62,194 nucleotides of DNA from a bacterium. Its GTDB lineage: Bacteria > Fibrobacterota > Fibrobacteria > UBA11236. Both the position numbers and the translations under genes were made by a program. The stretch is from contig OMJM01000017.1 in NCBI GenBank assembly GCA_900299345.1, positions 1 to 62,194 on the forward strand. The letters are read 5' to 3'. The notes below the pieces were generated by a model. That model did not search any database. It was given only the letters and a program-made list of their open reading frames with translations, and had not been told where the DNA came from. This document shows positions 1 to 62,194 of this stretch, piece after piece (within the stretch, counting starts at the first letter, position 1; each line of letters begins with the position of its first letter).

Positions 1-256
1 CGAGCCGGTCTGGGCTATCGGCACAGGCCGCAATGCCACGCCGCAACAGGCACAGGACGTTCACAAATTCATCCGCGATTTGATGGTCTCTTTGTACGAC
101 CGCACCACGGCCGATGCCGTCCGGATTCAATACGGCGGCAGCATGAAGCCTGAAAACGCGGCGGAATTGCTGTCCCAGCTCGATGTGGACGGCGGATTAA
201 TCGGGGGCGCTTCCTTGAAGGCGGACGCGTTTCTGGGTATTATTGCCTCCTCCTAA
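1..256 (+). CDS. tpiA: Triosephosphate isomerase, C-terminal fragment
   Basis: The window opens inside this gene, and about 84 C-terminal residues are readable from base 2 to the TAA at 254-256. The pieces [19 protein letters not shown] and the phosphate-binding GLIGGASL loop near the end are diagnostic of triosephosphate isomerase, the cytoplasmic TIM-barrel enzyme that interconverts dihydroxyacetone phosphate and glyceraldehyde 3-phosphate in glycolysis. The active-site glutamate lies in the part just before EPVWAIGTG, and its start is the first visible codon. The next gene is secG after 27 bases, a common tpiA-secG arrangement. The 5' end is missing only because of the window boundary. Confidence 0.97.
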
Positions 257-283
257 GGGATAAAATCCCCGGAAGGAATACAT

Positions 284-691
284 ATGGGAATCGGATTTAC
301 GTTGCTACTGATCTTGCACATCCTCGTGTGCCTCTTCATCATTCTGCTTGTTTTGGTCCAAAACGACAAAGGTGGCGGTCTGGCCGGCGCTTTTGGCGGT
401 ATGGGTGGTGGCGCCGCGTTCAGCGGCAGTTCCGCGGTGACCATTTTGACTCGGATCACCCAGGGTGCGGGTGTGGTGGCTTTCGTAGTGTTGCTGGCGC
501 TCAATTACATGAGCCTCAGCTCCAATCGCGCTGCGCTCTCCGAATCCGAACTTAAAGGCGCACGCAAGGGACTTTCCACCGTGCTTCCAGGCACTCCGGC
601 TCCTGCCGCTGCTCCTGCGGGCAACGAAGCGGCTCCGGCTCAAGTTCCGGGTCTGGGTGGCGGTGCGCAACCTCAGGAGAACGGGAAATAA
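284..691 (+). CDS. secG: Preprotein translocase subunit SecG
   Basis: This 135-residue protein has the SecG plan: a first membrane helix at about residues 5-25, the conserved cytoplasmic loop LVQNDKGGGLAGAFGG, and a second helix at about 61-78. SecG is the small inner-membrane partner of SecYE and helps SecA-driven export. The tail from residue 80 on is rich in Ala, Pro and Gly and ends GLGGGAQPQENGK; such low-complexity tails are common in FCB-type SecG. An AAGGA ribosome site lies 7-8 bases before the ATG. The gene follows tpiA directly, and tRNA-Leu starts 24 bases after its stop. Confidence 0.95.
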   Translation: MGIGFTLLLILHILVCLFIILLVLVQNDKGGGLAGAFGGMGGGAAFSGSSAVTILTRITQGAGVVAFVVLLALNYMSLSSNRAALSESELKGARKGLSTVLPGTPAPAAAPAGNEAAPAQVPGLGGGAQPQENGK

Positions 692-715
692 GTTCTCCCG
701 TCGTATTTGAATTTT

Positions 716-801
716 GCGGTCGTGGTGAAATGGTAGACACGCAAGTTTGAGGTGCTTGTGGGGGCGACCCTGTGACGGTTCAAGTCCGTCCGACCGCACC
801 A
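716..801 (+). tRNA. tRNA-Leu (anticodon GAG)
   Basis: The 86-base sequence folds as a class II tRNA. The acceptor arm is GCGGTCG (716-722) paired with CGACCGC (791-797), followed by A73 and an encoded CCA at 799-801. The D-arm region has GGTAGACAC, the anticodon loop TTGAGGT puts GAG at 749-751, there is a long variable arm, and the T arm contains GGTTCAAGTCC. The long variable arm and A73 fit leucine; GAG reads CUC and CUU codons. Confidence 0.95.
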
Positions 802-823
802 TTTCTTTTTATCGTCCCAGTTG

Positions 824-1669
824 ATGTACTCCCTGCTTTACCTCGTTCCGAAAAACTGGCTCAGCCGTTTTGTCGGATGGTCGGTTCGCCGTCGCTGGCC
901 CTTGGGTCTGCACACGAGCATCCGGGACAAATTCATCCGGCATTTTAAAGTCGATGCCTCTGAAGCGGAGTATCCCCTTGCACAATATCCGACCCTCGGT
1001 GAATTTTTCATCCGGCGGTTGAAAACTGACGCGCGGCTGTTGGATTCTGCCGCATTGGCATCTCCCGTGGACGGCGCGTTGACACGTAGAGGTCGCTTTG
1101 GAAATGGCGATGCCAATCCTTCCTTGACCCAAATCAAGGGCATCCAGTACGCGCTGAAGGATTTTTGCGGAGATGGGTGGGACACTACTCCTTATGCCGG
1201 TGGAGCGTTTCTCACCTTGTATCTGGCGCCGTTCAACTATCATCGCATACATGCTCCGGCCGATAGCCGGATTCTTCGGGCGCGCCACATCGCCGGAGCG
1301 CTGTGGCCGGTCAACGCGTGGAGCGTGGAGAATATCCGCGATCTGTTTGTCCGCAATGATCGTATTCTGGTGGAAATGGAAAGTGAAGGCGGTCGTATTC
1401 TTCTCGGCATGGTGGGCGCCACCAACGTGGGGCGTATCACTGTGTCATTTACCAACGAGTTGATGGGGAACTCAAATTCCTCGGGTATTCGCGATTGGGT
1501 TCCTTCCGGAGAACTGCAAGTTTCCAAAGGGCAGGATATCGGATGTTTTGAAATGGGTTCTACCGTCGTATTGGTGCTTGACGCTTATTGGGCGGAACGC
1601 ACCAGGCAGGACCTGCTGCAAGGTCACGAATCGCTCCCTGTGCGCATGGGGATGGGACTTTCCTTGTGA
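824..1669 (+). CDS. psd: Phosphatidylserine decarboxylase proenzyme
   Basis: This 281-residue enzyme makes phosphatidylethanolamine from phosphatidylserine at the inner membrane. It is a pyruvoyl enzyme that cleaves itself. The three catalytic landmarks are visible: Asp83 in SPVDGAL, His140/His143 in FNYHRIHAP, and the cleavage-site serine Ser246 in EMGSTVVLVL, where the new alpha-chain N-terminus becomes the pyruvoyl group. The length matches the E. coli type. A TTG at 821 is in frame directly before the ATG at 824; I take the ATG. The stop overlaps the GTG start of the next gene (GTGA at 1666-1669), so the two are translationally coupled. Confidence 0.95.
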   Translation: MYSLLYLVPKNWLSRFVGWSVRRRWPLGLHTSIRDKFIRHFKVDASEAEYPLAQYPTLGEFFIRRLKTDARLLDSAALASPVDGALTRRGRFGNGDANPSLTQIKGIQYALKDFCGDGWDTTPYAGGAFLTLYLAPFNYHRIHAPADSRILRARHIAGALWPVNAWSVENIRDLFVRNDRILVEMESEGGRILLGMVGATNVGRITVSFTNELMGNSNSSGIRDWVPSGELQVSKGQDIGCFEMGSTVVLVLDAYWAERTRQDLLQGHESLPVRMGMGLSL

Positions 1670-2499
1670 ACAACGCCCTACCGGCCAGAGTCGTTGAAAA
1701 TCTCCGCCTGTATGCGATTCCTTTTTCCGATCACAAACCTTTCATTATCTCCGCGGTTACTCCGGGTGAGAACGCGACGTTTCCTTTCGAGATCGGTTCG
1801 GATCGCGGACTGGGTGTACTACTTCTGTGTGCCGCATTGTATCGCCCCGGTGCTGAAAGCCGCGCGGGCAAGGTGATTACGGGTTTGTATCAGCGATTAG
1901 GCAACGACATCTTCAAGTTGAATCGCATTCCATTTGCAGCCTTGCAAAAGGCGTTGATGGATTTGCCGATTTCGCCAGATGCCGAGGAACAGAAGCGAAT
2001 TCCAGGCATACTGCGCAGCGTTTGCGATTTCTTTTATGAGACAGGAAGTTTGGAAAAGTGGCTCTCTACCACATCCGATTGGGAAACGTGCGCTCAACGG
2101 ATTTCCGAACAGATTTTCTGGATGGGACGGCACTCGCCTTGGCGTTCCAAAGCCCGATATTTTCTATGGCTGACTTCGTTTCAAAAGGAGTTTGGAGAAC
2201 GATACCCTCAGGCGATGCGTTTCAACTGGTCGGTGGGCGAGGGACACGCGCGGTTTTCCCGGGAAATCCTCGGCAAGAAATCTTCGGCGGGAGATGCTGA
2301 AAAACGACTGGCCTTCTTTGCCGATTTCGGCAGAAAAATCTTTCCCGAAAAATCGTGGGTGCTGTTTCAACCGCTCGATGCTTATTTACGCCCCGAGAAA
2401 GAACATGGATATTTATGCCGTAAAATTCAGGGTGGGTGTTCCCGATGTCCTTTAAAAACCTTTTGCCCCACAGCCAGATATTTGGGGAATGTCGAATGA
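1666..2499 (+). CDS. Unrecognised protein with endonuclease III-type Cys4 cluster
   Basis: I do not recognise the family of this 277-residue cytoplasmic protein. Its last 25 residues contain CRKIQGGCSRCPLKTFC, exactly the C-X6-C-X2-C-X5-C spacing that binds the [4Fe-4S] cluster at the C-terminus of endonuclease III/MutY-type DNA glycosylases. The rest is mostly helical, with stretches such as LQKALMDLP and WRSKARYFLWLT that could be a very divergent helix-hairpin-helix core, but I cannot see a convincing catalytic Lys/Asp pair. The GTG start at 1666 overlaps the psd stop, and the stop overlaps the next ATG (2496), so the gene lies in an operon with psd and a lipoprotein. A DNA-repair or Fe-S role is inference. 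Confidence 0.75.
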   Translation: MNNALPARVVENLRLYAIPFSDHKPFIISAVTPGENATFPFEIGSDRGLGVLLLCAALYRPGAESRAGKVITGLYQRLGNDIFKLNRIPFAALQKALMDLPISPDAEEQKRIPGILRSVCDFFYETGSLEKWLSTTSDWETCAQRISEQIFWMGRHSPWRSKARYFLWLTSFQKEFGERYPQAMRFNWSVGEGHARFSREILGKKSSAGDAEKRLAFFADFGRKIFPEKSWVLFQPLDAYLRPEKEHGYLCRKIQGGCSRCPLKTFCPTARYLGNVE

Positions 2500-3266
2500 G
2501 CCGTTGCATTTCTTTTTTTTCATGGTGCGCCGTTTTCTCTCTTATGATGGTGACAGGCTGTCATCATCGCGGTGGCGGCTCTGCAAATGCCATCACTTGG
2601 GAAGGGGTTGCGTTGACTCCGCTAAGGGAAGTCTCGTCTCCATCCACAAGCAGTCTTTACCGAGAGGGGTTTCCTGCATCACTTGACATCCTTCCCAAGC
2701 GACTCGTGAAATTTCCGGATTCCATGACGTTCCTGGAATTTCAGGATGAAGACAAGGCCTATGCGGCTTTTCAGCAATTCTCGAATCCTGAAGAGTTGGA
2801 GAAAGGATTTCTTCAACGTGGCGGAGTGACTTTATTTCGAAAAGGCGCATGGCTGGGGATGTGGTTTTCAAAAGGAAAGCGCGAAAATGTGTTGCGCGAA
2901 AAAATCGGCCTTCCGGGTGAGGTAGAGTGGGGCGCCCTGCCGCAAGGTTTTTCTTCGCTTTTGCATCAAGGACGTATCGCTCATACGGAGCGGGTCTTGT
3001 GCGCACGTTTTTTAGGGAGTGTTCCCCCGGTTTCTGTTTTTGCCGCGCAGTTTGATTGCAGAGGGGATTCCGCTTGGATCTACTTCGCACCAGACATGCC
3101 CATTTCTTTTTCCAAAAAATTGAACGCGCAACAATTGGCATCGCGTTTACTGGACTTTTCAGAGCGGGGAATGGTGGGTATAGAGGGGTGTTTTGACACT
3201 TTATTGACTTTAAATTGGCTGGAAAAACAGAAAAAAGTCCTCAAAAGCTTGAAATTAAGAGGGTAA
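2496..3266 (+). CDS. Putative lipoprotein of unknown function
   Basis: This 256-residue protein begins with a hydrophobic signal ending in MMVTGC, so Cys22 is the likely lipidated residue, followed by HHRGGGS. The mature part has no motif I recognise. It contains LEFQDEDKAYAAFQQF and a C-terminal segment with SRLLDFSERGMVGIEGCFDTL. The ATG at 2496 overlaps the stop of the preceding gene (ATGA), which fixes the start and shows translational coupling. The following intergenic region has a small hairpin at 3276-3293. An anchored envelope protein, probably in the periplasm, is as far as the sequence goes. Confidence 0.7.
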   Translation: MSRCISFFSWCAVFSLMMVTGCHHRGGGSANAITWEGVALTPLREVSSPSTSSLYREGFPASLDILPKRLVKFPDSMTFLEFQDEDKAYAAFQQFSNPEELEKGFLQRGGVTLFRKGAWLGMWFSKGKRENVLREKIGLPGEVEWGALPQGFSSLLHQGRIAHTERVLCARFLGSVPPVSVFAAQFDCRGDSAWIYFAPDMPISFSKKLNAQQLASRLLDFSERGMVGIEGCFDTLLTLNWLEKQKKVLKSLKLRG

Positions 3267-3275
3267 CGTTAAAAT

Positions 3276-3293
3276 ATCGCTAATTTGAGCGAT
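3276..3293 (+). terminator. Small hairpin after the psd operon (possible terminator)
   Basis: ATCGCT (3276-3281) and AGCGAT (3288-3293) form a perfect 6-bp stem with a 6-base loop, followed by only three T. It lies 10 bases after the lipoprotein stop. A perfect TTGACA follows at 3299-3304, a possible -35 box for the next gene, though I see no good -10 at the right distance. It is weak as an intrinsic terminator. Confidence 0.3.
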
Positions 3294-3377
3294 TTAGATT
3301 GACAAACCCCCAGATTCAGTGCAATTTAAGGCGTCAAAGGAGGGTCTGTAACCCCTCTAAAAGGCGGAGGAAATGCT

Positions 3378-3563
3378 ATGAGCCATATCCAGAACCTTGA
3401 AAACGAGATTGCTTCGCTCAAAGAAGAAATGGAAAAATTTGAGCGCGGCAACAAATCTGCAGGGACGCGCGCACGCAAAGTACTGCAAAACATTAAGCGC
3501 ATTTCGCAGGAAATTCGCGTTTATATCCAGACCAGCAAGAAAGCCGATACGAAGAAAGATTGA
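3378..3563 (+). CDS. Histone H1-like (Hc1-type) small DNA-binding protein
   Basis: This 61-residue lysine/arginine-rich protein begins with an acidic-basic coiled coil (LENEIASLKEEMEKFE) and then has GNKSAGTRARKVLQNIKRIS and a lysine-rich end. The GNK-A-x-R-x-R block and the length match the N-terminal part of chlamydial-type histone H1-like proteins (Hc1 family), which bind DNA and affect nucleoid compaction. It lacks the long Lys/Ala-rich tail of true Hc1. A strong ribosome site GGCGGAGG lies 7 bases before the ATG, which suggests high expression. The stop codon sits inside a hairpin (3547-3576). It stands alone between the psd operon and the envelope cluster. Confidence 0.7.
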   Translation: MSHIQNLENEIASLKEEMEKFERGNKSAGTRARKVLQNIKRISQEIRVYIQTSKKADTKKD

Positions 3564-3576
3564 TTCTTTCTCGTAT
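3547..3576 (+). terminator. Hairpin over the stop codon of the Hc1-like gene
   Basis: ATACGA + GAAAGA (3547-3559, with one bulged A at 3553) pair with TCTTTC + TCGTAT (3565-3576), a 12-bp stem with a 5-base loop that includes the TGA stop of the gene. It is followed by GTTGTTTCT, not a clean T tract, so it may stop transcription weakly or protect the 3' end of the message. Confidence 0.4.
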
Positions 3577-3844
3577 GTTGTTTCTCGGCGTTTATTCTCC
3601 GAGTTAGGAGTTCGATTTGTTGTTTCCGGATTTGAGTCATCCGTGAATACAAAAGCTCTGAATGTGTCATTGGATCTGCTCATAAACGACGGAGCAAAGA
3701 CTCCTAATTTCAATTTTTTCGGCAAAAGTCGTTTGACTTGCTCTCCACTTGGAGGTAAGTTCATCCGACACAAAACCCGGGGTCGCAAGGCTCCAGGTAA
3801 TTTTTTTGTTTGATGACGGACTGCACGCGAGGAAGAGAACGCAT

Positions 3845-5332
3845 ATGCTCAAGCATTTGAAGGCTGCGCTCCTGTTTACGACAACATTGGGGTTTCATGC
3901 CGCTTCCGCAAAGGTCCTTCAGGTGCCTTCCGCGTATCCGACGATTTCCGGGGGATTGATACACGCAGAATCCGGAGACACGGTTCTTGTGGGACCGGGC
4001 ACATATCGCGAGAACGTGACGTTGGCTCAAGGCGTGGTGTTGCTCGGCCAGGATGCATTGAAATGCATCATTGACGGCATGCGCAAAGGGCCTGCCGTTA
4101 CCGTGGTGGCCGGTTCGGAAATCGGAAAATTCACGATTACCAATGGTGTTGATGGAGTGCTTTGCGAAAATGCCTCGGCACGTATCCATCATAACTGGAT
4201 TATCGACAATGAAGGCGCGGGGATTGGAGCGTTCATCGCGCTTCCACAGATCGACAACAACGTCATTTATGGAAACCGCTGGTCGGGAATTCTTGTGTGG
4301 GGTGCCAAGGCGCTCGATACGCGCATTGAAAACAATGTGATCATGCGCAATGGATACAGCGGCCTGGCGCTGCGCGGCCCAACGCGCATCGTTGTGCGCA
4401 ACAATGTGTTCACCGAGAATCGTGAATACGGCATATTCTCCGATCCGGCCGCGGGGCAGTCGCAGGTGATTTACAATAACATTTACAAGAACTACATGCC
4501 GTTCAACCGTTATACGAAGGTGAACAAGTCCAACATCTCCACGGATCCGATGTTCCTAAGCCCGGGTCTAGGAAATCCCAATTTCCTCCCTGCCGCCAAG
4601 TCACCCATGGTGCGCCGTGGCTACGAACAGGTCGACATTGGTTTGCTGGCGCACGAGATCGTCGCCAAGGTGGATGGAGACAAGGATAATGACGGCGTTT
4701 CCGACTCGAAGGATGCATGCCCGGAATTGGCCGAGGATCAGGATGGTTATCAGGATGATGACGGTTGCCCGGATTTGGACAACGACAAGGATGGCATTTC
4801 CGATGCGCAGGACAAGTGCCCGAACGATGCGGAAGACAAGGATGGGTTTGAGGATTCTGATGGCTGTCCGGATTTGGACAACGACAAGGATGGCGTTGCC
4901 GATGCGCAGGATAAGTGCCCAAATCAACCGGAGACCATGAATGGAATCAAGGATGACGACGGCTGCCCCGATGTCGAAGTCAAAGCGCCGGAAGACAACT
5001 TTGTGCTGGAAGGTGTGAATTTCCGCACCGGCAGTGCCGATCTCACCGAAGATTCCTACGCGCAGTTGGACAAGGTGGTGGAAGCCTTGGTGAAATATCC
5101 CGACCGGCGCTTTGAAATCGCGGGACATACGGACAATGCCGCCACGGATCGGGTCAACCTGAAGCTTTCCTTGGATCGGGCCAACAGCGTGCGCGACTAC
5201 CTGTTGAAAAAAGGTGTTGATGCGCAACGGCTCGTTGCAAAGGGTTATGGATCATCCCGCCCCAAGGCGGACAACAAGACTGCGGAAGGACGGACCTTGA
5301 ATCGGCGGATTGAGTTCTACCGCATCAAGTAG
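3845..5332 (+). CDS. OmpA-family protein with beta-helix and TSP3 repeats
   Basis: This protein of 495 residues has three parts. After a signal peptide cleaved near AASA-K23, residues 23-265 show repeated NNVI/NNVF/HNWI motifs of a right-handed parallel beta-helix (NosD/pectate-lyase-like). Residues about 277-375 are thrombospondin type 3 repeats, with DxDxDG(V/I)xD and DGCPD units that bind calcium. Residues about 380-495 are an OmpA C-terminal domain (FRTGSADL, EIAGHTDN, LSLDRANSVRDYLL, NRRIEFYRI), which grips peptidoglycan. The ATG at 3845 gives the signal peptide; the upstream open frame lacks one. It is the first gene of the 3845-14300 cluster, 32 bases before the barrel-TPR gene, and probably anchors the machine to the cell wall. 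Confidence 0.88.
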   Translation: MLKHLKAALLFTTTLGFHAASAKVLQVPSAYPTISGGLIHAESGDTVLVGPGTYRENVTLAQGVVLLGQDALKCIIDGMRKGPAVTVVAGSEIGKFTITNGVDGVLCENASARIHHNWIIDNEGAGIGAFIALPQIDNNVIYGNRWSGILVWGAKALDTRIENNVIMRNGYSGLALRGPTRIVVRNNVFTENREYGIFSDPAAGQSQVIYNNIYKNYMPFNRYTKVNKSNISTDPMFLSPGLGNPNFLPAAKSPMVRRGYEQVDIGLLAHEIVAKVDGDKDNDGVSDSKDACPELAEDQDGYQDDDGCPDLDNDKDGISDAQDKCPNDAEDKDGFEDSDGCPDLDNDKDGVADAQDKCPNQPETMNGIKDDDGCPDVEVKAPEDNFVLEGVNFRTGSADLTEDSYAQLDKVVEALVKYPDRRFEIAGHTDNAATDRVNLKLSLDRANSVRDYLLKKGVDAQRLVAKGYGSSRPKADNKTAEGRTLNRRIEFYRIK

Positions 5333-5364
5333 CCGCACGGAACTTCCGCATTAAAAACCAGGGA

Positions 5365-7587
5365 GTGGACGCCTTGAACCATCGAATCGCCTTCCTTCCG
5401 ATACTGGCCTTGACCGCCATCGGGTTCGGGGACATGCCTTACAAGCCGAACGCCTACCAGCAGAATGACTGGTTCGCGGAGTTCGGCGAGAATCTTGGCT
5501 CTTATGTCAACCCCGCGTCCATTGCGGAAGCGGATCAGATTGAAGTGGGTGCGGGAGTTTATCGCACGCTTTCAGGCAAAGCGGGACAGGAATTCGTCAG
5601 CGCCGTTCATCCCTTCGGATACAATCATACGGTGGCCCTCACATATTTTGAAAACGGTTCGGACATCGAAGGCTCCAATGCCTCTTACCTCGAAAACGCC
5701 TACATCCTCGGCTATGCGTTGCGCATGCCTTGGGGAGCGCCCGGCGGCATCAGCCACAAGGTGGCCTTGGGTGTCAATGCCACCATTTTCCAGTACGACC
5801 CGTTCGGTGCCTTGGGTGGCGTGCAATACGCTTATGGCGCGGACGTCGGGTTGGTTTACAATCCCTTCACGGCCTCCTCCATGGGACAACTCTTGCTCGG
5901 TGTGGCAGTGCAGAACGCCTTGCAGCCCAAGGTCAAGACGACCACGGGCAGCTATCACATCCCGAGAAATTTGAACGCCTCTTTGTTCTGGCGCGGATTC
6001 AACAGAAAGCTGGAATTGGCTGGTTCCGCGAGCGTGCTTGACATTACGCACGAGAGCACGGAAGGCGGCAAGGGAAACCAGATCGTTCCGACGGGGCGCA
6101 TTACGTGGTATGTCCAGCCGTGGGCAGGATTGAAGCTGAAATATTCCAAACAGGGATATCCCGTGGGCGGTATCACCTTGAACGTGCAACGCCTCAACCT
6201 GTTCCGTTACCTGCAGATCGACGTGGACATGTCGCATGATGCGTTGACTTCGGACAACCAAGAGCGCGGTTTTGTGTGGAATGTGCGTGCCACGACACGG
6301 CTCGGCCCTACGCGTGAAGAGCGCATCGGTGACGCGCGTTACCGCCGTCTTCTCATCGAACCCGAGGAGGCCTATCGCAAGGCGATGCAACTTTATCTCG
6401 CCCGCAAATTCCTCCCCGCGGCTTACGCATTTGGTGTGGTTACCAGCAAATATCCCACCTTCCACCTCGTGGATCAGGCCGCCTTTTACAAGGGGAAGGC
6501 GTTCGAAAGCCTCCGCATGAACGATGCGGCCCAAACCGTCTATGAGGATGCTTTGCGCAAATTCACGGACTCCGATTTGCGTCCCAAGTACATGTTCCAG
6601 ATCATGAACATCTATTATAAGGAAGGCAAGTACGACGACGCTTCCCGTCTGCATCAACAACTCGTGAATCTTTACCCGGAGTCCGACGTCAAAGCGGACG
6701 CAGATTATGTGATGGGGCAGATCAAGTATCTCAAACGGGATTACAACGGGGCCATTGCCCTCCTCAGCCCGATTGTCCCCGGTAACGGCAATTACCCTTA
6801 CGCGCGTTATACGATGGGTGTCTCCTATGCTGGTTCGGGAAAGATGAGCGAGGCCGAGGCGGCTTTCCAAAACGTCGCGGAACTCAAGCCCTCCAACTCC
6901 GCGGGGCAGGAGATGAAGGACGCCGCCATGGTCAAGTTGGGCCATATCAATTTCGGCAAACCCATGATGAAAAAGGCCGCGGAATATTACGTGTCCGTCT
7001 CCACCAACAGTCCGCACTACGACGAGGCGCTGTTGGGACTGGCGTGGGCGTTCCTCAAGGAGAAGAACTTCAAAGGCGCCGCGGACTACGCGAATGCCAT
7101 CATTTCCAAGACACCCAACAGTCTGCAGGTTCCCGAGGCCCATCTTCTGCTGGGTTATTGCGCATTCTTCGCCCAGAATTACGATCAGGCCCTTTCGGAA
7201 TTCGACAAGGTGGTGGATCTCGCCGAGAAGAAAGCTTCTTCGATTCAGGATATGAAAAAGCAGCGCGGCAAAAATCCGGCCAACAGCCCGGAATACGCGG
7301 CGGTGCAGAAGGAAGCCGAGGAACTCTCCGATCAACTTCCCACCGATCGTGTGGTTGAAAAGCAGGCGCAACTTCGCTCGAAGTTTGATGCGGTGTATGC
7401 CAAGGTCGAGAAGTACTACGAGTTCCAGCGCGATGCGGAACGTTACGAGAAATTCCTTCAGGACAAGACTCGCATCGTGAAGGATGCGAAGTTCACCAAG
7501 GCCACGGTCATCAATATCAAGGCCGGTTCCGGAGGAAAGAAGAGCGGACCTTCGCAACAGGATTTGAAGGGCCTTGAAGTCGAATAG
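5365..7587 (+). CDS. Outer-membrane beta-barrel protein with C-terminal TPR domain
   Basis: The 740-residue product begins with a short signal-like segment (RIAFLPILALTAIGFG). Residues about 25-325 are rich in alternating aromatic strands and open with NPASIAEADQIEVGAG, the style of PorV/PorQ/FadL-like outer-membrane barrels. From about 330 to 640 there are tetratricopeptide repeats (KAMQLYLARKFLPAAYAF, YKEGKYDDASRLHQQLV, AFFAQNYDQALSEF), then a charged helical end. I infer a barrel in the outer membrane with a periplasmic TPR scaffold. The start is a GTG at 5365 behind AGGGA; a TTG at 5374 is an alternative. It sits between the OmpA gene and the large TPR gene in one apparent operon. Confidence 0.8.
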   Translation: MDALNHRIAFLPILALTAIGFGDMPYKPNAYQQNDWFAEFGENLGSYVNPASIAEADQIEVGAGVYRTLSGKAGQEFVSAVHPFGYNHTVALTYFENGSDIEGSNASYLENAYILGYALRMPWGAPGGISHKVALGVNATIFQYDPFGALGGVQYAYGADVGLVYNPFTASSMGQLLLGVAVQNALQPKVKTTTGSYHIPRNLNASLFWRGFNRKLELAGSASVLDITHESTEGGKGNQIVPTGRITWYVQPWAGLKLKYSKQGYPVGGITLNVQRLNLFRYLQIDVDMSHDALTSDNQERGFVWNVRATTRLGPTREERIGDARYRRLLIEPEEAYRKAMQLYLARKFLPAAYAFGVVTSKYPTFHLVDQAAFYKGKAFESLRMNDAAQTVYEDALRKFTDSDLRPKYMFQIMNIYYKEGKYDDASRLHQQLVNLYPESDVKADADYVMGQIKYLKRDYNGAIALLSPIVPGNGNYPYARYTMGVSYAGSGKMSEAEAAFQNVAELKPSNSAGQEMKDAAMVKLGHINFGKPMMKKAAEYYVSVSTNSPHYDEALLGLAWAFLKEKNFKGAADYANAIISKTPNSLQVPEAHLLLGYCAFFAQNYDQALSEFDKVVDLAEKKASSIQDMKKQRGKNPANSPEYAAVQKEAEELSDQLPTDRVVEKQAQLRSKFDAVYAKVEKYYEFQRDAERYEKFLQDKTRIVKDAKFTKATVINIKAGSGGKKSGPSQQDLKGLEVE

Positions 7588-7618
7588 CGCGAAACGCGGA
7601 CAGGAACGGGGATTGGAG

Positions 7619-10600
7619 ATGCGGAATCATCAATTGAAAGCCGCGGTGGTCCGCTGCGTGGCGTGGCTTCTGGCCGCCGGCTTGACGGTTTCGGCCCTGG
7701 CGGATGCGCGACTCGACGATCTCAAGAAACGCAAGGGAGAGTTGGATCAGCTGGCCGCGCAGTGCGCCACCATGCAAGATCCACAGAAGGCAGATTGTCT
7801 TGCGGCGCGCCAGAAGAAAGTCGACAAATACAAGGCGGATCTTGCCGCGTACAAGTCCGACGTAAACAAGGCTTCCTCAGCAGAGGAGACCCAGGACTAT
7901 CAAACCGCTGTCACGCTGCGCGAGAAGAGCATCAAGGAATTCCTGGATTATCTCTCGGGCTGCACGGAGAAATCCACTTCCTGCGCTTCCGCGTTGTTTC
8001 AGGCTGCCACGTTGAGTTATCAGAAGGAGGAATACATCTTCCTTTCAGAGCAGGCGAAATACGAATCAGACATGCAGAAATGGGAGGATCACGATCGCCG
8101 CGGTCCCGAGCCTGTTTCACCCAAGCGCAATCACGCCGCTTCTCTCCAGTTGATTCAAAGGTTCCTCAAGGAATATCCCAACAACAAGGAAGTTCCTGAT
8201 GTGCTGAAGCTGGCGTCGTTCATCACCGACATGCAGGGAAACGACGAGCAGTCCTTCGAATATCTCAGCAAGTTGGTGGCGGGATGGCCCAATCATCCCG
8301 CAGCCGTCAAAGCGCATTTGCGCCTGGGGGATTACTGGTTCCTCAAGCGTGAGTATGCGAAGGCAGTGGAGCACTTCAACGCTGTGCCGCTGGATGATGG
8401 CAACGACGCGGCGCTGGCACTGTATCGCAGGGCGGAAACCTATTACAACATGGCTTCCTACGAGGAAGCCGCGCGCTGGTTTTTCGAGTATATCGTCCGA
8501 GCCGACGCAGGGAAGATCAAAGGTGATGCGCGCGACGAAGCCATGTCGTTCATGGCCACGAGCTGGGCGGATATGGACAACGGTTTCGAGACCGCCTCAA
8601 AATTTCTGGCCGAGCATGGAAATCCGTCTTGGGAAAAGGATGTGTATTACCAGATTGGACTCAAGAACAAGGCGCATGATCGTCTTGATGAGTCCGTTAA
8701 GGCTTTCAGATTCCTGTTGCAGAAAGATCCAGCCTATGTGAATGCTCCCGCGGCCGACATGGCCATCGTGGAAATTCTGATTCTTCAGAAAAAACCGGAC
8801 GAGGCCCAGAAGGCGCGCATGGAACTTTCAAACCGCTATGCACCGGGATCGGATTGGTACCGGAAAAATGCGGGCAACAAAGAAGCTGTGGCTGCAGCTG
8901 ATAAGGCGGTCCATCTCGCATTGTATCAGATACCTGTGTACTACCATGCCAAGAGCGAAGCGGGTGACAGCGATCAGGCTTTATTGGTCAAGGCGGAAGA
9001 AGGATACCGCGCCTACTTGAACCGTTTCCCGGACGAAGTGTCCTGGGATGTGTATCAGGTTCATCAGAACCTCGCGGGTATCTATACCAAGCGCAAGGAC
9101 AATATCAAGGCTGCTACAGAATGGCGTTGGTGTGTCAGTGCGGATTCTTCGAAACTCGGACCATTGCCCAAGGACAAGAAGAACCTGATCTCGCGTCAAG
9201 ATGCGGGTTACAACGCCGTGTTGATGATGGACGATGCTCGCAGAGATGCTCTAGCGGGCGTGTATCATAACGACACCGCCGCAGCCTTCAACGGCCCGGA
9301 AACGAAGGCCTATTTCGAATACGTGCAATGGTACAGCGGTTTGTTCGGCAGCTCACCGGTGATTGCCGAGCTCGCCTATAACGCAGCCATCTTGAATTAT
9401 GAAGCCAAGCGTTTCGACGACGCCATCAAGCCTTTGAGCGATTTGATTGCGAAGTTCCCTGATCATCCCCGCGTGGTTTTGATCCGCCGCGCCCTTGCGC
9501 AGTGCATGCTGGAAGGCGGAAAGTACGATGATGCCGCCAAACAGTTTGTGATCCTGCAGAATAAGCTTTGTCCTTACGATTCGCAATGCGCGGGAATCAA
9601 AAAGTCACTGGCTTCCACCATGTACAAGCAGGCGGAAGGGCAGAGGAACTCCCATGATTATGCTGCGGCCGTTCAGCAGTTTCTGAACATCGCCAGCCGT
9701 CATGAAGAAGGAATTTCAGACAAGGCCCTGTTCGATGCCGGTGTGACCGCGGATTCTGGAGGCAAGCCGGACGAAGGCGCGCGCTATCTGCTCCGCATTC
9801 CCCAAGAGTATCCCAACTCGACCCTCAAGGTGAAGGCGCTCCTCCGCGCGGCCTCCATCTATATGACCGCGCAGAAGTATCGAGATGCGGCGGATGTTTT
9901 CTTGCGTCTTCAGCGTGATTATCCCACGGATTCTCTAGCCGGCGTGCATGCCATTGGCTGGGCCGCGGATGCTTACACTAAGGCGCAAAGTGTCCGTCAG
10001 GCGGCGCAGACGTATGAGATGTCCTTCCGTCTTTATCCTAATCACGTCAAAACGCCGGGTTATCTCTATAATGCCGGCCTTATCTACGACAGCTTGAAAG
10101 CCTATGGAGACGCCATTGCCGTCTATCAATTGCTTTATCAGAACTATCCTACCAATGAATACTCCTCCGAAGCGATGTTCACGGTGCCGCAGCTTTTGGA
10201 AAAACAGGGTGACAAGGCGCGTGCGGCGGAGGCCTATCGCGATTTTGCCGCGAAGTATCCCGGTGACAAAACCAAAGTGATGCAAGCTTTGTTGAGCGCC
10301 GGCAAAAACTATGAAGCCTCGGGCGACGAAAAACAGGCGCTTGAGAACTATGAAAAATGCATGGCTCTACAGAAGAACAGCACGGGTGTGCCTCCGGCCA
10401 TGGCTTCCGAGGCCGCTTATCGCGCTGGCGATTTTTATTACAAGAAAGTCGCCGCTGTGCGTCTGGATGGCACAAAAGCCCAAAACGATGGCCGTACCAA
10501 GAGTATGACGGATAATCTGATTCCGGCTATTCAAAGTTATGCCCAGGCTGTGCAATTTGCAGAAGAGGAATGGGCTTTGCGCGCTACTTTGCGCATGGGA

Positions 10601-11128
10601 GATCTTTTCTCCACCATTGCCATTATCACAGACAATCAACGCGTGGCAGGTCTTTCCGGGGAGGATCGCTTCCGGGTTGCCATTGCCAGCAAATCTTCGG
10701 TTCCCAATTATCTCGACAAAGCCAAGGACATCTACAAGAAAAACCTTGATGTCGGTCTGAGCCAGAATATCGATAATGTCTGGATCGACAGTACTGGCGA
10801 TCGGCTCCTCAGCGCCTTTTTGTTCAAGGGTCGCGCTTTGGAGGAATTAGGGCAGCTTTATCTTCAGGTTCCCCTGCCGACGGAAGCGGACGGTGTTTCG
10901 GCTGAGGATTTGGCCCAAGCCCGGGCGCAATTGAAGTCCGCTGCAGACGAGAAGAAAGCCGCTGCCGTGGAGAACTATCGTGAAGCACTGAATATCGCGC
11001 AGACATATTATCTCAATAATCCTACCAGAAGTCGCATCCTTACCCGTTTGCGCGAACTGGCTCCCGATTCTCCAGAGCTTCAGTTACAAGTGCCTGCCAA
11101 ACCCAGAGGAAACGCCAAACCCGGATAA
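7619..11128 (+). CDS. Large periplasmic tetratricopeptide-repeat protein
   Basis: This 1169-residue protein has a signal peptide (hydrophobic stretch about 11-27, ending SALADA) followed almost entirely by TPR-type helix pairs, for example YWFLKREYAKAVEHF, LNYEAKRFDDAIKPL, YMTAQKYRDAADVFLRLQ and YNAGLIYDSLKAYGDAIAVYQ. No catalytic motif or transmembrane segment is visible after the signal, so it should be a long periplasmic solenoid able to bridge membranes or hold partners. GGAG is placed 2-3 bases before the ATG at 7619; that start gives the signal peptide. It lies 31 bases after the barrel-TPR gene and 190 bases before exbB. Its size is near that of the large TPR proteins of myxobacterial gliding machines, but homology was not tested. 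Confidence 0.85.
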   Translation: MRNHQLKAAVVRCVAWLLAAGLTVSALADARLDDLKKRKGELDQLAAQCATMQDPQKADCLAARQKKVDKYKADLAAYKSDVNKASSAEETQDYQTAVTLREKSIKEFLDYLSGCTEKSTSCASALFQAATLSYQKEEYIFLSEQAKYESDMQKWEDHDRRGPEPVSPKRNHAASLQLIQRFLKEYPNNKEVPDVLKLASFITDMQGNDEQSFEYLSKLVAGWPNHPAAVKAHLRLGDYWFLKREYAKAVEHFNAVPLDDGNDAALALYRRAETYYNMASYEEAARWFFEYIVRADAGKIKGDARDEAMSFMATSWADMDNGFETASKFLAEHGNPSWEKDVYYQIGLKNKAHDRLDESVKAFRFLLQKDPAYVNAPAADMAIVEILILQKKPDEAQKARMELSNRYAPGSDWYRKNAGNKEAVAAADKAVHLALYQIPVYYHAKSEAGDSDQALLVKAEEGYRAYLNRFPDEVSWDVYQVHQNLAGIYTKRKDNIKAATEWRWCVSADSSKLGPLPKDKKNLISRQDAGYNAVLMMDDARRDALAGVYHNDTAAAFNGPETKAYFEYVQWYSGLFGSSPVIAELAYNAAILNYEAKRFDDAIKPLSDLIAKFPDHPRVVLIRRALAQCMLEGGKYDDAAKQFVILQNKLCPYDSQCAGIKKSLASTMYKQAEGQRNSHDYAAAVQQFLNIASRHEEGISDKALFDAGVTADSGGKPDEGARYLLRIPQEYPNSTLKVKALLRAASIYMTAQKYRDAADVFLRLQRDYPTDSLAGVHAIGWAADAYTKAQSVRQAAQTYEMSFRLYPNHVKTPGYLYNAGLIYDSLKAYGDAIAVYQLLYQNYPTNEYSSEAMFTVPQLLEKQGDKARAAEAYRDFAAKYPGDKTKVMQALLSAGKNYEASGDEKQALENYEKCMALQKNSTGVPPAMASEAAYRAGDFYYKKVAAVRLDGTKAQNDGRTKSMTDNLIPAIQSYAQAVQFAEEEWALRATLRMGDLFSTIAIITDNQRVAGLSGEDRFRVAIASKSSVPNYLDKAKDIYKKNLDVGLSQNIDNVWIDSTGDRLLSAFLFKGRALEELGQLYLQVPLPTEADGVSAEDLAQARAQLKSAADEKKAAAVENYREALNIAQTYYLNNPTRSRILTRLRELAPDSPELQLQVPAKPRGNAKPG

Positions 11129-11318
11129 GAGGTTGTCGTTTGGGGAAAACCGAATAAAAGCGGTTTCTGCAAGAAATGTCATGCGGATTTCATGTATTGG
11201 CAGTATTATAAGTCTGAAAATTTGGTGATGTTTCAAGGCAAAAACGTGGGTCCGCGCCCCGGTTTGTGTTGAGCCAACTTTTTAGTTTAACCCTTACTCA
11301 CTCACAGGAGAGGAAACA

Positions 11319-11930
11319 ATGGAACTGATTCTCAAGGGCTTCAACGGAGAGGGACGGTATTACATGTCGCTGATTATCGTGTTGGGATTGATTTCCCTCG
11401 CGATCATCGCGGAGCGTTTCCTTTACATCTACGTCCGTTCTTCCAAGGGCCGCGCGGTTTTCATGCGTAACGTGGCCAAGCTGCTGCAAGCTGGCAAGGT
11501 GGATGAGGCGACCCGTTTGGCCGCCAGCCAGACCACTCCGCTTTCCAAGGTTATCTCGGCCGTGTTGCAGAACAAGCCCAAGGGTCAGGCTGCCGCCGAA
11601 CGCGCCGTGGACGAAGTCTATCTGACCGAAGCCCCCCGCATCAACCGTTACCTGAACCTGCTGCCTGCCTTGGCCAACATTGCCATGCTTTGCGGCCTGC
11701 TGGGCACCATCTTCGGTCTGATTCTCGCCTTCGACGCCGTGGCCAACCTTCCGGCTGCCCAACGTCCCGCCGCGCTCGCCAACGGTATCTCCATCGTTAT
11801 GGTGAATACCTGGTCCGGTCTGGCGGTTGCCATTCCCGTGTTGCTCTGCCACGGTCTTTTGTCCATGCAGTCCGAGCGTTTGCAAGAAGAGATGGAAGAG
11901 AAGTCCGTTAAGGTGATGAACCTGCTCTAA
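11319..11930 (+). CDS. MotA/TolQ/ExbB proton-channel family protein
   Basis: This 203-residue inner-membrane protein has three helices at about 17-36, 115-135 and 153-175. The core LLGTIFGLILAFDAV followed by IVMVNTWSGLAVAIPVLL is the ExbB/TolQ signature. These proteins form a pentamer around an ExbD dimer and use proton flow to drive a periplasmic partner. In the usual TTA-GL motif the first threonine is Asn here (NTWSGL), a mild divergence. AGGAGAGG lies 6 bases before the ATG, a very strong ribosome site after a 190-base gap, so this gene may have its own promoter. It is followed by two ExbD genes and a TonB-like gene. Confidence 0.93.
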   Translation: MELILKGFNGEGRYYMSLIIVLGLISLAIIAERFLYIYVRSSKGRAVFMRNVAKLLQAGKVDEATRLAASQTTPLSKVISAVLQNKPKGQAAAERAVDEVYLTEAPRINRYLNLLPALANIAMLCGLLGTIFGLILAFDAVANLPAAQRPAALANGISIVMVNTWSGLAVAIPVLLCHGLLSMQSERLQEEMEEKSVKVMNLL

Positions 11931-11987
11931 ACGCAAACCGTTATTCGCCGGGTGGTTGTAGAGCGGCCACCATCGGCCGGGGAAAGC

Positions 11988-12797
11988 ATGAAGAAATCAA
12001 GAATCAAGTCCCACAAACACCGGGAACTCGATCTACTTCCGGTGATGAGCCTGTTCTCCATTCTGGTGACCATCGTGATTTCGATGGCCACCTTTGAGAA
12101 ATTGGGTATTCTCGAACTGTGGCTTCCGGAACGCAGCCAGGCCATGACGAATCAGGCCGAGGATGTCGATCCGGGTCTGCTCAACCTCACGGTGATCATC
12201 ACGGACAAGAGCATCACCATCGGTGCTTCCGGTGGCTTCCAGCCCGCCGTGTATTATCAAGAGGAAGTGCAGTATCGCAGCCGTTCGGATCAGCACGTAT
12301 TCCGCAAGGTTTACGTCAAGGGCGAACAGGTGAAGTCCCCGACCGATGGGCGTATCATGACGCCCTACGAGCGTGAGACGATTTTCCTGAATGCCATTTC
12401 AAAAAAGGATTCCTCGGATCCTGGCACCTATATGTACGCCGCCATGGATCCTCAGGGCGAACCGCTCATGGATCCTTCCGGAAACTGGTACAAGGAAGTC
12501 CCGCCCGTCGGTGCCCAGTACCGAGCTGTCGGGGACGTCAAGATGCTGGTTATGAATGCCGGTACGCGCGCACGTTGCAAAGTCGACAAGCTCAGCGCCT
12601 ATCATGAAGTGGCGCGAGTTCTCGACGGTGCGCACAAGCGGTTCGAACAAATGTCCACGCCGCCCGCTGACATTGACGACATTGTCATTCTCGCAGGTGA
12701 AGACGTGATTTACGACAAGATCATCCAGATGATGGACGCTTGTAAAGCGGCCGGATATGAGCGCGTTGCCTTGTCGCTCATGGGAGGGGAAGCCTGA
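11988..12797 (+). CDS. ExbD/TolR-like protein 1 (lacks the channel aspartate)
   Basis: This 269-residue protein has one N-terminal membrane helix (about 17-35) and a periplasmic domain ending IDDIVILAGEDVIYDKIIQMMDACKAAGYERVALS, the typical ExbD/TolR fold end. The usual INxTPxID motif reads LDLLPVMS, so the proton-carrying Asp in the helix is replaced by Ser21. An insertion of about 100 residues (YYQEEVQYRS to SGNWYKEVP) makes it longer than normal ExbD (about 140). The ATG at 11988 behind GGAAAG is chosen because it starts just before the helix. The stop overlaps the start of the second exbD (TGATG). It probably pairs with ExbD 2 as a non-conducting partner; that is inference. Confidence 0.85.
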   Translation: MKKSRIKSHKHRELDLLPVMSLFSILVTIVISMATFEKLGILELWLPERSQAMTNQAEDVDPGLLNLTVIITDKSITIGASGGFQPAVYYQEEVQYRSRSDQHVFRKVYVKGEQVKSPTDGRIMTPYERETIFLNAISKKDSSDPGTYMYAAMDPQGEPLMDPSGNWYKEVPPVGAQYRAVGDVKMLVMNAGTRARCKVDKLSAYHEVARVLDGAHKRFEQMSTPPADIDDIVILAGEDVIYDKIIQMMDACKAAGYERVALSLMGGEA

Positions 12798-13348
12798 TGC
12801 TGGGTGAAGTACAAAATCGCGAAGTGCGCGGTCATGATGAGCATGCCGAGCATGTCGGACTGAAAAAACGCAAGGTCAAGAAGCAGGACGAAGCCGGACT
12901 CATCATCACTTCTTTGATCGATGTGTTTGTCATCGTGTTGACCTTTTTGCTGAACACAATCTCAGCCGAAGGCAACCTTTTGACGTCGGCAGATAATCTC
13001 GTGCTTCCCATGTCGGCACACGCAAAGTCGCCCCAGGAAGTCTCCATGACCATCGTGGGTGATGACAAGCATATCACGGTGGACGGTGCGGTGGTGGCGG
13101 AAACCGACAACGTTCGCAAGCAGGACAGTCTTCTCATCGGGTCCATGGTCAAGGTGCTGGCCAAGCTGCACGAGAAAGAAAAAAAGGCCGAGATGATGGG
13201 TGTCATCAAGGATGCCGCAGGAAAGGTCGTGGTTCAGTTCGACAAGAATCTGCCCTACGACATCGTTACCAAGGTCATGGCGACCTGTGGTTACGCGGGC
13301 TATAGCAACATCAAGTTCGCAGTGATGCGCAACAACGAGGATGGTTGA
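12797..13348 (+). CDS. ExbD/TolR-like protein 2 (retains the channel aspartate)
   Basis: This protein has 183 residues. After a basic cytoplasmic tail (HDEHAEHVGLKKRKVKKQDEAG) comes one membrane helix with LIITSLIDVFVIVLTFLL, where Asp42 is in the place of the proton-carrying aspartate of ExbD/TolR. The periplasmic part ends VVVQFDKNLPYDIVTKVMATCGYAGYSNIKFAVM, matching the ExbD C-terminal fold. It should form the plug of the ExbB channel with ExbD 1. The ATG overlaps the previous stop, and GGGAGGGGA precedes it. The stop lies just before the ATG of the TonB-like gene, so exbB, both exbD genes and the TonB-like gene form one tight unit. Confidence 0.92.
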   Translation: MLGEVQNREVRGHDEHAEHVGLKKRKVKKQDEAGLIITSLIDVFVIVLTFLLNTISAEGNLLTSADNLVLPMSAHAKSPQEVSMTIVGDDKHITVDGAVVAETDNVRKQDSLLIGSMVKVLAKLHEKEKKAEMMGVIKDAAGKVVVQFDKNLPYDIVTKVMATCGYAGYSNIKFAVMRNNEDG

Positions 13349-13349
13349 A

Positions 13350-14300
13350 ATGGCCAACAAAGCCAAAGGCTCCAGAGATCCTTTTGTCGAAAAGTTCGAG
13401 GTTGAGTCCGATGCGCGACTCTTCCGTTTTCTCGGGGTGTTCGTTCTCGTTGGCGCCGCGTTGATGTCCTACATGATGACGGTCACCGTCGTCGTGCCCG
13501 GCATTGTGACGCAGCACATCAAGAAGGAGACGGAAACCAAGGTGACCATCGACTTCGACAAGATGCAGAAGGACAAGGAAAAGGAGAAGAAGAAGGAAGA
13601 GAAGAAGAAGGAAGGTCCTCCCAAAACCCATGAAGGCGGCGGTCGCGCTCATGGCAGGGGAACCCCCAAGGCGCTTGCCACACAGGCGGCTCTCAAGCTC
13701 ATTACTTCCAAGTCCTCGGCGACTTCTCTTTCCAGCTATACCCTGTTGGGTTCCAAGTTCACCAAGGACATCGACAAGGTGCTCAACAGCGTCTCTGGCT
13801 TGACCAAGACGGGGCAAACCCGTCTGGGTGGCCGTCCCGGAATGGCCACGGGTGGAGACTGGAACGGCGGCTACGCAGCCAGTGGTTCTGGCGGCGTGGA
13901 TGATATGCTGGGTGGCCTTTGGGGCGGCGGCGGCGGTATCGGTGGTTTGAAGGCCAAAGGCAGTTTCAAGGCGCCGTCGGCTTCTGACATTGATTTGGGC
14001 GAAGCCGGAGGACAACGTTCGACGGAGTCCATCATCTCCGTCATTCGGCAGCATACTCCGGGACTTCGTCATACCTTCGAGAAGTACCTGAAGATGCAAC
14101 CCGGATTCAGGGGCAAGGTGACCATGCGTTTGACCATTGCACCCAGTGGCAATGTCATCGAAGCGGCCATCGTTTCCAGCACCACGGGTAACGATGCATT
14201 TGATCAGGAAATTCGAGAAAAGGTCAAGACGTGGCGCTTCGAGCCCATCAAGGGCAAGGGTAACGATGGCGTGACCGTTCCGTTCAACTTCTCCGAATAA
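13350..14300 (+). CDS. TonB/AgmX-like energy-transducing protein
   Basis: This 316-residue protein has a cytoplasmic N-terminus, one membrane helix (about 25-48), a highly charged Lys/Glu segment (about 63-85), a Gly-rich linker (MLGGLWGGGGGIGGL), and a TonB-type C-terminal domain from about 230 (KVTMRLTIAPSGNVIEAAIVSSTT, VKTWRFEP, VTVPFNF). This resembles AgmX/PglI C-terminal domains. TonB/TolA-like proteins carry force from ExbB-ExbD to outer-membrane partners. I choose the ATG at 13350 because GAGG lies 9 bases before it; an ATG at 13341 is also in frame. No TonB-dependent receptor is present in the window, so the partner may be the OmpA, barrel or TPR protein of this cluster. A terminator follows. 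Confidence 0.88.
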   Translation: MANKAKGSRDPFVEKFEVESDARLFRFLGVFVLVGAALMSYMMTVTVVVPGIVTQHIKKETETKVTIDFDKMQKDKEKEKKKEEKKKEGPPKTHEGGGRAHGRGTPKALATQAALKLITSKSSATSLSSYTLLGSKFTKDIDKVLNSVSGLTKTGQTRLGGRPGMATGGDWNGGYAASGSGGVDDMLGGLWGGGGGIGGLKAKGSFKAPSASDIDLGEAGGQRSTESIISVIRQHTPGLRHTFEKYLKMQPGFRGKVTMRLTIAPSGNVIEAAIVSSTTGNDAFDQEIREKVKTWRFEPIKGKGNDGVTVPFNFSE

Positions 14301-14321
14301 GGAACACTTTTGATTGACGAG

Positions 14322-14352
14322 AAACCCGCGGGTCAAAACCGCGGGTTTTTTA
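14322..14352 (+). terminator. Intrinsic terminator closing the ExbB-ExbD-TonB unit
   Basis: AACCCGCGG (14323-14331) pairs perfectly with CCGCGGGTT (14339-14347) across a 7-base loop and runs into a T tract (14346-14352). It lies 22 bases after the TonB-like stop and 15 bases before the next start. Confidence 0.9.
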
Positions 14353-14366
14353 TTTTCGGGAATCTT

Positions 14367-14768
14367 ATGCGTCTTTTTCTTTTCGCGATCCCATTGTTCC
14401 TAATAGCCTGTGGTTCGCCCCCCAAAGAGTTGCAGAAGAAGTTGCAGGACATCGGTAATGCCGATCTGGAGATCATTGTCAAAGGGCTTCCTGAGCAGGC
14501 ACGTAAGGAAGCGTTACTTCCCAAGCCTTACTTCGTAGTGGATACGTACAAGGAGTTTCAAGGCGATACGGCCCGCATGTTCCAGGCATATGCCGTGCTG
14601 GCCTTCTTTTATCTCGATCCATCCCTGGACCTCTGCCAGATCAGGAAATACCGCTATCGCCGCTCGGCGCGGGTCTGGGAACGTTTCGACGTGGTACTCC
14701 GACATATTCCAGCCAAATACGTGGATGGTGAGGAGTCAGATTCGTCTGGAACGGCTGAAAAACCCTGA
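14367..14768 (+). CDS. Small lipoprotein
   Basis: This 133-residue protein has a short signal ending LFLIACGS, so the lipidated residue is Cys14. The mature part has a charged helix (KELQKKLQDIGNADLEIIVKGLPEQ) and a tyrosine-rich segment (LCQIRKYRYRRSARVWERFDVVLRHIP); I do not recognise it. The upstream open frame runs through the terminator, so the ATG at 14367 is preferred. It lies directly after that terminator and 42 bases before mreB, so it could share the mreB transcript, although a GTG start and a different role leave this open. Confidence 0.65.
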   Translation: MRLFLFAIPLFLIACGSPPKELQKKLQDIGNADLEIIVKGLPEQARKEALLPKPYFVVDTYKEFQGDTARMFQAYAVLAFFYLDPSLDLCQIRKYRYRRSARVWERFDVVLRHIPAKYVDGEESDSSGTAEKP

Positions 14769-14810
14769 ATTTTGTTAGTTTGCGGCTTCTAAGAACCATA
14801 AGAGGCCGCA

Positions 14811-15833
14811 GTGTTTGGATTGCTTTCCAGCGACATAGGGATTGATTTAGGAACCGCAAACACGTTGGTGCATGTCAGCGGTCGGGGGATTGTGGTCAAC
14901 GAGCCATCCGTCGTGGCGGTGGATCGGCGCAATAATAAGGTTCTTGCCATCGGAAGCGAAGCCAAACGCATGCTTGGCCGCACACCCGGCGAGGTCATTG
15001 CGATTCGTCCCATGAAAGACGGTGTCATCGCGGACTTTCAGTTGGTGGAGAGCCTGCTCACTAAGCTGATCAAGACTGCGCAAAAATATCCACTCTTTTT
15101 TCTCCGTCCGCGCATCGTCATTGGCGTTCCGTCCGGAATCACCGAGGTGGAAAAACGCGCGGTGCTGGACGCGGCGCGCAAGGCAGGCGCCCGCGAAGTT
15201 CATTTGGTGGCTGAGCCGATGGCGGCTGCCATCGGCATGGGAATTCCCGTGGAGGATCCGAGCGGGAGCATGGTCATCGACATCGGCGGAGGGACCTCTG
15301 AGATTGCGGTGATCGCGCTTTATGGCATCGTGTGCGACACATCGGTGCGTGTGGGTGGCGACGAGATGGATGAAGCCATCATCAGCTACCTCAAGAAGAA
15401 CTACAACCTGCTTGTCGGCGAAAGCATGGCCGAGAAGATCAAGATGCAGATTGGCGCGGCGTATCCGCTGGAACGGGAACTGGAAATGGAAGTCAAGGGG
15501 CGCGATCTTGTGCAGGGCATTCCGCACACGCTCCGCATCAGTTCCGCCGAAATCCGCGAGGCGCTGGCCGAGCCTGTGAACGCCATTGTGGAAGCCGTGC
15601 GCCGCGCTCTGGAGCAGACGCCCCCGGAGCTTTCCGCGGATCTCATGGACAAGGGCATCGTGATGACCGGCGGCGGCGCGCAGTTGCGCGGCCTTGACGA
15701 GTTGCTGCGGCGGGAGACCAACCTGCCGGTGAACGTCATCGACGATCCGATGGTGTGCGTTTGCAAGGGGACTGCGCGCATTCTCGAGGACATGGGCAAG
15801 TACTACAAGGTCCTCATGGATTCCCAACGCTGA
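14811..15833 (+). CDS. mreB: Rod shape-determining protein MreB
   Basis: The protein has 340 residues, the normal length. The actin-fold phosphate loops are visible: DIGIDLGTANTLV near the N-terminus, VIDIGGGTSEIAVIAL in the middle, and GIVMTGGGAQLRGLDELL near the C-terminus. MreB forms ATP-dependent filaments on the inner membrane and guides the elongasome. The N-terminal MFGLLS is a short amphipathic start as in other MreBs. The start codon is GTG at 14811 behind AGAGG. It is the first gene of the five-gene rod operon and is separated from mreC by 7 bases. Confidence 0.98.
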   Translation: MFGLLSSDIGIDLGTANTLVHVSGRGIVVNEPSVVAVDRRNNKVLAIGSEAKRMLGRTPGEVIAIRPMKDGVIADFQLVESLLTKLIKTAQKYPLFFLRPRIVIGVPSGITEVEKRAVLDAARKAGAREVHLVAEPMAAAIGMGIPVEDPSGSMVIDIGGGTSEIAVIALYGIVCDTSVRVGGDEMDEAIISYLKKNYNLLVGESMAEKIKMQIGAAYPLERELEMEVKGRDLVQGIPHTLRISSAEIREALAEPVNAIVEAVRRALEQTPPELSADLMDKGIVMTGGGAQLRGLDELLRRETNLPVNVIDDPMVCVCKGTARILEDMGKYYKVLMDSQR

Positions 15834-15840
15834 CGTCCCG

Positions 15841-16671
15841 GTGAACCTCCTCGATTGGCTGCGCAAGGCGCTTGGCGCATGGCACGGCATCTTCTCGCTG
15901 ATTCTTTGTGTTGTTCTTTCATCCCTGCTAATCTCTTTGGACAGGCCCGGGCGTGTGGTGTTCCACGAGGTCATGACGGGCACATTTTTCTACCCGCTGG
16001 AAAAACTGCTCTCCGGTTTCAATGGGACCGTGCGCATCTATCGCGAGAACGAGCGTTTGAGCAGGGAAAATTCCCTGTTGAGCGTGCAAAACGATCGCCT
16101 CAACCAATTGCTGCTACAGATGCCGCGACTTCAGGGTATGGAGCGCTTTCAGGCCGAAGCCGGCCTGAGACTCAAGGCCGCGAATGTCCTTGCGGAAGAT
16201 CCGGGAAGATTGCGGACCTCATGGGTTCTGGATTTGGGGACTGCGGATTCACTGGAGGTCAATATGCCGGTGCTGACCTCCCGGGGGATCGTGGGCAAGA
16301 TTGCCAAATGCTTCGGGCATTACAGCATCGTGCAACTTTACCTTGACCCCGCATTCAAGGTTTCATTGCAGGTGGAGCGCAGCCGGGTACGTGGAATGCT
16401 GGAATCCGATGGATCCGGACGGTTGATGGGGCGATTCCCGGCGGGTTCCGACGTCCGGACCGGGGATACGTTGATCACCGCGGGATTGGGAGGTGTGTTT
16501 CCCAAGGGGTTGAAGGTGGGATTGGTGTCCGGGAAATCCGTCTCAAATGAGGATCAGACCGCGGATATCATGGCTGTCTTTGGTGTGAATCCTTTTCAAT
16601 CGCTGAACACGGTGGAGGAGGTTTTTATCCTTATCAAGCGCGACGAATGGAAATTGGAGGTAATTCCATGA
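15841..16671 (+). CDS. mreC: Rod shape-determining protein MreC
   Basis: The 276-residue protein has one membrane helix at about residues 17-31 (IFSLILCVVLSSLLIS), a coiled coil at about 56-84 (YRENERLSRENSLLSVQNDRLNQLLLQ), and a beta-rich periplasmic domain with VLDLGTADSLEVNMPVLTSRGIVGKI and a FPKGLKVGLVSGKSV segment typical of MreC. It links MreB filaments with PBP2 and MreD in the elongasome. The start is GTG at 15841. Its last codons overlap the mreD start (ATGA at 16668), which indicates coupled translation. Confidence 0.96.
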   Translation: MNLLDWLRKALGAWHGIFSLILCVVLSSLLISLDRPGRVVFHEVMTGTFFYPLEKLLSGFNGTVRIYRENERLSRENSLLSVQNDRLNQLLLQMPRLQGMERFQAEAGLRLKAANVLAEDPGRLRTSWVLDLGTADSLEVNMPVLTSRGIVGKIAKCFGHYSIVQLYLDPAFKVSLQVERSRVRGMLESDGSGRLMGRFPAGSDVRTGDTLITAGLGGVFPKGLKVGLVSGKSVSNEDQTADIMAVFGVNPFQSLNTVEEVFILIKRDEWKLEVIP

Positions 16672-17159
16672 ATCGCGCATGGAAACTATGGGCGGTGGAA
16701 ATCGCCATACTCGTCGGCGCGTTGCTTCTCCAGCAGACGCTGGTGAGATGGATCGCCATCGGTTCCATTCGACCCGATTTGCCGTTGATCGCCATCATTG
16801 CATTGGCATTGCGTCGCGGTCCCGTGGCGGGGCTGTATGCGGGGATGGCGGTTGGTTTGACGCTGGACGTCTACGCCATTGATGCGCTGGGTGCCAATGC
16901 GCTTTCCAAATGCCTTGTCGGCTATGCCCTCGGTTTCTTTGAGGAAAAACGGGTGAAGAGCATGCCCGCAATGCGTGTGGTGTTTCTCGGCATGGGATTT
17001 CTGGCACACGACACTATTTTTTATCTCGCGTCAGGATTTCACGCTCATGCCTTTTGGATGGCCGTTTTCCGGCAAACCCTGCCTTCCTGTGTTTACACCC
17101 TGTTGATCGGGGCTTGCGTCTTTTATTACACCGCCCGCATGTCCCATCGGGAGGCATAA
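16668..17159 (+). CDS. mreD: Rod shape-determining protein MreD
   Basis: A 163-residue polytopic membrane protein with about five helices and the MreD features IRPDLPLIAIIALALRRGPVAGLYAGMAVGLTLDVY and LGANALSKCLVGYALGFFEEK. It is a membrane component of the elongasome. The ATG at 16668, with GGAGG 9 bases upstream, overlaps the mreC stop. The PBP2 gene starts 2 bases after its stop, so the order mreC-mreD-mrdA is kept without gaps. Confidence 0.93.
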   Translation: MNRAWKLWAVEIAILVGALLLQQTLVRWIAIGSIRPDLPLIAIIALALRRGPVAGLYAGMAVGLTLDVYAIDALGANALSKCLVGYALGFFEEKRVKSMPAMRVVFLGMGFLAHDTIFYLASGFHAHAFWMAVFRQTLPSCVYTLLIGACVFYYTARMSHREA

Positions 17160-17161
17160 GC

Positions 17162-19021
17162 GTGGCGGCACCACGTTCGAATCTTCTTGATGATTCCCAT
17201 TACCGCGCTTCGGCAGCGCGCTGGTTGCTCCTTTTCGTGTCGTTGATGGCGGCGCTGCTGGCCTTGCGCCTTTTTTATCTCCAGATTATCAAGGGCTCCT
17301 ATCACGAAATGCTGTCGGCGCAGAACAGCTTGCGTCTCCAGGTCGTCAAGGCCGCTCGTGGGATGATTTACGACCGCCACGGCGTGGTCATTGCGCGTAA
17401 CCGGCCGTCCTACCAAATCGCCCTGCTGCCGACGGAACTGAAAAATCGGCAGGAGATTCTGGAAAAGCTGCTCCGCTTTAGGGACTCCACGGGACATTCC
17501 ATATTTGATTCTGAAGTCGTGGCCTGGAGTCTGGAACGTTCCCGCTGGCGCAAATTTCAGCCGTTGGTGATTTTCGAAGACGCGCCCTTTGAAGTGGCGT
17601 CACTGATAGAGGAGCATCAGACGGATCTTCCCGGCGTCGTCACGTTATTGGAGTCGCGCCGCACGTATCCCTTTGGGGCGGCTGCGGGTCACACATTGGG
17701 ATATATGGATGAGGTTCGGGAGGGAGAGATTGAGGATTCGAAAACCCGCGCAGCTGTGGACGGAAGCACACCCTATCAACGGGGCGATCGGATAGGCCGC
17801 AAAGGCTTGGAACGAAAATACGAGAATTACTTCCGTGGCAAGGATGGCATTCGATATGTCAAAGTGAATGCCTTCGGCAAGGAGATGGAGGCGGTTTCCG
17901 ACATGCCGCACCTTCGGCCGGAGGCGGGTAAAAGCATTCGCACGACGCTCGATATGGGATTGCAATGTTATGCGGAATCGCTGCTCTCGGATTCTTTAAA
18001 GGGCGCGTTGGTGGCTTTGGATCCCCGCAACGGCGAGATACTCGTCATGGCTTCTTCGCCAAGAATGGATGGCAATATTTTCTCGCTGAACCGGGACCGG
18101 CGAGCACGCGCCTGGGCCAAGCTCGCGCTGGATCCGTCGTTGCCTCTGAACAATCGCTCTATCAGCGGCAGCTATGAACCTGGCTCCACGTTCAAGGGGA
18201 TTGTCTCCATTGCAGCCCTCCAATCGGGGAAAATCCGGGCTGAAAATCATATGTCGCGGGCATGCAATGGGGGATACGCCTTTGGAAATCGCGTGTGGAA
18301 ATGCTGGGATCCGCGCGGTCACGGGTTTCTCGATCTCGTGGGTGCGTTTACGCAATCCTGCGACGTCTACTACTACCAGGCCGGGCTTGTTCTCGGCATG
18401 GATCGCATCAACAGGGTCGCCCGGGAGTTCGGTCTGGGTAGAAAAACAGGCATCGATCTGGATGACGAACGCTCGGGTTTGCTGGTGGATTCCGCCTCAT
18501 ATGCGGAGCGGTTCGGCCAGCGCGGCTGGAATTGGTCCCGTGGCTTGATTCTGAATCTTTCCATTGGACAGGGGGAGATTGCGACCCCGTTGCAGCTCGC
18601 CAATTATGCCGCGGGGCTGGCCAACGGAAAAGTCCTGTATCGGCCGCATCTCATGCGTGAGATGCGCAGCGTCGAAGGGTCGGTGGAAATGCAGGTGAAA
18701 CCTGAAATCCTGAACGTTATCCGCATGACGCCCCAAGAACACGCCATCATTCTGCAGGCCATGGAGCAGGTGGTGATTTCGCCCAATGGCACGGCTGGTC
18801 GCGCCAGAGTTCCGGGAGTGCGTGTGGGTGGCAAGACCGGTTCGGCGGAGAACCCACAGGGAGACAAGACGCACGCCCTGTTCATATGCGCAGCCCCGTT
18901 GGACAATCCCACCATCGCCGTGGCGGTGGTGCTTGAAAATGCCGGTCACGGTGGTTCATTTGCCGCACCCATCGCCGGGGCACTACTTCGAAGGTTTTTT
19001 GGACATGAGCCGCACGGATAG
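17162..19021 (+). CDS. mrdA: Penicillin-binding protein 2 (elongasome transpeptidase)
   Basis: This 619-residue class B penicillin-binding protein crosslinks peptidoglycan during cell elongation. It has a membrane anchor at about 20-40, a dimerisation/pedestal region containing GMIYDRHGVVIARNRPSYQIALLP, and a transpeptidase domain with the SxxK motif (Ser342-TFK345 in PGSTFKG), SCD at the SxN position (TQSCDVYYYQ) and KTG (Lys558 in GGKTGSAEN). The GTG at 17162, 2 bases after mreD, removes a 36-residue extension that would overlap mreD. Its 3' end overlaps the rodA start by 17 bases, so PBP2 and its glycosyltransferase partner are coupled. Confidence 0.96.
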   Translation: MAAPRSNLLDDSHYRASAARWLLLFVSLMAALLALRLFYLQIIKGSYHEMLSAQNSLRLQVVKAARGMIYDRHGVVIARNRPSYQIALLPTELKNRQEILEKLLRFRDSTGHSIFDSEVVAWSLERSRWRKFQPLVIFEDAPFEVASLIEEHQTDLPGVVTLLESRRTYPFGAAAGHTLGYMDEVREGEIEDSKTRAAVDGSTPYQRGDRIGRKGLERKYENYFRGKDGIRYVKVNAFGKEMEAVSDMPHLRPEAGKSIRTTLDMGLQCYAESLLSDSLKGALVALDPRNGEILVMASSPRMDGNIFSLNRDRRARAWAKLALDPSLPLNNRSISGSYEPGSTFKGIVSIAALQSGKIRAENHMSRACNGGYAFGNRVWKCWDPRGHGFLDLVGAFTQSCDVYYYQAGLVLGMDRINRVAREFGLGRKTGIDLDDERSGLLVDSASYAERFGQRGWNWSRGLILNLSIGQGEIATPLQLANYAAGLANGKVLYRPHLMREMRSVEGSVEMQVKPEILNVIRMTPQEHAIILQAMEQVVISPNGTAGRARVPGVRVGGKTGSAENPQGDKTHALFICAAPLDNPTIAVAVVLENAGHGGSFAAPIAGALLRRFFGHEPHG

Positions 19022-20225
19022 TTCCGAGCGCCGCAGGCTGGATTGGCCCCTTCTGGGGATTGTGGCGGTGCTCCTCGGCATCGGCGTCATGGTCGTGTAT
19101 TCGGCGACGAAAGGCGAGGCTGGACACCACTGGCAGAAGCAGATTCTGTTCGCAGGAATGAGCCTTGTCGCCATGACCGCGATGTATTTGATCCCTCCGC
19201 GTTATTTCTATGCGGGTGCTTATCCGCTTTATATCGCCTCGTTGTTTCCACTCCTGTATATCATCTTGTTCAAGGCCAATTCGGTGGAGCGCTGGATCGC
19301 GCTTCCCGGCGGATTCAATCTGCAGCCCAGCGAGTTCGCCAAGGTTGCGTTACTGCTCGCGATGGCAAGGCTGCTTTCCTTTCAGCCCGTGAGCTTGTCG
19401 CAACCCAAAACGTTGCTGGCTCCCGCAATTCTTTTCATCGTGCCGTTTGCCCTGGTGCTCAAGGAGCCGAATCTCAGCACCGCGTTGAGTTTTGTGGCCA
19501 TGACGGGCATGATGCTGTTCTTCTCAGGACTTTCGGTGCGTGACCTGTTCTTTCTCGTGTCCCCGGTATTGTCTGTGGTGCTGACATTCAATCACACGGC
19601 GTGGGCTGTGATGTTCCTCGTCCTGATTGCGGTGATGTGGTGGACGCGGACTCATCTGCGTACGATGGTGTCTTTGATTCTCGTGAATATCGCGGCGGGC
19701 TATGCCGCCATTTTCGTTTGGAACAAGGTGCTCTACGCGCATCAACGCGATCGCATCCTGACCTTCATGGATCCGCTGCGCGACCCTCAGGGGGCGGGGT
19801 ATCAGGTGTTGCAAAGCAAGGTGGCATTGGGTTCCGGAAAGCTGCTGGGGAAGGGGTATCTCCATGGAACCCAGACCAATCTGAGCTTTTTGCCGGAGGA
19901 ACACACCGATTTCATTTTTTCAGTGTTGGGCGAGCAATTCGGTTTTCTGGGGTGTATCACGGTGCTTGCATTGTACTTGTTCCTGTTACATCGCATTTTG
20001 CGCATCGCGGCAGACACTCGCAGCCGGTTCACGGCTTTGATGGCGGTGGGGTTGACGGGTATCCTGTCCTTCCATGTTCTCGTCAATATTTCCATGACCG
20101 TAGGCGTGATGCCTGTCACAGGGTTGCCTTTGCCATTTATGTCCTATGGAGGCTCCTTCTTAATCTCCTGTTTCATCATGCTGGGCATTGTCCTCAACTT
20201 CCGTTCGCACGGCGAATACCTTTGA
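19005..20225 (+). CDS. rodA: Peptidoglycan glycosyltransferase RodA
   Basis: This 406-residue SEDS-family protein has about ten membrane helices and the conserved patches WIALPGGFNLQPSEFAKVALLL, QSKVALGSGKLLGKGYLHGTQTNLSFLPEEHTDFIFSVLGEQFGFLG and GLPLPFMSYGGS. RodA polymerises lipid II glycan chains together with PBP2. The ATG at 19005 is inside the end of mrdA; the longer open frame upstream is a shadow of mrdA. It ends the mreBCD-mrdA-rodA operon, and comF follows after 7 bases. Confidence 0.96.
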   Translation: MSRTDSSERRRLDWPLLGIVAVLLGIGVMVVYSATKGEAGHHWQKQILFAGMSLVAMTAMYLIPPRYFYAGAYPLYIASLFPLLYIILFKANSVERWIALPGGFNLQPSEFAKVALLLAMARLLSFQPVSLSQPKTLLAPAILFIVPFALVLKEPNLSTALSFVAMTGMMLFFSGLSVRDLFFLVSPVLSVVLTFNHTAWAVMFLVLIAVMWWTRTHLRTMVSLILVNIAAGYAAIFVWNKVLYAHQRDRILTFMDPLRDPQGAGYQVLQSKVALGSGKLLGKGYLHGTQTNLSFLPEEHTDFIFSVLGEQFGFLGCITVLALYLFLLHRILRIAADTRSRFTALMAVGLTGILSFHVLVNISMTVGVMPVTGLPLPFMSYGGSFLISCFIMLGIVLNFRSHGEYL

Positions 20226-20232
20226 GCCGGAC

Positions 20233-20931
20233 ATGGGTTCAAGTTTCGTCCGGCGTTTGCGCGCAGGCGCATTGTGGGTCGAAGAATGGTTCGCGCCACC
20301 CATATGCGTGCACTGTGGAAAACATCGTTGGGGCGGTCTTCCCTTATGCCGCTCCTGTCTCCGCATCTTGCGGGATTCACGGCCTGAGGACGATGAGGCG
20401 GTTCTGGGGCTTGCGTGGGTTCGCGCAGCATTCAGGCTGACGCCTCCACAGCAATCGTTGATCCACGGATTCAAATACAGTCATCTTCGCCGCCACATCC
20501 GTTTTCTCTGCGCCTGGTTGCGGTGGCGGAAAATCTGGATTGACGATCTGACCCGCTTCGATGCCATCGTTCCCGTGCCGTTGCATCCGGCCCGCAAAAG
20601 AGAACGTGGCTACAATCAATCGGAGCTCATCGCCCTTGAGATCGGGCATATGTCGGGAACGGTCGTGATGCCCAAAATCCTCCGTCGAGTCCGGTTCACC
20701 TCGACACAGACCAAGCTGGGTCACGACGATCGTGCCCGGAATCTGGAAAATGCGTTTCGTGCCGACGCAGTGATGGCGAAGGGGAAGAGGATTCTGCTCG
20801 TGGACGATGTGTGTACCACGGGAAGTACCCTCGGTCACTGTCGCGACGAGCTTCTGCGCGCGGGAGCCGTTTCGGTCGAGGCGCTGGTATTGGCGTGGGT
20901 GGAAAAACGGGAGGTGGTTGGCGGAGGGTGA
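20233..20931 (+). CDS. comF: ComF-family phosphoribosyltransferase-like protein
   Basis: This 232-residue protein has an N-terminal zinc site (Cys25, Cys28, Cys39, Cys42 in CVHCGK and LCRSC) and a phosphoribosyltransferase domain with FDAIVPVPLHPARKRERGYNQSELIA and the PRPP loop ILLVDDVCTTGSTLGHC. ComF helps DNA uptake in naturally competent bacteria (it acts with the ComFA helicase and recombination proteins), though orphan ComF genes are also common in non-competent species. I use the ATG at 20233, just after rodA; the track starts 45 bases earlier inside rodA. The last 13 bases overlap the 3' end of the opposite-strand tRNA-Ser gene. Confidence 0.9.
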   Translation: MGSSFVRRLRAGALWVEEWFAPPICVHCGKHRWGGLPLCRSCLRILRDSRPEDDEAVLGLAWVRAAFRLTPPQQSLIHGFKYSHLRRHIRFLCAWLRWRKIWIDDLTRFDAIVPVPLHPARKRERGYNQSELIALEIGHMSGTVVMPKILRRVRFTSTQTKLGHDDRARNLENAFRADAVMAKGKRILLVDDVCTTGSTLGHCRDELLRAGAVSVEALVLAWVEKREVVGGG

Positions 20932-21004
20932 GAGACTCGAACTCCCAAGCCCTTTCGGGCGGCGGTTTTCAAGACCGCTGACTTACCAATTAGCCTAACC
21001 CTCC
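20919..21004 (-). tRNA. tRNA-Ser (anticodon UGA)
   Basis: On the minus strand the 86 bases fold as a class II tRNA. The acceptor arm is GGAGGGT/ACCCTCC, followed by G73 and an encoded CCA. The D arm is GGCTAATTGGTAAGTC, the anticodon loop CTTGAAA sits between GCGGT and ACCGC with anticodon TGA, the variable arm GCCCGAAAGGGC is long, and the T arm is GGGAGTTCGAGTCTC. The CCA end and acceptor strand overlap the stop region of comF on the other strand. Confidence 0.95.
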
Positions 21005-21018
21005 GGCGGGGACAAAAG

Positions 21019-22113
21019 TTAATTCCGCAGCCATTCCTCGACCATGTCCTTGTAGGATTCTCCGTCCTTGCGACCATATTCGATCAGCTCGCGGGCGTAT
21101 TCACCGTCGAAAAGCAGATAGCTCAGCATATCAGGGGTAATCCATCCCCCGAAGAGATAGCGCAACGTGCGGGGGAAGCGGTTGCGGTGCCGCTGGGCGA
21201 TGAGGCTGAAATCGAACATGGGGGCCACGCGACAGAGATCGATCATCTTTGTGTCGCGATCTTTTTCCGGAAGACGCTCTGTGAGGGTGTTAATCCGTTC
21301 GAGGACGTGCGAGTCCAGTTCCAGCGAATCGAGAAACATCCCGTCGAACAACGTCGATGCGATGCGGCCCAATGTGGGAGTCTCGTGCCGTTCGCGCTTG
21401 AACGCTTCGCCGCTCAAACTGATGTTGATGATGCGATCCGCGCCCAAACGAATGGCGGACTGGAGTGGTGTGATATTGCGCAGGGAACCGTCCCCGTAAT
21501 AGTGCCCGTCCATGAGTACGGGAGGGAACAACAAAGGGGCCGCGCAGGATGCCATGATGTGTTCCACGGTCAGGGAAAACCGTTTCCCTCCGGCATTGGG
21601 GCCAATCCATTCCGAAAGGTTTCCCAAAGTCTCAAAGAACGTCATGTTGCGGCGGTCGGAATAATCGAAACAATTGAAGGCCAGCGCATGGTCCGGCAGG
21701 GTACGCAATCGTTGATGCACTTGTTCCATGTCGAGATTACGATTCAGATAGGCGTGCAGCGGCGTGGTGTTGAGCATCGCGTTGACGATACTGGTGTCAT
21801 TTTCGGCGTCGCCATGGCGTGAGGAGCGTAGCAGGCGCATCAGGTTGCTGGCGACGGCCTGGAATCCGGATTCGAATATTTCCGCAGTGAACAGGCCGCC
21901 CCAGAGTTCTTTCAAGGAGTCGATAGCCTTCGCGTAATCGGGGGCATCCTGCATGAGGCGCGAGGCGTTGATGGAACCCGCCGACACGCCAACAAGAATT
22001 TCCAGTTGGCCGCCCTTCCGGAAGATCTCCTGCCAAGCTTTCAGAACGCCGACCTGATAGGCTCCACGCGCTCCGCCGCCACCGAGAATGAGGGCAACTT
22101 TTTTGCGCGCCAT
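21019..22113 (-). CDS. Patatin-like phospholipase
   Basis: The 364-residue protein has the patatin catalytic dyad elements: the oxyanion loop LGGGGARGAYQ (residues 10-19), the nucleophile elbow GVSAG with Ser44, and the DG(S/G) aspartate motif in YYGDGSLRN. Patatin-type enzymes are serine acyl hydrolases acting on lipids. There is no signal peptide, so it is likely cytosolic or peripheral, similar to the RssA/YchK type rather than the outer-membrane PlpD type. It sits 15 bases downstream of the transpeptidase-like gene on the same strand and shares the direction of orn, so the three may be one transcript. Confidence 0.92.
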   Translation of the reverse strand: MARKKVALILGGGGARGAYQVGVLKAWQEIFRKGGQLEILVGVSAGSINASRLMQDAPDYAKAIDSLKELWGGLFTAEIFESGFQAVASNLMRLLRSSRHGDAENDTSIVNAMLNTTPLHAYLNRNLDMEQVHQRLRTLPDHALAFNCFDYSDRRNMTFFETLGNLSEWIGPNAGGKRFSLTVEHIMASCAAPLLFPPVLMDGHYYGDGSLRNITPLQSAIRLGADRIINISLSGEAFKRERHETPTLGRIASTLFDGMFLDSLELDSHVLERINTLTERLPEKDRDTKMIDLCRVAPMFDFSLIAQRHRNRFPRTLRYLFGGWITPDMLSYLLFDGEYARELIEYGRKDGESYKDMVEEWLRN

Positions 22114-22128
22114 GATGAAGCCTGCGGT

Positions 22129-23319
22129 TCAGTTTTTGGCGTAGGAGGCGCGCCGTTTTTTGGAAATCCGGTGTTTGATTTGCGGCAGAGGTCCAGGATG
22201 CGCCCAATCGCGAATCATGAGCGCGGCCATCTCGCTGGCATGCAATGACTGGTGCTGCTGGTTAATAATCATGGCGGCCACCGCGATTCCCTGATCCGGC
22301 TTGTCCTTGCTGCGAACATAACCAATGTACCACTCGTAGCGTCCCGCAGGCTCGGTTCCGTTGAGGGAGCCTGTTTTTCCCCCCATATCGAACGCACTCA
22401 TGTCCGTCCGGCCAAAGGCGCGATGGAAACCCTTGCGCGCAGTGCCTGTCTCCACCGTGGCGGACATTAATGTGCGGAGGTGACCCAAAGTGGCGGGTGA
22501 GGCAAACGGGGTGTTTTGCGCATCGGGAACCAGAAATTTTCGTCCGTCCCCGAGATTGCGGAGATCGGGCGTGAAGAGGATGGGCCGTAAACGCCCGTCG
22601 TCTCCCACACCGCGTGCAATGCGAAGGGCATGCAATGGAGAGATGGTGGTTGACTTGGTGAAGCCGCATGCCACTTCGGCCAACGCAAATCCGCTGTCGG
22701 GCACATTCAACCGGCTGGGGCGGCACTCCAGCGGTTGAGGCTGGTTGAAGCCCAATGCCACACCCATTTTACGCAAAGCTTCCGCACCTGTTTTTAGTCC
22801 CAACAGGCCGAACACCGGATTGACAGAATGAGCAAAGGCATTCGCCAGAGAGATTTTCGGATAGCGCGATTGCTTGGGAGTCCGCAATTGGAAATGGTAA
22901 AGGGTATGGCTCCGGCCCAAAAGAGGCAGGCTGTCTGTGGGTTGAATCTCTCCGGATTCCAGCGCTGCGGAAGCCGTGAGGATTTTGGCCAGCGAAGCGG
23001 CGGGGAAGGTGGCTTCCAACGCCATCCGGGGCCTCGAACTCACGTTGCCATCGTCGCGTTCCGCCATTGCGCGAATCAAGCCCGTTTTCAGATCACAGAC
23101 GGCGATGACTGCGGCATCCGGACGATATCGGTCCAGATAAAAGAGTGCGTGTGATTGCAACAAGGTGTCCGCGGAATAGGCCGTGGTCCATTTGCCTCCC
23201 GGCAAAGAAAAGGTGTCCTGCACAGGAAAATTTTTAGGCGCAGGGATGGTAAGGATGGGAGAAGCTGAGTAAGTCAGCGCCACCGTCGACATCAAAACAA
23301 AGAAGTGGCCTGGTTTCAT
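22129..23319 (-). CDS. Exported penicillin-binding transpeptidase-domain protein
   Basis: This 396-residue protein has an N-terminal signal peptide (HFFVLMSTVALTYSA) and a serine transpeptidase domain with all three motifs: SxxK at Ser109-LAK112, SVN at 165-167 (AHSVNPVFG) and KTG at 315-317 (GGKTGSLNG). It has no glycosyltransferase domain and no pedestal domain like PBP2, so it is a bare penicillin-recognising domain acting in the periplasm as a transpeptidase, carboxypeptidase or beta-lactam-responsive protein. The C-terminus is unusually basic (KHRISKKRRASYAKN). Its start overlaps the end of orn by 4 bases. Confidence 0.88.
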   Translation of the reverse strand: MKPGHFFVLMSTVALTYSASPILTIPAPKNFPVQDTFSLPGGKWTTAYSADTLLQSHALFYLDRYRPDAAVIAVCDLKTGLIRAMAERDDGNVSSRPRMALEATFPAASLAKILTASAALESGEIQPTDSLPLLGRSHTLYHFQLRTPKQSRYPKISLANAFAHSVNPVFGLLGLKTGAEALRKMGVALGFNQPQPLECRPSRLNVPDSGFALAEVACGFTKSTTISPLHALRIARGVGDDGRLRPILFTPDLRNLGDGRKFLVPDAQNTPFASPATLGHLRTLMSATVETGTARKGFHRAFGRTDMSAFDMGGKTGSLNGTEPAGRYEWYIGYVRSKDKPDQGIAVAAMIINQQHQSLHASEMAALMIRDWAHPGPLPQIKHRISKKRRASYAKN

Positions 23320-23867
23320 TTGGATTCCACCGGCGCTTGTGCAAAAATGTTTTCACGGTAGTAACGCAATTCCGCCACGGATTCGAGCGTGTCGTGCATG
23401 GCCAGATGGGTTTCGGATTTTTTGAATGAGGCCAGACCAGGATACCAATTCTGGGCCAACACTTTAAGCGAACTGACATCCACAATGCGGTAGTGGAAAA
23501 ATTTTTCCAAGCGGGGCATGTGGCGACCTAAAAAACGGCGATCCTGCCAGATCGAATTTCCGCAAAGAGGGGCCTGACCGGCCTTGACGTGTGTTGCCAA
23601 AAAATCGAGTGTCTTGGCTTCAGCGGAACTCATGTCTTCCGTGGAAACTCGGACCCGTTCCAATAAGCCTGATTTTCCATGCTGGTTTTTGTTCCAATCG
23701 TCCATGCGTTCGAGTATTGTTTCGGGATGATGGATGGCGAACACAGGGCCTTCAGCCCGTACGTTCAATTCTGCATCGGTCACGAGCGTGGCAATTTCGA
23801 GAATGACGTCGACTTCGGGGTTCAAGCCCGTCATCTCCAAATCCATCCAAACAAGGTGTTTTTCCAT
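23316..23867 (-). CDS. orn: Oligoribonuclease
   Basis: This 183-residue DEDDh exonuclease degrades 2-5 nucleotide RNA (and pGpG) to mononucleotides in the cytoplasm. The motifs are Asp9/Glu11 in WMDLEMTGLNP, PLCGNSIWQDRRFLGRHMP, and the HxxxxD region AMHDTLESVAELRYYRE. The length and the N-terminal signature are those of E. coli Orn. It is the first gene of the minus-strand run orn - transpeptidase - patatin; its stop overlaps the next start (ATGA). It is divergent from fabF, with a palindrome in the 107-base spacer. Confidence 0.96.
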   Translation of the reverse strand: MEKHLVWMDLEMTGLNPEVDVILEIATLVTDAELNVRAEGPVFAIHHPETILERMDDWNKNQHGKSGLLERVRVSTEDMSSAEAKTLDFLATHVKAGQAPLCGNSIWQDRRFLGRHMPRLEKFFHYRIVDVSSLKVLAQNWYPGLASFKKSETHLAMHDTLESVAELRYYRENIFAQAPVESK

Positions 23868-23905
23868 GCCGGAGCGTTTCCTATTATTTCGGGAAAGGCC
23901 TGAGT

Positions 23906-23924
23906 TAAACTTGATTCAAGTTTA
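23906..23924. promoter_or_regulatory. Perfect 19-base palindrome between orn and fabF
   Basis: TAAACTTGA-T-TCAAGTTTA is a perfect 9-bp inverted repeat around one central base, in the divergent spacer 39 bases before the orn start and 51 bases before fabF. This is the size and position of a dimeric repressor operator. The core TTGATTCAA resembles MarR-family FabT sites of Gram-positive fatty-acid genes, but no regulator gene lies nearby. Confidence 0.6.
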
Positions 23925-23974
23925 GCAATTCAGGTGGGTTAGAACCAACAGTTCAAGGACAAAGGCGGTTTGGC

Positions 23975-25216
23975 GTGAACGGTAACAGACAAGTTGTCAT
24001 TACAGGCATGGGCGTTGTCAGCCCGGTAGGTTTTGACATTGAAACTTTTTTCGCCAATCTTCTCGCTGGTAAAAGTGGAATTGGAACCGTGGAGCGTTTT
24101 GACACTTCGGCGTACTCCACGCGCTTCGCGGGAGAGGTTCGCGGCTTTGATCCAACCAGCTGTTTTGATCCGAAAGAAGCACAGCGCACGAGTCGCTACA
24201 TCCAGTACCTCATGCATTCGGCCTTGCAAGCGGTGAAGCAGTCGGGACTCGATCAGAGTCCCCCCAAACTCGATCGGGCGGGAATGATTTTGGGATCCGG
24301 AATGGGAGGCATCGAGGTATTTACGGACAATGCCCAAGCCCTTGGAGAAAAAGGACCTAAGCGGGTATCTCCGTTCTTCATTCCCATGGCTATAACCAAT
24401 ATGGGCAGCGGCATGGTGGCTATGCGTCTCGGCTGGCGGGGGCCGAACTGGTGTGTCACCTCTGCCTGTACCACGGCCAATCACGCGCTTATTACCGCGG
24501 CCGATCAGATTCGGTTGGGTCGCGCCGACGTCATGCTGGCAGGTGGGGCAGAGGAATCGGTTTGTCCCGCATCCCTTGCAGGTTTCTCGAACATGAAAGC
24601 CCTGTCCCGGCGCAATGAAGATCCGGCCAAGGCTTCCCGTCCGTTTGACAAGGGTCGGGACGGCTTCGTGTTGGGCGAGGGCGGGGGGGTGCTGGTTCTA
24701 GAAGCACGGGAACACGCCGAGGCTCGTGGGGCGAAAATTCTCGGCACTTTGCGTGGCTATGGTTCCAGTTGCGATGCCTACCATATGTCTGCACCCTTGG
24801 AATCGGGTGAGGCCGTTGCTCAAGCCATTTCTCTGGCCCTAGCGGATGCGGGGGTTTCCAAGGAAGATGTCGGCGTGGTCAACGCGCATGCGACATCAAC
24901 ACCCCTCGGTGACGTGGCGGAATGCAAGGCTTTGGGTCGCGTGTTCGGGGAACATCTTGGAAAGATGAAGGTGCACAGCACCAAATCCATGACCGGCCAT
25001 CTTTTGGGCGGCACTTCGGCCATCGAGGCAGTGGCCTTGGTAATGACGTTGAACTCTGGCAAAGTCCATCCGACCATTAATGTGGACGATCAAGATCCCG
25101 ATTGCCCTATCGACTGCTCGCCGAATGTGATGTCCACGACCACGGCGCGTATCGGCATCAGCAACAGCTTTGGCTTCGGTGGCCACAACAGCTGTGTGGT
25201 GATTGAGAAGGGATAA
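23975..25216 (+). CDS. fabF: Beta-ketoacyl-ACP synthase II
   Basis: This 413-residue thiolase-fold enzyme condenses malonyl-ACP with acyl-ACP in fatty-acid elongation in the cytosol. The catalytic triad is visible: Cys165 in VTSACTTANHAL, His305 in NAHATSTPLGD, and His342 in KSMTGHLLGGTSAIE, with Lys337. The N-terminal VVITGMGVVSPVG and C-terminal SNSFGFGGHN are family hallmarks. The start is GTG at 23975; the spacer before it lacks a strong ribosome site. No acpP or fabG is adjacent, so this is a lone fabF. It ends at a strong terminator shared with fba. Confidence 0.97.
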   Translation: MNGNRQVVITGMGVVSPVGFDIETFFANLLAGKSGIGTVERFDTSAYSTRFAGEVRGFDPTSCFDPKEAQRTSRYIQYLMHSALQAVKQSGLDQSPPKLDRAGMILGSGMGGIEVFTDNAQALGEKGPKRVSPFFIPMAITNMGSGMVAMRLGWRGPNWCVTSACTTANHALITAADQIRLGRADVMLAGGAEESVCPASLAGFSNMKALSRRNEDPAKASRPFDKGRDGFVLGEGGGVLVLEAREHAEARGAKILGTLRGYGSSCDAYHMSAPLESGEAVAQAISLALADAGVSKEDVGVVNAHATSTPLGDVAECKALGRVFGEHLGKMKVHSTKSMTGHLLGGTSAIEAVALVMTLNSGKVHPTINVDDQDPDCPIDCSPNVMSTTTARIGISNSFGFGGHNSCVVIEKG

Positions 25217-25230
25217 TCCTCCCCTTTTGC

Positions 25231-25272
25231 TCCAACAAAAAAGCCCTCCAAACGGAGGGCTTTTTTGTTGGA
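25231..25272. terminator. Bidirectional intrinsic terminator (fabF/fba)
   Basis: A perfect 19-bp inverted repeat (25231-25249 with 25254-25272) encloses a 4-base loop. The GC core GCCCTCC/GGAGGGC is flanked by A6 on one side and T6 on the other, so it works for both convergent genes. Confidence 0.95.
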
Positions 25273-25288
25273 TAGAATCCGACTGTGG

Positions 25289-26317
25289 TTAGGCTGCGAA
25301 AAGCGTCTTGCCGCTCGACCGCAGGTCGTTGCAAGCTTCGACAATGCGAGCTGCCATGCCTTTTTCGCCAAGCTTCAGGAATGCCCGAGGGTCGTAAACC
25401 TTCTTGTTCCCGACTTCACCGTCGATCTTCAGGATGCCGTCGTAGTTCTTAAGAACGTGATCGGCCACCGGACGGCTGAAGGCGTACTGCGTGTCCGTAT
25501 CCACGTTCATCTTGATCACGCCGTATTCCAGCGTCTCGTGGATCTCTTCCTTGGTCGAGCCTGAGCCGCCGTGGAACACGAGATCGAAGCGGGCACCGTA
25601 TTTGGCCTTGAGGGCGTCCTGTCCTTCCTTCAGGATGACAGGCTTCAGCTTCACGTTGCCGGGCTTATACACGCCATGCACGTTGCCGAAAGTGGCGGCG
25701 AACATATAACGCGCGCCTTTCACGGAATTCAGAGCCTCATACACGCCGAGCATGTCTTCGGGAGTGGTGTAGAGCTTGTCCTTGGAGACGCCGGAAGTAT
25801 CATGACCGTCCTCTTCACCGCCGACAACGCCGGCCTCGACTTCAAGGATGATTTCGTTCTTGGCGCACAGAACCATTAGCTCCTTGGCGATTTTCATGTT
25901 CTCGCCCAGCGGAAGCTCGGAGCCGTCGAACATGTGGCTGTTGAACAGGTTCTTTCCGCCTGCTGCACTGCGCTTTTCGGTTTCCGCGATGAGGGGCTTG
26001 AGGAAGGTGTCCACCTTCTTGGGCTGGCAATGGTCGGTGTGCAGGGCGATGTTGACCTGATATTTCTCCGCCATCAGATGCACGTGGTTGGCGAGGGAGA
26101 TGGCTCCCAGCACCATGTCCTTGACCTTGGAACCGGAAGCGTGTTCACCGCCGCCCGTTGAAACCTGGATAATACCGTCGGACTTGGCTTCGGCGAAACC
26201 GGCGAGGGCGGCGTTGGCCGTCTCAAGGTTCGAGACGTTGATGGCCGGATAGGCGTATTTGTTCTGGTTGGCGGAATCGAGCATCCGGCAATAAGCTTTG
26301 TAGTCCACGACAGGCAT
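25289..26317 (-). CDS. fba: Class II fructose-bisphosphate aldolase
   Basis: This 342-residue zinc enzyme cleaves fructose 1,6-bisphosphate to dihydroxyacetone phosphate and glyceraldehyde 3-phosphate. Seen are the YAYPAINVSNLETANA start, the metal-binding ALHTDHCQP, the acidic LEVEAGVVGGEEDGHD segment, FGNVHGVYKPGN, and the phosphate-binding LVFHGGSGSTKEEI and MNVDTDTQYAF. The ATG at 26317 is preferred because AAGGAG lies 7-8 bases upstream; an in-frame start nine codons earlier lacks this. It shares the glycolytic theme with tpiA at the start of the window, but is far from it. Confidence 0.96.
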   Translation of the reverse strand: MPVVDYKAYCRMLDSANQNKYAYPAINVSNLETANAALAGFAEAKSDGIIQVSTGGGEHASGSKVKDMVLGAISLANHVHLMAEKYQVNIALHTDHCQPKKVDTFLKPLIAETEKRSAAGGKNLFNSHMFDGSELPLGENMKIAKELMVLCAKNEIILEVEAGVVGGEEDGHDTSGVSKDKLYTTPEDMLGVYEALNSVKGARYMFAATFGNVHGVYKPGNVKLKPVILKEGQDALKAKYGARFDLVFHGGSGSTKEEIHETLEYGVIKMNVDTDTQYAFSRPVADHVLKNYDGILKIDGEVGNKKVYDPRAFLKLGEKGMAARIVEACNDLRSSGKTLFAA

Positions 26318-26371
26318 CGAAATTCTCCTTGGTTGAGCCGTCAAATTTAGTTTCCTTAATACGTTTTGGAC

Positions 26372-27730
26372 ATGGCTGAAAGCCTTGAAACAACGCCGGA
26401 AACCGCTTCCGGAAAGATTTACAGCGTAGGCCAGTACAACCGCAGTCTGGAGCGTCTGCTAAAGGCGCAGGTTCCCGTAATTTGGGTCAAGGGCGTGATC
26501 ACCCAGCTGCAAGTGCGCGGCAAGGTGGCGTATTTCACCTTGGGCGAATTCGAAGAGGGAGATGCGAAACCCAAGGCCGTGTTGGACGTGATTCTGTGGG
26601 CCTGGCAGTTTGATGATTTCAACGCCCGGTTTGCACAGCTTCCGACGCCATTTGCACTCAAGCCTGATTTGAAGGTGTCGTTTCTGCTGGAGCCGAACTT
26701 CTATGTGCCCACCGGTCGTTTTCAGCCCCGTGTGGTGGACGTGGACGAGGCTTTCACGTTGGGCGAACTCAGCCTTACACGCCAGAAGATTTTGGAGCGG
26801 CTGGTGACGGAAGGGCTGATCGAGCGCAACAAGAAATTGTCGCTGACCGACATTCCTTTGCGCGTAGGTCTGATTACGGCCACGGGTTCCGCAGCCTACA
26901 AGGATTTTACAACGGTGTTGCTGCAATCTGGATATTCGTTCGACATTCGTGTCGTTTCGGCGCGCATGCAAGGTGCAGCCACCGAAGAGACAGTAACCGA
27001 AGCTTTAGAAACTCTGGCGAAACTCCCGCTGGATGTGATTTGCCTTGTGCGAGGTGGAGGTTCGAAAACCGATCTCGTGTTCTTTGATTCCGAAAAGATA
27101 TGCCGCGCCATCGCTACCTGTCCCATTCCCGTACTCACCGGCATCGGACACGAAATCGATCGCTCTCTGGCCGATGTGGTGGCCTACGCGGATCTCATTA
27201 CCCCCACGGACTGTGCCAAATTTTTGGAGGGCCGCGTGCAGGATGCGTGGTCTGCATTGCAGCGCAAAGCTTCCGAATTGCGCGGGGCATGGCAATGGAC
27301 ATACCAGCAGAGCGGATACGATGCGGTGCAAAGGGCGCAGGAGTTGCGCACCGCGTGGGATAATCGTGCGCTTCGTGAATCTATCCGACAGTCCGATGCG
27401 TTCAGGCAAATGACGGCTTCGGCCGTGCGTTTGTTTCAGCGAAGCCGGGAAGCGTTGAGCCTTGGGTTCAAAGGACTTTCGCGTGGGCCGGCCAAGATTT
27501 ATCGTGCGGAATTGCAGGCGCTGGAGTTGAAGGAAAAACTGGTGCAGGCTGCCGATCCGGTTTCGTTGTTGCGGCGGGGGTTTGCCCAGGTTTTTTCCGT
27601 CGACGGAAAATGGCTGCGCGGTGTGGACGAGGTTTCGGTGGGAGACGACATTCGAGTGCGGCTGGCGGACGGTGAAGTCCGGAGCCGTGTTCAGGGGAAG
27701 GAAAGCAAAGCATGGGATCCAAGGAACTGA
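26372..27730 (+). CDS. xseA: Exodeoxyribonuclease VII large subunit
   Basis: The 452-residue protein has an N-terminal OB-fold (YSVGQYNRSLERLLKAQVPVIWVKGVITQL) and a catalytic domain with VGLITATGSAAYKDF, LVRGGGSKTDLVFFDSEKICRAI and VLTGIGHEIDRSLADVVAY, which are the family signatures, followed by a long helical coiled-coil region and a C-terminal LLRRGFAQVFSVDGK. With XseB it degrades single-stranded DNA to oligonucleotides. I take the ATG at 26372; a TTG six bases earlier is in frame. The stop lies inside xseB, a 19-base overlap, so the two subunits are coupled. Confidence 0.96.
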   Translation: MAESLETTPETASGKIYSVGQYNRSLERLLKAQVPVIWVKGVITQLQVRGKVAYFTLGEFEEGDAKPKAVLDVILWAWQFDDFNARFAQLPTPFALKPDLKVSFLLEPNFYVPTGRFQPRVVDVDEAFTLGELSLTRQKILERLVTEGLIERNKKLSLTDIPLRVGLITATGSAAYKDFTTVLLQSGYSFDIRVVSARMQGAATEETVTEALETLAKLPLDVICLVRGGGSKTDLVFFDSEKICRAIATCPIPVLTGIGHEIDRSLADVVAYADLITPTDCAKFLEGRVQDAWSALQRKASELRGAWQWTYQQSGYDAVQRAQELRTAWDNRALRESIRQSDAFRQMTASAVRLFQRSREALSLGFKGLSRGPAKIYRAELQALELKEKLVQAADPVSLLRRGFAQVFSVDGKWLRGVDEVSVGDDIRVRLADGEVRSRVQGKESKAWDPRN

Positions 27731-27942
27731 GTTATAGCGACGCGGTCAAACGCCTCGACGAGATTCTCGAGGACATCGATCAAAGCCGCGTGCCGATTGA
27801 TGTGCTGGCCGAGCGTGTGGTGGAGGCTGCTGCTTTGTTGAAGCGCTGTAAAAGCGTGCTGACCGAGACTGAAGCCAAGGTGCAGGATGTACTCGAAGGT
27901 CTCGAAAAGGACTTCGGAGGGGAAGAGGCGGGTGAGGATTGA
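27712..27942 (+). CDS. xseB: Exodeoxyribonuclease VII small subunit
   Basis: This 76-residue all-helical protein has the XseB pattern LSYSDAVKRLDEILEDIDQSRVPIDVLAERVVEAAALLKRCKSVLTETEAKVQ, slightly shorter than it would be with an E. coli-type tail. Several copies bind one XseA. It starts inside xseA with GGGGAAGG upstream, and its stop overlaps the following small gene by 11 bases. Confidence 0.95.
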   Translation: MGSKELSYSDAVKRLDEILEDIDQSRVPIDVLAERVVEAAALLKRCKSVLTETEAKVQDVLEGLEKDFGGEEAGED

Positions 27943-28228
27943 GGAACGGCATATCGCCGATGTCTTCGGACTGACCTATCGCGAATTTGCCGGGGTTCGG
28001 TCGACTCATTACCAGTGGCGCTTGCTCGCCCCGGAAGCCGTGCAAAATTTACGGCGTGCCGAGATCGAACGCTGGTCCCCGGAAAAGATTGCGGAATATC
28101 TGAACTGCGACGCCCAAGAGGCTGCGCAGAAGTTGCGGAGGTATATCATGTCGAGACATGTGAACGAAGAAGAGAATACGCCGGAACGAATTACCGTTTT
28201 GTTTCAGGAATGGCTTGGTTCGGTTTGA
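27932..28228 (+). CDS. Unrecognised small protein downstream of xseB
   Basis: The 98-residue product has no signal or membrane segment and is mostly helical. The stretch APEAVQNLRRAEIERWSPEKIAEYLNCDAQEAAQKLRRYIMSRHV looks like a helix-turn-helix or similar small helical domain; I do not recognise the family. The GTG at 27932 overlaps the xseB stop and has GGAGGGGAAGAGG just before it, so it is expressed with xseAB. A link to DNA processing is only suggested by the operon. Confidence 0.55.
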   Translation: MRIEERHIADVFGLTYREFAGVRSTHYQWRLLAPEAVQNLRRAEIERWSPEKIAEYLNCDAQEAAQKLRRYIMSRHVNEEENTPERITVLFQEWLGSV

Positions 28229-28250
28229 ACCGAATGCGAGGCAGCGCAAG

Positions 28251-28424
28251 ATGTTCGCCACGGATTTATCCCGGCTGCTTTCGAGTCAGTTGAGCCTCGC
28301 AATCGAAGCCGGAGAAAAGCTGGAAGATATTGTACTCGGCCTGGAGAATTCAGGAGTGGGAAAGAAAACAGATTTGAAAGATGCAGCTGACAAACCCGCC
28401 TGGGGTCCTTCTTGGAAGGATTGA
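28251..28424 (+). CDS. Very small unrecognised protein
   Basis: A 57-residue frame from the ATG at 28251 (MFATDLSRLLSSQLSLAIEAGEKLEDIVLGLENSG) ends with KPAWGPSWKD. A TTG at 28215 would add 12 residues and overlap the previous gene. One amphipathic helix is evident and nothing else. It continues the xseAB direction and ends 4 bases before the convergent permease gene. Its reality rests on position and sensible composition only. Confidence 0.4.
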   Translation: MFATDLSRLLSSQLSLAIEAGEKLEDIVLGLENSGVGKKTDLKDAADKPAWGPSWKD

Positions 28425-28428
28425 ATTC

Positions 28429-29352
28429 TTAGCCGTTCTTTCCCTTGCCCACGGCCTGATCGACCGCCACAGCTCCGGTCAGAATAAGTCCCAGAATGAC
28501 CTTCTGAACCGTGGAAGTAACTCCCATCTGCTCCATGCCGTTCAGGATGCTCGCCATGAGTACGGCTCCCAATAGTGACATCCAGACGTTTCCCGTACCG
28601 CCGCGCAAGCTGGTGCCGCCCAACACGCAGGCTGCGATGGCGTACATCTCCTGATAGTCCCCGACATCCGCTGCTCCGGCCATGAGTTGGCTGGTGGCCG
28701 TGAGACCGGCGAGAAAGGCCATCAATCCCATTAGAGCAAAGGCGAACACCGTGATGCCGCGAATGGGGATGCCTGCGTAACGGGCTGCTTCGCGGTTGCT
28801 ACCGAGCGCGAAAGCATGACGTCCGGGCCGTGTACGTGTGGCAAGGAAATGGCAAAGGGTTGCGGCGATCAGCAAGGCTAGTACACAGATGGGAATGCCA
28901 GCGACATAACCTTGGCCGAGCGACAACAATGTCGTATCGCGTATTGGGATTACGGGATTGGCGAGATATTGCTTCAAGCCCATGTACGCGAGCAACCCGC
29001 TCAATGTGGCGATAAAAGCGGGGACGCGCAGCCATGCCACCAGAAATCCGTGCAGACAACCCAAGGCAATGGCCAATGTGGCGCCTGCCAGCAAAGCGGC
29101 CCATAATCCCCAACCCGATTGCAACAGCCATGCGGTGACCGCACCGAGAAATCCCAACAAGGAGCCCACGGAAAGATCGATGTATCCCGCGCCGATGACC
29201 ACGGTCATTCCCGCTGCGAGCATGCCGGTGACGGTCATGTACTTGAACAGGTTCACCATGTTCCCCGTGCTCAATACGGCACCACCGGAAAGGAAATGGA
29301 ACAGAACCCAGATCAGCGGAATCGCGATGAGAAGAACGAGTGCGCGTTTCAT
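28429..29352 (-). CDS. Sugar ABC transporter permease (XylH/RbsC type)
   Basis: This 307-residue polytopic protein has 8-9 membrane helices and the conserved permease segments VIGAGYIDLSVGSLLGFLGAV, GLLAYMGLK, FALGSNREAARYAGI and AACVLGGTSLRGGTGNVWMSLLGAVLMASILNGMEQMGV of the CUT2 family (ribose, xylose, galactose importers). It forms the channel for the ATPase encoded just upstream, with a 4-base overlap. It is shorter than E. coli XylH (about 390 residues), closer to RbsC. With the XylF-like binding protein at 32364-33371, D-xylose is the best substrate guess. Confidence 0.92.
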   Translation of the reverse strand: MKRALVLLIAIPLIWVLFHFLSGGAVLSTGNMVNLFKYMTVTGMLAAGMTVVIGAGYIDLSVGSLLGFLGAVTAWLLQSGWGLWAALLAGATLAIALGCLHGFLVAWLRVPAFIATLSGLLAYMGLKQYLANPVIPIRDTTLLSLGQGYVAGIPICVLALLIAATLCHFLATRTRPGRHAFALGSNREAARYAGIPIRGITVFAFALMGLMAFLAGLTATSQLMAGAADVGDYQEMYAIAACVLGGTSLRGGTGNVWMSLLGAVLMASILNGMEQMGVTSTVQKVILGLILTGAVAVDQAVGKGKNG

Positions 29353-30938
29353 GTCGTTCCTCCGGCCGCGATGGACATGGCTTCTTCCAGTTCCAATTCT
29401 CCGCCCGTGCGCTCTTCCATGATGTGGCCGTTGCGAAGCACCAATATGCGGTGGCTTAGCTGCAGTACTTCTTCGTTCTCGGAAGAGATCAAAATAATGC
29501 CCATGCCTTCCGAGGCCAGTTTTTGGATCAGGCGGTAGATTTCCGCCTTGGCGCCGACGTCGATGCCGCGTGTGGGTTCGTCGAGGATCAGAATCTTCGG
29601 TCGTGTCAGCAGCCAGCGGCCTATCAAAACCTTTTGCTGATTGCCGCCGGAAAGGTTTCCGGTGTTGAAGTGGGGGTTCGGAGTTTTGATGCGCAGGGTG
29701 TTGATTTGCCCATTGACTGCTTCGAGCTCCTTGTCACGCCGGATCAGCCAGCCGCCGAGGCAGTAATCGCGCAGCGAGGCATAAGTTGAATTCGCCGCCA
29801 CGCTTTTGTCCGGCATGACGCCGTGTCCGCGTCGGTCTTCACACAGCAAAGCCAGTCCATGTTTCAAGGCGTGGCCCGCGTCCTTTGGGACATAGGCTTT
29901 GCCTTCGACCTTGATTTCTCCGCGGCCCTGCAGAGGAAACAAGCCGCACAGGCTTTCTGCCAATTCGGTTCGGCCCGCGCCCATCAGTCCGACAATGCCC
30001 AGTATTTCACCAGCATGGAGATCAAAGGAGATATTCTCCAGCACATGTTTGTCCGGATTTTGCGGAGAGGGAAGGATCCAGTTTCGGACAGATAATAATG
30101 GGACGGTTATAGGGATGGAGTCTGATCCCGCCGTTACAACAGTCCGTGTTGGGAACAATTCGTCTGCCGTGCGTCCCACCATCATGGAAATAACGCGATC
30201 CGGATTGAATTCGTTTCTTTCCAAAGTCCCTGCGCTTTCGCCGTTGCGTAGAACGGTGATGCGATCCGCTAGGCGGAATACTTCATCCAGTCGATGTGAG
30301 ATGTACAACAGAGCGTATCCCTCATTTCGCAGACGGTGCAGTGTGGCTTCGAGCCGTTCCGCTTCGCGGGCGCTAAGCGCGGAGGTGGGCTCGTCCAGAA
30401 TCAATACCTTGCTGCCACTACTTGTCTTGGAGCTCACCGACGGGTGTCGCAAAGCGCGTGCGATTTCCACCATTTGCCTGAGACCCACGGGCAAGGTTCC
30501 TGCACGGATATCCGGGTTGATGTCCATGAGGCCAAGGCGTTCGAGTTGTGCGGCTGCTTCGAGGCGCATACGCTTACGATCCAACAGGCCGAATCGCGAT
30601 GGTTCCTCCCCGAGGCATACATTTTCAGCCACTGTGAGATCCTCGCACAAGGCCAGTTCCTGATGGATGACACGGATGCCAGATTGTAATGCGTCGGCAG
30701 GGCCGTTGAAACGGCACTCCGTACCTTGAACGGTTACCTTGCCTCCAAAGGCCCCATGAGGAATAATGCCACCGAGAATTTTGATCAGCGTGGATTTTCC
30801 GGCGCCATTCTCACCACAAAGAGCGTGAATCTCTCCGGATCGGAGATCGAAATCCACCCCTCCCAGCGCCTTGACGCCGGGATAGCTCATGGTAAGCCCT
30901 TGAGCTGTTAAAAGGGGTGTTCCATCGGTACGTTGCAT
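29349..30938 (-). CDS. Sugar ABC transporter ATP-binding protein (XylG/RbsA type)
   Basis: The 529-residue protein carries two ABC domains, as in CUT2 importers. The first has Walker A GENGAGKSTLIKILGG, LPVGLRQMVEIARAL and Walker B VLILDEPTSAL. The second has the usual degenerate P-loop GLMGAGRTELAESL, signature LSGGNQQKVLIGRWL and ILILDEPTRGIDVGAK. It energises sugar uptake through the permease below it. I use the ATG at 30938 (MQRTDGTPLL), with AGGATGG upstream; another ATG is two codons earlier, and the longer open frame extends into the spacer before the LRR gene. It is divergent from the LRR gene. Confidence 0.94.
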   Translation of the reverse strand: MQRTDGTPLLTAQGLTMSYPGVKALGGVDFDLRSGEIHALCGENGAGKSTLIKILGGIIPHGAFGGKVTVQGTECRFNGPADALQSGIRVIHQELALCEDLTVAENVCLGEEPSRFGLLDRKRMRLEAAAQLERLGLMDINPDIRAGTLPVGLRQMVEIARALRHPSVSSKTSSGSKVLILDEPTSALSAREAERLEATLHRLRNEGYALLYISHRLDEVFRLADRITVLRNGESAGTLERNEFNPDRVISMMVGRTADELFPTRTVVTAGSDSIPITVPLLSVRNWILPSPQNPDKHVLENISFDLHAGEILGIVGLMGAGRTELAESLCGLFPLQGRGEIKVEGKAYVPKDAGHALKHGLALLCEDRRGHGVMPDKSVAANSTYASLRDYCLGGWLIRRDKELEAVNGQINTLRIKTPNPHFNTGNLSGGNQQKVLIGRWLLTRPKILILDEPTRGIDVGAKAEIYRLIQKLASEGMGIILISSENEEVLQLSHRILVLRNGHIMEERTGGELELEEAMSIAAGGTT

Positions 30939-30985
30939 GACCATCCTGAAATGGTGATATTTAAAAACAAAATCTGAGGTCTCTG

Positions 30986-31885
30986 ATGAAAAGCAGTCTT
31001 GTGTTTTTAGCCCTTTGCTCATTTTGGGCGGCGCCAGTTTTTTCCCAGGACGACTATACAGCGCAGCCAAAAAGCGACAGCCTCAAACACGCCCTCGCCA
31101 ATCCCGAGGCAGTGGTGAAGCTGACGCTAGATCCTTACAAGACGCAGGATCTGGACTTGGAGGACATGAAACACCTCCCGCGTCAAATCGGAAATTTTGT
31201 GAACCTGCGGGAGTTGCGCATTTCCTGCATGGAACAATTGGAAGAACTGCCCGTAGAGATCGGCCAGTTGAGAAATCTGGAAAAGCTGATCATCCAGAAT
31301 GGCATCGATTGCACCATGAATATTTCCGTTCCCGAATCTATCGGGAATCTCCAGAATCTCACGGTGTTGAATCTTACGGCCTCTGTGTTCAGCCGGGAGG
31401 ACGGTTACAGGGAACCCGGCAGCACGGTCAAGCGGTCCGCGAGAGTCAAAAAACTTCCCATGGCGCTCGGGAATCTGCAAAATCTGCAGGAACTTTATCT
31501 GTCCGAAAACCAGATCTCCGCCATCCCGCCGCAAATCGCCTCATTGCGAAATCTGAAGGTGCTGGCGCTAGATAACAACAATCTTCGTGTCATTCCCCTC
31601 TTTGTCGGCGGAATGCAAAGTCTGCAGAAGCTGTCCTTGTCCTTCAACCACCTGCACAGTTTACCGGAAAATCTTGGGGATCTTCAGAATCTCAAGGAGC
31701 TGAATCTCAGCTTCAACCGCCTTTTCACTTTGCCCCAAGGATTGTCAACCATCAAGGGGTTGCGGATCATCATGGGAAACAATGCGCTGTCCCTGCCGAT
31801 GCAAAAGGCATACCGCAGCCAGTTTCCCTACGCGAAATTCGATTTCGCGAATCAGGAATCCGAGGGAGGGAACGAAGGGGGATGA
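30986..31885 (+). CDS. Secreted leucine-rich-repeat protein
   Basis: This 299-residue protein has a signal peptide (VFLALCSFWAAPVFSQ) and about nine leucine-rich repeats of the LxxLxxLxLxxNxLxxLPxxIGxLxN type, for example LPVEIGQLRNLEKLIIQN, LPMALGNLQNLQELYLSENQISAIPPQIASLRNLKVLAL and LPENLGDLQNLKELNLSFN. Such solenoids bind proteins; export points to a periplasmic or surface role. There is no cell-wall anchor or sorting domain. GAGG lies 6 bases before the ATG. It is inserted on the opposite strand between the xylGH and xylF genes and ends 5 bases from the convergent TonB-domain gene. Confidence 0.9.
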   Translation: MKSSLVFLALCSFWAAPVFSQDDYTAQPKSDSLKHALANPEAVVKLTLDPYKTQDLDLEDMKHLPRQIGNFVNLRELRISCMEQLEELPVEIGQLRNLEKLIIQNGIDCTMNISVPESIGNLQNLTVLNLTASVFSREDGYREPGSTVKRSARVKKLPMALGNLQNLQELYLSENQISAIPPQIASLRNLKVLALDNNNLRVIPLFVGGMQSLQKLSLSFNHLHSLPENLGDLQNLKELNLSFNRLFTLPQGLSTIKGLRIIMGNNALSLPMQKAYRSQFPYAKFDFANQESEGGNEGG

Positions 31886-31890
31886 CCCCG

Positions 31891-32367
31891 TCAGTGTTTT
31901 GTGGAATCGCCCGTGCTTTTGAGTGAGTCGAGTGACGGGAAATTGAACGGCACAACCAAGGTGACCGTGCCGGGTTTTTCAACCGGCTTAAAGCGCCAAT
32001 GCGATACCGTATCCAGCACTGCCGTGTCGAATTCCGGAACGCCGGTAGTGCTGGAGAGGATTTTGGGTTCCGTCACGACGCCGGAAGAGGCGATGCCAAG
32101 GCGCAACCGGACCATGCCGTGAAGGCCGGGATGGCTTTTCAAAAGGCTTCTGCGCAGACGGCTCAACGCAGGAGCATTTTCCGTAACCGTAGCATGTGTT
32201 GATTCCGCCGTGCGAACCGTATCCATTTTCATGATGGCGCTGGAATCCGCCAGGGCCGTTTTGGGATGGTTCGTGGGTGCTGCTCGATGAACAAGGGGAT
32301 GTTTCGATGCCGAGTGGGCGAAATGAATTCCGAAAGCCAGCAGGAGCGCGAGAGGAATCACTCTCAT
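31891..32367 (-). CDS. Exported protein with TonB/AgmX-type C-terminal domain
   Basis: This 158-residue protein begins with a signal sequence or signal anchor (VIPLALLLAFGIHFAHSAS), a short linker rich in Thr/Ala/His, and a C-terminal TonB-like domain from about residue 80: MVRLRLGIASSGVVTEPKILSSTTG, VSHWRFKPV, VTLVVPFNF. This domain is clearly related to that of the TonB-like gene at 13350, but the cytoplasmic part, the charged spacer and probably the membrane anchor are missing, so it could not be driven by ExbB-ExbD in the normal way. Its start overlaps the xylF-like stop (ATGA), so it is co-transcribed with the sugar-binding protein. Confidence 0.8.
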   Translation of the reverse strand: MRVIPLALLLAFGIHFAHSASKHPLVHRAAPTNHPKTALADSSAIMKMDTVRTAESTHATVTENAPALSRLRRSLLKSHPGLHGMVRLRLGIASSGVVTEPKILSSTTGVPEFDTAVLDTVSHWRFKPVEKPGTVTLVVPFNFPSLDSLKSTGDSTKH

Positions 32368-33371
32368 TTCTTTACATCCTCTTCGGTGTGAAATCCATCC
32401 TTCACCACAGTCTCCATCAGATTTTCCTTCGTCACGGCCACTGGATCGAGGAACAGGGCGGGCACAGAATGCTCGCCATTCTGCAGTGTTTGTGTTCCTT
32501 GTGCATTCAGCGAATCGCCTTTCGCGGCATGAACCGCCAATTCCGCGGCAGCCTCGGCCAGCTTCTTGATGGGCTTATACACGGTCACTGTCTGAATGCC
32601 CTTCCAGATGTATTGGCAGGCGATGAGATCCGCATCCTGTCCCGAAACGGGAATCTTGCCGGCCATTCCCTTCGCCTCAAGTGCTGCGATGGCTCCTGAT
32701 GCGGTGCCGTCGTTGCTGGCCACGATGGCGTCGATGTGGTTCTTCTGCAAAGCGTCGGCGGTGATGCGTAGGGCTTCGCTACGCAGCCACTTGTCGCAGG
32801 ATTGTTCCGCGACCACCTTGATGTCACCCTTGTCGATCAGTGGCTGCAAAATCTTGAGATGTCCGGCGTGCACCATATCGGAATTCTTGTCTGCGGGATC
32901 GCCCTTTAGCACGAGGTAATTCCCTTTGGGAACCTTGGTGGCGATGGCCTGTGCCTGAATCTCCCCGACCTTTTCGTTGTCGAAGGAGAGATAGAGGTCC
33001 ACCGGTGAATCGCCGATAAGGCGGTCATATGAAATCACTTTCACGCCCTTGGCATGTGCGTTCAACACGATGGGTCGCGCCGCATCGGCGTTCTTGGGAA
33101 CCACGACGAGCACTTTCACACCCTTGGCCAGCAAGGCATCGCATTGCCGCAATTGCGCGTTCGGATCGCCCGAGGCGTCCTGCACGATGACTTCTGCGCC
33201 CAGGGATTCCGCCTTGGCAGTGAAGAAATCACGATCGCGCTGCCAGCGTTCTTCCTTGAGATCCGCGAGACTGAAGCCGATCAACGGTTTGGCCGGGGTT
33301 GTGGAGGATTCCTTCTTATTGCAGCCCAGCAAAGCGATGGAGGCAATGAGCAACGGGAGGCAATGTTTCAT
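32364..33371 (-). CDS. xylF: D-xylose-type ABC transporter substrate-binding lipoprotein
   Basis: This 335-residue protein has a lipoprotein signal ending ALLGC (Cys17) and a periplasmic binding protein fold. LKEERWQRDRDFFTAKAESLGAEVIVQDASGD, VISYDRLIGDSPVDLYLSFDNEKVGEIQA and VSGQDADLIACQYIWKGIQTVTVYKPI match XylF closely. It delivers xylose (or a related pentose) to the XylG/XylH-like proteins encoded at 28429-30938. In E. coli XylF is a soluble periplasmic protein; lipid anchoring here is unusual for Gram-negatives but known in other phyla. It is the first gene of a two-gene unit with the TonB-domain gene. Confidence 0.93.
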   Translation of the reverse strand: MKHCLPLLIASIALLGCNKKESSTTPAKPLIGFSLADLKEERWQRDRDFFTAKAESLGAEVIVQDASGDPNAQLRQCDALLAKGVKVLVVVPKNADAARPIVLNAHAKGVKVISYDRLIGDSPVDLYLSFDNEKVGEIQAQAIATKVPKGNYLVLKGDPADKNSDMVHAGHLKILQPLIDKGDIKVVAEQSCDKWLRSEALRITADALQKNHIDAIVASNDGTASGAIAALEAKGMAGKIPVSGQDADLIACQYIWKGIQTVTVYKPIKKLAEAAAELAVHAAKGDSLNAQGTQTLQNGEHSVPALFLDPVAVTKENLMETVVKDGFHTEEDVKK

Positions 33372-33444
33372 GGGGCACCTTTCGTTACGAACACGATGAG
33401 GGAAAATCTAAAACCACAGGCCGGGCAAGTACATTTGAAGTTCG

Positions 33445-34287
33445 ATGATTTTCCTGAAAAACGAGGGACTCGTTGTCTCAATTCTCGACCCTGAAAAAAA
33501 CCGCGATAAGCTAGGCAGCCGCTATTGCACGGGCGGCTACATCTGGCAAGTAGAGGAAGAAAAACTGGGGCCTCTGCTTTCGGGTCCCTTTTATCCCGGT
33601 CCCACCACGCCATTCGACGGACAGGGTGCACCGGAAGTCTTTGAGATTGCCTTGGGCGTGGATACCGCCGAAGTTGGCGACGAAGTCTGCGTACTGGGTG
33701 TGGGCTTGGTGAAGCGCACCAGCCCGGTTAAACCCTTCCATGTCCGGGATAACCCCACGGTTGCAAAATTCACGAACTGGAATGTGGAGGCAGAAGGCGC
33801 GGCAGTTTCCATGCAGACCTCCCAAACTTATCTGGACTATGGTGTGCATATCCTGCGTAAGGTGCGGTTGAAAGGCAGGGAATTGGAATCACGCACCGAA
33901 GTGGCCAATACGGGAGAGGCACGTATTCCGTTGCGGTGGTTCGCACATCCCTTTTTCCCACCCGTGGAAACGTTGTGCCGTTTCTCACTTGATTGCTCAG
34001 TGCCGTCTAACCCCGCCTTTGAACTCAATGCTGATGGATTCATACAACGGAAGGCAGGATACGATTGGAGCAAGGGATTTTTTCAGCCTCTGCAACTATC
34101 GTTCGGATATCCCTTGCGTATCGATCAGAATCATCCCTTGCTGGGGAGGGTGGAAGTCCATTGCGATTTTCCGCTGGCGTGGATGCCGGTATGGGGCAAT
34201 GCCAACACTTTTTCTTTCGAACCTTATTTCCACACGGTGCTGGAACCCGGCATGTCGACCGCGTGGTCCATTCGCTATCAATTCTGA
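33445..34287 (+). CDS. Aldose 1-epimerase-like (galactose mutarotase fold) protein
   Basis: The 280-residue product is beta-rich and shows the mutarotase-superfamily style: [43 protein letters not shown] contains the conserved HPFF/H-P-type sugar-binding strand, and [25 protein letters not shown] resembles the C-terminal E-P-x-T element. It has no signal peptide. Such enzymes interconvert alpha and beta anomers of free sugars or bind sugar polymers. Its position beside the xylose-type transporter fits a role in pentose use, though it is divergent from xylF. The function assignment is at superfamily level. Confidence 0.7.
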
Positions 34288-34289
34288 CC

Positions 34290-35054
34290 ATGGCGCTGGC
34301 GAAGGACACCGGGTTTCTGCTGCGCAAGATTCCCTTTTCCGAAACGAGTTTCATCCTCAAGGCGTTCACACGTGAGCACGGTTTGGTGTCACTGATGGCC
34401 AAGGGGGCGAAGCGTCCCAGTTCGCGCTACCGCGGCGTACTGGAGCCCATCCTGCACCTGCAATTCCTTTTTCCCGCTTTCTCGCGCAGCGAAATCCGCA
34501 TTCTCGGCGAGGTAAGTCTGCTCAAAGATTTTCCCGGTTTGCGTGACAATCCGGTCAAACAGGGATTAGCGCGTGTGTTTGCGGAATTGCTGTTGCGGTA
34601 TCCGCCCAGCGAATCAGATGCGGCGCAGTTTCATGATCTGCTCTTGCAGGCGCAGGAAACGTTGGAGAAATCTCCGCCGGATCGATCCGGGCTTCAGGCG
34701 CAACTGACCTTTTTCCTTTTGAGCTATTTCAATATCTCGGGATTCCAACCCCAATTCAAAACGTGTGTACGCTGTGGCGGGGTATTGTCAGGTGGGAACA
34801 TTCCCTTCTTGATCGATCAGGGAGGCCCGCTGTGCGCGGGTTGCAATCGCGACGAAGCTTCCGTCTATTTCCTGCGTGAGAACATTGTTCGCTGGCTCGA
34901 CGCCATCCAGACCGGAGGCGATACCCCGGAGTTGAGCCGAACCGATATGTGGCGTGCCGAGGAATTCCTGTTGCGGTATCTCGGCCGTCATGCTGGGGGT
35001 GAACGATCTCTGAAATCCTTATCCGTATGGCACGCGTTGATGGAAGGGGATTGA
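34290..35054 (+). CDS. recO: DNA repair protein RecO
   Basis: The 254-residue protein has the N-terminal OB fold (GFLLRKIPFSETSFILKAFTREHGLVSLMAKGAKRPSSRYRGVLEPI) and a helical C-terminal half with the zinc ligands CVRCGG and CAGC, as in RecO. It loads RecA with RecR at gaps and exchanges SSB. The ATG at 34290 follows the epimerase-like stop by 2 bases; the longer open frame is inside that gene. gluQ starts directly after the stop, so recO-gluQ-panB form a run of adjoining genes. Confidence 0.93.
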   Translation: MALAKDTGFLLRKIPFSETSFILKAFTREHGLVSLMAKGAKRPSSRYRGVLEPILHLQFLFPAFSRSEIRILGEVSLLKDFPGLRDNPVKQGLARVFAELLLRYPPSESDAAQFHDLLLQAQETLEKSPPDRSGLQAQLTFFLLSYFNISGFQPQFKTCVRCGGVLSGGNIPFLIDQGGPLCAGCNRDEASVYFLRENIVRWLDAIQTGGDTPELSRTDMWRAEEFLLRYLGRHAGGERSLKSLSVWHALMEGD

Positions 35055-35987
35055 TTGAGAACCCGCTTTGCCCCGACGCCCAGCGGTTATCTCCATATCG
35101 GCAATGCCTGGTCGTTTGTGCTGACGTGGCTGATGGCGCGTAGCCAGGGCGGCTTGATTCATCTCCGCATCGACGATCTCGACGTTGCGCGCTTTCGTGA
35201 AGAATATCTGGAAGACATCTTTGCATCCTTGCAATGGCTGGGACTGGATTGGGACAGTGGCCCGCGCAATACCAAGGAGTTTCAAGCCTCTTTTTCGCAA
35301 AGAAACCGGATGCCCGAATATGAACACGCTCTTGCCGCTTTGAAAGGGCAAGTCTATGGCTGCGAATGCAGCCGGGAGCAAGCCAAGAAAGATTCAGAAG
35401 TCGCAGACAATCCGTCGGTGTATGCCGGGACCTGCCGGAACAAGGGATTAGGGTTCGAAGAAGGGAAACGGGCGTTGCGCTACCGTGTTTCTCCAGAACC
35501 TGTGGTGCCCCATGACGAATCTGGAAAACCGTTTGAATTGCATCCCTCACAAGACATGGGGGATTTCGTGGTTCAACAGAGAAATGGCGATCCCGGTTAT
35601 CAGTTGGCCTCGGTCGTGGATGACGAATCGCTGTCCATCGACTTTGTAGTGCGGGGACAGGATCTTCTGCCGTCAACCGGTGCGCAAGTGTCGCTGGCGA
35701 TTTCATTGGGACTCGAGCATTTTCCCAAAGCCCGGTTCTGGCATCACGCCTTGATTCTGGATGACGCTGGAGAGAAGCTTTCGAAATCCGCAGGAGCGGA
35801 ATCACTGCAGGCTTTGCGTGGCAAATTTTCCGATCCCGCACCCGTCTTTCGTTTTTTCGCCCGGCATATGGGACTTGAACCTTCAGGAATAAAATCGGCA
35901 CATGATTTATTGGATGGGTTTCGGGTCGAAAAGGTTGCTACCATGCCGTTGAGGCTTTCAGAGTTTTGGCGCGAAGCCGGGGAGTGA
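35055..35987 (+). CDS. gluQ: Glutamyl-Q tRNA(Asp) synthetase
   Basis: This 310-residue truncated GluRS-like enzyme has RFAPTPSGYLHIGNAW (HIGH motif), the zinc ligands CECSREQ with YAGTCR, IDFVVRGQDLL, and EKLSKSAG (KMSKS position), but no anticodon-binding domain. It attaches glutamate to queuosine-34 of tRNA-Asp. The length equals the E. coli enzyme (about 308). The start is TTG at 35055, directly after the recO stop; no better start is present upstream, since the RTRFAPTPSG motif begins at residue 2. panB follows after 3 bases. Confidence 0.94.
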   Translation: MRTRFAPTPSGYLHIGNAWSFVLTWLMARSQGGLIHLRIDDLDVARFREEYLEDIFASLQWLGLDWDSGPRNTKEFQASFSQRNRMPEYEHALAALKGQVYGCECSREQAKKDSEVADNPSVYAGTCRNKGLGFEEGKRALRYRVSPEPVVPHDESGKPFELHPSQDMGDFVVQQRNGDPGYQLASVVDDESLSIDFVVRGQDLLPSTGAQVSLAISLGLEHFPKARFWHHALILDDAGEKLSKSAGAESLQALRGKFSDPAPVFRFFARHMGLEPSGIKSAHDLLDGFRVEKVATMPLRLSEFWREAGE

Positions 35988-35990
35988 CAC

Positions 35991-36734
35991 GTGTTGTCTG
36001 CAGCTGACATTGCAAAACGGAAAGAACCCTTGGTAGTGGCTACGGCGTACGACTTTCCCTTTGCTCGAATTTTGGAAGCCGCCGGAATGGACATCGTGCT
36101 GGTTGGCGATTCACTGGCCAATGTGGTGTTGGGCCTGAAGTCTACACGTGAAATCGGCATCGTGGAAATGTCCGTGTTTGTGGCGGCGGTGGTTCGGGGT
36201 GCTCCGAATACCCATGTCACCGCAGACATGCCGTTTGGTTCCGATGCCACGCCTGAACTGGCCGTAGCCAATGGGCGTAAATTCATGGAGTTGGGCGCTT
36301 CCTCTGTGAAAGTCGAAGGCGTAAAGCTCGATGCGATTCGCGTCTTGGTACATGCCGGGATTCCTGTGATGGGTCATCTCGGTGTACTCCCACAAACCGC
36401 GACTTCGTTCCGCGCGGTGGGGAAGTCGGATGAGTGTCGCGCGCAATTGGTGAAAGACGCTCTGGCAATACAAGAAGCCGGAGTATTCTCCTTTGTGCTG
36501 GAGAACGTGGATGCTGATGTCGCGGGGGAAATCACACGCTCGGCTTCTGTGCCCACCATCGGTATCGGTTCCGGTAAAGGAACTACCGGGCAAGTGCAGG
36601 TGCTGCATGATGTACTGGGGATTACGGAGAATCCACCGCCCTTCGCTCGAGCCTTCACGGATCTCCGATCAGAATCCCTGCGCGCCGTCAAGGCATACGT
36701 CGATTCGGTACGCGGAGGATTAGATTTGAGATGA
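35991..36734 (+). CDS. panB: 3-methyl-2-oxobutanoate hydroxymethyltransferase
   Basis: The 247-residue TIM-barrel enzyme adds a hydroxymethyl group from methylenetetrahydrofolate to ketoisovalerate in the first step of pantothenate (CoA) synthesis. Seen are VATAYDFPFARILEAAGMDIVLVGDSLANVVLG, VTADMPFG, the VKVEG strand, VMGHLGVLPQTA and IGIGSGKGTTGQVQVLHDVLG. It is slightly shorter than E. coli PanB (264). GTG at 35991 is used. The stop overlaps the next ATG (36731). No panC or panD is in the window. Confidence 0.94.
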   Translation: MLSAADIAKRKEPLVVATAYDFPFARILEAAGMDIVLVGDSLANVVLGLKSTREIGIVEMSVFVAAVVRGAPNTHVTADMPFGSDATPELAVANGRKFMELGASSVKVEGVKLDAIRVLVHAGIPVMGHLGVLPQTATSFRAVGKSDECRAQLVKDALAIQEAGVFSFVLENVDADVAGEITRSASVPTIGIGSGKGTTGQVQVLHDVLGITENPPPFARAFTDLRSESLRAVKAYVDSVRGGLDLR

Positions 36735-37045
36735 TGGAAACCCCTGATACCGAATTGCGCCCCGAACCCGGATTGGAGATCGTCCAGAACCGCGAGTTCA
36801 TCGCGGAGAATATCGCCATCTCCGGCCGGCACTTTGTCCGCTGCTCGTTCAACTTCTGCAACTTGATCTATTCCGGCGGTCCGGTCGGCCTCGTGGAATG
36901 CGGCGGAGGCAACAACCGACTCGTGGAAGTCGGCCCGATGCTCGAAGCTTTGCGCGGCAATGCCGCCGAGGAAATCCGCGAGAAGATGGTGCGCTACTGG
37001 ACCGACGTGCGCAAGGGCCTCAACCTCGAAGTTCCTGCGGAGTAA
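36731..37045 (+). CDS. Unrecognised 104-residue protein
   Basis: The product is a small soluble protein without signal or membrane segment. It contains RHFVRCSFNFCNLIYSGGPVGLVECGGGNNRLVEVGPMLEALRG, followed by a helix EEIREKMVRYWTDVRKGLNL. The three cysteines and the GG-rich turn are the only notable points, and I know no family match. Its ATG overlaps the panB stop by 4 bases, and the PD-(D/E)XK-like gene follows after 5 bases, so the two unknown genes look like a pair carried on the panB transcript. Confidence 0.6.
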   Translation: MMETPDTELRPEPGLEIVQNREFIAENIAISGRHFVRCSFNFCNLIYSGGPVGLVECGGGNNRLVEVGPMLEALRGNAAEEIREKMVRYWTDVRKGLNLEVPAE

Positions 37046-37050
37046 ACGCA

Positions 37051-37440
37051 ATGCCCGGCAGAGCGCAGGCCGTAGCGAACGGCGAGGAACTCAAGCACGC
37101 CGTGATGGAATCCGCCGCAGCGCTTGGTCTCAAGGTCGAATCTGAAGTCAAGGTGGGTCGCAGGATCTGGGGCACCAAACGCTACATCGACGTGGTGTTG
37201 ACGGATCCACACTCCAAACTCAAGCTCGGTGTCGAATGCAAATATCAAGGCACGGGGGGCACGGCCGAAGAGAAGATCCCCGCCACCATTCAGGATATCA
37301 AGGCGTGGCCCATCCGCGGCATAGTAGTGATGGATGGCCCGGGATTCTCCGAGAACATGAAAGGCTACCTGATTTCAACCGGCATGGCCGTTGAATACGA
37401 AGACCTCGACGACTGGTTGCGGCTTTATTTCGCGTTGTAG
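37051..37440 (+). CDS. PD-(D/E)XK-superfamily nuclease-like protein
   Basis: This 129-residue protein has the alpha-beta core of PD-(D/E)XK nucleases: an N-terminal helix with Glu (GEELKHAVMESAAALGL), then KRYIDVVLTD with the motif II Asp and LGVECKYQ with the E-x-K catalytic pair, followed by IRGIVVMDGPGFSENMKGYLISTGMAVEY. These fit single-domain restriction-endonuclease-like proteins. The ATG at 37051 is chosen; the longer open frame overlaps the previous gene. It may act on DNA alone or with the preceding unknown protein. Its 3' end overlaps the convergent membrane-protein gene by 16 bases. Confidence 0.7.
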   Translation: MPGRAQAVANGEELKHAVMESAAALGLKVESEVKVGRRIWGTKRYIDVVLTDPHSKLKLGVECKYQGTGGTAEEKIPATIQDIKAWPIRGIVVMDGPGFSENMKGYLISTGMAVEYEDLDDWLRLYFAL

Positions 37441-37766
37441 GCCAGACGCAGGTAACGTCCGGCTTCCGCGCCGATCCCGGCGGTGACGCCTCCCAAGGCC
37501 GTTGAGATCAGCACCAACCACCAGCCGCTGGGCAGACTGAATAATTCCGCGATGCGTCCGCCCAGCAACCCGTGATTTCCGATCTGATAGAACGCGGCAA
37601 CGCCACCCCACGCAAGCGCAGCGCCGCACGAGGTTGCGGAGAATAGCACGGAACGGGGTTCGGGCTTCCAGAGTCCCAACGCGAGCCCCACGATGGCGGG
37701 CCACCACCACGGCGATGCGAAACCTCCCAGAAGTGAAGCGATGAACGCAAGCAGGAACAGGATCAT
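37425..37766 (-). CDS. Small inner-membrane protein
   Basis: The 113-residue protein has three or four hydrophobic helices: the N-terminal LFLLAFIASLLGGFASPWWWPAIVGLALGL, SATSCGAALAWGGVAAFY and WWLVLISTALGGVTAGIGAEAGRYL. No family is recognised. Its start overlaps the acylase stop by 4 bases, so it is translated from the acylase transcript. Confidence 0.65.
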   Translation of the reverse strand: MILFLLAFIASLLGGFASPWWWPAIVGLALGLWKPEPRSVLFSATSCGAALAWGGVAAFYQIGNHGLLGGRIAELFSLPSGWWLVLISTALGGVTAGIGAEAGRYLRLAYNAK

Positions 37767-40258
37767 TTCGAACCTTTCAAAGTCAATGTGTAGGCGATGG
37801 AATCCGGCTGCTCGTCCGGACGCATCAAGAACAGCAGACGATAAGGTTTGCCCGTCAGCCAGTTGGTCACGAAGGCGTCATAATCCGGTGAACCGGGATT
37901 ACCGCTTTGCCCACCGGGATATCCGCCCGATGCCACAGGAGTTTTTCCGAGCTCCACGGCCATGCGCCACGACGGTCCATGTGAACCGCGCTGTGCGTTC
38001 AGACATTCCGCGCAACCATCTCCCGAAAGTTTTCCCGTTCCCAACGGAGCCAGACGCAGGAGATGGGGGATGGACAGGGGATGAACCTGATTCCATGCAG
38101 TGAAACTACCGTTCCCAGTTTGCAGGGAGGATTGCACCGCCTCCTCCAGTGCACCGCGCACCAAATCGCACGCTTTCTCCCGACGTGGAGTGCGGATGTC
38201 GTCGAACCAGTCCGAATTTGGATTGGAAGCCAACAGTGCGCGGGTCACAGGGTGTGACGGCCAGGCATAGTGCAAGGTGTCGCCTTCGAAATCATCGTCC
38301 CAGACTTTTGTGTAAAACCTTTTCCACCATAAATCAAAAAGAGCGGGTTCCGCCTCGGTGGCATGGTAGCGACCATCCCAGTGGCGCAACAGCTTTACGG
38401 CTTCTTGAGCGTTGGGTGACATCGAAACAGAATCCATGCAACCCAGTAGAAGAGGCAGGCTTTGTTCGGCGCGCAAGCTCTGGTTGTTTAACATCACCTC
38501 CCACGCCGAAGAAATGTCAGCCCCGTTCGTCGCCTCCATCAACCGATGCAATCGCCCCGCGCGTTCCGAGGGATAGAATCCCGAGCCCAGATAATACGGG
38601 TATGAGGAGTCAGTGACCTCCTGATTGGCGGAGGACAGCCATCCTCGTGCCGGATTATATGCCGAAGGCAGCAAAGAGTCCGGGATGTATGTACTCCAAT
38701 CGAAGTCCGAATCATTCTCGCGCAACACGGTGCGGCCTTGTCCGAAACGCTTGACAGGAATCCGTCCCTGATGCGTCAGTGCGATGTCTCCCGAATCAAT
38801 AAAGACGAAGTTTTGCGAGGGGCAATGCAAGGATCGTATCGCGGTACGGAAATCCCCGTAATCCTTGGCGGACAACATACGGAGAAAGGCTCCGATTTCG
38901 TTGGACGGTTGGAGCGCGATCCATTGTACTGCGTGCAAGGCCGGAACATTCGCATCCAGAGATTGCTCTCCGCTTTTCACGGGCACCGGGCCGAGATGTG
39001 TCCACAGTTGTGTGTCGATCACAGTCTTGCCACCGCGCATGGAAATCGTATCGAGTACAAACTTGGTTTCGCGCCACCGCCCGTTCCACCAGTAATGCGT
39101 CAGGCTGTCGTTCTGGAAGCGAAGCTTGTATACGTCAAAGACGTCGTCCATGCCATTGGTCACACCCCATGCCGCGTGCGAATTGAACCCTATGACGATT
39201 CCGGGTAGCCCCGGAACGCTGACGCCATATCCATTGATCGCTCCGCCTTGCAGTTGAACTTCATACCAGATGGAAGGCAAAGAAAGATCGAGGTGAGGAT
39301 CGTTGCCGAGAATGGGATGACCAGAAGCCGTCCGGGTTCCCGCGATGGCAAAATTATCCGACCCAGAACCCGGTTGCGGTGGGGGAAATGGGGAGATCCC
39401 CCCAGCCCCCGGAGGAGGGTGAGACGCAGAATAATCGTTCGTTGTTCGTAGGGGCGGATCGCTATCCGCCCTGACAGAGAGAGGCCCACTGGTGGCTGTG
39501 TCAAAAGGAGCACGAACCGAAAAAATTTCGGACGGCAAGATGGGCTCTGCGCCGGGATTGCGGAGTGGGAACAGTTCGGAGAAAAATTCCGAGCCGAATT
39601 TTTCCAGCGTACGAGTCAAGGCAACGTCATCCGTTCCCTTGGACAAGGTCCATTGCAGGTTCTTGAGCAACGCCACGCTCTTGAGCGGCGTCCAAGGCTC
39701 GGGTGCATAGTCGAGCAGTTTGAATTCGAGCGGGTAGTCGGCGCGCTTTAACGTCGCAATCCATGCGTTAACACCCGCGGCATAAGCCATGAGCGCAACG
39801 TTCGTCAGCGAATCCTTCTGCATTTCCTCGAGATCGGCTTGGGCCGACGAAGCCATGCCCAAACGTCGTCGCGACAGATCGAAGCGCAGCAGATCACTTC
39901 CCATCACCTCGGACAAGCGGCCCAAACCGGCGCGGCTCTGAATGTCCATCTGCCAGAGGCGATCGCGAGCCGTGGCGTAACCCTGCGCGAAGAACATTCC
40001 CTGCAAATCGTCACTGAACACATGAGGCACGCCGCGGTGATCATATTTCAAGGAGACGGAATTCAGTAATCCGCTCGCCGAAACGTCATGTCCCTTCGGC
40101 GAACGGATTTCCGCATTACGCCAGAACCCCTGGAACGGACTGAAGAATTTTCCCGGCGGCGGTACCGGACCGAGTTTGTGCCCCAGCAATCCAATCCAGA
40201 GCCAAAGCAGGGCGAGACGCCACGCGGCCCCGATTGCCATGCGCACCGGTTGCGTCAC
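37763..40258 (-). CDS. Penicillin acylase-family N-terminal nucleophile hydrolase
   Basis: This 831-residue precursor has an N-terminal hydrophobic signal/anchor (about 8-27), an alpha-chain region (RGVPHVFSDDLQGMFFAQGYATARDRLWQMDIQSRAGLGRLSE), a spacer, and the beta chain starting at the nucleophile Ser300 in GSGSDNFAIAG, followed by HPILGNDPHLDLSLPSIWYEVQL. This is the layout of penicillin/acyl-homoserine-lactone acylases, which cut themselves after folding in the periplasm and hydrolyse amide bonds. The substrate cannot be told from sequence. The spacer residues about 262-271 are encoded by a REP-like palindrome. The start overlaps the DinB-like stop. Confidence 0.9.
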   Translation of the reverse strand: MTQPVRMAIGAAWRLALLWLWIGLLGHKLGPVPPPGKFFSPFQGFWRNAEIRSPKGHDVSASGLLNSVSLKYDHRGVPHVFSDDLQGMFFAQGYATARDRLWQMDIQSRAGLGRLSEVMGSDLLRFDLSRRRLGMASSAQADLEEMQKDSLTNVALMAYAAGVNAWIATLKRADYPLEFKLLDYAPEPWTPLKSVALLKNLQWTLSKGTDDVALTRTLEKFGSEFFSELFPLRNPGAEPILPSEIFSVRAPFDTATSGPLSVRADSDPPLRTTNDYSASHPPPGAGGISPFPPPQPGSGSDNFAIAGTRTASGHPILGNDPHLDLSLPSIWYEVQLQGGAINGYGVSVPGLPGIVIGFNSHAAWGVTNGMDDVFDVYKLRFQNDSLTHYWWNGRWRETKFVLDTISMRGGKTVIDTQLWTHLGPVPVKSGEQSLDANVPALHAVQWIALQPSNEIGAFLRMLSAKDYGDFRTAIRSLHCPSQNFVFIDSGDIALTHQGRIPVKRFGQGRTVLRENDSDFDWSTYIPDSLLPSAYNPARGWLSSANQEVTDSSYPYYLGSGFYPSERAGRLHRLMEATNGADISSAWEVMLNNQSLRAEQSLPLLLGCMDSVSMSPNAQEAVKLLRHWDGRYHATEAEPALFDLWWKRFYTKVWDDDFEGDTLHYAWPSHPVTRALLASNPNSDWFDDIRTPRREKACDLVRGALEEAVQSSLQTGNGSFTAWNQVHPLSIPHLLRLAPLGTGKLSGDGCAECLNAQRGSHGPSWRMAVELGKTPVASGGYPGGQSGNPGSPDYDAFVTNWLTGKPYRLLFLMRPDEQPDSIAYTLTLKGSK
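39448..39475. repeat. REP-like palindrome inside the acylase gene
   Basis: GTA-GGGGCGGAT-CGCT-ATCCGCCC-TGAC contains a perfect 8-bp inverted repeat (39452-39459 with 39464-39471). GTAGGGGCGGAT...ATCCGCCC is a pattern commonly met as dispersed intergenic repeats. Here it lies in frame in a coding region, in the spacer between the alpha chain and the nucleophile serine. Confidence 0.6.
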
Positions 40259-40749
40259 GCCGCCACCAGTTTGCGCAAGGCGAGCACTGTTCCGAAGTGC
40301 TGGGCCTCGTGCCAGGCCACGAAGGAAATGGCGTCGGAGATGCTTGCCAGCCTCACTCCGGCGGAGGTTTCATACGGCGTGTAGGTGGTGAAGATGTTCT
40401 TGTGCAAGTCCTCGCGCAGCATCTTCGGGGTTTCCATCATCCACGTTTCGATGTCCTCCGGGTCCATGGTTCCGGTCCATTCGCCGGGATGGGTCCCTTT
40501 GCGGAAAGGCGCAAGGAAGTAAGAGGGGACGCGCAACGGCAATCCGCTTTTCTCATAGCAGAGGATTTGCTGCGTGGTCACCACGTGGCCGAGGTTCCAC
40601 AACAGATTGTTACGGAAACTTGTCGGGACACGCATCATTTGCTCGAGGGACAATCCGTCGATCGTCTCGAGCATGCGGTTGCGTCCTTTTTCAATCAAAG
40701 AGATTGCAAAGTCCACGGTCGGGGTGAGTAGAGGGCAGGGGACATCCAT
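40255..40749 (-). CDS. DinB-superfamily protein
   Basis: This 164-residue four-helix-bundle protein has the metal-ligand histidines of the DinB/YfiT superfamily: LLWNLGHVVTTQQILCYE near the first third and SFVAWHEAQHFGTVLALRKLV at the end. Members bind a metal and often use thiol cofactors (bacillithiol, mycothiol) or have unknown roles. The ATG at 40749 gives a normal-length protein; the open frame further upstream is probably non-coding. It is the first gene of the minus-strand unit DinB-acylase-membrane protein, and tRNA-Ala lies 63 bases further upstream. Confidence 0.85.
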   Translation of the reverse strand: MDVPCPLLTPTVDFAISLIEKGRNRMLETIDGLSLEQMMRVPTSFRNNLLWNLGHVVTTQQILCYEKSGLPLRVPSYFLAPFRKGTHPGEWTGTMDPEDIETWMMETPKMLREDLHKNIFTTYTPYETSAGVRLASISDAISFVAWHEAQHFGTVLALRKLVAA

Positions 40750-40812
40750 GCCTAAAAGTTCAAAAGGCGGGGGAGAATGGTCAAAAACGGAGTGCTTACG
40801 AGTGAGTAAAAA

Positions 40813-40888
40813 TGGTGGAGATAAGGAGAGTCGAACTCCTGACCTTCTCATTGCGAACGAGACGCTCTACCAACTGAGCTATATCCCC
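40813..40888 (-). tRNA. tRNA-Ala (anticodon CGC)
   Basis: The minus strand gives a 76-base tRNA: acceptor GGGGATA/TATCTCC with the G3-U70 wobble pair that marks alanine, A73 and encoded CCA, D arm GCTCAGTTGGTAGAGC, anticodon loop TTCGCAA with anticodon CGC, and T arm AGGAGTTCGACTCTCCT. It reads GCG codons. Confidence 0.95.
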
Positions 40889-40981
40889 ACGAGGAAGCGC
40901 AATAGGAGCTTTTTTCCCGGAAATTGCCAAGCTCATCGGTGCATTTTTCCGCGCGCGCCGGAGTATATTTTCCACAAAAGG

Positions 40982-42987
<2,006 letters not shown>

Positions 42988-43042
42988 TTTGATTTCAGCG
43001 AAGAATGCTTTGGTGCAAACTCTATCTACAGAGGTTCCTGCT

Positions 43043-43537
43043 ATGAGAGTTCTTTTTACAGTCTTACTTCTAATCGGTTTTTTAGAAGGCGGCCAAAAAT
43101 CGAAAGTTATTTCTGACGTTACTCCCCAAGCAAAATCCGCTAACGATTGTGTTAAGGGAATACGTGATTTCAATGTTTATGTTGATATTAACTCCAGCCT
43201 TGCTGATACGACCTCTCTACATACAAAACTCGAATTGAAATTGAGGCAAAACGGAATCGGAATAAGTTCCGATGCGTCAGCATTGTTGACTTACACTTGT
43301 GTCGCTCTTGACGGAGAGCGCAGGACGACAATTGCTTACACTTGTAAGTTGGCTGTACTTCAAGCGGTCGATCGTGTTTATCCAACCAAGTTGCGTGTGG
43401 TGGCCGAGACTTGGACTAGTACGCCATTTGCAGCCACTGTTGGTGTTGACAAATTTAAAGAATCTATGGAGTCCAGTTTGGACGATCTGTCGAACGAGTT
43501 TCTTAATGCGTGGTACTCTGTAAACCCGAAAGAATAG
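43043..43537 (+). CDS. Exported protein of unknown function, AT-rich
   Basis: The 164-residue protein has a hydrophobic N-terminus (VLFTVLLLIGFLEGG) consistent with a signal peptide and a mature part with LTYTCVALDGERRTTIAYTCKLAVLQAV and FKESMESSLDDLSNEFLNAW. I know no family for it. GAGG lies 8 bases before the ATG at 43043; the track start 54 codons earlier lies inside thiC. Base composition is visibly poorer in G+C than the neighbours, and it belongs to the patch bounded by thiC and the thiC 3' echo. Confidence 0.55.
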   Translation: MRVLFTVLLLIGFLEGGQKSKVISDVTPQAKSANDCVKGIRDFNVYVDINSSLADTTSLHTKLELKLRQNGIGISSDASALLTYTCVALDGERRTTIAYTCKLAVLQAVDRVYPTKLRVVAETWTSTPFAATVGVDKFKESMESSLDDLSNEFLNAWYSVNPKE

Positions 43538-43602
43538 TGAGTCGTTCAAAATATCCTATGTCATTGAAAATTCTACACGCAAGATTTTTTTTGGGTTTTG
43601 TG

Positions 43603-43641
43603 TTTTTCGAAGCGGGGGTAGAGATTTACTGGGAAAGGTGA
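43603..43641 (+). pseudogene. Degraded copy of the thiC 3' end
   Basis: In frame this reads FFEAGVEIYWER followed by TGA, against [12 protein letters not shown] plus TGA at the end of thiC (42949-42987). The DNA matches over about 38 bases with a run CGAAGCGGGGG in common. It is a remnant left by duplication or by insertion of the material between the two copies. Confidence 0.7.
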
Positions 43642-43647
43642 GATTGT

Positions 43648-43950
43648 ATGAGCATCGAAAATCAAATCAAAGTTGTCTCGTTTGCTTTTCTGACAACGTT
43701 TCTTTGTTGTTGCGGCGGTGGAGGCTCAAAATCTTCCAATTCTAAAACTTCTTCGATTAGAAGTAGAGCGGATTGTGTCGAACCAGATAACCCCTATGAT
43801 GACGATGGCGGACATGATGCTGGATTTAAATGGGCAGAAAAAAACGGTGGCGATTGCGATGGAAATTCAGAATCTTTTAACGAGGGTTGCCAGGAATATC
43901 ATAAGCAGTTAAACGAGTATAACGAATGTATCGAAGGCAACAATAAATGA
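43648..43950 (+). CDS. Small cysteine-rich putative lipoprotein
   Basis: This 100-residue protein has a hydrophobic N-terminus ending LTTFLCCCGGGGSKSS. One of Cys20-22 could be lipidated, although the motif is not canonical. The mature part is acidic (NPYDDDGGHDAGFKWAEKNGGDCDGNSE) and has further cysteines in ADCVEP, EGCQEY and NECIEG that may pair. It has AAAGGTGAG before the ATG, starts 6 bases after the thiC fragment and shares the AT-richer composition. No family recognised. Confidence 0.55.
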   Translation: MSIENQIKVVSFAFLTTFLCCCGGGGSKSSNSKTSSIRSRADCVEPDNPYDDDGGHDAGFKWAEKNGGDCDGNSESFNEGCQEYHKQLNEYNECIEGNNK

Positions 43951-43954
43951 GCGT

Positions 43955-43973
43955 CCACATGGGAACTATGTGG
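43955..43973. terminator. Hairpin between convergent genes
   Basis: CCACAT (43955-43960) and ATGTGG (43968-43973) form a perfect 6-bp stem with a 7-base loop just after the small lipoprotein gene and 4 bases before the end of the opposite gene; a T5 run follows at 43980 onward. It is a plausible weak terminator. Confidence 0.4.
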
Positions 43974-43976
43974 TGG

Positions 43977-44567
43977 TCATTTTTCCAGTTTCAAGTCATA
44001 TGTTTTGTTTAAATAGTTTCTCATCGCGTCCATGACACCGTGAACAAGCGCTTGAATTTTTAGGAGGTCTCGATTTCCGGCATTTTTCAAATCGTCATCA
44101 GTCATGTTTGGGGTTTTATGGCTGACAACGAGGAGGTTCAGCGCTCCAAAAGCTTCATAAGAAGAGTTGTCAAGTAAGAATCTATTCCTGTCGAACAAGC
44201 CCACGGTATTGCTCAACCACTTTTGTCGATCTTGTAGGCTTCGATAAGCCCTCGGATAGAACAGTCGATCGCCTTGTTGAGTAGTGGATGTTTGGCCACT
44301 AGACATGTCAGCGAGAGCTTCAAAAGCTTCTGTGTAGATGTCAAGTCTGCGCTTCAATAATTCCCTTCTGATTTCCGATTTTTCCTGTCTATTAAGTTGG
44401 CTTCTGTTTTGAAACCAGCTTCCAAGAAAACCAATTATGATTCCGCCCAACGCTGTTAATAAACTGGAATTCAATACTTGCCTCAAAATACTTGTTTCTG
44501 GTTTTTCAATTATTTGAACTCGTAAGCTGTCGAGTATATGGGTAAGAATGTTCAATGAATCATGCAT
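43977..44567 (-). CDS. Unrecognised protein with one membrane segment
   Basis: The 196-residue protein has a single hydrophobic helix at about residues 38-52 (LTALGGIIIGFLGSWF), followed by a long charged helical region (NRSQLNRQEKSEIRRELLKRRLDIYTEAFEALADM) and a soluble C-terminal part. It resembles small membrane-anchored proteins often seen in accessory islands, but I cannot name a family. The ATG at 44567 has AAGGAAAG just upstream; an alternative lies ten codons earlier. Composition is AT-rich like its neighbours. Confidence 0.6.
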   Translation of the reverse strand: MHDSLNILTHILDSLRVQIIEKPETSILRQVLNSSLLTALGGIIIGFLGSWFQNRSQLNRQEKSEIRRELLKRRLDIYTEAFEALADMSSGQTSTTQQGDRLFYPRAYRSLQDRQKWLSNTVGLFDRNRFLLDNSSYEAFGALNLLVVSHKTPNMTDDDLKNAGNRDLLKIQALVHGVMDAMRNYLNKTYDLKLEK

Positions 44568-44598
44568 ATCTTTCCTTTCTGTTCCTAAAAACTGCAAG

Positions 44599-44865
44599 CT
44601 ACTTATGCGCCGCAGCGTACCGATCCACCAGATTCCGGATCATCCGCTGATACGGCACTTTCATCTTCTTCCCCTGCGCCTTGAAAAAAGCCACTGCATC
44701 CTCTCCCAAAGTCAGCGTAACCTTCACCGTCGGCTTCTTGGCCGCCAGTGCGCTCGGGCTGAATTGGGGGAATTTTGCATGGAATTCTTCAGTGATGTCA
44801 ACCGCTCGTTCCATGGATTTCTGAATTTCCCGCGGAGCGTCCGTGTAACGAATTTTTTTCTTCAT
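44599..44865 (-). CDS. BrnA-like antitoxin (no toxin gene beside it)
   Basis: The 88-residue protein ends with the ribbon-helix-helix element VKVTLTLGEDAVAFFKAQGKKMKVPYQRMIRNLVDRYA, the pattern of BrnA-type antitoxins, which bind DNA as dimers and neutralise the BrnT RNase. BrnA is normally encoded just after brnT; here the gene upstream on the same strand is a membrane protein, and no BrnT-like frame is visible. It may be an orphan antitoxin or a free regulator. AAGGA lies 8 bases before the ATG. Confidence 0.75.
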   Translation of the reverse strand: MKKKIRYTDAPREIQKSMERAVDITEEFHAKFPQFSPSALAAKKPTVKVTLTLGEDAVAFFKAQGKKMKVPYQRMIRNLVDRYAAAHK

Positions 44866-44902
44866 AACATTGTCCTTATCTCAATAATCCTCGACGAAAA
44901 TC

Positions 44903-45409
44903 TTAACTCTTCGTTTCCCTGAATATGATTCCCAGGGCGAACAGAAATGCCACCATCGCCGTGATCATCACCATCGCCAGCGCCGTCCCATAAAGCGGAA
45001 ACGACGGCCGCAGCGGTTTCCCCACGGCATTGGCTACAAGCAACAGAGCAGCCAGCCATTGGAACGCCAACGGGATGCGGATCCCGAAGGGCATCGGCAT
45101 GCCGGTCACGATGCGGCGGCGGCGGGGAAGGGTGGCGACAAACAGAAAAAGCGGAATGGCGATCAAGATGCTGGAGATTCGCCACGCCGTTTCCGGCGAA
45201 ACCGGATACGCCTGCGCCGCCTGCGGGATGATGGAGCCGATCGCCACGATGAACCCAGTCTGGATGAACGTCAGCACGAAGTAATTGTCGTACTTCGACA
45301 TCGGCCCGCCCACGGTCTGCCGGAAGAAGATGAGCAACGCCGAGAAGCCCACGAAGGTGATGGACAGTGTGGCGAGGCTGTTCAAGTACGCGGTTCCTTG
45401 GAGTTCCAT
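44903..45409 (-). CDS. Polytopic membrane protein
   Basis: The 168-residue protein has about five membrane helices, beginning YLNSLATLSITFVGFSALLIFFRQTVGG and continuing through IAIPLFLFVATL, LAFQWLAALLLVANAV and MVMITAMVAFLFALGIIF. I do not recognise the family. The ATG at 45409 starts just before the first helix; the track start 60 codons earlier would overlap the neighbouring small gene. It lies 8 bases after that gene and could be on the same transcript. Confidence 0.65.
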   Translation of the reverse strand: MELQGTAYLNSLATLSITFVGFSALLIFFRQTVGGPMSKYDNYFVLTFIQTGFIVAIGSIIPQAAQAYPVSPETAWRISSILIAIPLFLFVATLPRRRRIVTGMPMPFGIRIPLAFQWLAALLLVANAVGKPLRPSFPLYGTALAMVMITAMVAFLFALGIIFRETKS

Positions 45410-45417
45410 ATGTTCCC

Positions 45418-45621
45418 TTATTTCACCTGAAACATCACACCGCAGCGTTCGCAGCGCACCTGCCGCGTCTTCCAGTCCATCAGCGTAAACCCCGTCGAAA
45501 CGTCGCTTAGTGTGATTTCCTTGCCCACGTGTCCCACGGGATTGGAAAGTTCCTCCCAAGTCACCACGCCGACGTGGCCGTTCGGGCATTCAATCCCCAG
45601 ATCGAATTTATCCGTTTTCAT
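45418..45621 (-). CDS. Small zinc-ribbon-like protein
   Basis: This 67-residue protein has two cysteine pairs: CPNGH near the N-terminus (Cys12, with His16) and CERCG near the C-terminus, a possible zinc ribbon. The middle is WEELSNPVGHVGKEITLSDVSTGF. A strong ribosome site GGAGGTG lies 5 bases before the ATG, which argues for a real gene. The function is unknown; such proteins are often small regulators or chaperone-like. Confidence 0.6.
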   Translation of the reverse strand: MKTDKFDLGIECPNGHVGVVTWEELSNPVGHVGKEITLSDVSTGFTLMDWKTRQVRCERCGVMFQVK

Positions 45622-45668
45622 CGGCGCACCTCCGGAGCGGACGGGTGGAACCTTGGCTGGAACAGGCG

Positions 45669-45680
45669 ATGACCGGTCAT
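45669..45680. promoter_or_regulatory. 12-base palindrome in the doxX leader
   Basis: ATGACCGGTCAT is a perfect palindrome in the 122-base divergent spacer between the zinc-ribbon gene and doxX, just before AATGTAAT. It may be an operator, but no flanking promoter is clear. Confidence 0.3.
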
Positions 45681-45743
45681 AATGTAATTGCGGAGCAAGC
45701 TATGTTTTTAAGACCCAAAAAGGTCACCCCAAAGGAGCACCTC

Positions 45744-46094
45744 ATGAACGCTGCGTTGTGGATTGTACAAATCGTCCTGGCCGCCCTTTACCTCATGGCG
45801 GGAGGGTACAAGCTCTTCGGGCCAGGTGTCGGGCTGGAAGCCACCATGCCGGGAATGTCCCTCGGATTGATTCGCCTAATTGGCATCATTGAAGGATTGG
45901 CAGCGCTGGGCCTTTTACTCCCAATGGTCGCCCGCAATCGCATGAAGATTGCCATGTGGGCCGCCGTGGTGCTGGCCATCGAGGCAGTGCTCTTTGTGTT
46001 CTACCACCTCAAGCACGGCGCCAACGGGCCTGCCGTGGCCACCTTGCTGCTGGGTTTGGTCGCTGTGTTCGTGGCGTCGAAGCGGCGTGGATAA
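45744..46094 (+). CDS. DoxX-family membrane protein
   Basis: The 116-residue protein has four membrane helices and the DoxX/DoxD-like pattern ALWIVQIVLAALYLMAGGYKLFGP, LIRLIGIIEGLAALGLLLP and a C-terminal pair of helices. Family members are small quinone-linked or redox-related membrane proteins, most without known function. AAAGGAG lies 7 bases before the ATG at 45744. pdxJ begins immediately after the stop codon. Confidence 0.85.
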   Translation: MNAALWIVQIVLAALYLMAGGYKLFGPGVGLEATMPGMSLGLIRLIGIIEGLAALGLLLPMVARNRMKIAMWAAVVLAIEAVLFVFYHLKHGANGPAVATLLLGLVAVFVASKRRG

Positions 46095-46832
46095 ATGACC
46101 CGTCTCTCCGTCAACATCAACAAGATTGCCTTGCTGCGCAATGCACGGGGACGGAATTTTCCGGACGTGCGAGCGTTCGCGGAGCGCTGCCTCGCGTTCG
46201 GCGCGCAGGGCATCACCTTGCACCCGCGTCCGGATCAGCGGCATGCCCGCTATGATGATGTGGCTGTGCTCAAGAGTCTGTGCGTGGAACGCAGTGCGGA
46301 GTTGAACGTCGAGGGATATCCATCATCGGAATTCATGGCCGAGGTGCTGGAGCAGAGGCCGCACCAATGCACCTTGGTTCCGGATGCGCCAGGTCAGATC
46401 ACCTCTGATCACGGTTGGAATCTTCGCGCCGAAGAGGCGTTGTTGAGGGCGACGTGTGAAAAATTGCGTGAAGCGGGGGTTCGCGTCAGCCTGTTCGTGG
46501 ATTACGACAATGTTGACATCGCCCGGGCGCGGGAGTTCGGCGCGGATCGGGTTGAGTTGTACACCGAGCCGTACGCCGAGGCGCATGATTCCGGAAACAA
46601 TGCGACAATGATCGAAAAGTTTCGAGAGGCAGCAGGGCGGGCCACGAAAGCCGGGTTGGGTGTGAACGCCGGGCACGATCTCAATCTTCGCAATCTTGCG
46701 GATTTGCTAAGTGCAATTCCAGCGATCGAAGAAGTTTCCATCGGCCATGCCTTGATCGTGGAGAGTTTGGAATTTGGTTTGGAAGAAGTGATTTGGCGCT
46801 ATCTCGGAGAAATCAAACGCGCCGCACAATGA
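46095..46832 (+). CDS. pdxJ: Pyridoxine 5'-phosphate synthase
   Basis: This 245-residue TIM-barrel enzyme joins 1-deoxyxylulose 5-phosphate with 3-amino-2-oxopropyl phosphate, the ring-closing step of DXP-dependent vitamin B6 synthesis. LSVNINKIALLRNARGRNFPDVRAFAERCLAFGAQGITLHPRPDQRHA, LNVEGYPS, TLVPDAPGQITSDHGWN, VSLFVDY, DRVELYTEPYAEA and VNAGHDLNLRNL mark it. The protein has normal length. It starts directly after doxX. The serA gene at 55866 and pdxJ both relate to B6/serine routes but are not linked. Confidence 0.96.
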   Translation: MTRLSVNINKIALLRNARGRNFPDVRAFAERCLAFGAQGITLHPRPDQRHARYDDVAVLKSLCVERSAELNVEGYPSSEFMAEVLEQRPHQCTLVPDAPGQITSDHGWNLRAEEALLRATCEKLREAGVRVSLFVDYDNVDIARAREFGADRVELYTEPYAEAHDSGNNATMIEKFREAAGRATKAGLGVNAGHDLNLRNLADLLSAIPAIEEVSIGHALIVESLEFGLEEVIWRYLGEIKRAAQ

Positions 46833-46842
46833 AGGTTCCGTC

Positions 46843-47994
46843 ATGACTCTTTCCCGCATGCTCCTCTTCCTGGCGGTCTTCTCCTCCATCGTCCTGTCGA
46901 TCCACTGTTACGTGTGGACCAAGGTGGTGCGTAATGCTGCGTGGCCCGCGCCGTGGGGAAAGGTGCTGACCATCGCCATCTTCGCGTTGGCCGCGTTGGT
47001 TCCGTTGGTGTTTCTCACGTTGCGATCCACGCCGCGTTCGTTCAACAGTCCCTTGTCGTGGCTGGTGTACATTTGGCTGGGATTCCTGTTTTATCTCTTC
47101 GTTTTTTCCCTTCTCAGCGACATCGGCCGCTTGGTGGCCACCGTCACCCGGATGATGCCGGAGGATCCGGAGCGTCGGAAGTTTTTGTTCCGGGGAATCG
47201 CCACGGGTGTCGGCGTGGCTGCTGGCGCAGTGGGGGTGACGGGATTATTCAATGTGGCGCGCGGGTTCAAAGTGCAGAACATTAAAGTGTCACTCGCGAA
47301 ACTTCCACCGTCCGCGTCCGGCTATCGCATCGCGCAACTCACGGACATCCATGTCGGGCCGACCATCGGGCGTGATTTTGTGGAACGCATGGTCAACCGG
47401 ACAAATGCCTTGAATCCCGACCTCATCGCCATCACGGGTGATTTGGTGGATGGATCGGTCGAACATTTGGCGTCGCTTGTCGAACCCCTGCGCGATCTGA
47501 AAGCCAAAGACGGCGTCTATTTCATCACCGGCAACCATGAGTATTACTCCGGTGCGGATGAATGGATCGAATACGTGCGGTCACTCGGTATTCGCGTCTT
47601 GCGCAATGAGCGCGTGGATGTGCGCGGGCTGTTCGATTTGGCGGGCGTGGACGACATCAGCGCCAAGGGCATGCTGCCCGGACACGGACAAGATCTTCCC
47701 AAGGCCGTGAAAGGCCGGGACGTTTCAAAAGCGTTGGTGCTCTTGGCACACCAACCCAAGACGATTCATGAGGCAGTGAAGGTGGGGGTGGATTTACAAC
47801 TCTCCGGCCACGTACACGGCGGGCAGATGATGCCCTTCAACTGGCTGGCGCACATTGAGCAACCGTACATCTCCGGGTTGCATCAACATGAGCAGACATG
47901 GATTTATGTCAGCCCCGGGACCGGTTATTGGGGGCCGCCCATGCGGGTCGGCACGCGCGCGGAGATTACCCAGATCGAATTGATCACGGGGTGA
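46843..47994 (+). CDS. Membrane-anchored metallophosphoesterase
   Basis: The 383-residue protein begins with about four membrane helices (residues 5-145) and has a calcineurin-like phosphoesterase domain from about 155: QLTDIHVGPT, ITGDLVDGS, FITGNHEYYSG and LSGHVHGGQMMPF provide the two-metal ligands. This matches the YkuE/YaeI type, some of which act on lipid-linked or cell-envelope phosphates. The active site orientation cannot be known from sequence; RxxRKFLFRG before the fourth helix is a twin-arginine-like segment. It follows pdxJ after 10 bases. Confidence 0.92.
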   Translation: MTLSRMLLFLAVFSSIVLSIHCYVWTKVVRNAAWPAPWGKVLTIAIFALAALVPLVFLTLRSTPRSFNSPLSWLVYIWLGFLFYLFVFSLLSDIGRLVATVTRMMPEDPERRKFLFRGIATGVGVAAGAVGVTGLFNVARGFKVQNIKVSLAKLPPSASGYRIAQLTDIHVGPTIGRDFVERMVNRTNALNPDLIAITGDLVDGSVEHLASLVEPLRDLKAKDGVYFITGNHEYYSGADEWIEYVRSLGIRVLRNERVDVRGLFDLAGVDDISAKGMLPGHGQDLPKAVKGRDVSKALVLLAHQPKTIHEAVKVGVDLQLSGHVHGGQMMPFNWLAHIEQPYISGLHQHEQTWIYVSPGTGYWGPPMRVGTRAEITQIELITG

Positions 47995-48003
47995 GCTTTT
48001 CGT

Positions 48004-48396
48004 TTAATTCACAGCGATATCGAACTGGCCGTAGTAGGTGCTGGTGTTTGGATAGGCCGTGACGTTGATTAGCTTCAAGGTGTCCACCTTGAAAAACACC
48101 TTGTATTGCACCGCTGTGTCGTTGAAGATGTAGGCGGAGGAATAGGCGGCGGGAGCTGTGGTGCTCACGCCGGGGCCGAGGGTCTTTCCGGAAAATTTCA
48201 ATTCCGTCGGTGACGCGATGAAGCAAACCACCTGGAGATTCTGGAACGGGCTGCCGGCGGCGCCGCCGCTACCGTAAAAAGTCAGTTCAGTTCCGGTCGT
48301 GGCGCAGTCACCCGTGCCGGATGGGCTTGTACTCTTGTCGCATCCCACGATTGCGAGAGTCATGATTAATATGAGGATGGAAAATGATTTGCGCAT
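48004..48396 (-). CDS. Small lipoprotein
   Basis: The 130-residue protein has a lipoprotein signal ending AIVGCD (Cys19), then a Ser/Thr/Gly-rich segment and a beta-rich C-terminal part (QYKVFFKVDTLKLINVTAYPNTSTYYGQFDIAV). No family recognised. It is convergent with the metallophosphoesterase, 10 bases away. The rhodanese gene lies 60 bases upstream on the same strand. Confidence 0.7.
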   Translation of the reverse strand: MRKSFSILILIMTLAIVGCDKSTSPSGTGDCATTGTELTFYGSGGAAGSPFQNLQVVCFIASPTELKFSGKTLGPGVSTTAPAAYSSAYIFNDTAVQYKVFFKVDTLKLINVTAYPNTSTYYGQFDIAVN

Positions 48397-48456
48397 GGCA
48401 GGTCTCTAAGCAGTGTGATGTAAAAAACTTGGAAAAACGGGAACGTTTCGTCAATC

Positions 48457-48993
48457 TCAGTAGTTGTTCTGCTCCGGCCACACGGCTTCGTAATCCAGCG
48501 CGATCCAGTTTTTCATGTCATCGGCATACACGTGAACCTTCTTTGTCGGAACTTTTATGCCCGCGCTGTCGCGTTCCAATATACCGCTTACATGAGTCCA
48601 CGCAAGAATCCCGCCTTCGAGATTGCGGACGGGAATATCGCGGACTTCGAGTTGCTGCGCGTATAACCCGCTGCGGTGGCCGATGGTACAATAGGCCACG
48701 ACGTTTTTTCCTTTGGGAAATCCTGACTTGAATTTTTGCGAGAATTCGTAAGGCGTCAATGCATGCGGCAGCATGGACACCATCTGCTCATTGGGCTGAC
48801 GCACATCCACAAGCACCAGATCTGTGTCGTTGATGTGGACTTTCAGGCTGTCCGCCCGGATGGTCGGGACGTGAATCCCTTCCGTGGCCTTGAGGTATTC
48901 TTCCCGCACTTTCGCCGCCCGTTTCTCGGCGCGCGATGGGGCTTGGGCAAACACAGAGGTTGCGATGAGCGCAAAGATGAAGAATAGAGGCAT
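48457..48993 (-). CDS. Exported rhodanese-domain protein
   Basis: The 178-residue protein starts with a signal peptide (LFFIFALIATSVFAQA) and has a rhodanese domain with LVLVDVRQPNEQ, the active-site loop YCTIGHRSG (Cys likely nucleophile) and VRNLEGGILAW. Rhodanese-type proteins carry persulfide sulfur; an exported one acts in the periplasm. It is upstream of the small lipoprotein and divergent from rarA. Confidence 0.9.
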   Translation of the reverse strand: MPLFFIFALIATSVFAQAPSRAEKRAAKVREEYLKATEGIHVPTIRADSLKVHINDTDLVLVDVRQPNEQMVSMLPHALTPYEFSQKFKSGFPKGKNVVAYCTIGHRSGLYAQQLEVRDIPVRNLEGGILAWTHVSGILERDSAGIKVPTKKVHVYADDMKNWIALDYEAVWPEQNNY

Positions 48994-49013
48994 GGGGATA
49001 AGATAAACGGCTT

Positions 49014-49077
49014 GCTTCGACTTCGCTCAGCCTGCGGAAAAATTGTTTTCGGTCGTTGAGAGAAGTCGAAACGACCG
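49014..49077. repeat. Inverted repeat upstream of rarA
   Basis: GCTTCGACTTCGCTCAGCC (49014-49032) and the complement of 49051-49072 share 16 of 22 positions, and the right arm is itself bounded by GGTCGTT/AACGACC (49051-49057 and 49071-49077). The TTCGACTTCGCTCAGC motif is familiar as a dispersed intergenic repeat in several bacterial groups. It covers the start region of the longest rarA frame. Confidence 0.5.
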
Positions 49078-49102
49078 GTTAGACCTTGTTATCCTTCCTG
49101 CC

Positions 49103-51286
49103 GTGAAATCCCGCAAGGAAAATCCCCGCGACCTGTTCGCCGCCGCTACGGAGAAAAATTCGAAGCAACCGCTGGCCGACCGCATGCGTCCACGCACCCT
49201 CGACGAGTTCGTGGGACAGGAGCATATTCTCGGCCCGGGACGTTTGTTGCGCCGCGCCATTCAGGCCGACCGCCTCACCTCTGTGATTTTTTCCGGCCCA
49301 CCTGGTACCGGGAAGACCACCTTGGCGCGCATCGTCGCCAACACCACGCAATCGCAGTTTCTCGCCATCAATGCCGTGCTGGCGGGCGTCAAGGACATCC
49401 GCGAAGCCATCGAATCCGCCGCCGAAGCACGCAAATTACACGGTCAGGGAACCTTGCTGTTCATCGACGAGGTACACCGTTTCAACAAGGCGCAGCAGGA
49501 TGCCTTGTTGCCGCACGTGGAGAACGGTACGCTCATTTTAATCGGGGCTACCACGGAGAATCCGTTCTTCGAAGTCAACAAGGCCTTGGTATCGCGTTCC
49601 CGAATTTTCCAGCTGCATTCGCTGGAAGATCGCCACGTCCGTCAGGCGTTGGAGAACGCCTTGCATGATGCGGAACGTGGCTATGGGACACTAAAGGTCG
49701 TCGAAGAGGATGGCGCACTCGATCATATCGTGCGCATGGCATCGGGCGATGCACGTAGCGCCTTGAACGCTCTGGAGTTGGCCGTCGAAACCACGCAACC
49801 GGACAAGGATGGCGTGGTTCGCATCACTTTGGGCGTGGCGGAGGAGAGCATCCAACGCAAGGCCGTGCTGTATGACAAGGAAGGGGATGCACACTACGAC
49901 ACCATCTCTGCCTTCATTAAATCCGTGCGGGGCTCCGATCCAGATGCGGCGTTGTATTGGATGGCCAAGATGGTGGAAGCGGGTGAGGATCCGCGCTTCA
50001 TCTTCCGCCGCATGATCATTCTAGCCGCAGAGGATGTGGGCTTGGCGGATCCCAAGGCGCTGAACGTGGTGATGTCTGCCGCTGCCGCGTTCGATTACGT
50101 AGGCTTGCCGGAAGGGCAGTTTCATCTTTCCGAAGCGTGCCTTTATCTGGCCACGGCACCCAAGAGCAACAGCACCATGTCCTACTTCGACGCACTCTCT
50201 GTGGTACGCAAGGAGCGGGTAGGGGAGGTTCCCGACGCGCTGAAAGATGCCAGCCGCGATGCCGACCTGGGACACGGACAGGGGTATCTCTATCCGCACG
50301 CTTACCGCGATCATTGGGTGGAACAGCAATATCTTCCCTCGACTTTGCGCGGTCGCGTGTTTTATGATCCCGGACGTCTGGGCCATGAATCCGGTTTGCG
50401 CGAAGAGACGTTGCGACGTCGCGAGGCGCAAATTGCGGCATCGGATGAAAACGATTCCGCACCGACAGCCAAGGCTTCCGTCCGTTCAAGTTGGCTGGAT
50501 CGCGCAGCGGGCGTGGGTAGCGACGCATTGCGTCTATTGCGCGATGACCTCTGCGAGGCCGCGGGTTTGCGCCGTGAGAGTCAGGTGTTGGATCTCGGCG
50601 GCCACCACGGATTCCTGGCGTGGGAAGCCTTGCGTCGTTGTGTCGAAGGTGGTGTGTGGCATCGCTGCGACAGCGTGGAGGAAGAAAAAGAACTTTCGGC
50701 CTGGATGGAACGCGCCGGGCCGCTGAATCTTCCCCGTCTTTGGGTGGCACCGCTGACGTCGCTTGCGGAAGCTGCAAGAATGTTGACGGAAAAGCCGCGC
50801 TTCGATGTCGTTTTAGGATTGCAAACCTTGCCGTCGAGTGTGGAGTGGATGGAGGCGCTTCGACAAATGGTCGCGCCTTCCGCGCGGTGGGTTCTTGCGT
50901 TCCGGGGAGACTCGGGTACGCCGCCTTGGAAAGAATGGCTTCGCGATGCTCCGACACCGTTACGGGACAAGGTATTGTCGATTCCGAATGCAAAGCCTTT
51001 GCCTTCCGAGGCCATGAAGTTGGAAGAAGCGTTGAAAAAAGAGGGTTGGAAAACGCAGGTGACGAGTCGCGCATATCCTGATCGCCGTCGATTAGCGCCG
51101 GCCCAAGCGCGCGAATGGTTGAATCGTGCCGCGGAACGTCCCCAAGGACATTTTACCATCGTACGTACTGCATTGAATCCCGACGAGTGGGAAGCGCTGC
51201 TGGCAGTGATGTCAGCCTATTTCTCTCGCGAACCACGTGATTTCCCCGCAGTGTACGATGTACTGACGGCGGAGTATCCGTCCTGA
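49103..51286 (+). CDS. rarA: RarA (MgsA) ATPase fused to a methyltransferase-like domain
   Basis: The 727-residue protein has the RarA/MgsA clamp-loader-like AAA+ domain (PLADRMRPRTLDEFVGQEHILG, Walker A SGPPGTGKTTLARI, Walker B LLFIDEVHRFNKAQQDALLP, sensor IGATTENPFFEVN, and the C-terminal RYHDAR-like YPHAYRDHWVEQQYLP) at residues 20-440. From about 450 follows a domain with VLDLGGHHGFLAWEAL, a SAM-binding-like glycine loop. The length and order match a RarA-methyltransferase-like fusion known mainly in cyanobacteria. RarA acts at stalled replication forks. The GTG at 49103 is chosen; the open frame continues upstream through an inverted repeat. Confidence 0.9.
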   Translation: MKSRKENPRDLFAAATEKNSKQPLADRMRPRTLDEFVGQEHILGPGRLLRRAIQADRLTSVIFSGPPGTGKTTLARIVANTTQSQFLAINAVLAGVKDIREAIESAAEARKLHGQGTLLFIDEVHRFNKAQQDALLPHVENGTLILIGATTENPFFEVNKALVSRSRIFQLHSLEDRHVRQALENALHDAERGYGTLKVVEEDGALDHIVRMASGDARSALNALELAVETTQPDKDGVVRITLGVAEESIQRKAVLYDKEGDAHYDTISAFIKSVRGSDPDAALYWMAKMVEAGEDPRFIFRRMIILAAEDVGLADPKALNVVMSAAAAFDYVGLPEGQFHLSEACLYLATAPKSNSTMSYFDALSVVRKERVGEVPDALKDASRDADLGHGQGYLYPHAYRDHWVEQQYLPSTLRGRVFYDPGRLGHESGLREETLRRREAQIAASDENDSAPTAKASVRSSWLDRAAGVGSDALRLLRDDLCEAAGLRRESQVLDLGGHHGFLAWEALRRCVEGGVWHRCDSVEEEKELSAWMERAGPLNLPRLWVAPLTSLAEAARMLTEKPRFDVVLGLQTLPSSVEWMEALRQMVAPSARWVLAFRGDSGTPPWKEWLRDAPTPLRDKVLSIPNAKPLPSEAMKLEEALKKEGWKTQVTSRAYPDRRRLAPAQAREWLNRAAERPQGHFTIVRTALNPDEWEALLAVMSAYFSREPRDFPAVYDVLTAEYPS

Positions 51287-51289
51287 ACC

Positions 51290-52555
51290 TTACTCTTCCG
51301 TAGAATCTTCCTTCAGCGAATCTTCATTGTCTGCGCGGCGTTTCCACATTTTGGTGCGAAGCGCATCGCGGATATGCCATTCGTACAGATGGATGTTGGA
51401 CGTGCTCATGTCTGAATCGCGGAGCAAAGACAAGGCTGAATCACGCAGCGTCTTGAGGTTTCGAATGTTTTTTTTGGAGGCTTCCGAGGTGTCGAGTGAA
51501 ATGTGTCTTCGGATGCGCAACGCTTCGATGAAGACTGGATAGAAGGCATACTCGCGCAAATCGAAGGAAGTATCCGGGGTATAAGCGGGTGACGGATGCG
51601 GTTCGAGCAAGGTGTATTGATGCTTGATCAGGTTGAGATATCGCCGACCCGCAAAATCCACCGGATCTGCCGCGCGGATCTGCCGTTCCAGCCGCCGCTT
51701 TTCACGGGGGACATAGAAGCTGTCCGGGTAAAAAGAGAGCGCCTCCTCTTCGCGGAGAAAGGGATAGTAGGGTGATTCTGGAAACGCCTTGATCAGGCTG
51801 CGAAAGATCTGGCGTTTCTCCCGGCGCAATTCATCTTCGTAAGGGGAGAGGAATTGGATGAGGAAAAACTGGCTGGCCACGGACGTGTATTGACCGCGGT
51901 AGGCTGCGCGGCGCAGGTGATGCAAACCTTCCAGCATGTCGGCGCTGCGGCCCATCACTTTCAAGGTGGCGCGCGCCACCAGCGGCGCGTTGGCGGCCGT
52001 GCAGTGGAAAATGCCCAGTCCCATCCACGCGTCGGCGACGCTGCTATCCGCCTCCAATCCCTTCTCCAGCAACTTGAGCGCATGCAAACCGTCCGTCAAT
52101 GCCTTGGGGGGATTTGAAGAAATCTTGAGCGTGGCCATGAAGCCTTGTATTCCGCCTTCGATCAACAGGCACGTCGGTGTTTCACCCAAATCCCTGCACG
52201 ATTGTAATCCATCGTCCGCGGCTTCCGCCGCCATTTTTCGCAGGCGCTTTTCCTCCTTGGGGCCTGCGGCGTCGTTGCGCTGTACTTGCATCACGCAAAC
52301 CGCCACTTGCAGTAGCCGGCTCAGTGGTGGCAGCGAGTCACCCTCAATGGTGTCGAGCACGCCAAGAATGTGCAGTGATTCGGTCAGATTGCCGTTGTAA
52401 AAAGCCTTCAATGCGGCGTGGCTTTTCCGGCTTTGTTCCGGAGTGATGCCGGGATAAAGGGTTGCGGCGCGTGGAGAGGACGCAAAAGCGAAAATGATAA
52501 AGGCTAAAAAGGCTATTTTCCTTGTCAAAGCAACAGGATGTTGTGGCGCGTTCAC
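51290..52555 (-). CDS. Exported TPR-like protein of unknown function
   Basis: From the GTG at 52555 the protein has 421 residues; a TTG nine codons later is also possible. An N-terminal signal (KIAFLAFIIFAFASSPRAA) is followed by a helical region with SHAALKAFYNGNLTESLHILGVLD, GLHALKLLEKGLEADSSVADAWMGLGIFHCTAANAPLVARATLKVMG and RSLIKAFPESPYYPF, which look like degenerate TPR helices. The C-terminus is very acidic (NEDSLKEDSTEE). It is convergent with rarA (4 bases) and divergent from the yihY gene, whose start lies about 20 bases away. Confidence 0.65.
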   Translation of the reverse strand: MNAPQHPVALTRKIAFLAFIIFAFASSPRAATLYPGITPEQSRKSHAALKAFYNGNLTESLHILGVLDTIEGDSLPPLSRLLQVAVCVMQVQRNDAAGPKEEKRLRKMAAEAADDGLQSCRDLGETPTCLLIEGGIQGFMATLKISSNPPKALTDGLHALKLLEKGLEADSSVADAWMGLGIFHCTAANAPLVARATLKVMGRSADMLEGLHHLRRAAYRGQYTSVASQFFLIQFLSPYEDELRREKRQIFRSLIKAFPESPYYPFLREEEALSFYPDSFYVPREKRRLERQIRAADPVDFAGRRYLNLIKHQYTLLEPHPSPAYTPDTSFDLREYAFYPVFIEALRIRRHISLDTSEASKKNIRNLKTLRDSALSLLRDSDMSTSNIHLYEWHIRDALRTKMWKRRADNEDSLKEDSTEE

Positions 52556-52574
52556 GGCGCGGAAAGATATTTCA

Positions 52575-53594
52575 TTGGGCGACAACGGCGTCAGCCTCTG
52601 GGAAAAGTTAAAGCGGGAGGGAGATTCCCGCCCATCGCGTTCCATCCGTTCGGGACTCGCGCGCTGGCTGCGGGTGTTGTGCCTGTCCGCCGCCAGCTTT
52701 ACCGTCAACGAGGTTCCGGTCCGGGCCGCCGCGCTGACGTTCACCACATTGTTGTCCTTCATTCCCTTCGTGGTCATTCTTTCCTCGGTGGCCGCCAAGC
52801 TCGGTTATCTGCATCTGCTATCGCGCCTCATTCCTTACATCGCGGATTCTCTGAATCTTGATCTTCCGCTCGATCCGATCCTGAAAAGCATCGAACGGGC
52901 GCAGCGCATCGGTTTTCACCGCCTTGGACTGTGGGGAACGTTGGGTCTGTTATTCGGCTTCATTCTGTCCATGGGCAACGTGGAATCGGCCGTGAACCGC
53001 GTCTGGAATTTACGCCGGAAACGGTCCTGGTTGGGAAGGTTCCGTGTGTATGCACCCTTTTTGTTCCTCTTGGTGGCATTGGTGGTGTCGGGATCGCTCC
53101 TCTTGTTGAAAGCGCGCCACGGTGTGGAGAAGTGGGGATTTCATGGCGGCCTTCCCGTGATGCGCGTACATGGAAAATCCCTGTTGTTCAGCGCCGCCGG
53201 GGTTCTGGCCTTTGTCTGGATCGGTCTCTCGCTGATGATCCGGATCGTGCCCAATACGAAGGTCAAGACGTTGCCTGCTTTTTACGGCGCCACGGCCTCC
53301 ACGTTGCTCATCTACCTGTTGACCCGTGCGTTGTTCCTGTTTCCGAGCGCTTTGATGGCGCAAAACCGTTTCTTGTATGGATCTTTGGCGATTTTTCCCG
53401 TGATCCTGCTGCTCGCGTACGTCGTCTGGGCAGCGGCCCTGTTCGGTGCCGCAGTCGCCTTCATTCACCAGCGTCTGCACAACAGCGATGCGGAGTCGCA
53501 TGTTCCGCCGCAGCATGAACAGCGAATGGCTCGGCATCCTTGGGATGAGGTTCTGCGCGAAGTGGAGTGGATCTACGGCAGGCATCACACATGA
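52575..53594 (+). CDS. YihY/BrkB-family membrane protein
   Basis: The 339-residue protein has six membrane helices and the YihY/BrkB signature VPVRAAALTFTTLLSFIPFVVILSSV, FGFILSMGNVESAVNRVWNLRRKRSWLGRF, VKTLPAFYGATASTLLIYLLTRALF and YGSLAIFPVILLLAYVVWAAALFGAAVAF. The family, once misannotated as RNase BN, has no settled function. I choose the TTG at 52575 (MGDNGVSLWEKLKREGD); the open frame upstream overlaps the divergent gene. Its stop overlaps the TSUP gene start (ATGA). Confidence 0.88.
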   Translation: MGDNGVSLWEKLKREGDSRPSRSIRSGLARWLRVLCLSAASFTVNEVPVRAAALTFTTLLSFIPFVVILSSVAAKLGYLHLLSRLIPYIADSLNLDLPLDPILKSIERAQRIGFHRLGLWGTLGLLFGFILSMGNVESAVNRVWNLRRKRSWLGRFRVYAPFLFLLVALVVSGSLLLLKARHGVEKWGFHGGLPVMRVHGKSLLFSAAGVLAFVWIGLSLMIRIVPNTKVKTLPAFYGATASTLLIYLLTRALFLFPSALMAQNRFLYGSLAIFPVILLLAYVVWAAALFGAAVAFIHQRLHNSDAESHVPPQHEQRMARHPWDEVLREVEWIYGRHHT

Positions 53595-54397
53595 TTTTTT
53601 TCGCGGGACATCCTCTCTTGATGTGGGTGGTGCTTGCGGGAGTGGGAGCCTTGGTCTCTTTCATCAATTCGATTTCCGGCGGTGGCTCCGTGCTGAGCTT
53701 GCCGTTATTGGTATTGCTCGGCCTTCCTGCCTCCGAAGCCAATGGCACGAACCGCCTCGGGATCTGGTTGGGTTCGCTGGGTTCCAGTGTTGGATTCTGG
53801 CGGAAGGGGATGGTGTATCCTGCCATGACACTACGCGCTGCAGTGCCGGGGGCAGTGGGTTCGGTGTTGGGGTCCTTGGTGGGCATTTCGTTGCCCGAAG
53901 CTTTGTTCAAGCCTGTGCTGGCGGCAGTCATTCTGTTTGTGGTGTTTGAAACCCTTCGGCCCAAGCGTATGCCCGCTGGAGTCAAGGGTTCGAATGTGGA
54001 AGGTTTGTTTCTTCGATCGGGTTGGATTCCGTTCCTCGTTTACATGGCTATCGGGTTTTACGGAGGATTCCTGCAGGCGGGTTCCGGTTTGATCATGATG
54101 TACGCCTTCTCCCGATTGAGCAACCTTAATTTGATTCAAATCAATGTGTTGAAAGTTTCCAATACTTTTTTGTTCATTACCGTTTCATTGCTGATCTATG
54201 GTTGGTATGGCAAGGTAAGGTGGGATATGGCCATTGCGCTTGCCTTGGGTAATGCGCTTGGCGGTTTTACCGGCAGTGTGCTGCAAGTGCGCAAGGGTGA
54301 AGGGTTCGTAAGGATTTTTTTCGCCGTGTCCGGAAGCGCACTCGCATTGAAACTGTTTTATGACGCAGTGTATGCGATGGCTCGGAGTTATTTTTAA
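53591..54397 (+). CDS. TSUP-family (TauE/SafE) membrane transporter
   Basis: This 268-residue protein has about eight membrane helices arranged in two halves. ALVSFINSISGGGSVLSLPLLVLLGLPASEANGTNRLGIWLGSLGS and FYGGFLQAGSGLIMMYAFSRL are the paired TSUP motifs. Members export or import sulfite, sulfonates or other small organic anions; the substrate is unknown here. The ATG at 53591 overlaps the yihY stop. Confidence 0.92.
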   Translation: MIFFAGHPLLMWVVLAGVGALVSFINSISGGGSVLSLPLLVLLGLPASEANGTNRLGIWLGSLGSSVGFWRKGMVYPAMTLRAAVPGAVGSVLGSLVGISLPEALFKPVLAAVILFVVFETLRPKRMPAGVKGSNVEGLFLRSGWIPFLVYMAIGFYGGFLQAGSGLIMMYAFSRLSNLNLIQINVLKVSNTFLFITVSLLIYGWYGKVRWDMAIALALGNALGGFTGSVLQVRKGEGFVRIFFAVSGSALALKLFYDAVYAMARSYF

Positions 54398-54402
54398 AGG
54401 GG

Positions 54403-55083
54403 ATGCGGAACTTTAGTGTAAAGATTCCCACGGGGCTTTTGGCGCTTTCAATGTTGTTTGCGGCGGGTCCATTGTTTGCCCAATACGAGGATATGACCTC
54501 CCTGCCCGATGCGCCCACACGCACGGCCGAGCAGAAAAACGTGATCTGCACGCTCGAGGGCGTGCAGGTGATTAAGAAAACCAATGACAAGGGTACCAAG
54601 GACGTCAGCCTCGGTTTTCTGCTCACGGAAAAGCCATCCGTCTACTTCAATTACTATGACCCGAAAAAAAAAGCCTTGGTATTTGATTTTTACGACACAC
54701 GTATCGGCGAGAGCATTCTGGACACGATCCGTGAGGCTCCCATCATCGGCAGCAATGTGGAAGCGCTTCGAATCGATCTCAACAAGGACGTGGAGGGGCT
54801 TCAACCGGACATTCGGGATGTGGTGCGGGTGAGTCTCTATTCTCAATACGATTTCGAATACGACGTCCAAGAAGATGTTGGTGTCATCACTCTCAGTTTC
54901 AAGTGGAGCAGCAAGAAGGAAACCCAGTTAAAGCGCAAGAACACCATGGTCTACTGGCAGGTGGGATTGGGGCTTCTCGCCGCAGCGGCAGCAGGTGTTG
55001 TCGCTTATGAGTTGTGGCTCAAGAAAGATGAGACCGGACAGACCGACCCCCTGAAAATCATACCGGGACATCCTCAGGAATAA
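54403..55083 (+). CDS. Exported AMIN-like membrane protein, copy A
   Basis: The 226-residue protein has a signal peptide (IPTGLLALSMLFAAGPLFAQ), a beta-rich ectodomain with KPSVYFNYYDPKKKALVFDFYDTRIGE, ALRIDLNKDVEGLQPDIRDVVRVSLYSQYDFEYDVQEDVGVITLSFKW, which looks like an AMIN domain (cell-wall/PilQ-associated beta domain), and a C-terminal membrane helix at about 183-200 before a short tail. It is a close relative of the next gene, which lies 33 bases downstream. The layout suggests anchoring in the inner membrane with the domain in the periplasm. Confidence 0.75.
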   Translation: MRNFSVKIPTGLLALSMLFAAGPLFAQYEDMTSLPDAPTRTAEQKNVICTLEGVQVIKKTNDKGTKDVSLGFLLTEKPSVYFNYYDPKKKALVFDFYDTRIGESILDTIREAPIIGSNVEALRIDLNKDVEGLQPDIRDVVRVSLYSQYDFEYDVQEDVGVITLSFKWSSKKETQLKRKNTMVYWQVGLGLLAAAAAGVVAYELWLKKDETGQTDPLKIIPGHPQE

Positions 55084-55116
55084 CACAATTAGCGGGAAGA
55101 GTGTACTTTTTACCCT

Positions 55117-55773
55117 GTGAAGACTGCGACCTTTAGCTTTCTCATCTCGGTTGGTCTCCTGTCGATCCCATCCTTCGCACAATACGAAGATCTTTCGGGC
55201 GTGACAGGCGGCGCTTCCAAAGCCGCCCAATTTTGTGCGCTCAAAGCGATCAAGGTGACACACAAGGACGGAGTAAATGGCGCCAAAGATGTCAGCATCG
55301 CCTTCCAATTCACCGGTGGAAAGCCTTCTGTGTTTTTCAACTATTACGACGCCTCCAAGAAAGCGGTGGTGTTTGATTTCTACGATGCGCATCGTTCCAA
55401 GGATGCCGTGGACACGGTGAAGGAAGCTCCCATCACACACAGTTCGATGGATTCCGTGCAGATCGATTTGAACAAGGACGCCAAGGGCATTGAGCCGGAC
55501 ATCCGCGATGTTGTTCGCGTCACTTTGTTCACCCAATATGACCTTGCCTATGAGACACAGGAAAATGGCGGGCTCATCACCATGAATTTCAAGTGGAGCC
55601 CGGCGATTCAGGCTGGATTCACCCGTAAGAAGAAGGCGTTGTACTGGCAGGTTCCCTTGGCGACCGTGGTCGCGGGTGGCGCCGGATTCGCGGCGTATGA
55701 GATGTTCCTCAAAAAGGAGCCCGCCAAGGACGACAACCCCCTGAATACCTTGCCTTCCCGGCCTTCGCAATAA
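55117..55773 (+). CDS. Exported AMIN-like membrane protein, copy B
   Basis: The 218-residue protein has the same plan as copy A: signal peptide (FLISVGLLSIPSFAQ), ectodomain with KPSVFFNYYDASKKAVVFDFYDAHRS and PDIRDVVRVTLFTQYDLAYETQENGGLITMNFKWS, then YWQVPLATVVAGGAGFAAYEMFLKKE. The core is about half identical to copy A, so the pair arose by tandem duplication. The start is GTG at 55117. A hairpin region at 55829-55864 follows. Confidence 0.75.
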   Translation: MKTATFSFLISVGLLSIPSFAQYEDLSGVTGGASKAAQFCALKAIKVTHKDGVNGAKDVSIAFQFTGGKPSVFFNYYDASKKAVVFDFYDAHRSKDAVDTVKEAPITHSSMDSVQIDLNKDAKGIEPDIRDVVRVTLFTQYDLAYETQENGGLITMNFKWSPAIQAGFTRKKKALYWQVPLATVVAGGAGFAAYEMFLKKEPAKDDNPLNTLPSRPSQ

Positions 55774-55828
55774 TCCCTGCGGTTTCCCCGCGTTTCGATC
55801 CTTAATTTCGTTGAAGGTCGACCTGTTT

Positions 55829-55864
55829 GGGGCTAAATTTTGCCCCGTCTGAAACGGGGTTTTT
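55829..55864 (+). promoter_or_regulatory. Two mutually exclusive hairpins before serA
   Basis: GGGGC (55829-55833) can pair with GCCCC (55842-55846). Alternatively CCCCGT (55843-55848) pairs with ACGGGG (55854-55859) and runs into T5 (55860-55864), an intrinsic terminator shape. The two share the CCCC. The terminator shape ends 1 base before the serA ATG, so it may either end the AMIN transcript or attenuate serA. Confidence 0.55.
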
Positions 55865-55865
55865 C

Positions 55866-57050
55866 ATGTATCGCATCCAGACTTTGAACAACATCTCCCA
55901 GCAGGGATTGAAACTTTTGCCATCCACCTATTCGGTGTCCTCCGAAGCGGGTACGCCGGACGCCATTCTGGTGCGCAGCGCCCTTGTGGATACGGATGCG
56001 TATCCCACCATGCAATGCATTGCCCGGGCCGGAGCCGGGGTGAATAACATCACGGTCGAGAAAGCCACAGAGAAGGGCGTGTGTGTGTTCAACACGCCTG
56101 GAGCGAATGCCAATGCGGTGGCGGAACTGGTGTTCATCATGCTGGGGGTTTCGGCCCGCCGCATTCCTCAAAGTCTTGAGTTTACCCGTGACCTTGCCGC
56201 AGAAGCCGACGATAAGGCCATCGGGGAGAAGGTCGAAAAGGGAAAATCGAAATACGCCGGTTATGAACTCATGGGTAAAACTTTGGCCGTCATTGGATTG
56301 GGCAAGATCGGCGTATTGGTTGCCAATGCCGGTGTCGATCGCGGCATGAACGTGATAGGTTTCGATCCATTTCCCATGGTGGCGAACATCCATTACCTGA
56401 GTGGCAAAGTGGAGCTTGCACATAAGCTGGAAGACGTGCTTCGAGTCGCCGATGTCATCTCCGTCCATGTGCCGCTGTCCGATCAGACCCGCAATTTGAT
56501 CGGGGCCAAGCAACTGGAACTGGCCAAGCCGGGAGTTGTCCTGTTGAACTATGCCCGCAAGGGGATTTATGACGACACTGGCGTATTACAAGCGTTAACG
56601 GCGGGCAAGGTGGGAGCCTATATCACCGATTTCCCTTCCAAGGCGTTGTTGGGGAATGAGAAGGTGATTTGTACCCCCCATCTGGGCGCCAGTACGGCCG
56701 AGTCCGAGGAAAACTGCGCCGTCATGGCGGTCAAACAGGTGCGCAACTATCTCGAATATGGAGTGGTGGCTAACTCTGTGAATTTTCCGGCGATAGAGGC
56801 CTTTCCGCAAGCTTCGACGCGAACCCGTCTCGTGGTGATCAACCGCGACGTGCCTCAGATGATTGCGGGTATCACACAGGTGCTCGGCAAGGCGGGGCTC
56901 AACATCCAATCCTTCACCAACGAAAGCAACGGCAAGATCGGTTACAATATCATCGATCTGGATCAGGAATTGCCCCCCGGGTTGGAAAAGGAACTCAGCA
57001 CCATCGAGAACGTTATTCGGGTACGTGTGCTGCGCTTTCCGGCAAACTGA
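55866..57050 (+). CDS. serA: D-3-phosphoglycerate dehydrogenase
   Basis: This 394-residue enzyme starts serine synthesis by oxidising 3-phosphoglycerate with NAD. Visible parts: the N-terminal substrate domain with ARAGAGVNNITVEKATEKGVCVFNTPGANANAVAELV, the NAD loop VIGLGKIGVLVANAGVDRGMNVIGFDP, ISVHVPLSDQTRNLIG, the catalytic arginine in NYARKGIYDD and His in CTPHLGASTAESEENC, and a C-terminal ACT domain (LVVINRDVPQMIAGITQVLGKAGLNIQSFTNES) that should give serine feedback control. The ATG at 55866 lies behind a terminator-shaped hairpin. Confidence 0.95.
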   Translation: MYRIQTLNNISQQGLKLLPSTYSVSSEAGTPDAILVRSALVDTDAYPTMQCIARAGAGVNNITVEKATEKGVCVFNTPGANANAVAELVFIMLGVSARRIPQSLEFTRDLAAEADDKAIGEKVEKGKSKYAGYELMGKTLAVIGLGKIGVLVANAGVDRGMNVIGFDPFPMVANIHYLSGKVELAHKLEDVLRVADVISVHVPLSDQTRNLIGAKQLELAKPGVVLLNYARKGIYDDTGVLQALTAGKVGAYITDFPSKALLGNEKVICTPHLGASTAESEENCAVMAVKQVRNYLEYGVVANSVNFPAIEAFPQASTRTRLVVINRDVPQMIAGITQVLGKAGLNIQSFTNESNGKIGYNIIDLDQELPPGLEKELSTIENVIRVRVLRFPAN

Positions 57051-57084
57051 TCCGGGAGCCTTGCGACCCCTGTCACGGGGCTTC

Positions 57085-57112
57085 TTGACAATTAAAATCT
57101 CCAGAATATATT
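57085..57112 (+). promoter_or_regulatory. Strong sigma-70-like promoter
   Basis: TTGACA (57085-57090) and TATATT (57107-57112) are separated by 16 bases, matching the -35 perfectly and five of six bases of the -10. A small palindrome GCGGTAAAATTTCCGC follows at 57114-57129 near the expected transcript start. It would drive the acidic miniprotein, mltD-like, sppA and following genes. Confidence 0.7.
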
Positions 57113-57150
57113 TGCGGTAAAATTTCCGCATTTGTCGGGGAGGGGTAACC

Positions 57151-57354
57151 ATGAAGCGAAGCCAGAGACCGGAATGGAATTTCGGTCGCAGGCCCAAGCA
57201 CGACGACTTTGACGACTTGGATCCTTTGGAAAACGAAGAAGAAGAAGTCGAAGAAGACAACGATGAGGACGAAGAGGTGGATTTCGACAACCCCAAGTTC
57301 AAGAAGTCCGACATGTGGAATGACTACGCAGAGGACATGGATTTTGAGGAGTAG
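57151..57354 (+). CDS. Highly acidic 67-residue protein
   Basis: The product opens with a basic head (MKRSQRPEWNFGRRPK) and continues with an Asp/Glu-rich region (DDFDDLDPLENEEEEVEEDNDEDEE) ending KKSDMWNDYAEDMDFEE. No fold is expected; it could be a DNA mimic, a metal buffer or a disordered partner. GGGGAGGGG lies 6 bases before the ATG, downstream of the strongest promoter seen here, so it should be well expressed. Its last codons overlap the TTG start of the transglycosylase gene by 11 bases. Family unknown. Confidence 0.6.
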   Translation: MKRSQRPEWNFGRRPKHDDFDDLDPLENEEEEVEEDNDEDEEVDFDNPKFKKSDMWNDYAEDMDFEE

Positions 57355-59215
57355 GCATGCGGGCCTCGCGGCTTCCGCAAGCCTTTCCATTCTGTGTCTG
57401 TTTTTAATCAACGCGCTGAACGGATGCGCGGGCTCCCATAAGATCTCGCCTTCCGCCCTGGCAAAACCGCCGGTTGCCGCTCCAGCGCCGGTGTACAAGC
57501 TCTCAGAGTCCGACAGCGCCTTCCTGGCATCCGAAGTCGCGGCCGAAGCCGTGGAATACATCCGTTTGGGTAAAGAGAGCCAGCGCGACTCCGCATGGTT
57601 TGATGCGGCGGAGTATTTCGACAGCGCCATGGTCCATCTCGCCGAGCTTGAAAACGAGGATTCCCTAAACGCCGACATCCGCACATCGGTGAGGGCTTAT
57701 CAGGACTCGGTGCGCGACTGGCTGGTGCAATCCGTCAGCCAGGTCAATCGTTTGGGCGAAGCCGCGGATCTCTCTGATTTGTTGAACCGGGAAATCGAGG
57801 AAGTCCCCGACTCGGAAATCCAGGAACTCGACGCCGAATTGAAGGCGCTTCCGGATCATGCCTTTGAGTTAATTGTACCCAAGCCGCTTCCTCCGCCGGT
57901 GTTGCAAGCCTTGCGTGTTTTCACGGGACACGGACGGGGTTATTTCTCACGCTGGTTGCAACGAAAAGGCCGTTATGACAGCCTGATTACTGCAAAACTT
58001 TCCGAGCGTGGCATGCCCAAAGATCTGGTCTACCTGTCCATGGTGGAAAGCGGTTTCAGTTCCAAGGCATGGAGCCACAAGAGTGCCAGCGGTTTGTGGC
58101 AGTTCATCAGCAGCACGGGTCGTCGTTACGGTCTCAAGGATGATTGGTGGGAGGATCCCCGCCGTGAACCCGAGCGCGCCACGGAAGCCGCGTTGGATTA
58201 TCTGGAGGATCTTTACGCCGAGTTCAACGACTGGCATCTGGCGATGGCGGCGTACAACTGTGGAGAAGGCCGTATCCGAAGGGAAATGGATCGCCATCCG
58301 GATCGGGGTTACTGGCAAATGCGTCTACCCGAGGAGACGCGACTGTACGTTCCTAAAATCCTCGCGGCCATGATCATCGGCCACAATCCGGGTTTCTTTG
58401 GTTTTGACACCAGCGTAGTGGCGGATGCTCCCCTCCGTTTCGACACAGCCACTGTCGCCCGTTGTCTTTCGCTCAGAAGCATCGCCAAGATCATGGGTAT
58501 TACCGAGGATTCACTCAAGACGTTGAATCCAGCGTTACGACGCTGGTGCACGCCTCCTGGTAGGAAAGCCTTCACGCTGCGGTTGCCGGAGGGCGGTCGC
58601 GACAAATTTTACTCCAACTACGATCGCATTGACACCGTGGCGGTTTCCGCGTGGACCAAGCACGTGGTACGGCGCGGTGACAATCTGCGGAAAATCGCTG
58701 CGCGTTACGGAACTTCCGTTGCGGCAGTGCGTCAGGCCAATCAATTGACCGGAAATGCCCTGAAGAAGGGTCAGGTTCTCATCATTCCCGTGCCCGGCAT
58801 CAGGAAATCCTCCTCAAGTGGCCGGGATGTGGCGCTGACCGGTACGCGGCATAAGGTGCAACGGGGTGAGACCTTGTACGATATCGCGCGAAATTTTGGG
58901 GTTTCGGTTTCGGCCTTGCGCCAAACCAATGGTCTGACTCCCCGTTCCGCCCTTAAGGTGGGCAAGGTGTTGCGCATCCCCTCCAAAACCCGTATCGAGC
59001 CGGATGACGAACAAGAGACGAGATCAACCGTTTCGCAGACCTCCCGCCGAAAGGTGCATGTGGTGCGAAAGGGGGAGACGCTTTATTCCATCGCCAAGCG
59101 GTTGGGCGTCACCGCCGACGATTTGCAGCGCTGGAATGGACTTCGCAATCCGGATTTGCTGGCCGGCCAGAAGCTTGTATATCAGTCTGCAACCAAATCT
59201 TCCCTGTCTCCCTGA
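57344..59215 (+). CDS. MltD-like lytic transglycosylase lipoprotein with three LysM
   Basis: The 623-residue protein has a signal ending INALNGC (Cys28), a helical region, and a soluble lytic transglycosylase domain at about 205-370 with SMVESGFSSKAWSHKSASGLWQFI (catalytic Glu235) and MAAYNCGEGRI. It ends with LysM peptidoglycan-binding repeats at about 436-480, 501-546 and 568-612 (HVVRRGDNLRKIA, HKVQRGETLYDIA, HVVRKGETLYSIA). It cuts peptidoglycan glycan strands, leaving 1,6-anhydromuramyl ends. The TTG at 57344 gives the lipoprotein signal and has GAGG 9 bases before it; upstream open frame is the shadow of the acidic gene. Confidence 0.9.
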   Translation: MRSRHAGLAASASLSILCLFLINALNGCAGSHKISPSALAKPPVAAPAPVYKLSESDSAFLASEVAAEAVEYIRLGKESQRDSAWFDAAEYFDSAMVHLAELENEDSLNADIRTSVRAYQDSVRDWLVQSVSQVNRLGEAADLSDLLNREIEEVPDSEIQELDAELKALPDHAFELIVPKPLPPPVLQALRVFTGHGRGYFSRWLQRKGRYDSLITAKLSERGMPKDLVYLSMVESGFSSKAWSHKSASGLWQFISSTGRRYGLKDDWWEDPRREPERATEAALDYLEDLYAEFNDWHLAMAAYNCGEGRIRREMDRHPDRGYWQMRLPEETRLYVPKILAAMIIGHNPGFFGFDTSVVADAPLRFDTATVARCLSLRSIAKIMGITEDSLKTLNPALRRWCTPPGRKAFTLRLPEGGRDKFYSNYDRIDTVAVSAWTKHVVRRGDNLRKIAARYGTSVAAVRQANQLTGNALKKGQVLIIPVPGIRKSSSSGRDVALTGTRHKVQRGETLYDIARNFGVSVSALRQTNGLTPRSALKVGKVLRIPSKTRIEPDDEQETRSTVSQTSRRKVHVVRKGETLYSIAKRLGVTADDLQRWNGLRNPDLLAGQKLVYQSATKSSLSP

Positions 59216-59220
59216 CGCCC

Positions 59221-60123
59221 ATGTCCCGCTTCACCAAGATTCTCATCGTACTGGCTGCCATTGTCGCCTTGTCTTTTTTCTCGATGGTCAAGTCCATTGC
59301 GAACATGGTGGGACGTCTTTCCGAGGATGGGAAAACGGAAAAAAGCGAACATCTCACCCTCCTGCGTATCGAAGGACCCATTTTCGACGCCACATCGACG
59401 CTTGCGATTCTCGGCCGCGTTGCGAAAGATGAACATTGCAAGGGGTTATTGCTGCGCGTGGATTCTCCGGGTGGAGCCGTGGGCGCTTCGCAGGAGATTT
59501 ACACTGCATTACGACGCCTCCGCAGAAATGGATTACCTGTGGTTGTCAGCTTTGGTAATATCGCCGCGTCGGGCGGATATTACGTCTCTCTGGCCGGGGA
59601 GAAAATCTTTTCCAATCCGGGGACATTGACCGGCAGCATCGGGGTGATTTTCCAGTTCCCGGAAGCGGAGAAGCTGCTGGACAAGGTGGGCGTTTCCTTG
59701 CAGACTGTGAAGAGTGGCCCGTTGAAAGACGTGGGAAATCCCGCCCGCAAGCCGACGCCGGAGGAGATCAAATATCTGCAGGGTGTCATCGACGACACTT
59801 ACGCGCAGTTTTTGGAGGATGTGTCATCCAACCGTCATATCTCCATGGATTCTCTAAAGCCCATTGCGGATGGTCGTGTGATGACCGGGCGGCATGCTTT
59901 GCAAAAGGGATTGGTGGACACCTTGGGTGGATTGGATGACGCGAAGCGCTATCTCATCGCACGTGCCAAGGTTGCCGATGACGTTTCGTGGTCACAGGAG
60001 CCCAAGCCCAAGAGTCGCGTCGAAAAGCTGCTAGAACCGGAATCCGAATCTTCAAGCCTTGTCCATTGGTTGTCCGGCGTGCGAGAGCAATTGAAGCCCG
60101 GCGCTTTTTTCCTCTGGCCCTGA
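59221..60123 (+). CDS. sppA: Signal peptide peptidase SppA (short form)
   Basis: This 300-residue serine protease has an N-terminal membrane helix (ILIVLAAIVALSFFSMV), the crotonase-like ClpP fold with GLLLRVDSPGGAVGASQEIY, the nucleophile Ser117 in NIAASGGYYVSLAG, TGSIGVIFQF, and the general-base Lys169 in SGPLKDVG. The short, single-domain form resembles Bacillus SppA rather than the 67K E. coli protein. It digests leftover signal peptides in the membrane. It starts 5 bases after the transglycosylase and precedes the dioxygenase gene by 7 bases. Confidence 0.94.
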   Translation: MSRFTKILIVLAAIVALSFFSMVKSIANMVGRLSEDGKTEKSEHLTLLRIEGPIFDATSTLAILGRVAKDEHCKGLLLRVDSPGGAVGASQEIYTALRRLRRNGLPVVVSFGNIAASGGYYVSLAGEKIFSNPGTLTGSIGVIFQFPEAEKLLDKVGVSLQTVKSGPLKDVGNPARKPTPEEIKYLQGVIDDTYAQFLEDVSSNRHISMDSLKPIADGRVMTGRHALQKGLVDTLGGLDDAKRYLIARAKVADDVSWSQEPKPKSRVEKLLEPESESSSLVHWLSGVREQLKPGAFFLWP

Positions 60124-60130
60124 ATCGCGT

Positions 60131-60913
60131 ATGGACGCAAGGTCCTCTCTGTTTGTCAGTCATGGCGCCCCCAGTCTGTTGCTCGACGGCGGACCCTCGG
60201 CAGATTTCCTCAAGTCTCTCGGCAAAAGGATTTCCAAACCCAAGGCGGTGATCTGCCTTTCCGCGCATTGGGAAAGCCGGGAGCCGCTGTTCACCTCAGC
60301 AAAGCAGATGGACACGATTCACGACTTCTACGGATTTCCCGAGGAGATGTATCGCTTACGCTATCCCGCCATGGGCAATCCCGAACTGGCGCAACGCGGC
60401 GTGGAGCTTTGCAAGGTCGTAGGAATCGATGCGGGACTGGAATCGTCGCGTGGTTTGGATCACGGTGCGTGGGTTCCTTTGATGGCCTTGTTTCCCGATG
60501 TAGATGTACCTGTGGTGCAGGTGTCATTGCCCTTCGTTCACGGTCCACGTGCCGTGTACGCACTTGGGAAAGCGCTGGAGCCGTTGAAACGGGAAGGTGT
60601 GCTGCTGTTGGGCAGTGGCGGGTTTACCCACAATCTTGGAGCTTTGGCATGGGGCGGGGGAGAGACGCCTGCTTGGGCTTCAGAGTTTCACGCATGGACT
60701 TCGGCAGCGTTGCGTGAAAACCGGCTCGAGGATTTGTTTGAAGCAGCTACGTGCGCTCCGCATTTTTCCCGCAACCATCCGCGTGTCGAGCATTGGTTGC
60801 CGTTGTTCTTTGCGTTGGGGGCAGGCGGCCATCCTTGGGGCGCGGAAACGTTGCACACCGGATTTGAATATGGTTCCCTCGCCATGGACGCATTTGCATT
60901 TTCTCCAACGTGA
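60131..60913 (+). CDS. DODA-type extradiol dioxygenase
   Basis: The 260-residue protein belongs to the LigB/DODA-type aromatic dioxygenase superfamily (as E. coli YgiD). Metal and acid-base histidines lie in VSHGAPSLLL, CLSAHWESRE, GLDHGAWVPLMALFP and GSGGFTHNLGAL. It may open catechol rings such as DOPA, but the natural substrate is unknown. It follows sppA closely and its stop overlaps the GTG of the DUF3293 gene. Confidence 0.92.
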   Translation: MDARSSLFVSHGAPSLLLDGGPSADFLKSLGKRISKPKAVICLSAHWESREPLFTSAKQMDTIHDFYGFPEEMYRLRYPAMGNPELAQRGVELCKVVGIDAGLESSRGLDHGAWVPLMALFPDVDVPVVQVSLPFVHGPRAVYALGKALEPLKREGVLLLGSGGFTHNLGALAWGGGETPAWASEFHAWTSAALRENRLEDLFEAATCAPHFSRNHPRVEHWLPLFFALGAGGHPWGAETLHTGFEYGSLAMDAFAFSPT

Positions 60914-61323
60914 GTGAAATATCCCCCGAGCTTTGGGAAGCGTACCGGAGAACGGAATACCGGATCGGACCTCCGTTCAATTGTGTCTTGAAGGTGGATC
61001 AACAAGCGGTTGGGTTGCCCGACGGCCCATGGGCTTATCTCACTGCATGGAATCCGAAATCCGAACAACTTCCCCGGCTTGAAAACAAGCGGCGTCAATT
61101 TGAATTGGAAAGCCTGTTGTGCGACGAGCAAGTCCAAATCTTTGTGGGTGTGGCACACGACCCTTCTAGTGAATGGCCGGATGAGGAAGGGGTGCTGGTT
61201 TTGGGATTAAGTCAACATCGAGCGTTGGAGATTGGGCGCGAGTTTGAACAGAATGCGATTCTGGTCGGAGTGGGGAACGGACTCGTTCAGTTGATGGAGG
61301 TTTTACCTCATTTAAGCGATTAG
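60910..61323 (+). CDS. DUF3293-family protein
   Basis: This 137-residue cytosolic protein shows AYLTAWNPKSEQLPRLENKRRQFELESLL and EEGVLVLGLSQHRALEIGREFEQNAILVG, the characteristic conserved blocks of DUF3293 proteins, whose function is unknown. The GTG at 60910 overlaps the stop of the dioxygenase gene (GTGA), so the two are translationally coupled. Confidence 0.8.
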   Translation: MSEISPELWEAYRRTEYRIGPPFNCVLKVDQQAVGLPDGPWAYLTAWNPKSEQLPRLENKRRQFELESLLCDEQVQIFVGVAHDPSSEWPDEEGVLVLGLSQHRALEIGREFEQNAILVGVGNGLVQLMEVLPHLSD

Positions 61324-61335
61324 TTTGTCTGGCGT

Positions 61336-62194
61336 ATGTTCTACCCGTTTCAGAACCCCGGTTCGCGCAGAACTTTCGTTAAAAGGCTGGGTGGCGTTTT
61401 AGCCGCCTTGGCAACATCTTCTTGGGCGAACGTGAACCTGAATGATCCCGATCCTTCCAAAAAGAGCCAAACCATGAACCTAAAAACCGTCACCAACGTC
61501 CGACGCCTCGGGTTTCAGTGGGACACCGCCGATCCATTTTTATTCTGCGTCCACCACGAGGATTTTTTTCCAAAAGGCAACGGGAAATTGGGGCCTGATG
61601 CGGCCCTGTTGAAAGGCCGAGACATCGGCCAGGACTTCACCGTGAAAGACGGATTCCGGATGTACCACGGGAGCACCGTGCCGGGATTTCCCGAACATCC
61701 CCATCGGGGTTTTGAAACCGTCACCGTCGTGCAGCGGGGCATGGTGGATCACGCTGATTCCCAGGGTGCGGCTGGCAGATATGGTGGTGGCGACACACAA
61801 TGGATGACCGCAGGCCGAGGTATGCAGCATTCGGAAATGTTTCCGCTGCTGCATGAAGACAAGGACAACACCATGGAACTGTTTCAGATCTGGCTGAATC
61901 TGCCGGCGAAACATAAGATGGTCGAGCCTCATTTCACCATGTTGTGGCGCGATGAGATTCCCGTTTTTACCACCGCGGATCGAAATACCGAAGTGACTGT
62001 GGTGGCGGGCACGCTGGGTGACAAAAAAGCTCCATCACCGCCGCCCAACTCTTGGGCCGCGAATCCCGACAATGAGCTGGCTATTTGGGTCGTCGATATG
62101 CAACCGGGCGCAGAATGGAAAATACCGGCAGCGAAGAATGGGGTGAATCGCACCCTCTATTTTTTCAAGGGAAATTCCCTCAGCGCGGATGGCG
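61336..62194 (+). CDS. Pirin-family protein with twin-arginine signal peptide, 3' end cut
   Basis: From the ATG at 61336, 286 codons are open to the window end. The N-terminus GSRRTFVKRLGGVLAALATSSWA is a twin-arginine (Tat) signal: RRTFVK followed by a mild hydrophobic stretch and an A-x-A-like end. After it comes a bicupin pirin domain with metal ligands in EHPHRGFETVT and GRGMQHSE and the family segment LFQIWLNLP. Pirins are normally cytoplasmic metal proteins (quercetin dioxygenase activity in YhhW). A methionine at codon 48 (MNLKTVTNV) could give a cytoplasmic form. The gene follows DUF3293 by 12 bases. Confidence 0.85.
   Translation, partial: MFYPFQNPGSRRTFVKRLGGVLAALATSSWANVNLNDPDPSKKSQTMNLKTVTNVRRLGFQWDTADPFLFCVHHEDFFPKGNGKLGPDAALLKGRDIGQDFTVKDGFRMYHGSTVPGFPEHPHRGFETVTVVQRGMVDHADSQGAAGRYGGGDTQWMTAGRGMQHSEMFPLLHEDKDNTMELFQIWLNLPAKHKMVEPHFTMLWRDEIPVFTTADRNTEVTVVAGTLGDKKAPSPPPNSWAANPDNELAIWVVDMQPGAEWKIPAAKNGVNRTLYFFKGNSLSADG

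Follow-up and report, generated by a model that had tools for sequence, protein, structure and literature searches.

Models of 5:2 motors have two identical axle helices alternately bringing an Asp to the ExbB/MotA ring, with ten ions per revolution, and in review this 10-fold symmetry has been termed 'almost certain to be a universal feature' (PMC9389320). The TolQR structure shows two offset TolR helices, only one Asp touching the threonines at a time (PMC12215075). E. coli TolR and ExbD are homodimers with two Asp; MotAB and GldLM have the 5:2 rotary architecture in common with them (PMC9389320), again with a homodimeric axle. In the TPH-vWA pairs two different axle proteins are co-encoded per TolQ-like pentamer, with the Asp on both halves and vWA in place of TolR domains (PMC12204202).

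The AglRQS/Glt machinery for gliding of Myxococcus xanthus combines one ExbB/TolQ protein with two different TolR-like subunits, a GltG-type transducer and TPR proteins (PMC3169522, PMC3858216). AglQ and AglS are both reported with the conserved Asp, and whether they form hetero- or homodimers has been stated to be unknown (PMC9389320); the D28N change in aglQ abolishes function (PMC3858216). Luciano et al. reported an aglRQS/glt core complex in one member of the Fibrobacteres, possibly the locus analysed here (PMC3169522). Our search of the open-access literature found no description of an Asp-less ExbD/TolR protein, and a literature search for MotB dimers with one Asp found none. The Asp-less ExbD partner described below appears new in this respect, whereas two-protein axles are already known, with an Asp on each half.

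Layout of the motor locus

The window (the whole stretch of DNA that was analysed, 62,194 nucleotides) is contig C17 of a 2.24 Mb genome (G000:C17). A gene run at 5365-14300 encodes a barrel/TPR protein, a 1184-aa TPR protein, an ExbB/TolQ-like protein, two ExbD proteins (ExbD1 and ExbD2) and a GltG/TonB-like transducer. The features of the locus are as follows.

5365..7587, + strand: protein of 740 aa with an outer-membrane barrel-like N-terminus and TPR, a syntenic partner (upstream position kept in class Fibrobacteria; TPR matches)
7574..11128, + strand: large TPR protein of 1184 aa that probably serves the motor module as its partner in the periplasm (TIGR02795/TPR matches)
11319..11930, + strand: ExbB/TolQ/AglR-like channel subunit with channel threonines T130 and T164 (PF01618, 78.4 bits)
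11988..12797, + strand: ExbD1, 269 aa, TolR-like, without the proton-carrying Asp (S21) and with an insert of ~115 aa at about residues 81-197 (PF02472; alignment; model; best PDB fold match TolR 5by4)
12048..12050, + strand: Ser21 codon AGC, the channel-Asp position of ExbD1
12797..13348, + strand: ExbD2, 183 aa, TolR-like, retaining the proton-carrying Asp, D42 (PF02472, 52.7 bits; D42 in 143/143 homologues)
13341..14300, + strand: GltG/TonB-like force transducer with an AgmX/PglI C-terminal domain (NF033768, 78 bits against a cut-off of 40)
14310..14768, + strand: small lipoprotein-like gene whose position is shared within class Fibrobacteria (by synteny)
14811-19021: mreB-mreC-mreD-PBP2, downstream of the small lipoprotein-like gene (MreB by NCBIfam; the others by gene order and sequence)

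An AglR-like protein and two TolR-like subunits are thus clustered with TPR and GltG-type genes, as in AglRQS-Glt, but the Asp conserved in both AglQ and AglS (PMC9389320) is missing from ExbD1. The transducer scored 76.6 bits against the GltG equivalog NF033760, whose cut-off is 650, and only its AgmX/PglI C-terminal domain passes a threshold. Genomes above the curated GltG cut-off were limited to G195 and G342, and in both of them ExbD1 has the Asp; the Asp-less type is therefore a distinct variant beside AglRQS-like motors with two Asp. AglQ D28N is inactive though AglS is reported to have its Asp, which implies that a motor with a natural Asn-bearing partner follows different rules.

A homologue of the 1184-aa TPR protein adjoins the ExbB-ExbD1-ExbD2 triad across Fibrobacterota and in most of the modules checked outside. 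The 740-aa protein has GltE/GltC matches, far under the cut-off, and a family profile search with the small lipoprotein-like gene gave no match. Also syntenic with the operon is a protein at 3749-5332 that has repeating strands, acidic repeats of the calcium type and, at its C-terminus, an OmpA domain; its TraB-like match was far under the cut-off. Throughout class Fibrobacteria (L067-L135) mreBCD-PBP2 follows directly downstream of the motor operon, which is not so at the Chitinivibrionia-type loci examined. This position is notable because MreB movement in Myxococcus is reported, in work cited by PMC9389320, to depend on AglQ/S.

The channel position in ExbD1 and ExbD2

Both ExbD proteins passed the ExbD/TolR family profile PF02472 (ExbD1 36.4 bits, ExbD2 52.7 bits; gathering cut-off 25.4 bits), and both scored below the TolR/ExbD equivalogs TIGR02801, TIGR02803 and TIGR02804 (at most 21.7 bits for ExbD1 and 24.7 bits for ExbD2, against 123-153). 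In the phmmer alignment, E. coli TolR 'KSEINIVPLLDVLLVLL' pairs gap-free with 'hreldllpvmslfsilv' of ExbD1: S21 falls on the essential Asp, TolR D23, and D15, six residues before it, on TolR N17, an ordinary Asn. Aligning the ExbD1 and ExbD2 profiles to E. coli ExbD gave the same placement, in which D15 corresponds to ExbD N19 and D42 of ExbD2 to the channel Asp. ExbD2 therefore has the channel Asp in its transmembrane (TM) helix and ExbD1 does not, as the preliminary description had proposed for both copies, and Asp15 of the first copy does not occupy the channel position. The window proteins are of the same family as E. coli TolQR and ExbBD, with the same channel residues and a gapless TM alignment, and TolR is the top fold match of ExbD1; they differ in that two paralogues, one Asp-less and with a large insert, replace the homodimer with its two Asp.

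It could be argued that Asp15 of ExbD1 is a relocated proton carrier, so that both subunits still carry protons, and D15 is indeed found in 107 of 112 Fibrobacterota ExbD1 sequences. Its counterparts TolR N17 and ExbD N19, however, place it ahead of the TM helix, which begins at residue 19 in E. coli TolR (PMC12215075). Position 15 is non-acidic, mostly Asn, in 30 of the 73 Asp-less ExbD1 rows, and none of the 73 has an acid anywhere in TM positions 16-33; positions 15 through 33 are thus acid-free in those 30 rows. Asp-bearing ExbD1 proteins also show Asn at position 15. In view of the alignment, and of Asp-less relatives in which this residue and the channel residue are both Asn, we regard relocation to Asp15 as highly improbable and rejected it.

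Predicted models gave each protein an N-terminal TM helix (ExbD1 17-37, ExbD2 34-57, both at low confidence) followed by a TolR-type periplasmic alpha/beta domain, and the best PDB match of the ExbD1 model was TolR 5by4 (E 2e-3). The roughly 100 extra residues noted earlier in ExbD1 are real: in the model they form a block of ~115 residues between strands b2 (75-80) and b3 (198-201), predicted at a pLDDT of about 85-95. A fold search with the insert returned no reliable match, those to MreB/actin having low TM-scores. The insert is almost confined to Fibrobacterota; elsewhere ExbD1 is mostly 150-220 aa long and lacks it, G266 excepted. Among eleven long-flank modules from outside the phylum, all had a GltG-type gene and nine had a large TPR gene beside the triad, the other two being L353, where the contig ends, and L352, where TPR was not detected. 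Since insert-free ExbD1 proteins are also accompanied by TPR proteins, the TPR partnership does not depend on the insert, and the earlier suggestion that it is there to contact the TPR partner is weakened.

Conservation within and outside Fibrobacterota

The ExbB-ExbD1-ExbD2 triad occurs in one order in Fibrobacter, Fibrimonadales and Chitinivibrionia-type classes. Among 111 readable Fibrobacterota ExbD1 sequences, a set that includes some near-copies and excludes one further row, L140, with a partial or misaligned frame, the channel residue was Gly in 60, Asn in 35, Ser in 8, Ala in 6 and Cys in 2, and never Asp or Glu. In a later, wider, de-duplicated set, a single triad ExbD1 of the phylum had the Asp: the remote L328 of genome G014, in the window's class. 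Meanwhile, the channel Asp of ExbD2 was present in 95/95 sequences from Fibrobacterota and 48/48 from outside (143/143 in all), and the ExbB threonines were nearly invariant, T130 in 98/98 and T164 in 97/98 Fibrobacterota sequences and each in 78/79 outside. As read from these alignments, the conserved feature of ExbD1 is the missing acid, not Ser. The check whether orthologues keep Ser21 thus held for the absence of an acid and not for Ser itself; no orthologue in the phylum-wide triad set had Asp there (0/111), but L328 did, as did nine of 48 sequences from outside the phylum.

Several other explanations of these patterns were discarded. ExbD1 is not a decaying pseudogene, given constrained residues in both its TM helix and its periplasmic domain (in Fibrobacterota M20 in 104/112, L26 in 110/112, F36 in 110/112 and D15 as above). 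Ser was ruled out as a conserved functional residue by the variation among Gly, Asn, Ser, Ala and Cys. A replacement acid in the ExbB TM segment was also rejected: D139 is present in 90/98 sequences in Fibrobacterota and in only 17/79 outside. As a separate observation, a Lys eleven residues past the channel Asp of ExbD2 is found in 87/95 sequences in the phylum and 31/48 outside, and is Asn53 in the window (12953-12955).

A search with the ExbD1 profile found relatives in 42 non-Fibrobacterota genomes. The ExbD2 profile (A5), which does not select on ExbD1 state, was then used on 224 non-Fibrobacterota genomes to avoid bias; ExbD2-type genes at E < 1e-15 were found in 42 of them, with the same kind of triad, and nearly all were far stronger matches than the background near 1e-7. 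Readable ExbD1 sequences from outside the phylum numbered 48, with Asn in 37, Ser in one, Gly in one and Asp in nine, so that 39/48 were Asp-less; these came from 35 genomes in at least 31 families. The split between ExbD1 and ExbD2 had an SH-aLRT of 100, and the pair is therefore old. On the tree, which is weakly resolved, the Asp/no-Asp state of ExbD1 requires some five changes.

Probable pairing of the subunits and the proposed mechanism

Does ExbD1 work together with ExbD2? Usually there is one ExbB gene per ExbD1-ExbD2 pair, and almost every locus keeps the order ExbB-ExbD1-ExbD2. The stop codon of ExbD1 and the start codon of ExbD2 overlap as ATGA, which suggests coupled synthesis of the two; the 3' end of ExbD2 also overlaps the GltG-like gene. 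Both proteins are absent jointly from G001 and G003, although assembly gaps may partly explain this. In G010 (L178; 4711-6021, - strand, and 5997-6779, - strand) ExbB and ExbD1 lie in a single reading frame of 437 aa that has a free ExbB gene upstream and the ExbD2 gene downstream. This fusion, seen in one MAG and with an internal GTG start possible, would place ExbD1 in the ExbB complex, and could be a natural fixed-stoichiometry motor. Single ExbB, constant order, gene overlap, joint absence and the G010 fusion are indirect but all consistent with pairing, and ExbD1 and ExbD2 would most likely form a heterodimer in one ExbB pentamer. The orphan ExbD1-like genes described below argue against it.

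Two observations stand beside these. G001 (98% complete) and G003 belong to the window's genus, and the lack of both ExbD1 and ExbD2 there suggests that the genus has in part lost the motor. Five orphan ExbD1-like genes, each Asp-less, lie at L170 4707-5504, L171 4898-5734, L172 4475-5290, L174 4544-5326 and L181 4238-4789; ExbB and ExbD2 were not detected nearby, and full triads occur elsewhere in the same genomes.

It is also possible, if rather unlikely, that ExbD2 homodimers with ExbB make an ordinary ten-proton motor and that ExbD1 never conducts, acting as its own homodimer, as an accessory subunit that binds peptidoglycan or partners, or on an idle ExbB pentamer. ExbD2 homodimers in ExbB would equally account for the invariant ExbD2 Asp; the canonical features are in ExbD2 alone, the periplasmic domain of ExbD1 is enlarged in Fibrobacterota, and the orphans have neither ExbB nor ExbD2 nearby. 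An ExbD1 outside the channel is, on the other hand, less easily reconciled with a TM helix that is highly constrained where the ExbB pore would be lined, with the usual single ExbB gene and overlapping reading frames, and with the fusion of ExbB to ExbD1 in G010. On balance, we favour a motor related to TolQR/AglRQS but asymmetric, 5:1:1 in composition and with a single proton-carrying residue.

In such a proton motor of the TolQR/AglRQS type, the two axle subunits would have diverged into different proteins within a pentameric ExbB channel, with which the conservation of the channel threonines agrees. In sequence, only ExbD2 has the protonatable Asp, which in relatives faces the threonine ring; the helix of ExbD1, with its uncharged Asn, Gly, Ser, Ala or Cys, would be a non-protonatable half-axle. 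With only ExbD2 protonatable, the heterodimer would take up one proton per 72 degrees of rotation, giving about five protons per turn, not ten, and half the maximum energy per turn; the motor might advance in coupled 72-degree steps or act as a ratchet with a powered stroke and a passive one. From the gene content, force may pass from the ExbD periplasmic domains to the GltG/TonB-like transducer and on to the TPR and outer-membrane partners.

The Asp-less half might instead make the heterodimer something other than a full rotor: a ratchet that runs one way, a switch or a device confined to a limited arc, which would regulate force on the GltG/TPR chain and leave the proton count per turn as it was. 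The offset helices of TolQR, with only one Asp on the threonines (PMC12215075), would suit such a device, as would the TM proline at +7 from the channel position that accompanies loss of the Asp outside the phylum, found in 38 of 39 Asp-less and none of nine Asp-bearing ExbD1 proteins. The window's own family, however, lacks the Asp and has T or V at 28 instead of the proline, and we consider this alternative improbable; L328 has the Asp together with the proline. The covariation of Asn and proline gave a Fisher p of 6e-9 with kinship ignored, and the tree gives only 1-5 independent pairs, a number too small for a test that corrects for kinship; not being phylogenetically independent, the covariation was dropped as independent proof.

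Returning to the 5:1:1 motor, we propose tentatively that ExbB5-ExbD1-ExbD2 complexes form a widespread class in which selection keeps exactly one protonatable axle subunit, with 5 protons per turn and steps of 72 rather than 36 degrees. In models of MotAB, ExbBD and TolQR the axle is taken to be symmetric and to hold two proton sites; an axle with a single Asp would depart from the 10-fold coupling. A one-site motor, if true, has been kept across the phylum and in at least 31 families outside it, and would be a natural experiment on whether the second site is necessary, bearing also on the energy per turn and on the origin of two-gene axles. In many bacteria the wild type of one subunit has an uncharged channel residue, often Asn, the same replacement of Asp that inactivates AglQ.

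What the first reader, a model, noticed from the sequence alone, without database searches (positions are those of the whole stretch)
39448..39475. Intergenic-type palindromic repeat domesticated inside the acylase spacer peptide
Seen: a perfect GGGCGGAT/ATCCGCCC hairpin with the flanks of a common dispersed repeat is translated in frame as about ten residues (SVRADSDPPLRT), 30 residues before the nucleophile Ser300. Known: in penicillin-acylase precursors this spacer is removed during self-maturation. Inference: the repeat landed in the one part of the protein where extra residues are harmless, followed by a Pro-rich segment.
Basis: partly seen in the sequence, partly recalled or inferred. 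Interest (0 to 1): 0.55.

Follow-up and report, generated by a model that had tools for sequence, protein, structure and literature searches.

The report
Palindromic DNA repeat inside an enzyme
A short mobile-type palindrome that is scattered through this Fibrobacterota genome sits, in frame, in the floppy part of a penicillin-acylase-type enzyme, and the same kind of repeat also sits in several housekeeping proteins, as was known mainly from Rickettsia and a few other bacteria.

Summary
The hairpin is real: GTAG + GGGCGGAT-CGCT-ATCCGCCC at 39448-39471, in an 831-residue penicillin-acylase-family gene (minus strand), read as residues 261-272, 28 residues before Ser300. It is not chance: shuffled windows give none, and the genome holds about 30 related palindromes. 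Residues 255-294 are disordered in an AlphaFold2 model and none of 82 other orthologues has the segment, so insertion into an expendable spacer is well supported.

"Intergenic-type" and "domesticated" are not. Of 29 sites examined in this genome, 10 lie in family-supported ORFs (acylase, TldD, IleRS, IspG, Ddl, LplA, Fpg, a NosL fusion, an M16 peptidase N-terminus, a REP-transposase-like gene), 9 of 10 in one frame. A sister species carries other palindromes in the same acylase spacer and TldD linker, and IleRS shows reciprocal empty sites at 86% identity.

Best reading: a GTAG-type REP, a mobile passenger tolerated in loops and linkers, in the acylase probably cut away on maturation. The phenomenon is known (Rickettsia RPEs; intragenic GTAG REPs); here it is found in Fibrobacterota, with striking recurrence.

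The parts
37763..40258 (-). penicillin-acylase-family gene, 831 aa, GTG start; nucleophile Ser300 (codon 39359-39361)
   Evidence: ORF; Pfam PF01804 E 2.1e-186; alignment (S300 and N302 invariant in A2)
39448..39451 (+). GTAG tag of the repeat
   Evidence: GTAG tag as in GTAG REPs (PMC3733652, read)
39452..39471 (+). palindrome GGGCGGAT-CGCT-ATCCGCCC, perfect 8-bp arms
   Evidence: related copies in own genome
39443..39478 (-). repeat-derived peptide SVRADSDPPLRT, residues 261-272
   Evidence: same frame in 9 of 10 in-gene copies
39377..39496 (-). disordered spacer, residues 255-294 (pLDDT below 50), before the strand 299-305 that starts the beta chain
   Evidence: spacer length 61 here, 45-82 in other Fibrobacterota and 37-49 in 73 other orthologues
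39398..39418 (+). second C-rich motif CCCCCCAGCCCCCGGAGGAGG, read PPPGAGG; its counterpart is a dispersed repeat in sister species G002 but hardly in this genome

Best explanation
The segment is a copy of a GTAG-tagged palindromic repeat (REP class) that was inserted in frame into the acylase gene and has been kept because it fell in the flexible spacer between the alpha and beta chains. Shown: it belongs to a dispersed family, is in frame, lies in a disordered and hypervariable spacer, is missing from other orthologues, and related copies lie in other proteins. Inferred: that it arrived by transposition of single-stranded hairpin DNA by a REP-associated tyrosine transposase (a gene of that type, itself carrying a repeat, is present); that purifying selection left only copies in tolerant loops and in the mildest reading frame; and that in the acylase the peptide is cut out with the spacer during self-maturation, so the mature enzyme does not carry it.
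For: Site against shuffles: 2 against 0.00. Own-genome copies: 25 matches against 1 control; TAGGGGCG..CGCCC 34 against 9. Genus-level abundance: G002 93 matches against 1 control, G003 95 against 35, G001 11 against 4, while each of six genomes of the sister genus has 1-4, below its control. None of 9 Fibrobacterota and 73 other orthologues has SVRADSDPP. AlphaFold2: residues 255-294 below pLDDT 50 in a model with mean 83. In-gene copies at 10 of 29 sites examined, in ORFs with family support, 9 of 10 in one frame. TldD: the repeat lies in the linker between Pfam domains 1 (22-82) and 2 (118-226). IleRS: own and G002 share 539 of 624 aligned residues, and each lacks the insert of the other; solved IleRS sequences have a gap at the own insert. 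Transposase-like ORF: NF047646, 65.7 bits.
Against: The acylase spacers are too diverged for an exact empty site; in IleRS the net gain is 6 residues (18 nt), less than the 24-nt repeat, so the event is not a clean simple insertion. G002 has a different palindrome at about the same place in the acylase spacer, so an old shared palindrome that changed cannot be excluded. The PF01797 search of the own genome found nothing at E 0.001, and the one transposase-like ORF is below the NF047646 cut-off of 80, so an active mobiliser is not shown. Spacer removal was not tested.
Confidence: 0.8

Rival explanations
1. An old palindromic element entered the spacer in the common ancestor of this species and G002, and has since diverged into two different-looking palindromes at the same place (GTAG hairpin here; TGTTGGGGCGGTTT..AAACCGCCCCAACA around PPAGVGG in G002).
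For: Both begin TCTGT..GGGCGG at about the same position and both spacers share the PPxGxGG motif; the G002 palindrome has 14-bp perfect arms, which 0 of 3000 shuffles of that spacer reach.
Against: Loop contents, arm sequences and lengths differ; G001 and G003 have no hairpin with arms of 8 bp or more in the spacer; in IleRS the insert sites of the two species are clearly independent.
Confidence: 0.2
2. The hairpin has acquired a function: as an mRNA hairpin that tunes translation of the two chains, or as a peptide that tunes self-cleavage.
For: The 40-nt RNA around it folds at -16.6 kcal/mol; solved spacer-shortened cephalosporin acylase and MacQ mutants are among the fold matches (titles only), so spacer length has been of interest for maturation.
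Against: No conservation between orthologues; the same repeat type lies in many unrelated proteins.
Confidence: 0.08
3. Chance palindrome in a GC- and proline-rich linker.
For: A bare 8-bp hairpin with up to 3 mismatches is expected 0.59 times per window.
Against: With the GTAG tag the expectation is 0.00, and the genome has many related copies.
Confidence: 0.02

Closest known systems
GTAG-tagged REP elements, including intragenic ones (Di Nocera et al. 2013, PMC3733652; section 15 and passages read)
   Same: GTAG at one end of a 20-40 bp palindrome, many copies, TAG supplying the stop codon of flanking ORFs (7 of 29 entries have an ORF of at least 90 aa ending in it), copies in frame inside known genes, different repeats at about the same site of orthologous genes (Xanthomonas recB in the paper)
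   Different: The phyla that the paper lists for GTAG repeats do not include Fibrobacterota; here a third of the copies examined are inside family-supported ORFs; 'acylase' has 0 occurrences in the paper
Rickettsia palindromic elements (RPE) in protein-coding genes (Ogata 2002, Claverie and Ogata 2003: seen only as citations in PMC3733652)
   Same: Palindrome families inserted in frame into open reading frames that likely encode functional proteins
   Different: Different sequences and phylum; the paper files the intragenic R. conorii RPE-4 and RPE-6 with its repeats and calls RPE-1 longer; the unit here is a 24-nt core giving about 8-12 residues
REP-associated tyrosine transposases (RAYT, NCBIfam NF047646)
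   Same: A 198-aa ORF in the own genome matches at 65.7 bits, E 4e-18
   Different: Below the curated cut-off of 80, and it carries a repeat in its own reading frame

Membership tests
GTAG REP | GTAG at one end of a short palindrome | tested here: met
GTAG REP | many dispersed copies in the genome | tested here: met
   about 30 sites, a moderate number
GTAG REP | mostly extragenic | tested here: inconclusive
   10 of 29 examined sites inside family-supported ORFs; of 14 short-armed copies 9 are inside, of 14 long-armed copies 1
GTAG REP | cognate RAYT transposase | tested here: inconclusive
   none at E 0.001; one ORF, PF01797 25.4 bits over its cut-off of 23, NF047646 65.7 bits under its cut-off of 80
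GTAG REP | cleavage of the GTAG hairpin by the transposase | not testable with these tools
   needs biochemistry
RPE-like protein-coding palindromes | in-frame insertion in conserved genes, absent in orthologues | tested here: met
   (acylase, TldD, IleRS); other genes not compared
penicillin-acylase (Ntn hydrolase) precursor | conserved Ser at the start of the beta chain | tested here: met
   S300 invariant in A2; residue 1 of several solved beta chains aligns to query 300
penicillin-acylase (Ntn hydrolase) precursor | spacer removed by self-maturation | not testable with these tools
   needs expression and mass spectrometry

The most novel reading that the evidence does not exclude
This Fibrobacterota genus is a further lineage, beside Rickettsia, in which at least three unrelated palindrome families (GTAG type, CCCTTCGACAGGCTCAGGG type, C-rich type) repeatedly and independently seed the same protein linkers in different species, with a strongly preferred reading frame, so that mobile palindromes act as a standing source of new linker peptides in essential proteins.
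Probability: 0.5. Interest if true: 0.6.

Novelty: new member of a known kind. Interest (0 to 1): 0.45.

Why it matters
It gives a clean natural experiment on how mobile DNA is tolerated inside proteins: one repeat type, one preferred frame, hits in loops and linkers of essential enzymes, and sister species with reciprocal empty sites. The acylase case is the extreme one, since the inserted peptide probably never reaches the mature enzyme. It also warns annotators that motifs such as VGADGRPP or PSTGSG in proteins of such genomes are repeat-derived, not domain signatures.

Tried and rejected
Chance hairpin: rejected once the GTAG tag is included. Absence of a transposase: the PF01797 search of the own genome gave 0 matches, but a later family scan of the ORF around one repeat gave a REP-transposase-like hit, so one search missed it. 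Enrichment of hairpins in acylase spacers in general: not found; over the 83 distinct orthologues with spacer bounds, hairpins with arms of 8 bp or more are no denser in spacers (5, 0.46 per kb) than elsewhere in the genes (126, 0.65 per kb) (L137 dropped for lack of bounds, L062-L067 left out of the tally as duplicates of G002, G004-G006, G008, G009). Plasmid and viral collections: no match to the element. Solved D-Ala ligase and IspG sequences do not decide whether those regions are insertions, so for Ddl, IspG, LplA, Fpg, the NosL fusion and the M16 N-terminus I have position and frame only, no empty-site comparison. Two matches (L024, L041) were dropped before the count of 29 as likely chance matches. 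The M16 copy may lie upstream of the true start; the Fpg and LplA copies lie near the C-terminus. ORFs around L043, L307 and L314 overlap the repeat but were not counted as in-gene (L043 not scanned; in L307 the repeat precedes the matched domains; the Pfam family of L314 I took for an antisense artefact, from recall). The first alignment script used the wrong strand for some loci and was replaced.

The preferred frame is 9 of 10. With three equal frames the binomial chance of 9 or more in one named frame is about 4e-4, with two open frames about 0.01 (own arithmetic, not a call; the frame was named after seeing the data).

Full report
What is there. The window is a contig of a 2.24-Mb genome in 91 contigs. 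Relatives named in a genome scan are Fibrobacteres/Fibrobacteria MAGs; G002 is the record CANKII010000001.1, by its contig length, shared with L062. The gene is an 831-residue penicillin-acylase-family protein on the minus strand. The hairpin has perfect 8-bp arms at 39452-39471 and a GTAG at 39448. It is read as SVRADSDPPLRT, residues 261-272, and Ser300 follows 28 residues later. With the GTAG tag included, shuffled windows give no such site.

The spacer. In an AlphaFold2 model built on 31 sequences (mean pLDDT 83) only residues 255-294 and 785-789 fall below 50 in runs of three or more; a strand begins at 299. Foldseek and sequence searches place the protein with D-succinylase, cephalosporin acylase precursors and penicillin G acylases; residue 1 of several solved beta chains aligns to query residue 300. 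Spacer length, from the conserved P-I/V-x-P to the serine, is 45-82 in ten Fibrobacterota orthologues (61 here; 45 in G002 and G003) and 37-49 in 73 others (one locus, L137, dropped). No other orthologue has the segment: 0 of 9 Fibrobacterota and 0 of 73 others, of which the 60 residues before the serine were printed.

The repeat family. In the own genome GTAGGGGCGGATNNNNATCCGCCC with up to 3 mismatches has 25 matches against 1 for the reversed pattern, many sites being counted on both strands. TAGGGGCG..CGCCC has 34 against 9. The GTAG form of that pattern is abundant in G002 (93 against 1) and G003 (95 against 35), rare in G001 (11 against 4), and in each of six genomes of the sister genus the matches stay below their control. 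The copies fall in two forms. Of 29 entries examined, 14 have perfect arms of 15 bp or more; 13 of these 14 lie outside any ORF for which I found a family (not every small overlapping ORF was scanned), and the arms mostly run on into locus-specific complementary flanks. Of the other 15, one is cut by a contig end and 14 are short-armed; 9 of these 14 are inside ORFs with family support.

Copies inside proteins. They are the acylase, TldD, a NosL-domain fusion, the tail of Fpg, IleRS, the N-terminal region of an M16 peptidase, the C-terminal end of a lipoyl ligase, IspG, D-Ala ligase, and (long-armed) a REP-transposase-like ORF. In 9 of the 10 the core is read in the same frame, giving V-G/R-A-D/E..PP or close to it. 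The TldD copy lies in the linker between two Pfam domains.

Sister species. In G002 the TldD linker holds instead CCCTTCGACAGGCTCAGGG, read PSTGSG, a repeat with 46 matches in that genome against 0 control. The G002 acylase spacer holds a palindrome with 14-bp arms (0 of 3000 shuffles) around a C-rich motif whose pattern is itself dispersed in G002 (30 against 3 control). IleRS is the clearest case: 539 of 624 aligned residues are identical; the own protein has the GTAG-type insert (VGADGRPPVQ, net 6 residues) where G002 has none, and G002 has the CCCTGAGCCTGTCGAAGGG insert (VPEPVEG, net 6 residues) where the own protein has none. Solved IleRS sequences have a gap at the own insert. The G002 repeat also lies in ORFs matching UvrD, a class II aminoacyl-tRNA synthetase with an editing domain, a lipoyl ligase and a DmsC-like protein.

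Mechanism. The simplest account is dispersal of a REP-type palindrome with survival only where the protein tolerates it. The transposase step is inferred: a REP-transposase-like ORF exists but scores below the curated cut-off and itself carries a repeat. Removal of the peptide on maturation is inferred from the enzyme family. Nothing found supports the word 'domesticated'.

Comparison with what is known. Intragenic GTAG REPs, the TAG stop-codon habit, insertion within other palindromes, and different REPs at about one site in orthologues are described in PMC3733652 (section 15 and passages read), which also cites the Rickettsia RPEs; its authors suggest that such inserts may be neutral because they lie in flexible linkers or loops. 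The phyla it lists for GTAG repeats do not include Fibrobacterota. A search for Fibrobacter with REP/RAYT terms held 15 papers, 10 listed, each of those 10 with 0 occurrences of 'fibrobacter'; a search joining penicillin acylase, spacer peptide and palindromic-repeat terms gave no title on such an insertion among the 15 listed of 122; RepRanger (PMC12306157, passages only) has 0 occurrences of 'Fibrobacter'. So this is a new member of a known kind, with an unusually neat location and a strikingly high share of in-gene copies.

Noticed in passing
L011, L013, L017, L020, L027, L031, L315 and others (own genome), sites near 1501: Intergenic GTAG palindromes have perfect arms of up to 24 bp: beyond the shared core the arms continue with locus-specific complementary sequence, as if the repeat sat in the tip of an older hairpin or the palindrome had grown in place.
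   Followed up: partly
L038:1223-1819 (-), G000:C84: A 198-aa REP-transposase-like ORF (NF047646, 65.7 bits, cut-off 80) carries the GTAG palindrome in its own reading frame (GADFKSAPT).
   Followed up: partly
L302 (G002 IleRS gene): The CCCTGAGCCTGTCGAAGGG insert is flanked by complementary locus-specific arms ACTGCGG / CCGCAGT.
   Followed up: no
G000 contigs C26 and C69, ends (L015, L037): Two contigs end in or just after such palindromes, so the assembly breaks at them and copies are probably undercounted.
   Followed up: no
window 40977-41083: TPP riboswitch (RF00059, 69.4 bits) upstream of the 625-aa ORF at 41110-42987 (ThiC by its sequence, recalled); tRNA at 40816-40888 (-).
   Followed up: no
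L125 (Hymenobacter sp. BT188), about codon 6 of the open frame: A hairpin with 17-bp arms in the open frame that holds the acylase, probably upstream of the true start.
   Followed up: no
G002 genome, 30 matches of CCCCCCNNCCCCCGNNGGNGG with up to 2 mismatches: A C-rich hairpin family is dispersed in G002 but nearly absent from the own genome, where the acylase spacer holds the only perfect match.
   Followed up: partly
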